Positions 1 to 23,440 of a stretch of DNA of 23,440 nucleotides are shown in pieces. The notes beneath the pieces were generated by a model. The model was not told where the DNA came from. It ran no database searches and worked only from the letters and a program-made list of their open reading frames with translations. Within the stretch, counting starts at the first letter, position 1. Every line of letters begins with the position of its first letter. The stretch is taken from positions 1-23,440 of the IMG/VR virus record IMGVR_UViG_3300009506_001233; one strand, 5' to 3'. Position numbers and translations under genes: made by a program. This stretch comes from a virus.

Positions 1-43
1 ACTTATGTGGCCCCCAGTACCCCAAAAACCGAAAACCCTCTCT

Positions 44-76
44 ACCCAGGACCACATAACCTCCACCTGGGTTTTT
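44..76 (+). terminator. Probable rho-independent terminator upstream of integrase
   Basis: ACCCAGG (44-50) pairs perfectly with CCTGGGT (66-72) across a 15-base loop, and the stem runs directly into TTTTT (72-76) on the + strand. It would stop transcription entering from the left before the integrase promoter region. The stem is short and the loop long, so strength is probably moderate. Confidence 0.5.
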
Positions 77-91
77 CTTTCGCTCTCGGTA

Positions 92-107
92 TAGAACATA
101 CGTTCTA
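92..107. promoter_or_regulatory. LexA/SOS-box-like operator upstream of integrase
   Basis: TAGAACATACGTTCTA is a palindrome apart from its four central bases. Its core GAAC-ATAC-GTTC (94-105) fits the GAAC-N4-GTTC box bound by LexA in Bacillus and Mycobacterium. It lies 55 bases before the integrase start codon. An almost identical site lies at 21013-21028 at another promoter (matching at 14 of the 16 positions). It could be bound by host LexA or by a phage repressor with a similar motif. It overlaps a TATAGA hexamer (90-95) that might be a -10 box, but no good -35 was found. Confidence 0.6.
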
Positions 108-162
108 GGGACGATGCGTGACATTCAGTTGTTAAGGTACTATTTTAACCGGAGGCCACATA

Positions 163-1098
163 ATGTCAAGCGCCAAATTGACCCTCTCCCAGGCCATTGA
201 CGGCTTTTTCCTCGATCGTCGCCTCAAATTCACCGAAGCCACCGTCGAAAACTACCGTTGGGCCTTCGACAAATTCGCCGCCCATTGGAAAGACGATCCC
301 GCCCTCGAGGCCATCACCGCTGACGACGTGCGCCACTTCCTCGACGACCACCGCAAGCTCTCCAACACGTCCCGGCGCAACATGCACTCCGTGCTCTCCA
401 GCCTCTGGACCTGGGCCATAGAAGAGGGCTACGCTGAGCAACATATCCTCCGCCAGGTCACCGCGCCCGATCCCGAGCAGCGCGTCGTCATTCCGTTCAG
501 CCAGGCCGACGTCAAGGCGATGTTGAAAGCCTGCAACAAGAGCACCAGCTATGCGCGCCCAGGCAAAAAAGCATGCGCCAACACGCGCCCTAGTGCGGCC
601 CGCGATCGCGCCATTATTATCCTGCTTGTCGATACCGGCATCCGCGCCAGTGAACTCTGCAAGCTGCGCATCCAAGATCTCGACCTGGGCAATGGGCGAA
701 TGAAAGTACTGGGCAAGGGTGTCAAGGAGCGGCTCGTGCCGGTGGGCCACACCTCGGCCCGCGTCCTGTGGCGCTACCTGGCCACTCGCCCCGAGGCCAA
801 ACCCATCGATCCCGTCTTTGTTGCCGATCGCACTGCGGTGACGCCATTTGGTCGCCATACTCTGCATCGTCTGATCAAGCGCATCGGCGATCGCGCCGGC
901 GTCATGCACGCCCATCCTCACAGATTCCGCCATACGTTCGCTGTGAATTTCCTGCGCAACCACGGTGATGTCTACTCCCTACAGGCCATTCTCGGTCATA
1001 CGACCCTCAAAATGTGCCAGGTGTACCTCGCCCTGGCCCAGCAGGACACCGACAACGCCCACCGGCGGGCTTCTCCTGCGGATAACTGGCGACTATAA
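163..1098 (+). CDS. int: Tyrosine recombinase / phage integrase
   Basis: This 311-residue protein is a full-length XerC/D-like site-specific recombinase that would integrate and, with a helper, excise the phage. An N-terminal SAM-like core-binding domain (about residues 5-100) precedes the catalytic domain. The active-site set is complete: Arg161 (GIRASEL), Lys185 (LGKGVKER), His253 and Arg256 (HRFRH), His279 (LGHTTL) and Tyr288 nine residues later. A GGAGG ribosome binding site at 151-155 lies 7 bases before the ATG. It is the only + strand gene in the window and converges on the tail-fibre gene, as is common for integrases at the end of a late operon. A Pro/Lys/Arg-rich segment (about 126-147) before the catalytic Arg resembles integrases I associate with Chloroflexota; that impression is weak. 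A LexA-like operator lies upstream. Confidence 0.93.
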   Translation: MSSAKLTLSQAIDGFFLDRRLKFTEATVENYRWAFDKFAAHWKDDPALEAITADDVRHFLDDHRKLSNTSRRNMHSVLSSLWTWAIEEGYAEQHILRQVTAPDPEQRVVIPFSQADVKAMLKACNKSTSYARPGKKACANTRPSAARDRAIIILLVDTGIRASELCKLRIQDLDLGNGRMKVLGKGVKERLVPVGHTSARVLWRYLATRPEAKPIDPVFVADRTAVTPFGRHTLHRLIKRIGDRAGVMHAHPHRFRHTFAVNFLRNHGDVYSLQAILGHTTLKMCQVYLALAQQDTDNAHRRASPADNWRL

Positions 1099-1100
1099 GG

Positions 1101-1127
1101 AGCCGTCCCTATAGGACTGGCGGCTTT
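1101..1127 (+). terminator. Weak terminator-like hairpin after integrase
   Basis: Two bases after the integrase stop codon, AGCCG (1101-1105) pairs with CGGCT (1121-1125), with an inner TCC/GGA pairing and a short TTT tail. The stem has a bulge and the T-tract is short, so it is only a possible terminator between the convergent integrase and tail-fibre genes. Confidence 0.3.
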
Positions 1128-1183
1128 GGAGCGGAATCACACTATATGCGCACTTCTGTTTCTCACACTAACCAGTTTCATTG

Positions 1184-2392
1184 TCATCCTGTGCCTCCAA
1201 AGTTGTGAAAAAGTGCCCCTCTGCTGCCCGAGGCCGTCGTGTTCCGTACGAACAGGCCCGTCCGAGTGGGTGTCCAGTTCCCAGCGAAGTTTATAGTGGC
1301 GACCCAGTTCATAGGGAATCCTGCCTGTACGTAGAATTGGTTGTTTGGATATGCAGCCGACGATCTGAGCTGAACTGCGGTCATCATAGGTGGAAAAGGA
1401 TCGCTCAACTGTGTTGTTGTAATGCCTCCACTTGCCTCCTGCCAGCGATAGAATAAAGCATTGGAATAGTTCGTATAAGTACCCACACCCGCCTTTATGT
1501 AGGCCTCTACGAACGTATCGTCAGAACCGTTGTCGCAGCGCAGCCCCGCCTCCATACTGGCATTTTCTGCCAGTAACGTAGCTTGTATTATCTGTCGAAC
1601 AGCAACCGTATACAATAAGCACGTTACATTGACCTGCGCACCCGTCGAACGGGCCCTTAGGAAGTGTCCCGTATAGTAGTAGTTCTCTGTCGCCGCTGGA
1701 GTTGTCGACCAAGCGCTGAAGATCGCTGGCATTACGTTCTCGACGTTGAAACTGTGATAATCGCCCCACCCAAGCGGTGACCATCCACCAAGCCACTCAT
1801 CGAGCAGCTGCGACGCAGTGGAGAAGAATATGTCGTGCTCCGTATCGCCGAGCGTAAGGCCCGCGGGGGTGATGCTGACGACATCGGAACCGCCGGCCTC
1901 GAGGTCGATCTGATCATCCGTGGGCGCGCTGATCGTCGTATCCCCATCCGCGTCGAGGACCACCGCATCGGCGTTTCCATTCAGGTCGACCAGCGTCGGG
2001 TTCAGCGTCGCGCCCCCCTCCGCCGCCGAGCTGTGGTCGTGCACCATATCCGCCCCGCCCACGCCGGACATCTCGTCCCAGTCGAACGCCTCCCAGCCCG
2101 GATCCGTCCCGCCTGCGTTGACCTTGAGGATCTCGTGTGCGTTGCCGATGGGCAGCGTCGTGATCGCCGGCGTGGCATCGACGACCAGCACGTCTCCCTG
2201 CGTCAGCGGCGTGGGCGCGCCGGGACCTGGTGATCCGGTTGGGCCTGCCGGGCCAGTCGCCCCCGGAGGACCTGCAACCCCGCTCAGCTCGCTGTTCTCA
2301 AGCGCACGTACGCGCCGCTCCAGTTCCTTGATTCGATCGAGGGGATTGTTCTCATAGTGGTCTTTATCCAGAGGACTGGCTCTCACGACCAT
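1184..2392 (-). CDS. Collagen-like tail fibre / receptor-binding protein
   Basis: This is the last gene of the late operon (402 residues from the chosen start). A short coiled coil (about residues 17-33) is followed by a Gly-X-Y collagen-like stretch (about 38-60, GPPGATGPAGPTG type). Then comes a Ser/Thr/Gly/Asp-rich region with a DHSSAAEGG segment of the kind found in many phage fibres, and a C-terminal beta-rich domain with many aromatic residues, likely to bind the host surface. The ATG at 2392 was chosen over an in-frame upstream ATG because GGAGG lies 7 bases before it; a GTG at 2386 would overlap the upstream stop as GTGA. The trimeric collagen-like architecture and the position after the tail genes support a fibre. 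The receptor is unknown. Confidence 0.75.
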   Translation of the reverse strand: MVVRASPLDKDHYENNPLDRIKELERRVRALENSELSGVAGPPGATGPAGPTGSPGPGAPTPLTQGDVLVVDATPAITTLPIGNAHEILKVNAGGTDPGWEAFDWDEMSGVGGADMVHDHSSAAEGGATLNPTLVDLNGNADAVVLDADGDTTISAPTDDQIDLEAGGSDVVSITPAGLTLGDTEHDIFFSTASQLLDEWLGGWSPLGWGDYHSFNVENVMPAIFSAWSTTPAATENYYYTGHFLRARSTGAQVNVTCLLYTVAVRQIIQATLLAENASMEAGLRCDNGSDDTFVEAYIKAGVGTYTNYSNALFYRWQEASGGITTTQLSDPFPPMMTAVQLRSSAAYPNNQFYVQAGFPMNWVATINFAGNWTPTRTGLFVRNTTASGSRGALFHNFGGTG

Positions 2393-3417
2393 TCGACCAC
2401 CTCCAGCCGGCAGGCATTCGACGCATCCCATGAACGCCCCATCACGCGCACAGAGCCCTCATAGGCCCATTCTCCACGCTCGAGGAATGCATTCATCTTG
2501 ACGATATCGCCAACATCGTACGTGCTATAGGGTGATGGATCGGCATCGACGACAGTAGCCTTGAAGTGTTTTCTCGAATGGTCCAGCGTGGTCAGCGTCG
2601 CTTCCGCCGTCGCATCGAGTGTGTCCTGGTCAAAGACGCCGGTGATCACTTCAGCGTATTCTCTATAGCCATATGTGGCTTCCGCGTCGGTCGAGATCGC
2701 CGTGCCCACCAGGCGGTCGTCCCAGGATGTACCGCCCGCGCCGCCGCCAACCGCCTTTGTGACGCTGGCGATCGGCCCCTGCTCGGTCATCTCCAGCGGT
2801 GTCTCGACGTTCCGCCCCTCCACCAGTGAAACACTGCCGGAATAATCGTGGCCAAGCTGTGGAGCCCAGAGAAATTCAAAGCTCAGCTTCCCACTTGCAT
2901 ACACCGGCACCACCTTGTACTCTTCGGCACTCTGTCGCGCCAGGCGCTGCAGCGCGTCGAGAATGTTGGCCAGGTTGTAGGTCTCTGTGCGCCGGTTCAC
3001 AGACATCACAATAGAACCCAGATCGATCCCGGTAACCTTTATTCTGTTGGTGTATCTCACCAGGCCCTGCGCGATCTCACCTGGAGGCACATTCATGTAC
3101 GTTTCCTGCTTGGCAGTCTGCCGCCAGTCCAGGATCCGATCTCCCGTGTACACCGAGAACTGCACACCCGTCTCTGTAGGCACCCTGGGGACGTCAATCA
3201 CACCTCCGAAATCAGGCAATCCAGAGGCAAACCGCACCATAAACCGGTTTCCGAGTGCGAGCCGCTCGGGCGTACACAACGGATCGCTGTACGGCAGAAA
3301 CAGCTTTGCGACGCCGGTGTTGTTATGACGCCAGGTCACCGAGTCAACCGTCGGCACCACCGTCTGCGGATTGAGCCCTGCACGGTCAAAGAGAATCGCC
3401 TCAATCTCATTACTCAT
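2383..3417 (-). CDS. Siphovirus Gp37-like tail protein
   Basis: The 344-residue protein resembles the siphovirus ReqiPepy6 Gp37-like family, a tail-tip protein found directly after Dit-like genes in phages of Gram-positive-type hosts. Family-like features are the early WRHNNTGVAKLFLP segment, the FGGVIDVP stretch, the TGDRILDWRQ region, and the C-terminal YDVGDIVKM segment followed by a short beta domain. It probably forms part of the baseplate hub at the tail tip. The start at 3417 (MSNEIEAIL) overlaps the end of the upstream gene by 8 bases; the in-frame upstream extension is Arg-rich out-of-frame reading of that gene. The family call is from recalled sequence character, not a search. Confidence 0.7.
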   Translation of the reverse strand: MSNEIEAILFDRAGLNPQTVVPTVDSVTWRHNNTGVAKLFLPYSDPLCTPERLALGNRFMVRFASGLPDFGGVIDVPRVPTETGVQFSVYTGDRILDWRQTAKQETYMNVPPGEIAQGLVRYTNRIKVTGIDLGSIVMSVNRRTETYNLANILDALQRLARQSAEEYKVVPVYASGKLSFEFLWAPQLGHDYSGSVSLVEGRNVETPLEMTEQGPIASVTKAVGGGAGGTSWDDRLVGTAISTDAEATYGYREYAEVITGVFDQDTLDATAEATLTTLDHSRKHFKATVVDADPSPYSTYDVGDIVKMNAFLERGEWAYEGSVRVMGRSWDASNACRLEVVEWS

Positions 3418-6400
3418 AGTACCGCCTGTCGTACACCACGTCGATCGCGATCGACGTAGCCGTAGGATCCGCAAACGTGAGCGTGTTCTCGCCGTCAAGC
3501 AGCGCCAGCCACTCTCGCCGAATCCCGTCTGTCTGCACGATGCTACCCGTCAGGTTTACGTTTTCGGTCAAATTCCAGGCTGACTTGGCATCCGTATCGA
3601 TCTCGATCACGTCGTCGACCTGCACGTTTGCGGATAGTTCGAGCGTCTTTCCGGTCACATCATTCGTGATCGTGAGCTCCAGAGAATAGTTTGTCTGCTG
3701 CGCACCCAGGGAGCCACTTGGATCGTAGTCGGTGTCGAACGTGATGGTGCAGTCCGCCGCCTCCAGATAGCGATAGTACGTAAAGGTCTGTAGGGTCAGC
3801 GCGTCGACATAGAGTGCAATGTAGAATGTGCCCGACGCCGGCGCCGCGTTCCGGCTCCACGCGTTCCAGGAGCCACTAGATCCCGCTGCAATCGCGTATT
3901 CGGAGGTCCAGGTCGCCCCATCGGGGCTGGACTGTACGTGCTTGCCTCCTGTTCCTCCAGCATTATAATAGGATTCGCCATTACTAAAGTTGAAATTGGA
4001 GATCCCGCACGGAGCATAGAAAAAGAACCGTGCCGCCCCCGTGGTCTCCAGGGAGTTTGTCTGCTGTGCATAGACGCCAACCTCTTCCCACGGTGATGCG
4101 TCTGTGCCATGGTCTGCGGTATAGCACTCCCCGGTGCCCGAAAGTGGATCCTGCACCCACGAGCCACCGCGCGTGGGCACGACATTTTCTCCGAATTCCT
4201 GAAAGACCCAGGCCGAGTTCGTCGATGTGTCCAGCTCGAAGACCGGCTTGTAGTCGTCGTCGACGGTCGGCGCGGATAACGTTGCGTCCCCATAATAGAC
4301 CCAGATGTCATGTTGTACCCAGTACACTGCCGTGTCAGCTGCGTGGCCGGCAGCGGCTGTTCCCCGCGCCGCCCTGACCATGTTCAGCAACCGCCCCGAG
4401 GCCGCGAGCTTGCCAGAATAGGCGAATGCCTCGCTATCGATCAATACGATGCCGACTGTCGGCAACCTCGAGAGATCACCCTCCAGGTCCAGGTATGTGA
4501 CGTCGTCGCCGATCAGCATCGCGTCTTTGAGCGTGAGAGAAACCGTCGCCTCCCAATCGACATTGAACCATACGTTCGTATTGGCAGTGTCAATCCCATC
4601 GAGCCAGCGATCGACCTCGACTCCATCCACATAGACGCGCAGATCGTCCCCATCGGCCTGCATCTCGGTAGCCGCAATGATCGTTGCCGTGTCCCATGCC
4701 AGGACGGCCACGGGATAACTGGTAGCTCCTCGCGGCGAGTTCCAGATCAGCGGGTACCAGTGCTTATATAGAAATCCCTCGGTTTTGTCGTCCTCGGGCG
4801 TGACATAGAACACCGGCCGGACCAGGTCCTCCGAATCGACGTCGATCGTCAGATCCCACGATGCGTCATACATCCGGCAAAAGTAGGCGTCGCCATCCCG
4901 TGAGCGGAAGCGGTTGTCTCCATGCAAGGTGAGCGTAGCCACGAACCCCAGCGTCGTCTCTTTTCCCGCTGCAGCCACGGGGTCCGTCTGGTCGCACAGC
5001 ACCTCGAGCCAGCGTGCATTGAGCTGCTCGCCGTTCATCAACGTGACCTCGGCCTGCGTGAATTCCTTGCTGAACACCTGATACTGCTCGATCGCCCATC
5101 CCGACTGCCAGACTTCCGTGTAATACGCGCCCAGTTTCCAGCTGGCCAGCGACGTCGGGGCGGTCAGCGCGGTCGTGTCGGTATCGATTAGCGTCCCATT
5201 GAGGTAGAGCTTGTATACGTCGGACGCAAAATCGAGCGTGATCACCAGCTCGAGGCGATCGCCGGCCTCGAATGCTACCGCCGAGGGCTCCAGGCGATCC
5301 GCGCCGTTGATGTAGACCACGAACGCGTTGGTCGTGTTGTGAAAGTAGCAGTAGATGCGGTTGTCGTTATCCGCTCCCCGGAGGTCGAACACGGGGTTAT
5401 CCGAGGCCTGTGGCCAGGCCGAGTCATCATAATCGTACTGGGGAGAGAGGACCACCCGGAACGACAGCTCGTCCAGGTCTGATAGGTCATCCGCGTAATC
5501 GTCGAGGTCGATGACCGTCTCCGTCCGCGTGCTGGTGTCGTTGTGAGGCGTGGGTGTGTCCCACTCGTAGCCCGGCCCCAGCGAGCCGTCGATGTGCGTC
5601 GAGACGTACGAGGCCTCGACCAGGTCCACGCCGTCCACGTAGAATTCGCTGGCGGCAGTGGTAGGCGGCTTGATTTTGATCCGCGCATCGGTCACGCCGG
5701 CAGAGAGCGTCACCGTCACGGATACCTTTTGCCACTGGTTCAGCAGTCCATCATCCGCGTCGACAGTGGCCGCCTCCGACCAGCCCGCGTTGTTCTCCTC
5801 GACGATGAGCCGGAAATCGCCGGCGACCAAGTAGACCCAACCGGAGCCGGTCCACGTTTCCGTCCCGTCGGCATCCGCGACCGTGTCGCTGTAGGCATTG
5901 TCGGCCGTCGCGCCCGATATGCAGTGCAGGCTCGCGTTGCCGAATTTCGCCTGCGCTGTGCTCTGTTCGAATGTATCGAACGGGTTGCCGGCATCGTTGG
6001 TCCAGCCATCCGTCACGTTGACCTCGAACGATGAATTGAGGATGTAATTGGTCGCCGTTTGCTCGACGACGATCGCCCGCGTGTCTGTGCCCGGGCCGGC
6101 CACAAAATGCATCGCACCGGTGATGGGGATCTCGACGTTGTCCGGATCGACGAGATCCAGTAGTGTCCACGTTCCCTCACCATCGGTCTGCACGTTCAGC
6201 GGACCCAGTGCGAGCAGGCATTCCGCGGTCGCGCAGTTGGGCGGGATGATATCCGTACAGAGCAGCCGGTACGGCGTCTCATCCTCATAGTCGATCGCCT
6301 GCAGATAGACCTTCCGGGCCAGCTTGCGATCGGCGGCCACTGCCTGCAGGAAATGCGTCTCGAGCGAGAGTTTTCGCCCCGGCCGGCGCACGCCCATAAC

Positions 6401-6553
6401 CACCGGCGACGTCCCGTATCGTTCAGCGGTCAATACCTGCGCGCGTGGCAGCCCCTGCCATCCCCGGAGTATCGAACCCCACTCGGCGGCGTGCCAGTCG
6501 ATCCCATCGTTAATGATGGTACTGCCCAAGATCCACGGTTTTGGATAGCTCAT
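3410..6553 (-). CDS. Giant Dit-like distal tail protein with inserted carbohydrate-binding-type domains
   Basis: This is the largest gene (about 1047 residues), directly after the tape measure gene with an ATGA overlap at 6550-6553, the usual position of the distal tail protein. The N-terminus (1-150) and extreme C-terminus (about 990-1047, ending with LDGENTLTFAD) look like the two parts of a Dit/tail-component fold. Between them lie a CBM4/9-like jelly roll (about 179-325, starting NYILNSSFEV), a LamG/concanavalin-like domain (about 355-510), a split region resembling DUF2341 (about 600-670 and 757-793, with MQADGDDLRVYVDG), a tail-type segment with VLIDSEAFAYSG (about 710-750), and a further beta-rich domain (about 840-945). 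It probably caps the tail tube and binds cell-surface polysaccharide. Domain edges are estimates by eye. Confidence 0.72.
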   Translation of the reverse strand: MSYPKPWILGSTIINDGIDWHAAEWGSILRGWQGLPRAQVLTAERYGTSPVVMGVRRPGRKLSLETHFLQAVAADRKLARKVYLQAIDYEDETPYRLLCTDIIPPNCATAECLLALGPLNVQTDGEGTWTLLDLVDPDNVEIPITGAMHFVAGPGTDTRAIVVEQTATNYILNSSFEVNVTDGWTNDAGNPFDTFEQSTAQAKFGNASLHCISGATADNAYSDTVADADGTETWTGSGWVYLVAGDFRLIVEENNAGWSEAATVDADDGLLNQWQKVSVTVTLSAGVTDARIKIKPPTTAASEFYVDGVDLVEASYVSTHIDGSLGPGYEWDTPTPHNDTSTRTETVIDLDDYADDLSDLDELSFRVVLSPQYDYDDSAWPQASDNPVFDLRGADNDNRIYCYFHNTTNAFVVYINGADRLEPSAVAFEAGDRLELVITLDFASDVYKLYLNGTLIDTDTTALTAPTSLASWKLGAYYTEVWQSGWAIEQYQVFSKEFTQAEVTLMNGEQLNARWLEVLCDQTDPVAAAGKETTLGFVATLTLHGDNRFRSRDGDAYFCRMYDASWDLTIDVDSEDLVRPVFYVTPEDDKTEGFLYKHWYPLIWNSPRGATSYPVAVLAWDTATIIAATEMQADGDDLRVYVDGVEVDRWLDGIDTANTNVWFNVDWEATVSLTLKDAMLIGDDVTYLDLEGDLSRLPTVGIVLIDSEAFAYSGKLAASGRLLNMVRAARGTAAAGHAADTAVYWVQHDIWVYYGDATLSAPTVDDDYKPVFELDTSTNSAWVFQEFGENVVPTRGGSWVQDPLSGTGECYTADHGTDASPWEEVGVYAQQTNSLETTGAARFFFYAPCGISNFNFSNGESYYNAGGTGGKHVQSSPDGATWTSEYAIAAGSSGSWNAWSRNAAPASGTFYIALYVDALTLQTFTYYRYLEAADCTITFDTDYDPSGSLGAQQTNYSLELTITNDVTGKTLELSANVQVDDVIEIDTDAKSAWNLTENVNLTGSIVQTDGIRREWLALLDGENTLTFADPTATSIAIDVVYDRRYYE

Positions 6554-8322
6554 CCTGCCAACCCCTGCGCCCACAACTCTTCGAGAGAATCCGTCCCAAC
6601 CGCACTCCCATACTGCTGCACGCCGCCATAGATAGTCATATTGCTCTGGTTACTCTGGTTCGCCTGGCCAAACAGCTCCAGCACACCTTGCCAGGCTTCC
6701 TCAGCGTTGAATGTCTGCGTCGTCTGTGCGCTCTGCGCGGCGATTTCCTCCGCACGCACCCGGTTTGCCTCCCGCATCCGTTCGATCACGTCGTCGAGCA
6801 CGCCGATCGTCTGCTGACCATCACCGAGCAGACCGCGCAACATATCGCCGAACGGCCCCTCAATGCTCAGAATCGCCTCGATGGCATTGCGCACCCACTC
6901 GACGATCATCGAGAATACGTGGCTCACGATGACGCCGATCTGCCCGACGATTGCCCGGACCTGTTCCCCGTGCTCCTTCCAGATCAGGCCCAGGGCAATG
7001 AGCGCCGCGCCCAGGGCGATGACTGGCAGTGCGGCCAAGAGCATCGGTCCTACGAACGAAACCAGCACGATCGCGCCCAGGGCAATGAAGAGTGGTTTGA
7101 GGTCCGTGATGAGCTGCCACAGCCCCTCGAGGGCCGGTTTGAGGACCTGCTCCCATAGTTCCGTGGCCACCGGGATGAACGTATTCTTCCAGAAGGCGCT
7201 CACATCCTCGACCGCACCGAGGACCCAACGGAACGCCTTTTCCAGGCCGTCGACGATCTCGATCGGCACTCCCAATTCGACCAGGCTGGCCTTGACTTTG
7301 CCAATGAATTCCTCGATATTGCCGTCTTTGAGGTCCTGGAAGGCGCTGCGCAGCGTATCGAGCACCGCGCGCAATTTGTCAACGGTCTCTTGGGGTACGC
7401 CCAGCGCGATCAGCGCATCGCCCAGGTTGTTGAAAAAGCCGTCGATGTCGCCCTCGATCAGCAGCCGGAACGCCTCTGCAAAACGCTCGATCGGCTCCTG
7501 CATCCCCTCTAGCCAATCGTTGAGCTTGCCGCCCCATTCCTCGACGATGCCACCGGCGACATTGACCACCAGGTCGAGGATGGGTTGCAGCGTCTGTCCG
7601 GCCTTGAGTTTGAGGTTTTCCATCGTCGAGGTAATGCGCGCCATCCCCGCTGCGGCGGTGTCGCCCTGCTCGCCGACCTTTTCCATGGTCACGCGGGCCT
7701 GTTCCATCACCGCCTGGTTGAACGCTTCCTCGCGGGTCAGGCCCTCGGTGGCGGCCATCAGCTCTTCGATCCGCTCGCGCACCTTGCCCGAGCTGATCCC
7801 GAATGAGTCCAGTCGGGGGATCGACTGGTTGGCCATCATCAGAGCAAAGTTCTCCATACTGGAGGTTGCGTCTTCGCCCATCGCCATCCCGAGCTGGGTC
7901 GCGACCTCGGACAACTTGGCCGCCTCTTCGGCGCTGTCGGCCAGGCCCATCGCCAGGAACTTGTTGCCGGCCTGCATCAAATCTGAGTCGCTGACCATCC
8001 CACGTGTTGCGTAACGCAGATCCTCCATCGCCTTGACGGCATCGCCGCCTACACTCTGGACCAGGTTGTCGAACGTATTGCGCACGCCCTCGACCTGTGC
8101 TGCATCCACGGTCATTTCGACCAGACTCTTGCCCAGGCCGGCGATTGCCTTGCCCGCCAGTTCGGCCCCGGTTTTGATGACGCCCCCCATGAGATTGCCA
8201 ACCGCCGTCCCGACGGCTTCCGTCCAGACGGTCGTATCCCGTTTGCCTTCGCTCAGATCTTTCTGCAGTTGGCTGCGATCGCCCCGCAGAAACACGATCG
8301 CGTCGGCGAGTTTGATCGCCAT
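6550..8322 (-). CDS. Tail tape measure protein
   Basis: The 590-residue protein sits between the tail-assembly chaperones and the Dit-like gene, the conserved place of the tape measure protein, which fixes tail length and is thought to be ejected with the DNA. It is rich in Ala, Gly and Leu and largely helical. The N-terminal part (about 40-240) resembles the core tape-measure domain (AGKAIAGLGKSL, then helices with MGLADSAEEAAKLSEVATQL). A hydrophobic stretch (about 410-447) could span a membrane. Residues about 287-328 and 331-371 are an internal duplication (GDIDGFFNNLGDALIALGVP against GNIEEFIGKVKASLVELGVP). At about 0.15 nm per residue this suggests a rather short tail, near 90 nm. Confidence 0.9.
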   Translation of the reverse strand: MAIKLADAIVFLRGDRSQLQKDLSEGKRDTTVWTEAVGTAVGNLMGGVIKTGAELAGKAIAGLGKSLVEMTVDAAQVEGVRNTFDNLVQSVGGDAVKAMEDLRYATRGMVSDSDLMQAGNKFLAMGLADSAEEAAKLSEVATQLGMAMGEDATSSMENFALMMANQSIPRLDSFGISSGKVRERIEELMAATEGLTREEAFNQAVMEQARVTMEKVGEQGDTAAAGMARITSTMENLKLKAGQTLQPILDLVVNVAGGIVEEWGGKLNDWLEGMQEPIERFAEAFRLLIEGDIDGFFNNLGDALIALGVPQETVDKLRAVLDTLRSAFQDLKDGNIEEFIGKVKASLVELGVPIEIVDGLEKAFRWVLGAVEDVSAFWKNTFIPVATELWEQVLKPALEGLWQLITDLKPLFIALGAIVLVSFVGPMLLAALPVIALGAALIALGLIWKEHGEQVRAIVGQIGVIVSHVFSMIVEWVRNAIEAILSIEGPFGDMLRGLLGDGQQTIGVLDDVIERMREANRVRAEEIAAQSAQTTQTFNAEEAWQGVLELFGQANQSNQSNMTIYGGVQQYGSAVGTDSLEELWAQGLAG

Positions 8323-8334
8323 CCATCGTCGTTT

Positions 8335-8969
8335 CTACTCCGCCCAACGCACTCCCATCGTCGCCATCATCTGACCGGCCGGGACCCACCGCGGCGCGCC
8401 GCTTCGAGCGGCGATTCCCTTTGCTCCCCCTAGGGCCTCTCCCAGTGCGTTCGCGATCGCCAAGGCGTGGATCCGCGCTTCCCACTGCACACGGCGCATA
8501 TAGGCCAGCTCCAGCTCGCCCAACAGCAGGGCATCCTCTACTTCGTCGTCCCAGAGGCCCCACGCTGCCCGCGCAAGTTCTGTGTGGTCCGGCCGCTCTC
8601 CGAGCCAAGTTCCTTGAGCCGCCGGATCAGCCCGCCAAAAGGGTAGGCAAGCTCCAGGACGTGGCCGAACGCCTCCAGGATCTCGCTGTCGTACGCGCCC
8701 TCCACCGCTTCGCTTAGGTCCGGCGCGTACTCGATCACCAGACCCTTCACCAAGTCGATGCTCTTAAGCAGCGTCCCACCCACGCTCCGCACCAGGCCCG
8801 CCACTCCGGCCAGGTCCGTCAGCTCGACATCCGGCGCGCCCTCGAGCTTTTCCGCCAGATCCGAAAACGGCTCCTCCAGCTTGCGCCGCCAGTCCGCGTT
8901 CTCCCGGCTCCGCAGCTCCGTGACCTCGTACGGCTTGCCGTCCAGCTCGATCGTCACTTTTCTTGGCAT
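8335..8969 (-). CDS. Tail-assembly chaperone, long frameshifted form (G-T type)
   Basis: The long product of the chaperone pair starts at the same ATG as the short form (8969). It changes to the -1 frame at the slippery sequence CCCTTTT (plus-strand 8637-8643), giving 111 zero-frame residues followed by 100 -1-frame residues, about 211 in all, ending with TAG at 8335-8337. After the shift the frame reads WRADPAAQGTWLGERPDHTE and continues open through an Ala/Leu-rich helical domain to the stop. No good start codon or ribosome binding site serves this frame alone. In siphoviruses the G and GT proteins bind the tape measure and recruit tail tube protein. The location just before the tape measure gene, the overlap and the heptamer all agree with this. 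Confidence 0.85.
8538..8969 (-). CDS. Tail-assembly chaperone, short form (G type)
   Basis: The 143-residue protein is the zero-frame chaperone product, just upstream of the tape measure gene. It begins with a beta-rich segment (PRKVTIELDGKPYEV), continues with helices and ends with a polar Gly/Arg tail after TAYPF-type slippage codons are read in frame. The start at 8969 was chosen because GGAGG lies 5 bases before the ATG; an in-frame ATG 30 bases upstream falls inside a hairpin and has no such site. The gene follows a hairpin-rich gap that separates it from the head and tail-tube genes. The function comes from position and the frameshift arrangement more than from sequence similarity. Confidence 0.82.
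   Translation of the reverse strand: MPRKVTIELDGKPYEVTELRSRENADWRRKLEEPFSDLAEKLEGAPDVELTDLAGVAGLVRSVGGTLLKSIDLVKGLVIEYAPDLSEAVEGAYDSEILEAFGHVLELAYPFGGLIRRLKELGSESGRTTQNLRGQRGASGTTK
8637..8643 (-). promoter_or_regulatory. Programmed -1 frameshift slippery heptamer CCCTTTT
   Basis: In the zero frame the codons are TAC CCT TTT GGC, so the heptamer is C-CCT-TTT, a textbook X-XXY-YYZ pattern. Slipping back one base lets the two tRNAs re-pair on CCC and TTT, and the -1 frame is then open for 100 codons to the stop at 8335. GC-rich sequence follows, which could fold and promote the shift. Confidence 0.85.
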
Positions 8970-8988
8970 TTGTCCCTCCCTATGCTTG

Positions 8989-9013
8989 CGCGGGATCATA
9001 ATCCCGCGTTTTT
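8989..9013 (+). terminator. Perfect 8-bp hairpin followed by T5 (terminator-like on + strand)
   Basis: CGCGGGAT (8989-8996) pairs with ATCCCGCG (9001-9008) around the loop CATA and is followed by TTTTT (9009-9013) on the + strand. It would stop antisense transcription. On the - strand the same hairpin forms about 20 bases before the chaperone start codon and has no T-tract, so late transcription should pass. Confidence 0.55.
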
Positions 9014-9058
9014 GTCGCCGATTTGCGAACTTCCTGGCGCTGCGGGCTTCTCAGAGGC

Positions 9059-9072
9059 TCCCCACGTGGGGA
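9059..9072. repeat. 14-base perfect palindrome
   Basis: TCCCCACGTGGGGA is a perfect palindrome in the gap between the chaperone gene and the preceding small gene. It could be a protein-binding site or, as RNA, a 5-bp hairpin with a four-base loop. It is the middle of three hairpin-forming elements in this gap. Confidence 0.5.
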
Positions 9073-9083
9073 AATGGCATGGA

Positions 9084-9101
9084 GGCAGGCTAGGACCTGC
9101 C
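9084..9101 (-). repeat. Hairpin across a stop codon
   Basis: GGCAGG (9084-9089) pairs with CCTGCC (9096-9101) with a six-base loop that contains the stop codon of the preceding gene (9090-9092). There is no T-tract, so it is more likely an RNA-stability or processing element than a terminator. Confidence 0.4.
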
Positions 9102-9377
9102 CCCTCTTCCCGTACGGCGTCCCCGCCGCACGCCCAACGCGTATGCGTATTTGACCAGCGTGCCCAGTATCAGCATCGAGGAGGCCAGGATTTCCATCGC
9201 CTTTTCGTCCTGCCGGCTGACAATGCCGCTGGCAAAGAGCAACTGGTACCAGGCCATCACCGCCTCGGCGATCGCCCTGAATTCGCCCTTGTCTGGGGCC
9301 AGCTCGTCCACCATCTCCGCCGGCATCCGGGATAGCACCGCCTGGATTTTGGCTTCTGCCTTTTCTTTTGCGCCCAT
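9090..9377 (-). CDS. Small helical protein between tail tube and chaperone genes, function unknown
   Basis: This 95-residue protein has a good ribosome binding site (GGGGGG, 2-3 bases before the ATG region) and follows the tail tube gene after 15 bases. It is predicted to be mostly helical. A charged N-terminus leads to a hydrophobic central part (MVDELAPDKGEFRAIAEAV, then AWYQLLFASG, and later ILASSMLILGTLVKYAYALG), and it ends in a very basic Arg/Gly tail (GVRRGRRTGRGGRS). I do not recognise the family. Its position suggests a tail-assembly or tail-tube accessory role, but some phages carry unrelated genes here. The basic tail could bind nucleic acid or a phosphate-rich partner. Confidence 0.7.
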   Translation of the reverse strand: MGAKEKAEAKIQAVLSRMPAEMVDELAPDKGEFRAIAEAVMAWYQLLFASGIVSRQDEKAMEILASSMLILGTLVKYAYALGVRRGRRTGRGGRS

Positions 9378-9392
9378 GTCCCCCCCTCAGTA

Positions 9393-10007
9393 TTAGGTCG
9401 TCTCTGACGTCACGCGCTGGAACAGGCAGAGCTTTTGCCCCGCGTTCTGCGTCGTATCCGTCAGGGCCTGGATCTGGATCGGAATGCCCGTGTAATCGGT
9501 GCTTTTCTGCGAGAACTCGAGGTTTCCGTTGATCTTGGCCGTCGCCTTGTGGATAAAGAGCCGGATCGGCTCCTCGTTCCCGCCGGATGTGATGTACAAT
9601 CCCTCAAAGCCAAACTTGCGCTCCGTCAGGATCGCCTCGCCGCCCAGGCCGGTCTCTTCGTATGCCTTCTGTGCGCCGGCTGCAGGTGTCTCCGTCACCG
9701 TGTCCTGGTCCGAGGCTGCAAGCTGCAGGTACTCCGCGATCAGTTCGCCCAGGGTCGTCTCCAGGCGCAAGTTCTCCTTGACGCGTCGCCGCTTGATCGG
9801 GGCCAATTCTTCCTCGACCTCGACGTCGAATTCCTCCGACTCATAGATCATCACCAGCGGGGCCTTGGTATAGCCTACGCGCACCCAGTTCCCACCCCAG
9901 GCGGCATCGTAGGCCACCGTGGTTTCGTCCGGGTTCGCTTCCCCGACCGGGGCCTCGTACAGCCGCGCCCCACTCTTGATCACGTTTGATACGACTGGAT
10001 TAGCCAT
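9393..10007 (-). CDS. Major tail tube protein
   Basis: The 204-residue protein is in the right place for the tail tube protein: after the tail-terminator gene and before the chaperone and tape measure genes. It is mostly beta-strand in character, with Thr- and Val-rich segments, a central acidic-to-basic stretch (VEVEEELAPIKRRRVKENL, about residues 60-79) and a C-terminal half (GLYITSGGNEEPIRLFIHKA) that fits the tube fold with its hairpins. GGGAGG lies 5 bases before the ATG. It polymerises into the tube below the head and should be one of the most abundant late proteins. The call rests on order and fold character. Confidence 0.78.
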   Translation of the reverse strand: MANPVVSNVIKSGARLYEAPVGEANPDETTVAYDAAWGGNWVRVGYTKAPLVMIYESEEFDVEVEEELAPIKRRRVKENLRLETTLGELIAEYLQLAASDQDTVTETPAAGAQKAYEETGLGGEAILTERKFGFEGLYITSGGNEEPIRLFIHKATAKINGNLEFSQKSTDYTGIPIQIQALTDTTQNAGQKLCLFQRVTSETT

Positions 10008-10023
10008 CTATCCTCCCTCGCGG

Positions 10024-10428
10024 TCACGCGGACCGCACCATCACGTCGAAAAACGAGAGCACGAACCGCCACTCCGTGTCCGGCTCTTCCAGGGGCTGTC
10101 CCACGCCTGCTTCCTCTGCGTGCAGGATGCTCGCCCCATGCCCGTTGTGCAGCGCGTCGGCCAGCGCCCGATAGACCCCGTACGCCTCGACCTCGCTGCG
10201 CCCGTACGCCTTGAACTGCACGCTGGGCAAGACCAGCGCGTCCTCGTAGTCTCGCCCGCGGTATCCTCCCGCGCCTCCGCGCACCTTGAACGTCAGGCAC
10301 GGCCCATCGCCGGGGTTTGTCCCCGGCGGCGGCACGTCGCGCCCGGCGAACACGCGCGTATTCACCAATGCGACCAGGTCATCATCGGCCAGCAGGAACG
10401 TGCGGATCGTAGCGTGTACGTCGATCAT
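10024..10428 (-). CDS. Tail terminator / tail completion protein (DUF3168-like)
   Basis: The 134-residue protein resembles the DUF3168 or tail-terminator family: an N-terminal helix (IDVHATIRTFLLADDDLVALVNTRVF), then strands (PCLTFKVRGG, VLPSVQFKAYGRS), a helix (EVEAYGVYRALADALHN), and a closing strand (WRFVLSFFDVMV). Such proteins cap the tail tube on reaching full length and join it to the head. The ATG at 10428 overlaps the preceding gene's TGA as ATGA, which implies coupled translation. Confidence 0.72.
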   Translation of the reverse strand: MIDVHATIRTFLLADDDLVALVNTRVFAGRDVPPPGTNPGDGPCLTFKVRGGAGGYRGRDYEDALVLPSVQFKAYGRSEVEAYGVYRALADALHNGHGASILHAEEAGVGQPLEEPDTEWRFVLSFFDVMVRSA

Positions 10429-10826
10429 AGCCCCTTCCTCCGGGCCACGTCCTCGATGATCCCGCCCGCCTCCTCCTGCAGCTGCTCGACGGCGCGGTAG
10501 AGGAACGAGTTGGCCATCTCCTGGTAGACCGCGTACTCTGCCGCGGCGTGGATCGCCGCCTGGCCCTCCTCCAGCGATGGCGGCCCCGCCATTTGGCGTT
10601 CAGCCACCGCGGAAGCCTCAGCCTCGGCCTGTGCCCGGTGATCGCCCGTCGGCCCTAGCCCGTACGTGCTGTTGAGCATAAACCCGGTGTCGATCTGCCC
10701 GTTGGCCTGGATGTTGACCTTGGCCAGCGCCTCACCTTGAAACGCGAGGTCCGTCAGGGCCTCATCCGTGGTATCCTCGATCTTGAGCAGGACGTCCCGC
10801 TCGAACCAGTCCACCTTGCCGGTCAT
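10425..10826 (-). CDS. HK97 gp10-like head-tail joining protein
   Basis: This 133-residue protein lies immediately before the tail terminator gene and has the character of the HK97 gp10-like (tail completion) family: an acidic helical N-terminus, a segment around NIQANGQIDTGFMLNSTY that matches the family's typical 'TG.L..S' stretch, then AAEYAVYQEMANSFLYRAVEQ, similar to the usual 'YA.Y.E.GT..M...P' end. It probably helps join completed tails to filled heads. Its ATG directly follows the TAG of the small gene upstream, so translation is likely coupled. Confidence 0.7.
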   Translation of the reverse strand: MTGKVDWFERDVLLKIEDTTDEALTDLAFQGEALAKVNIQANGQIDTGFMLNSTYGLGPTGDHRAQAEAEASAVAERQMAGPPSLEEGQAAIHAAAEYAVYQEMANSFLYRAVEQLQEEAGGIIEDVARRKGL

Positions 10827-11003
10827 CTACCAGATCTCCAATCGCCGCGGGCAGCCGCTCTCCGATTCCGGAACGACGTCGAGGTGCGTCGTCGGCGTCG
10901 TCACTCCGTGCTCGTACACGTACACCGGCAGATCGCCCTCTTGCTCCAGGAGCTTGAGTAGGCGTTCGATCAGATCGACCAGCCCCAATTCCTCTCGGTC
11001 CAT
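10827..11003 (-). CDS. Small acidic protein between connector genes, function unknown
   Basis: A 58-codon gene fills the gap between two connector genes: it starts 4 bases after the upstream stop and its TAG abuts the next ATG. The product begins MDREELGLVDLIERLLKLLE, an amphipathic helix with Leu heptads. It then has a strand-like VYVYEHG segment and ends with SESGCPRRLEIW. The tight packing on both sides and coding-like composition argue that it is real. I recognise no family. By position it may be a small connector or tail-completion accessory. Confidence 0.65.
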   Translation of the reverse strand: MDREELGLVDLIERLLKLLEQEGDLPVYVYEHGVTTPTTHLDVVPESESGCPRRLEIW

Positions 11004-11006
11004 CGT

Positions 11007-11432
11007 CTACTCCAGTGGTGTGCCCGTGCCATCGTCCACGAGCCGCAGCCCCAGCACGAGACCGCTCGGGCCGCGCTGCACCGGTCCCTCGATCTCGAAT
11101 ACCTGCGCGGTGTCCAGCGCCTCGTCGTACCGCTGCGCGATCCGGATCCGGTCCTTGTCCCCGATCTCGGTACCGATCGGCAGGCGGAGCCGGGCGTCGA
11201 TCACCGGCACGTCCCCGCTGCCCTGCGTCTCTCGAGGCCGGACGTGCTCGAGCCCGCAAATCTGCTCCTCGCCGTACTTCCACAGATCCTCCGGGCTGCT
11301 CGTATCGGGGTTGCCGTACGTGTCCGTGCTCTCCTGGTAGACCCCGATCCGGCATACGTCCTGCATCGCGCTGTCCTGGGTGGTCCGCATCCGGGAGAGC
11401 TCAGTCGCGGTCAGGTGGTTTACCGTCACCAC
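11007..11432 (-). CDS. Head closure / head-tail adaptor protein
   Basis: The 141-residue protein occupies the second connector slot after the capsid genes. It is beta-rich (VIDARLRLPIGTEIGDKDRIRI, then FEIEGPVQRGPSGLVLGLRLV), as expected for head-closure (SPP1 gp16-type) proteins that plug the connector after packaging. The start is GTG at 11432 or, more likely, GTG at 11429, which overlaps the upstream TGA as GTGA. The similarity is of fold character and gene order; I would not assign an exact family. Confidence 0.62.
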   Translation of the reverse strand: MVTVNHLTATELSRMRTTQDSAMQDVCRIGVYQESTDTYGNPDTSSPEDLWKYGEEQICGLEHVRPRETQGSGDVPVIDARLRLPIGTEIGDKDRIRIAQRYDEALDTAQVFEIEGPVQRGPSGLVLGLRLVDDGTGTPLE

Positions 11433-11872
11433 GATCGCGGCTCCGCCAGGTTGCCGACCAGCTCGTCAACTTGCGCGTTTTCCGGCTTGGGGTACATCAC
11501 TGTCCGGAACGAGCTCGGCTTGCGCCGCGCCCGGTGGGTCCTGGCCAGCGCCTGGTAGTGCTCGACGACCTGTGCGCGGCTGTAGCGCGCGCCGTCCGCC
11601 TGGAAGTCAAAGTCCTCGGCCACCGCCGCGGCCTTTTCGTCCCAGATGTCGCCGGCAGCGCGGTGCAGATCGTACGTGTCGATCCAGTCGTCGTTGTCCT
11701 CCTGGGTCGGAGGCTGCGTCGACGTGTCCCACGTGTACGGCACCTCGCCGCGCTCGTCGATCAGCGGGTAGCGCTCGATGTACGTTTCCAAGTCCTCGTC
11801 GGTGTACGTCGTCTCCGCCGGTTCGTCGATCATCCGGCGCAACTCTGCCACCTGGGCTGCCGTCGCTGTCAT
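11426..11872 (-). CDS. Head-tail connector adaptor protein
   Basis: The 148-residue protein is in the first connector slot after the capsid-associated genes. It begins with helices (TAAQVAELRRMIDEP, then DEDLETYIERYPLID) followed by YDLHRAAGDIWDEKAAAVAED, a pattern typical of gp15/gp6-type adaptors that bind under the portal ring. The C-terminal part is basic (RTHRARRKPSS). It should form a ring linking portal and head-closure protein. The call relies on gene order and the helical pattern. Confidence 0.66.
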   Translation of the reverse strand: MTATAAQVAELRRMIDEPAETTYTDEDLETYIERYPLIDERGEVPYTWDTSTQPPTQEDNDDWIDTYDLHRAAGDIWDEKAAAVAEDFDFQADGARYSRAQVVEHYQALARTHRARRKPSSFRTVMYPKPENAQVDELVGNLAEPRSW

Positions 11873-11881
11873 GCTGCTCTC

Positions 11882-12211
11882 CTAGACGCTGATCACCGCC
11901 ACGCCACTCGCCAGATCTGCGTCCGGTGTGCAGGTAACCAGGTCATCCCCGTCGTTGTACAGCTCGACCGGAAACGGGCCGATCACCCACTTCTGGCTCG
12001 CCGTCACCGTCACCGTCCGGGTGACGCTCTGCCCATCGAGGGTCTTTTGGATCGTGAACACCAGCGCCAGGTCGCCCGCGTCGTTCTCGACGTGCAGCAC
12101 GGTGTGGCCGTCGTTGGGAAAGGTGAATCCACCCGCGCTGGTCACGCTCTGCAGGCTTTCCTGCGCGCCGGCGCGACCGGCGCTCTGTACCGTCAATGCC
12201 TCTGTTGCCAT
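11882..12211 (-). CDS. Small beta-rich protein, possible capsid decoration protein
   Basis: The 109-residue protein is the third of three genes between the major capsid gene and the connectors. It is predicted all-beta, with short strands (HTVLHVENDAGDLALVFTIQ, then QSVTRTVTVTASQKWVIGPF) and no charged helix. That suits a small immunoglobulin- or jelly-roll-like domain placed on the capsid surface. AAGGAG stands 9-10 bases before the ATG and an 11-position hairpin precedes it (12229-12254). I do not recognise an exact family. Decoration or head fibre is inferred from position and fold; it could also be a virion protein of another kind. Confidence 0.6.
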   Translation of the reverse strand: MATEALTVQSAGRAGAQESLQSVTSAGGFTFPNDGHTVLHVENDAGDLALVFTIQKTLDGQSVTRTVTVTASQKWVIGPFPVELYNDGDDLVTCTPDADLASGVAVISV

Positions 12212-12228
12212 TGATCGATCTCCTTTTC

Positions 12229-12254
12229 AGGGTCGAGCGCAAACGCCCGACCCT
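12229..12254 (-). repeat. Hairpin immediately before a ribosome binding site
   Basis: AGGGTCG-A-GCG (12229-12239) pairs with CGC-C-CGACCCT (12244-12254) around CAAA with a single A:C mismatch. On the - strand it ends 2-3 bases before the AAGGAG of the following gene and has no T-tract. It may be a processing site or a 5' stabiliser that sets the expression of the next gene. Confidence 0.5.
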
Positions 12255-12264
12255 ATTCGCACGA

Positions 12265-12672
12265 TTACAGACGAATGTACTCGATGTACAGTCGTCCGGA
12301 GAGCCCCACGGTCGTGGCCGAGCCGGTGAAAGTGAGATACTCGGTCGAACCCCACACCGCCGGCGCGGTGATCGCCGTCTTGGCCGTGTTCTGCCGCGCG
12401 TGCCCGTTGTACCACGATGCGGCGGCAACTCCGTTGACGTCCAGAGCGTTCAGGACGTCCGTTCCTGCCGTGGCCGCCGTCGCGCCGATGCCAACACTCA
12501 GATTGGCCGCGCCGGTGCTCGGCGCGATGAAATGGAACGTGGACTTTGTGATCAGGAGCGCCACCCCTTCTGGGTTCAAAAGCGCACCCACACCACCGTT
12601 GTCCGTCGATGCTACTCCGGTGATGTCGATGGTCAGCGTGCCTCGTCCCTCATAGTTCACTGCGATCGTCAT
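12265..12672 (-). CDS. Beta-rich virion protein, possible capsid-surface protein
   Basis: The 135-residue protein is low in charge and rich in Gly, Ala, Thr and Val (GRGTLTIDITGVASTDNGG, IGATAATAGTDVLNALDVNG), and ends with the strand LSGRLYIEYIRL. This composition is typical of exposed virion proteins such as fibre heads, decoration proteins or small tail appendages. It is preceded by AGGAG 7 bases before the ATG and by a perfect 7-bp hairpin. I recognise no specific family. Its place between a beta-helix protein and a small beta-rich protein suggests the three act on the capsid surface. Confidence 0.6.
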   Translation of the reverse strand: MTIAVNYEGRGTLTIDITGVASTDNGGVGALLNPEGVALLITKSTFHFIAPSTGAANLSVGIGATAATAGTDVLNALDVNGVAAASWYNGHARQNTAKTAITAPAVWGSTEYLTFTGSATTVGLSGRLYIEYIRL

Positions 12673-12687
12673 CTCTATACTCCTGCT

Positions 12688-12708
12688 GGGCGGGAATTAC
12701 ACCCGCCC
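12688..12708 (-). repeat. Perfect 7-bp hairpin before a ribosome binding site
   Basis: GGGCGGG (12688-12694) pairs with CCCGCCC (12702-12708) with a 7-base loop. On the - strand it sits just before the AGGAG of the gene starting at 12672. A TTTTA run follows on the + strand only, so it is not a good terminator for late transcription. Confidence 0.5.
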
Positions 12709-12735
12709 GAGTTTTATACCCGACCAGTTGATCGC

Positions 12736-13692
12736 TTATGCCTCGTTGACGGTTGCCATCAGCAGGCCGCTTTGAGTGCCCGTACCAGTCTCGGCCTTTA
12801 GCACGTAGGTAAGCGGATCGGCCACGGCTGTACAGCCGGCAAAGCAGTTTCCTTGGCCGCGCATCAGAATTTGATGATGCACCGCGCAGTTGTCATCGAT
12901 GCCCACGGCCAACACACCGCCGGCCTCGCCCGACCCGTTGAGATTCCAGAAGAGACAATTCTCAAACTGCACCGACCATCCCTCGTTGTCGATGTCCACA
13001 TCCACATAGACCAGGACGTGGGTCGTGGTGTTGGACCAACTCAGGAACTCGCAGTCGATGAATTTGTTCCGCTGGTTATCGCCCGCGCCTTTGTACAGCC
13101 ACAGATTGCGTGACGCGCCTGTGCGCATCGCGGTCGTTTGGCCGATGGTACAGCGCTTGAATGTGTTTTCCCCACCGCTCAGCTTGAGTGAGTATGAAGC
13201 TGCCGTGACACTGAACGGGACCATGAAAAACACGTTTTCAAACAGGCATCGTTGTCCGGTTACAACGGCCACACCCATCGCTCCCGTTGCATACTCGTTA
13301 CTGAGCTGCACGTTCTTGATGATGCAACCATCCCCGGAAAACGTATAGCCGGCAGCCAGTGCCGTTGCCGCCAGTTGCACAACCCGGCATCGCTGACCCA
13401 GGCCGGGCAGGTCACATCCGACGCCGACCAGGTGGGTGTACGACTTGTCCCACGTGATCATGGCTGCCGGATTGATCGCCGTCGCCCCGGCCAGGAGCAG
13501 AACCGTGTCGTGCCGGTTGGCCACGCACAGGTCCTCGGCCGCTTCCAGCGTGAGCAGCGGACTCTGCCAGCTTGTCCCCGGATTGCTGTCGCTGCCGTTC
13601 ACAGGATCCACCAGGTACGCTTGAGACAATGGTCCTCGCGGGATCCCTAACGAGGCCACATATTCGTTGAGGTTTTTTGGAAAAAGACCCAT
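12736..13692 (-). CDS. Right-handed parallel beta-helix protein in the capsid gene cluster
   Basis: The 318-residue protein starts with a short N-terminal segment (GLFPKNLNEYVASLGIP), then YLVDPVNGSDSNPGTSWQSP, the classic entry into a pectate-lyase-like beta-helix. Repeated coils follow: CIIKNVQLSNEYATG, RCLFENVFFMVPF, NTFKRCTIGQTTAM, NKFIDCEFLSWSN and QFENCLFWNLNG. No signal peptide is seen. It lies 11 bases after the major capsid gene with GGAGG before its ATG, so it should be a virion protein. Beta-helix proteins in phages are usually tail spikes that bind or cut polysaccharide; the location next to the capsid gene instead suggests a head-attached fibre or decoration. No catalytic residues can be named. 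Confidence 0.75.
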   Translation of the reverse strand: MGLFPKNLNEYVASLGIPRGPLSQAYLVDPVNGSDSNPGTSWQSPLLTLEAAEDLCVANRHDTVLLLAGATAINPAAMITWDKSYTHLVGVGCDLPGLGQRCRVVQLAATALAAGYTFSGDGCIIKNVQLSNEYATGAMGVAVVTGQRCLFENVFFMVPFSVTAASYSLKLSGGENTFKRCTIGQTTAMRTGASRNLWLYKGAGDNQRNKFIDCEFLSWSNTTTHVLVYVDVDIDNEGWSVQFENCLFWNLNGSGEAGGVLAVGIDDNCAVHHQILMRGQGNCFAGCTAVADPLTYVLKAETGTGTQSGLLMATVNEA

Positions 13693-13703
13693 TTCACACC
13701 TCC

Positions 13704-14681
13704 CTAGGCCGTCAACACGGCAAACGCGCAGCGCGTGGCTGCCGTCGCGTTCACACGGTTGATTGGATTGGGCAGCGCAAAGCCGAGACGGATCACGGCG
13801 CGCAGCGCCACCATATCCTGCTGTGCCAGGTTGTACACGATATTGCCCGCCTGGTCCTGGATCACAGCCTCGGTCAGCACCTTGTAGGTGATATCCTGGC
13901 GGAACGCGTAGACCAGCTTCGACCAGTCGCCGGCGAACAGCAGCTCACTGTTGCCGGCCACGCCAAAGGCCCCGTTCTGCGGGAACGCGATCGGCTCGCC
14001 GTCCAGCTCGTAGCGCGTGCTATCCTGCATCGACCGCTTGAAAATCGGGTTCCCGTCGCTGTCCCGGCAGTTGCGCAGCTTGCCGCGCATGCTCAGGTCG
14101 GCGATATGCCCGGTGGCCATATAGCCATCCGCCTCGATCACCATCAGCACGCCGTCCGTGCCGCCTGCCGTCTCGCCGAGCAGCGCTTCGTACAGATCGG
14201 TATATCCGGCCGCGCTCAGCCGGTGGCTCGCCGTATTGGCCACGGCGGTCAGCCCCGCGCCGCCCAGGTTGGTGCTCCACGTGGTCGGGATGTTGGTCCC
14301 GAACAGGACCGCCTGGTCGATGGCCAGGCCAAAGGCCTCCTCGATACTGGGCCGGATCTCGCCCCAGATGTCATAGTCCTGGTCGTCGAGGACCGACTCG
14401 GGGATCGGCACGATCACCGCCAGCTCTTCGGCGTCGATGTACTTGTTTTCCCAGTTCACCTCGCTGCTTTGCTTGAGGCCCGTGTCGCCCGTGACGAAAT
14501 ACGCTGTCGCCAGCGCACTCATCACCGGCAGGCGCTTCTGTGCGCGGCTCATATCCGGCAGACGTCGCGCCAGGCCCAGCACCGCGCTCTGTTGCGGCGT
14601 CGTCTTGAGGATCTCGCGTGACACTTCTTCGGGAATCAGCGCCGCTGCGTCGGTTCGTGAGATCAAACTATTGTATGGCAT
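13704..14681 (-). CDS. Major capsid protein (HK97 fold)
   Basis: The 325-residue protein forms the icosahedral head. It shows the pattern of the HK97-type capsid family without a protease-cleaved delta domain. The N-arm (ISRTDAAALIPEEVSREILK) leads to the E-loop region with QKRLPVMSALATAYFVTGD, and the P-domain includes IPESVLDDQDYDIWGEIRPS and FGLAIDQAVLFGT. An A-domain ending includes FRQDITYKVLTEA and AQQDMVALRAVIRLGFALPNP. GGAGG lies 6 bases before the ATG. It follows the separate scaffold gene, as expected when scaffold is not fused to the capsid protein. Chain start and end both fit the family length. Confidence 0.88.
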   Translation of the reverse strand: MPYNSLISRTDAAALIPEEVSREILKTTPQQSAVLGLARRLPDMSRAQKRLPVMSALATAYFVTGDTGLKQSSEVNWENKYIDAEELAVIVPIPESVLDDQDYDIWGEIRPSIEEAFGLAIDQAVLFGTNIPTTWSTNLGGAGLTAVANTASHRLSAAGYTDLYEALLGETAGGTDGVLMVIEADGYMATGHIADLSMRGKLRNCRDSDGNPIFKRSMQDSTRYELDGEPIAFPQNGAFGVAGNSELLFAGDWSKLVYAFRQDITYKVLTEAVIQDQAGNIVYNLAQQDMVALRAVIRLGFALPNPINRVNATAATRCAFAVLTA

Positions 14682-14693
14682 TTCCGTCCTCCG

Positions 14694-15266
14694 TTACCCT
14701 CTCCCCGCTTGCTGGCGGATGAACGCATTCATCCCCTGCTTTGCAGGTGGGTTGCTCGTGCCGCTTCCGGCATTGCCGGGCGGCGGTTTCTTGGTCCCTT
14801 GTCCGAATAGCTCCGGGAACTGCTCCTTGAGCACCGCCCAGTTCACGTTGCCCCGCCGGTCGAACGCCTCAACCTCTTGCGCCGCCAGCCAGGCCAGCCG
14901 CGGGCTGCTGCAGCCGATCTCCGGCTGCGTCGCCTGCTCGAAAAAGTCGGCCCTTCGGTTCGCTACCTCGATCTGGCCCGTGAGCTGCTCGAGCTGCTGA
15001 CGCGTCTCGCTGCCCGCCTCGAGCTTCCCAGTTGCCTCTCGCAATTGCCTGGCCAGGTCCTGGTGCTGCTCGCGTTCGCTCTGCAGCGCTGTGCGTAGAC
15101 CCTGCGTGTGCTGCTCGTACAGTTTCCTCTGTTCCTCCGGCAGTGCAGCCAGCACGGTCTCCCAGGTCGGCGGCGGCGTCTCGCTGCCGGCACCCTGATT
15201 TCCCTGCTGGTTGTTCTGCTGGTTCCCTTGTTGGTTATTCTGTTGATCGTCGGTTTTTGGTGGCAT
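14694..15266 (-). CDS. Scaffold protein
   Basis: The 190-residue protein precedes the major capsid gene by 12 bases and has the features of a capsid scaffold. The N-terminus is a low-complexity Gln/Asn/Gly repeat (NNQQGNQQNNQQGNQ), the middle is a long charged coiled coil (about residues 45-112, with LQSEREQHQDLARQLREATG), and the C-terminus ends in MNAFIRQQAGRG, like the basic helical ends of phage scaffolds that bind the capsid protein. It guides procapsid assembly and then leaves the head. No protease gene is next to it, so it may leave intact. Confidence 0.8.
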   Translation of the reverse strand: MPPKTDDQQNNQQGNQQNNQQGNQGAGSETPPPTWETVLAALPEEQRKLYEQHTQGLRTALQSEREQHQDLARQLREATGKLEAGSETRQQLEQLTGQIEVANRRADFFEQATQPEIGCSSPRLAWLAAQEVEAFDRRGNVNWAVLKEQFPELFGQGTKKPPPGNAGSGTSNPPAKQGMNAFIRQQAGRG

Positions 15267-15329
15267 CTCGCCCCTCCTGGCCTCTCGCCGTTATCTATTC
15301 GCGGTCGCCTCTCGCTCCCGCGCCATTCC

Positions 15330-16361
15330 CTATGCTGCCAAATGTGTCAATGGGGTGGGCACGATGCCCGCGCCCCACACCGGATCCTCCGTCCGGGTGA
15401 CCAGGTCGCTGAATCCGAACGCCCCGGCGCGATACGCGTCCAGCCGGCTGCGGCCCAGGATCGATACCTGCGTCTCCTCCGGCTGCTGGGCGAACCAGGC
15501 CTCTCCCGCCGTCCACTGCACGGCACGCATCCCCTTGACGATGGGTACCCCCGTGCACCGCCCGCTCGTGTGATCGGGCAATTGCTCATCGATCGAATAG
15601 ACGTGGCCCTCGTCTGCCAGGCACGCCGCGCATATGCGATCGTCGTGCGCCGCCAGGCGGCGCTGGCCCGTCACCACGCCGCTCGTCTGCCACTGATTGC
15701 GCCCTGCCTCGCGGTAGGCCCGGATCTGCTCGCTGCGTGCGATCTCGAGCGCCTTGTTCAGGCCACCGGTCAGGTCGTCGGCCATATCGCGTGCCGTTCG
15801 CCGGGGGTTCCGGCCTTGTGCCGTGCCCTGCACGAGCGTATCCACGGCCCGCGCCCAGACTTGTGCGGCGCTGTGATTGTCGCCGGGATCGAACCGGAGC
15901 CGCAGCTTGAGCAGATCGCCCACCGGCCTGCCATCCCCGGCCAGGCCCACCAGGTACTCTACCGCCTCCGCGGGCAGCCGGTCGAAAAACGCCCCAAACT
16001 GCCCGCCCGACTGGTATGTTAATGCGATACTCTGCGCGTAATCCTCGAGGCCCTGGCCGACTAGCATCCGCTGCTCGTCGGTAATCCGCCCCGCCGCCCA
16101 TTCCCCATAGCGAAGGAACTCTTCCTCCGCTTGCTCACGCAATCGCTGGTATCGCTCCAGCCGGTACAGCGCCGCCGCGCTTATTACCTTGCCCTCGCGC
16201 TCTCGATCCGCGAACTCGAGCGCCAGCGCGCTGATCTGCGCCTCCAATGCCTGCTCGACGCTCAGCCACTGGCGGGCCATTTCCTCCATCTCCACGGCCT
16301 CTTGTGCCAGCAATCGCGCCTTGAACTGTCTGCTAGCCACCACGACCAAAGGCTCGGGCAT
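15330..16361 (-). CDS. Phage Mu F-like minor head protein (SPP1 gp7-like)
   Basis: The 343-residue protein follows the portal gene directly and belongs to the Mu F / SPP1 gp7 head morphogenesis type. The C-terminal domain carries the family's Cys/His cluster: Cys244 and Cys247 (DRICAACLADEG), then His264 and Cys269 (DHTSGRC), preceded by ALEIARSEQIRAYREAGR, a family-like helix. The N-terminal two thirds are helical. Such proteins bind the portal, a few copies enter the head and may help DNA ejection. It is separated from the scaffold gene by 63 bases with no obvious promoter. Confidence 0.85.
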   Translation of the reverse strand: MPEPLVVVASRQFKARLLAQEAVEMEEMARQWLSVEQALEAQISALALEFADREREGKVISAAALYRLERYQRLREQAEEEFLRYGEWAAGRITDEQRMLVGQGLEDYAQSIALTYQSGGQFGAFFDRLPAEAVEYLVGLAGDGRPVGDLLKLRLRFDPGDNHSAAQVWARAVDTLVQGTAQGRNPRRTARDMADDLTGGLNKALEIARSEQIRAYREAGRNQWQTSGVVTGQRRLAAHDDRICAACLADEGHVYSIDEQLPDHTSGRCTGVPIVKGMRAVQWTAGEAWFAQQPEETQVSILGRSRLDAYRAGAFGFSDLVTRTEDPVWGAGIVPTPLTHLAA

Positions 16362-16363
16362 CG

Positions 16364-17758
16364 CTATTCCGTCCCACCATTGCCCTGGTCGAACTGGCGC
16401 TGCTGGGCAACTAGTCCCTGGGCCAAACTGGCCACACTCGCGGCCTCGGCCTTGGCCTTCTCTTTGAGGATCTGCTCGATCTCGGCCTGGCTCTTGCCCT
16501 CCTCGCGGAGGGTCGTCTCCAGCGGGATCCCGCTATTGTTGTTGAACTGCCGGATCTCGGCCCGCGTGCGCGGCTGGATCGTGTTTGGCGGCACCCAGAC
16601 CGGCGCGATGGAGAGCGGATCGACCGTCTCTCCGTCCAGCTCAAGCAGAAACGCGGCCAGATCCTGCCAGGTCCGCGTGAACCGCTCGAGATAGCGTGAC
16701 ACCTTTTTGATCAGCGGTCCCTCGAGGGCATAGAGCGCCTCCCCCGAGATCTCGCGCTGTGTGTCCTTGTAGAAATAGTGTTTCGGCGTCCGGCTGACGA
16801 TGCCGATGCTCGTGGCCAGGTTGTCGATCCCCTGCAGGAAATTGTCCAGGGTCGTCTCACTGAACTCACCAACCGTGGTATCCTGGCTGACACCGTCCGC
16901 GGCCGGAATATCCCAGATCTCGTTCGGCGCATTTTTCAGGGTACCGACCTCGGCATTGGAAATGATGTAGCGCTGCTTGAACGCGCCATACTCGGCGGCG
17001 ACCATCATATCGGCCAGCAGTTTGTTGACTGCGTCCTGCATCGAGCGCACGCTGACGCTCAGCTCGCTCTTGCTCGACCACCGGCTGAGCTGCAGGTGAA
17101 AGACAGGGATCCGCTGGAATGGGTTCGGCGGCCACTCGTAACCCTCAAGATCGACCACCTCCCCGGTCTCCGGGTCGATCGGCTGGAATCCGTTGGCAGA
17201 ATCCGGCAGCGACGTCGGTGAATTCTCTCCCGATCCCTGTGCCTGGTAATACTCGACGTGATCGGCGTAATAGAGCATCAGCCGGTAATGCCCCTCGTTC
17301 GTCCGCCACCATTTGGCCGCCCAGCGCATCACTTTGGGACGCTCGGCGTCGTACTCGGCGTGCACCATCCGCGCGTCGTTGTAGTAGGCGTCGATCGGGC
17401 CGTTCTCTCCGTCTCGCCAGGCAATGATGAACGCCTCGTGTGTTACCAGCGCGTCGAGATGTGCGTCATCGCTGTCCAGGTTGAGCTGCGTCTCGTACCA
17501 CAGCCGGTTCAGCCGCCGCGTCAGCTCGTCGCTCTCGCGGACGATGAAACTGGGCAGCTCAAGCCGGTCCATCACGCTGTCCACGACCACCGCGCACCAG
17601 TTCTGCTCGAAATGCGCATCCAGCAAGCGAAATGCCTCTTTCAGCCGGGCCGTGCTGTACACGAGCGGCTGCGGGCCTTCATAGTACCGCCATAGGTTGG
17701 TGTACGGCCCCTGTTTGCCCCGCAATATTTTGACGGCTTTTTCCAGGTCTGTCGCCAT
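16364..17758 (-). CDS. Portal protein (SPP1 gp6-like)
   Basis: The protein (464 residues) forms the dodecameric portal vertex through which DNA enters and leaves the head. It shows the SPP1 gp6 type: an N-terminal wing (KILRGKQGPYTNLWRYYEGP), a conserved region with NWCAVVVDSVMDRL and LNRLWYETQLNLDSDDAHLDALV, then stem/crown helices and a charged coiled-coil C-terminus (QAEIEQILKEKAKAEAAS). The ATG at 17758 was chosen because AGGGG lies 5 bases before it. A GTG at 17764 would overlap the terminase stop as GTGA but would place that site on top of the start codon. It sits between terminase and minor head protein, the standard order. Confidence 0.9.
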   Translation of the reverse strand: MATDLEKAVKILRGKQGPYTNLWRYYEGPQPLVYSTARLKEAFRLLDAHFEQNWCAVVVDSVMDRLELPSFIVRESDELTRRLNRLWYETQLNLDSDDAHLDALVTHEAFIIAWRDGENGPIDAYYNDARMVHAEYDAERPKVMRWAAKWWRTNEGHYRLMLYYADHVEYYQAQGSGENSPTSLPDSANGFQPIDPETGEVVDLEGYEWPPNPFQRIPVFHLQLSRWSSKSELSVSVRSMQDAVNKLLADMMVAAEYGAFKQRYIISNAEVGTLKNAPNEIWDIPAADGVSQDTTVGEFSETTLDNFLQGIDNLATSIGIVSRTPKHYFYKDTQREISGEALYALEGPLIKKVSRYLERFTRTWQDLAAFLLELDGETVDPLSIAPVWVPPNTIQPRTRAEIRQFNNNSGIPLETTLREEGKSQAEIEQILKEKAKAEAASVASLAQGLVAQQRQFDQGNGGTE

Positions 17759-17760
17759 GC

Positions 17761-19311
17761 TCACCCCTGATACGACTGCGCTTTCTTTCTGTTCGGCTTG
17801 CGCTTGACGATCAACAGCGCCAGCATATAGGCTACCGACCGGTCGTCGTGCTCACCCTCGGGCGCTTTCAATGTCGAACCCTCGATCGAGGCGATCTGCA
17901 GATAGCTCGTCTCGCTGTGCACGATCGTCGTACCGTCGTGAAAGTGATCTGCCCCGTTGTCATAGAGCATCGCCTTGCCGCTGGTGGTGTCCAGCCAGCC
18001 CGGCCGCCGGTCCGTCCCCACCATCACCTTGAGCGGTGAGTTGTCTTTCAGCCAGAGCAGCACCGCGTGGCCGTGATTGTTCCGCTCGACCATCAGCGGC
18101 GCGTTGTTGTACCACTGTCCCAGCCGATGCGCGTAATAGGCCGTCGTGCTCGGCTCGAACTTGCCCGCCAGCACGCACACTTGCTCGCCGTTCTCCAGAT
18201 CGAGCACTTCGATCGCGCTGTCGTCGCTGGTCGGGTTGCCCTCGGCCGGATCGACCCCGACTCCATACCGGTGTCCCTGCTCCGGGGCCTTGTAGACCTC
18301 TAGACCGGGAATCGCCGGCGCGCCGGCTACCTCGTCGATGTTGAGCGGCGTGCGCTTGTCGTAGCACCGCTTGAGCCACTCGAAAGAGATCCGCTTGTTC
18401 AGCGTACGCGCCGCCAACGCTTCCTCCTCCGTCGCCGGATATTGCTCGTGCAGGTCGTCCAGGCTCCCCGTCCGGTCTAGCGTTTCCGCCTTCTCCCGTG
18501 CATACCACGCCTCGTCCCGTCCAGGATGCGCGTACCACGGGCAGAAAATCGCGTTCCAGCCGTTCCCCTCGCGCACCTCGCGCCGGATGCGCAACCGGCC
18601 CGGCTGCTCCGGGTCCCACTCCACCGTCGCCTTGCTCGAGGCCCCGCGGTAAAGCTGCTTGAACTCGGTCTTGGGCCGATCCTTATCCACACGGCTGACG
18701 ATCGTCATCGAGCCGCCGCCGTCGATCGTCGGCTTGACCGCCCGCATCAACGCGTTTTGGTCCGGCACCAGGTCGAACTCGTCGAGGATGACGTCCGTCA
18801 TCGCGTACGCATCCCCGCCCGTCGTCGGGAATGCCCTGGCCACCGACCCATTGCTGAGCGCGAACGTGTGCCCGTCGCTTTTGACGATCGAGGCCGCTTG
18901 CAGGAAGGGAGGCAATCGCAGGTACATCCCCTTCATCCGCTCGTCGCCCAGCATATAGACTGCCTCGTCGTCGCGCTTGGAAAAGACGCCCACCTTGGCG
19001 ATCGCCCGGAAGAGCATCTTCCACAGACCGTTGTACGCCAGCGCCAGCCAGGAAAAGCCCTCCTGCCGGGCCTTCAGGATCACATTCTGCGGATAACGGT
19101 GCAGGTCGAGCAGCGCCCAATACTGCATCCGCCACAGGTGGAACGGGATCCAGCGCTTGTCCACCTTGTCATAAATCGACACGTAATTGTGGACGAAATA
19201 GGGCGGCTCGTTCCGGCATTTGACCGCCTCGACGAGCTGCGCCTCGGGCCTCATCTCGTCGAGCCAGCGTTCCCGCTCGCGCTCGCCGGTGAGCTCGTTC
19301 CAACTAGTCAT
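17761..19311 (-). CDS. terL: Terminase large subunit
   Basis: The 516-residue protein is the DNA-packaging motor with ATPase and nuclease domains. The ATPase shows a Walker-A-like ARQEGFS (residues 81-87) and Walker B VILDEFD (174-180). The RNase-H-like nuclease has acidic residues at Asp354 (GVDPAEG), Glu409 (MVERNNHG) and Asp489/Asp490 (EHDDRSVAYMLAL). All key parts and the normal length are present, so it looks intact. The Walker A lacks the usual GKT/S Lys at its end and instead keeps the early Arg pattern common in TerL. The ATG lies within the last codons of the small subunit gene (8-base overlap), coupling the two. The gene pair and cohesive-end or headful type cannot be told from sequence alone. 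Confidence 0.92.
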   Translation of the reverse strand: MTSWNELTGERERERWLDEMRPEAQLVEAVKCRNEPPYFVHNYVSIYDKVDKRWIPFHLWRMQYWALLDLHRYPQNVILKARQEGFSWLALAYNGLWKMLFRAIAKVGVFSKRDDEAVYMLGDERMKGMYLRLPPFLQAASIVKSDGHTFALSNGSVARAFPTTGGDAYAMTDVILDEFDLVPDQNALMRAVKPTIDGGGSMTIVSRVDKDRPKTEFKQLYRGASSKATVEWDPEQPGRLRIRREVREGNGWNAIFCPWYAHPGRDEAWYAREKAETLDRTGSLDDLHEQYPATEEEALAARTLNKRISFEWLKRCYDKRTPLNIDEVAGAPAIPGLEVYKAPEQGHRYGVGVDPAEGNPTSDDSAIEVLDLENGEQVCVLAGKFEPSTTAYYAHRLGQWYNNAPLMVERNNHGHAVLLWLKDNSPLKVMVGTDRRPGWLDTTSGKAMLYDNGADHFHDGTTIVHSETSYLQIASIEGSTLKAPEGEHDDRSVAYMLALLIVKRKPNRKKAQSYQG

Positions 19312-19879
19312 CGTCGAACTCGGGCTCCCAGTCCTCCAGCTCGACCTCGGCCTGTTCCTCGGCCTGCGCCATCTGGTCGGCGGTGATCGCCCGCCGCGTC
19401 ACGTTCACGTCCTGCGACGGCTGGTACATTCCGGTCAGTTTTAGAAAGAGCTCGCGGTCCTTGTACGTCTTGTAATCTTCCAGCTCGGCCAGCGTCCCCA
19501 GCGTCTGCAGGACCTTGGCCCGACGTGCGAAAAGCGGCTCCAGGATGTTCTCCTGGACCAGCTTGTCCAACTCCGGGTAGCGCCGCCGGTACTTGCGCAG
19601 CGCCTGCGCGCTTCCCCATCCCACCAGCCGCGCGAACTCGTCGTACGTCGCCGGCTCCCGCGTGTTCGCCGGGCAGCTCGCCCACGCCACGTACGCCGCC
19701 AGACGCCAGCGATTCCAATCCGGACCGTCGTACCAGTCCCAATCGCCCTCCAGCAGCGCATCATAATCGTCCCGCCAGGGGACGTCGCCCAGATCCTCGA
19801 GCTGCTCCTGCATCGACAGGCTGTGCACCCGTGCTTCCTCTGGGTCCATCCAATCGCCCGTCTTTTTCTTCGTGTCCAT
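19304..19879 (-). CDS. terS: Terminase small subunit
   Basis: The 191-residue protein directly precedes and overlaps the large terminase gene, the conserved place for the small subunit, which recognises the packaging site. It has a central helix-turn-helix-like segment (TYDEFARLVGWGSAQALRKY), followed by a helical oligomerisation region (ELDKLVQENILEPLFARRAK), and a strongly acidic C-terminus (QAEEQAEVELEDWEPEFDDD) that would contact the large subunit. The N-terminal part is acidic and Trp-rich. GGGGAAAG precedes the ATG. The identification rests on position and this domain order. Confidence 0.82.
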   Translation of the reverse strand: MDTKKKTGDWMDPEEARVHSLSMQEQLEDLGDVPWRDDYDALLEGDWDWYDGPDWNRWRLAAYVAWASCPANTREPATYDEFARLVGWGSAQALRKYRRRYPELDKLVQENILEPLFARRAKVLQTLGTLAELEDYKTYKDRELFLKLTGMYQPSQDVNVTRRAITADQMAQAEEQAEVELEDWEPEFDDD

Positions 19880-19886
19880 CTTTCCC

Positions 19887-20156
19887 CTACGTCGGTCTCA
19901 CGAAAATGCCGGCAAGCCCGGCGACGATGCTCTCCACGATGCTGGCCGCCGTCAGCAGGCCTCGCTCCCGCTGGTGCTCTGCGCGATGTGCCGTCCACCG
20001 TTCGTCCAGCCGCTCCAAGTGGCGCTCCGTACCGTCCACCCTCGTATCCACCGCGCATACCACGCGCTCGATCCCCTCCACCTTCTGGATCAGATAATCC
20101 AGCTTGGTGGCCAGAATCGCGTTCGTCACCCGCGTATCGTTCGGAGCGTCACCCAT
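19887..20156 (-). CDS. XhlA-like holin accessory membrane protein
   Basis: The 89-residue protein has a long amphipathic coiled coil (RVTNAILATKLDYLIQKVEG, then VDTRVDGTERHLERLDERWT) and one C-terminal membrane segment (about residues 68-86, LLTAASIVESIVAGLAGIF). This layout resembles XhlA/haemolysin-type proteins that work with holins in lysis cassettes of Gram-positive phages. A TAGGAG site lies before the ATG. It follows the three-helix holin candidate by 9 bases and precedes the terminase genes. Lysis is usually at the end of the late genes, so this early late-operon position is unusual but known. A tail or membrane role cannot be ruled out. Confidence 0.62.
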   Translation of the reverse strand: MGDAPNDTRVTNAILATKLDYLIQKVEGIERVVCAVDTRVDGTERHLERLDERWTAHRAEHQRERGLLTAASIVESIVAGLAGIFVRPT

Positions 20157-20165
20157 GGTTGGCTC

Positions 20166-20510
20166 CTATCGACCGCTCAGTGGCCGGTGCATCACCTCCG
20201 GTGGAGACTGCGTCCACTTGCTGATCGCCTGCTTGCCCAGATCCACCAGCCCGGAGGCCGCCAGGCCCACCACCCCGCACCCCAGGCCCACGAACACCAT
20301 TGTGATCCACGGCACTGCTGGAGCCGGGATCAACCCCGTGTTGACCGCATATGCCAGCATCCCGAACACGGCGGCCATTCCGAACGCCTCTATGATCAGC
20401 CAGTTGCCGTCGACGCCCAATCGCTTTGTGATCTGCACCAGACCTACCACGAGCGGCACCAACAGCACCCCGCCGATCGCCAACGATCCAAAGTCAAATC
20501 CCAGGTCCAT
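20166..20510 (-). CDS. Holin-like membrane protein (three predicted TM helices)
   Basis: The 114-residue protein has three hydrophobic segments at about residues 9-29 (LAIGGVLLVPLVVGLVQIT), 36-57 (NWLIIEAFGMAAVFGMLAYAV) and 67-92 (VPWITMVFVGLGCGVVGLAA). It has a short positive loop (TKRLG) and a polar C-terminal tail. Three helices and this size fit class I holins, which open the membrane for the endolysin. It is the first gene of the late cluster, after a structured leader, with GGAGAGG before the ATG. No endolysin gene is adjacent on either side, so the function rests on topology and the XhlA-like neighbour. Confidence 0.62.
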   Translation of the reverse strand: MDLGFDFGSLAIGGVLLVPLVVGLVQITKRLGVDGNWLIIEAFGMAAVFGMLAYAVNTGLIPAPAVPWITMVFVGLGCGVVGLAASGLVDLGKQAISKWTQSPPEVMHRPLSGR

Positions 20511-20626
20511 CGTTCCTCTCCTTTACCCGGAGGCGGCGCGGTCGATGTCGGCTTGGGGGGGTAAGCCACTCGAAACCGCGCCCACCTCCGTACACACGCC
20601 GGGGCGGAGACTCCGGCTAGTGCCAC
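20511..20626 (-). promoter_or_regulatory. Gene-free 5' region of the late operon with a large hairpin
   Basis: This stretch lies between the intrinsic terminator and the holin gene and holds no gene. On the - strand GGAGG-TG-GGCGCGGT pairs with ACCGCGCC-G-CCTCC (plus-strand 529-542 with 575-589 of the 20.5 kb block), a stem of about 13 bp, and encloses a GGCTT/AAGCC hairpin with a C7 loop (G7 at 20555-20561 on the + strand). No -10/-35 pair was found. The hairpin ends about 20 bases before the holin ribosome binding site. It may be part of the leader of an antiterminated transcript or a packaging (cos) region. Confidence 0.45.
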
Positions 20627-20671
20627 AAAAACAAAAAGCGCCGTCTCTGGTTCCTCACCAGAAACGGCGCT
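20627..20671 (-). terminator. Strong intrinsic terminator before late genes
   Basis: On the - strand a 15-position stem (AGCGCCGTTTCTGGT with ACCAGAGACGGCGCT, one G:U pair; plus-strand 20637-20651 and 20657-20671) with a 5-base GAGGA loop is followed by TTTTTGTTTTTG. It would terminate RNA from the promoter at 21033-21061 before it reaches the holin gene. This implies that late-gene expression needs read-through or another promoter. Confidence 0.88.
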
Positions 20672-20680
20672 CCCTTCCAG

Positions 20681-20815
20681 GCTACGCCGACTTATGCGAT
20701 TGCCTGCCTGCGCGGTGATCCGCGCGCTCTCTACTCGTGACTAGGCAGCCCCGCCCGTGTAGGGCACTTTGCCTAGTCGGCGCGTCTTTGCTCCATCGAG
20801 CCACGGGCCGCGCCA
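20681..20815 (-). ncRNA. Candidate structured RNA leader (no gene)
   Basis: The region between the small gene's stop and the terminator contains several perfect stems: GACTAGGCA/TGCCTAGTC (20739-20747 with 20770-20778) enclosing GCCC/GGGC; GCGCGG/CCGCGC (20710-20715 with 20720-20725); GGCGCG/CGCGCC (20779-20784 with 20809-20814) enclosing GCTC/GAGC. An 8-base long-range pair (CGCCGACT at 20685-20692 with AGTCGGCG at 20775-20782) competes with two of these. Six-frame reading shows no credible gene. It could be an RNA antitermination element, a regulatory leader, a small RNA released by the terminator, or structured DNA of a packaging site. Confidence 0.5.
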
Positions 20816-20823
20816 ATAACTAA

Positions 20824-20994
20824 TCAAAGTCTCACCCGAACCTCGATCTTGATCGGGTCACGCTTGTTGGCCGGATCCACGTGCACGATCACCTGCCCCG
20901 GCCTCGACAATAACCGCGCCAGCTCGCTCGCCCGCTTGCGCAGCTCTGCCACCATCCGTTCCACCAACTCCATCGCCATTTCATCAACCCTCAT
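20824..20994 (-). CDS. Small charged protein behind the SOS-box-like promoter, function unknown
   Basis: A 56-codon gene follows the promoter at 21033-21061. The product begins MRVDEMAMELVERMVAELRK, a helix with hydrophobic spacing, continues RASELARLLSRPG, and ends in alternating strand-like residues (QVIVHVDPANKRDPIKIEVRVRL). It is both acidic and basic, with no membrane segment. The ATG at 20994 gives 56 residues but lacks a good ribosome binding site. An in-frame ATG at 20979 has GAGGG 8 bases upstream and may be the true start (51 residues). I recognise no family. Being the only gene between this promoter and the terminator, it could be a regulator of late expression, but this is inferred from position only. 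Confidence 0.6.
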   Translation of the reverse strand: MRVDEMAMELVERMVAELRKRASELARLLSRPGQVIVHVDPANKRDPIKIEVRVRL

Positions 20995-21012
20995 TCGTGC
21001 AGACGACGGGAC

Positions 21013-21028
21013 TAGAACATCCGTTCCA
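21013..21028. promoter_or_regulatory. LexA/SOS-box-like operator at the - strand promoter
   Basis: TAGAACATCCGTTCCA matches the integrase-side site TAGAACATACGTTCTA at 14 of 16 positions and keeps GAAC-N4-GTTC (21015-21026). Its position, from about +1 to +12 of the predicted transcript, is where a bound repressor would block initiation. The regulator is not in this window, or is host LexA. Confidence 0.65.
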
Positions 21029-21032
21029 GTGC

Positions 21033-21061
21033 ATCATATCATATGTGCATCTTCCCGTCAA
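21033..21061 (-). promoter_or_regulatory. Near-consensus sigma-70-type promoter
   Basis: On the - strand TTGACG (21061-21056) and TATGAT (21038-21033) are separated by exactly 17 bases, each with a single mismatch from TTGACA and TATAAT. The predicted start is about 21026, inside the LexA-like operator. The promoter fits in a 72-base gap between two genes of the same direction, one of few places in the window where a promoter is evident. Confidence 0.8.
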
Positions 21062-21066
21062 ATTCC

Positions 21067-21306
21067 TCATGCCGGCGTGATCGGTCCCCGTGGGACCACG
21101 ATCTGTGGCTGCCGCTGCTGGGCCTCGATCTGCACCTGCACAAAGACCGACTGTGCCTGCAGCTCTGCTATCTTGGCCCACTCATAGATCTGCCCTGGGC
21201 TCACGTTCGTGAACTGCGTCTGCACGATATTTGCGCTCCCTGGTCCCTCGAACTCGACCACGATCCGGCTCGGCACCTTGCCCACCGGTGCGTTTTTCCC
21301 TGCCAT
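21067..21306 (-). CDS. Small protein of unknown function
   Basis: The 79-residue protein starts MAGKNAPVGKVPSRIVVEFE, a strand-rich N-terminus, with helical IYEWAKIAELQAQSV and a C-terminal QVQIEAQQRQPQIVVPRGPI. It has AGGAGAA 4 bases before the ATG, 9 bases after the preceding gene, so it belongs to the same transcript. There is no membrane segment or known motif that I recognise. It is the last gene before the promoter and operator at 21013-21061. Confidence 0.65.
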   Translation of the reverse strand: MAGKNAPVGKVPSRIVVEFEGPGSANIVQTQFTNVSPGQIYEWAKIAELQAQSVFVQVQIEAQQRQPQIVVPRGPITPA

Positions 21307-21315
21307 GTTCTTCTC

Positions 21316-22218
21316 CTATTCGTCCTGCAAATGCAGCAGCACTGCCGTCGCAAGATCTACCTGCGCGATGGTTTGTAGCGCCACTACCCGTTCTGCCGTC
21401 ATCGAGGCGATCTTGTCGTAATCTACCCCCGTCACCGGCGGCTCCTCCGGCTCTGGTTCGGGCTCCGGATCCTCCGGCACTCCGATCGCCACCGCGATCG
21501 CCTCCAGCCCTGTGTCGTCGATATAGAGATCGTTGTGTTTCACGCCCCACTCCGAAAAGCCCCACGCAAAAAGGGAGATCTCCGAGTGCCAGGCCTGGAA
21601 CACGATCTCCGATCTGACCCACTGGTTATACCGGGTCAGGTCCACCTCTCGACCCCATAGCGTGGCATAGTGGTCTGCCCAGTGTCCCCACGGGTTCGCC
21701 CCCACCATCCGGTGCAGATTGCCAGCCTGAATCGACGTATCCGGATTGTCCTCGCTGGAGGACCACGCATAAAACCACGCCCAGAAACGGTACCACTGTC
21801 CGGGAATCGCATTCACCCGCTGCCAGATACCACCGCTCCACTTGGCCGTCGTCATCGCGATCTTTTGCGCGCTCTGCCCGCTCCGCACCCGGCCCTTCCC
21901 GACGCCGACTTTCTCCTCCTGCCATTCCGGCCGGACGCCATAGGCCTGGTCATAGAATCGCTCCCAGCCCTCCGCGACTTTCACCTGCGATGCCTCGAGG
22001 AACCGGTACGGTGCCTCCAGCGCACCATTCACCAATGTCTCATTTGCCACAGCACTTGCCTCCAATCTCAGTCGTGCCCAACAATGGACACACGAATAAA
22101 CGCCATTTCCCGCATCCACCATCACCGCCCGATCCGGTTCACCCATTGTCCCCCCACACACTGGACACCGGCCAAGCCACACCCACACCCGACCGTCCAC
22201 CTGCGTCGGTATACTCAC
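21316..22218 (-). CDS. Zinc-ribbon plus jelly-roll (carbohydrate-binding-like) protein
   Basis: The 300-residue protein has two parts. An N-terminal zinc ribbon shows two CxxC pairs (CPVCGG at about residues 18-23 and CVHCW at about 43-47). A long beta-rich domain follows (about 60-245) with many Trp and Tyr (VAEGWERFYDQAYGVRPEWQ, PGQWYRFWAWFYAWSSSEDN, SEISLFAWGFSEWGVKHNDL) in the manner of CBM-type jelly rolls. An acidic Pro/Glu linker (PEPEPEPEEPP) and a helical tail (MTAERVVALQTIAQVDLATA) end it. No signal peptide is visible. GTG at 22218 was chosen because it overlaps the upstream stop as GTGA. The role is unknown: it may be a virion or cell-binding protein, or an unusual accessory gene. 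A zinc ribbon on a jelly-roll is not a usual phage layout. Confidence 0.65.
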   Translation of the reverse strand: MSIPTQVDGRVWVWLGRCPVCGGTMGEPDRAVMVDAGNGVYSCVHCWARLRLEASAVANETLVNGALEAPYRFLEASQVKVAEGWERFYDQAYGVRPEWQEEKVGVGKGRVRSGQSAQKIAMTTAKWSGGIWQRVNAIPGQWYRFWAWFYAWSSSEDNPDTSIQAGNLHRMVGANPWGHWADHYATLWGREVDLTRYNQWVRSEIVFQAWHSEISLFAWGFSEWGVKHNDLYIDDTGLEAIAVAIGVPEDPEPEPEPEEPPVTGVDYDKIASMTAERVVALQTIAQVDLATAVLLHLQDE

Positions 22219-22391
22219 TCCCGTCTCCGTGGTGCGTGCTCGAACGCATCCATCATATCCGATAGCCCCACCGCATTCAGCGCCGCAATCAGCAGCACCA
22301 GCGCCCAACCCATCTCCGGAGCCACATCCGCCTTGGATAGAAACGCAAACATCACCACGTTCACCAATACATTCATCGCTGCCAGCACCAT
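22215..22391 (-). CDS. Two-helix small membrane protein
   Basis: The 58-residue peptide has two hydrophobic helices, residues 2-18 (VLAAMNVLVNVVMFAFL) and 28-44 (ALVLLIAALNAVGLSDM), and a short charged tail (EHAPRRRE). The ATG at 22391 shares a base with the upstream TGA (TGATG) and has GGGAGG upstream; the longer in-frame reading upstream is out-of-frame for the preceding gene. It could be an antiholin, a small holin or a superinfection-exclusion protein. Sequence alone does not decide between them. Confidence 0.6.
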   Translation of the reverse strand: MVLAAMNVLVNVVMFAFLSKADVAPEMGWALVLLIAALNAVGLSDMMDAFEHAPRRRE

Positions 22392-22828
22392 CACGATACC
22401 TCCCGTCCCGCGGCGATCTTTTTGCTGTGCGACATCGCCGCGTACGTCCCTACCTCGTCCGGATCCACGAACCACACCCGTCGTTTGTTTCCATCTGCGC
22501 ACACTGCAGGGCGTCGCTCGCCGTATACCGCACCCCGCCGCACCATATTCCCGATCGTCGAGACCGGCAGCCCCGTCTGTTCCGCGGCATCGTTGATTCG
22601 CACCAGGTCGTCGTGGCCCATCGGATTCGCCCCGCCTTGCGGCATATCGCGCGTGCGCAACCGAGCCACCTCTGCCTCCAGGTCCTCGATCCGCAACTGG
22701 TACGCCAGCTGCTGCGCATCCCCTCGCGCGATCAGCGCCAGCACCTGGTCGACCGTCAGGATCATCCCCACCAGCCCCTGATTCTGTCGCTTCACCGCCA
22801 CCTGCCGCAGCCGCTCTACGTCGGTCAT
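22391..22828 (-). CDS. Helix-turn-helix protein with N-terminal coiled coil
   Basis: The 145-residue protein begins TDVERLRQVAVKRQNQGLVG and has a coiled-coil stretch with QQLAYQLRIEDLEAEVARLRTR (about residues 38-60). A MerR/excisionase-type winged helix-turn-helix follows: DDLVRINDAAEQTGLPVSTIGNMVRRG (about 73-99), then a wing (RRPAVCADGNKRRVWFVDPDEV). Such a protein would bind DNA as a dimer or oligomer. It may be a late activator, a recombination directionality factor or a replication accessory. The ATG at 22828 overlaps the upstream TGA as ATGA; longer readings upstream lie in another frame of the previous gene. Confidence 0.72.
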   Translation of the reverse strand: MTDVERLRQVAVKRQNQGLVGMILTVDQVLALIARGDAQQLAYQLRIEDLEAEVARLRTRDMPQGGANPMGHDDLVRINDAAEQTGLPVSTIGNMVRRGAVYGERRPAVCADGNKRRVWFVDPDEVGTYAAMSHSKKIAAGREVS

Positions 22829-23223
22829 CGTTCCGCCTCCAATCTGCGCTTTGCCGCGCTCCGGTTCACCATCATCGCCCGCGTCGACAGTCCCGGCCAC
22901 CACCGCCATGGTCCCGGCACATCCCCCAGGATCGGCAGGCACTCGTCTCGGAGCAGAGCGGAGATCCCGCCTGATTCGCGGGACCACATCACGCAATTTC
23001 GTCCGAATGGCCCCGCATCCAGCGCCCGCAGGACGTGCATCTCTCCATCGGTCCACATCACGATCTCGTCTCCGCACTCCCACCACACCCCGTGTGTCTC
23101 TGCCGGCAGCGCGATCCACGGCTCGCGGTCCACCTCGAAACATCCCTCTCCGCAAAACAGCGGCCCGCCCCCGTACGTCGCCAGCGCGTACCAGGTCAGC
23201 ACGCCATACAAAACTGCCCTCAC
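22825..23223 (-). CDS. Cys- and Trp-rich small protein with N-terminal hydrophobic helix
   Basis: The 132-residue protein (GTG at 23223) starts with a hydrophobic stretch (AVLYGVLTWYALATYGGG), possibly a membrane anchor or uncleaved signal. It then has CGEGCFE, six Cys in total, and many Trp (GVWWECGDEIVMWTDGE, PGPWRWWPGLS), and ends with a basic helical tail (SAAKRRLEAER). GTG was chosen because it overlaps the upstream TGA as GTGA. I recognise no family. The Cys suggest metal binding or disulfides in an envelope protein. A superinfection or host-interaction role is possible but unsupported. Confidence 0.55.
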   Translation of the reverse strand: MRAVLYGVLTWYALATYGGGPLFCGEGCFEVDREPWIALPAETHGVWWECGDEIVMWTDGEMHVLRALDAGPFGRNCVMWSRESGGISALLRDECLPILGDVPGPWRWWPGLSTRAMMVNRSAAKRRLEAER

Positions 23224-23440
23224 GATACTGTCCCCTGCCCGCCCTCGCCCTCGCCATCCAGTTCCTCCGCAAACTCCAGTGCCCGGGCCAGCGCCCCATC
23301 CGCCTCTCTCAGACAATCAAAGATCCCATCGATCGCCGTCTTTTCCTCTCTGACCCGCGCCAGGTGCCGTCCCGGTGTCTCCCGTACGCTCTCCTGGTAC
23401 CGCAGCAGCCGCGCCTGCAGATTCGTTGCCTTTAGCTGCA
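23220..23440 (-). CDS. C-terminal part of a coiled-coil protein (cut by window edge)
   Basis: The last 72 codons of a gene that enters from beyond 23440 are present. The frame reads NLQARLLRYQESVRETPGRH and DGIFDCLREADGALARALEF, a mostly helical, charged, possibly coiled-coil sequence, ending EEGLDGEG-type Gly-rich residues before TGA at 23220-23222. The TGA overlaps the GTG of the next gene (GTGA), so it is the upstream member of the same operon. Its start, size and function cannot be seen. Confidence 0.6.
   Translation of the reverse strand, partial: QLKATNLQARLLRYQESVRETPGRHLARVREEKTAIDGIFDCLREADGALARALEFAEELDGEGEGGQGTVS

Follow-up and report, generated by a model that had tools for sequence, protein, structure and literature searches.

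The window, that is, the whole 23,440-base viral contig analysed here, is a fragment of a temperate siphophage that carries an integrase (163-1098, plus strand) and a minus-strand run of late genes comprising the holin, TerS (assigned by position only), TerL, portal and capsid, and continuing into the tail genes. Its early region lies off the contig, so checks of upstream genes refer to the genes of the window, and the scans of genomes for host prophages matched nothing. Ahead of the late run, and on the same strand, lie a promoter, an operator over its start point, a small gene, a structured leader, an intrinsic terminator and a second structured element, in that order; the unit from promoter to terminator is called here the gate. 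A preliminary description of this DNA had listed a near-consensus promoter, an operator on the start point, a 56-codon gene, a textbook terminator and a further hairpin before the holin, and all of these were borne out by the analysis, the match of the operator to a LexA SOS box having been missed at that stage.

The promoter (21061-21033, minus strand) reads TTGACG-17-TATGAT with a TG before the –10 hexamer. It was the sole minus-strand σ70-type match of at least 9/12 between 1.3 and 23.4 kb, a single match being near chance level, as shuffles yielded 1.1 such matches per 5.4 kb. The case for this promoter rests, therefore, on the comparison with the related sequence L005, which was 86% similar to the window across the gate region and kept the hexamers (TTGACT-17-TATAAT), with a diverged spacer and almost unchanged bases past the –10. 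Over the start point lies an SOS (LexA-type) box, GAACGGATGTTC (21015-21026), found at the same site in L005 and contained in a wider dyad, ACTGGAACGGATGTTCTAGT (21030-21011, minus strand), which could form a hairpin at the 5′ end of the RNA; this dyad is invariant in L005 and gives no covariation evidence. In Firmicutes and Actinobacteria the LexA motif reads GAAC-N4-GTTC (PMC3323433) and, judged by its sequence, the window operator is a match to this box. Since the operator matches an SOS box, DNA damage is the likely trigger of the gate promoter. The motif occurred twice in the window against 0.21 sites expected, once at the gate promoter and once as GAACATACGTTC (94-105), beside the start of the integrase and its promoter matches. 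Divergent promoter matches were noted close to the latter box, at 118-146 (plus strand) and 169-142 (minus strand).

The small gene (20994-20824, minus strand) comprises 56 codons, or 51 if translation begins at the in-frame ATG at 20979, which may be the actual start. Its product was 91% identical to that of L005, with dN of 0.040 and dS of 0.33, and the resulting dN/dS of 0.12 indicates that this ORF is a real protein gene under purifying selection. The protein was modelled with modest confidence (pLDDT 74) as a helix and a beta hairpin. No significant match to any family, antirepressors included, was obtained for it in libraries that may omit some antirepressor families.

Downstream of the small gene, the leader together with the terminator folded with a z of -5.7. 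The leader was predicted to form a pseudoknotted RNA (20814-20739, minus strand) composed of stem P1 (20814-20809/20784-20779), stem P2 (20778-20770/20747-20739) and a pseudoknot pairing 20808-20802 with 20759-20753, followed by two more hairpins between 20725 and 20679 (approximately 20725-20710 and 20706-20679) whose stems are invariant in L005. Over alignment columns 1-186, the window and L005 leaders differed by 11 substitutions and one gap, and these substitutions disrupted none of the 52 nested pairs and none of the seven pseudoknot pairs. Moreover, compensatory changes were found both in P2, where A-U became G-C, and in the pseudoknot itself, where G-C became C-G. Random placement of the same substitutions satisfied both conditions in 9 of 100,000 trials, a figure that is indicative only, the pseudoknot having been picked post hoc. 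The nested stems that had been described before the terminator thus correspond to a conserved structured leader, which contains a pseudoknot and not nested stems only.

This conservation comes from two sequences, those of the window and L005. A covariance search over relatives had also been proposed; the stems were kept in L005, but the model in use (R2, which replaced a predecessor, R1, with misplaced structure in its 3′ half) detected no convincing third leader RNA in the 51 sources searched. A pattern match in L053 was rejected as a chance hit inside a coding gene. No Rfam family matched at the gathering score, and only sub-threshold matches appeared with E up to 10; a search for tRNA and tmRNA returned none. 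The possibility that ribosomes enter the pseudoknot by programmed frameshifting or by stop read-through was also discarded, as the frame downstream is broken by the one-base gap in L005.

The leader ends in a very strong intrinsic terminator (20675-20633, minus strand) of 19 pairs and -28.9 kcal/mol, with a U-rich tail whose U tract extends to about 20626. Simple attenuation is disfavoured, since pairing upstream of this terminator brings a gain of no more than some 7 kcal/mol. The similarity between the window and L005 extends up to the terminator, beyond which L005 carries other late genes, so that a module border falls at this point. The interval between the terminator and the holin contains a second structured element of two hairpins (20623-20528, minus strand), conserved at positions 616-737 of L003, where the hairpins are kept and three pairs have changed on both sides. 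The L003 copy lies after a different holin and before the next gene, and the element could be either an RNA or a DNA site. The start of the L003 contig (1-165) presents another structured leader and terminator directly before a further holin-like gene. In the window, the holin (20510-20166, minus strand; PHROG 1299, 2.8e-8) is the first late gene past the terminator.

Relatives were collected by means of their TerL and the regions upstream were then inspected. L005 likewise carries a promoter and a strong terminator directly before its late genes, and in L010, L009 and L014 a promoter match is followed by an ORF encoding 39-68 residues, then by a short leader with a strong terminator, and next by a holin or membrane protein, which in L009 is preceded by an intervening LuxR/sigma-region-4-like gene. 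A weaker case was L008, in which the ORF spans 104 residues and the terminator is weak, and L003 shows the terminator only, its contig beginning inside the leader. Two other candidates were rejected, L043 for a promoter match inside an ORF and L037 for a unit without late genes downstream. Terminators of -25 kcal/mol or stronger numbered 15 in 866 kb of strand, and five of them fell at gates against about 0.01 expected in five 130-nt stretches, for a layout that was recognised after the fact.

SOS boxes with 0 or 1 mismatch were found at the gate promoters of the window, L005, L010, L009 and L008, a frequency to be compared with 1-7% of random stretches; the L014 gate was without such a box. 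A scan for SOS-box promoters recovered the genes of an S24 (LexA-type) repressor and of a Y-family polymerase, indicating that it does find SOS promoters. The same scan revealed L085, a record similar to the window in its portal, capsid and tail proteins. Its gate consists of the promoter TTGACA-17-TAATAT, the only late-strand match of at least 10/12 in 37 kb, with a perfect box 6 nt past the –10 and a second box, carrying one mismatch, within the spacer, and of a leader of about 130 nt without a gene, ending in a terminator with eight U. This gate lies between the head genes and the scaffold/capsid, not ahead of the holin; therefore, the gate is not always placed before a holin and the small gene is not essential to it. 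No S24 (LexA-type) repressor was found in the records of L085, L008 and L014. In the L085 record, another perfect SOS box, GAACATATGTTC, was observed at oriented position 30654, upstream of the integrase by some 500 bases, so that a box at the gate and another near the integrase are common to this record and the window.

The distance between the terminator stem and the next start codon was 4 nt in L009 (if the TTG start is right), 26 nt in both L003 and L014, 34 nt in L010, about 45 nt in L085, 54 nt in L005 and 122 nt in the window. No usable σ70 promoter was found in the gaps of L014, L009 and L085; the matches in those of L003 and L005 preserved 7 and 6 of 12 positions and were not usable, and the one in L010 would start transcription within the holin gene. 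Consequently, where the gap is short, the mRNA of the next gene must cross the terminator. This need is less strict in the window since 122 nt are available there, and, even with a best σ70 score of 5 of 12, another promoter type could fit in this gap. Of the separate strong downstream promoter that the preliminary description had named as refuting its switch, the gaps of 4-54 nt showed no usable σ70 candidate. The transcript crossing the terminator could also come from far upstream.

Taken at the level of sequence, the recurring pairing of a promoter and a stop looks like a two-lock late-gene switch and not like a chance layout. The reading favoured here, to which a probability of roughly 0.55 is assigned, is that a promoter of late or structural genes has two controls, repression through its SOS box and a gating terminator that has to be read through. 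In the lysogenic state, GAAC-N4-GTTC over the start point would be occupied by a LexA-type repressor, either the host LexA or a phage repressor sharing its operator. Upon DNA damage the promoter would fire, yielding a leader RNA that encodes the small protein and ends at the strong terminator, and holin, terminase and virion genes would be made only when RNA polymerase passes this terminator. In the window phage, the polymerase might be rendered terminator-resistant by the pseudoknotted leader RNA or by a factor acting on the RNA or on the promoter. The late-gene antitermination switch suggested by the preliminary description holds for the layout, which recurs in L005, L010, L009, L014 and L085 with no usable promoter in the short gaps, whereas we infer LexA binding, the start of the late transcript at the gate promoter, and regulated read-through with its agent, as opposed to leakage. 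Neither of the candidate actors that it named, the small protein and the structured RNA, is general, given that the RNA was found only in the window and L005 and that the L085 gate has no gene.

In phage lambda, the pR′-tR′ region places a promoter, a leader and an intrinsic terminator before the late genes, and read-through depends on Q. The gates of the window, L005, L009, L010 and L014 show the same succession, in which lysis and virion genes are preceded by a promoter with its leader and intrinsic terminator; unlike lambda, the window has an SOS box on the promoter, its leader contains both a small gene and a pseudoknotted RNA, and no match to a Q-like antiterminator was found among its upstream genes, the early region being off the contig. 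A predicted LexA-type box over a late promoter also recalls P3 of phage GIL01, a late promoter with LexA boxes in a phage in which LexA acts on both early and late promoters; GIL01, however, employs gp7 and the activator gp6, and the cited passages describe no leader terminator, whereas the window has one (PMC6182141).

The main rival, possible but unlikely, is a LexA-controlled effector cassette in which the 56-residue protein would act as an antirepressor or SOS-induced regulator, as do Tum of 186 and GfoA/GftA of Gifsy, from its own promoter and terminator, the late genes being switched on otherwise. Small antirepressors under LexA control and encoded outside the immunity region are established (PMC3121763), and they share with the window an SOS-controlled promoter and a small protein located outside that region. 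The purifying selection on the small ORF would fit such a role, and the succession of promoter, ORF and terminator is the usual layout of a moron. However, the window differs from the Gifsy and 186 antirepressors in its type of LexA box, in the lack of a family match and in a terminator coupled to late genes. The cassette is weakened by L085, which has the same SOS promoter and terminator with no gene between them, and by L014, L010 and L009, in which the next gene starts 4-34 nt past the stem, so that the terminator effectively belongs to the leader of that gene. Furthermore, the small proteins of the different gates were not detectably homologous, their alignment being weak; the model for that of L010 was poor (pLDDT 59), and a fold search against the PDB gave no significant match.

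Within the favoured reading of a repressed promoter and a gating terminator, the pseudoknotted leader could plausibly be the antiterminating agent, but only as a local one, confined as it is to the window and L005. That it constitutes a new cis-acting processive antiterminator fired by DNA damage, so that LexA cleavage makes an RNA and this RNA opens the late operon, is a tentative proposal that we regard as doubtful. Its parallels would be HK022 put, the B. subtilis EAR element and canT of Tn916 (PMC11658703), with which it shares a structured leader RNA, conserved here in two sequences, that possibly acts in cis on RNA polymerase. The window leader differs from them in having no Rfam family match.

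Alternatively, the terminator could serve as an insulator that stops stray transcription into toxic late genes in the lysogen, late expression after induction being due to leakage from a strongly derepressed promoter or from upstream with no antitermination. Terminator T1 of Tn916 acts in this manner (PMC11658703), and insulation would explain why the terminator is conserved with no need for an actor. This explanation is improbable, however, because stems in the range of -25 to -36 kcal/mol, backed by a long U tract, would be expected to let little transcription leak into a late run of some 19 kb, and because it leaves the structured leader of the window and L005 unexplained. Finally, a trans-acting small RNA as the terminated product, for which the prophage RNA IsrK of Gifsy-1 offers a precedent, being made by termination while read-through yields the downstream mRNA (PMC4825925), is very improbable here, as the structure was not found in other phages.

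If a promoter locked by an SOS box and a terminator does operate as proposed, a group of temperate phages would, in one compact gate, place its late or structural genes under SOS control at the promoter and make them depend on a read-through step at a leader terminator. It would also provide a testable leader RNA outside the described RNA families, and the signature formed by an SOS box, a leader, a strong terminator and a late gene could be used to seek further gates in uncultivated phages.

Some other elements were observed among the records. A perfect 20-base palindrome, AACTGGCAACGTTGCCAGTT, is present in L009 (1389-1408) upstream of the gate promoter, and L030 (844-920) carries a promoter-like sequence with a strong terminator within about 50 nt, followed by a zinc-finger-like ORF. 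In L056, L084, L089, L103 and L116, tandem GAACN4GTTC boxes were located immediately upstream of one gene, the L056 copy of which matched Peptidase S24 (LexA/CI type); from their sequences, these genes may encode phage repressors that regulate themselves through LexA-type operators.
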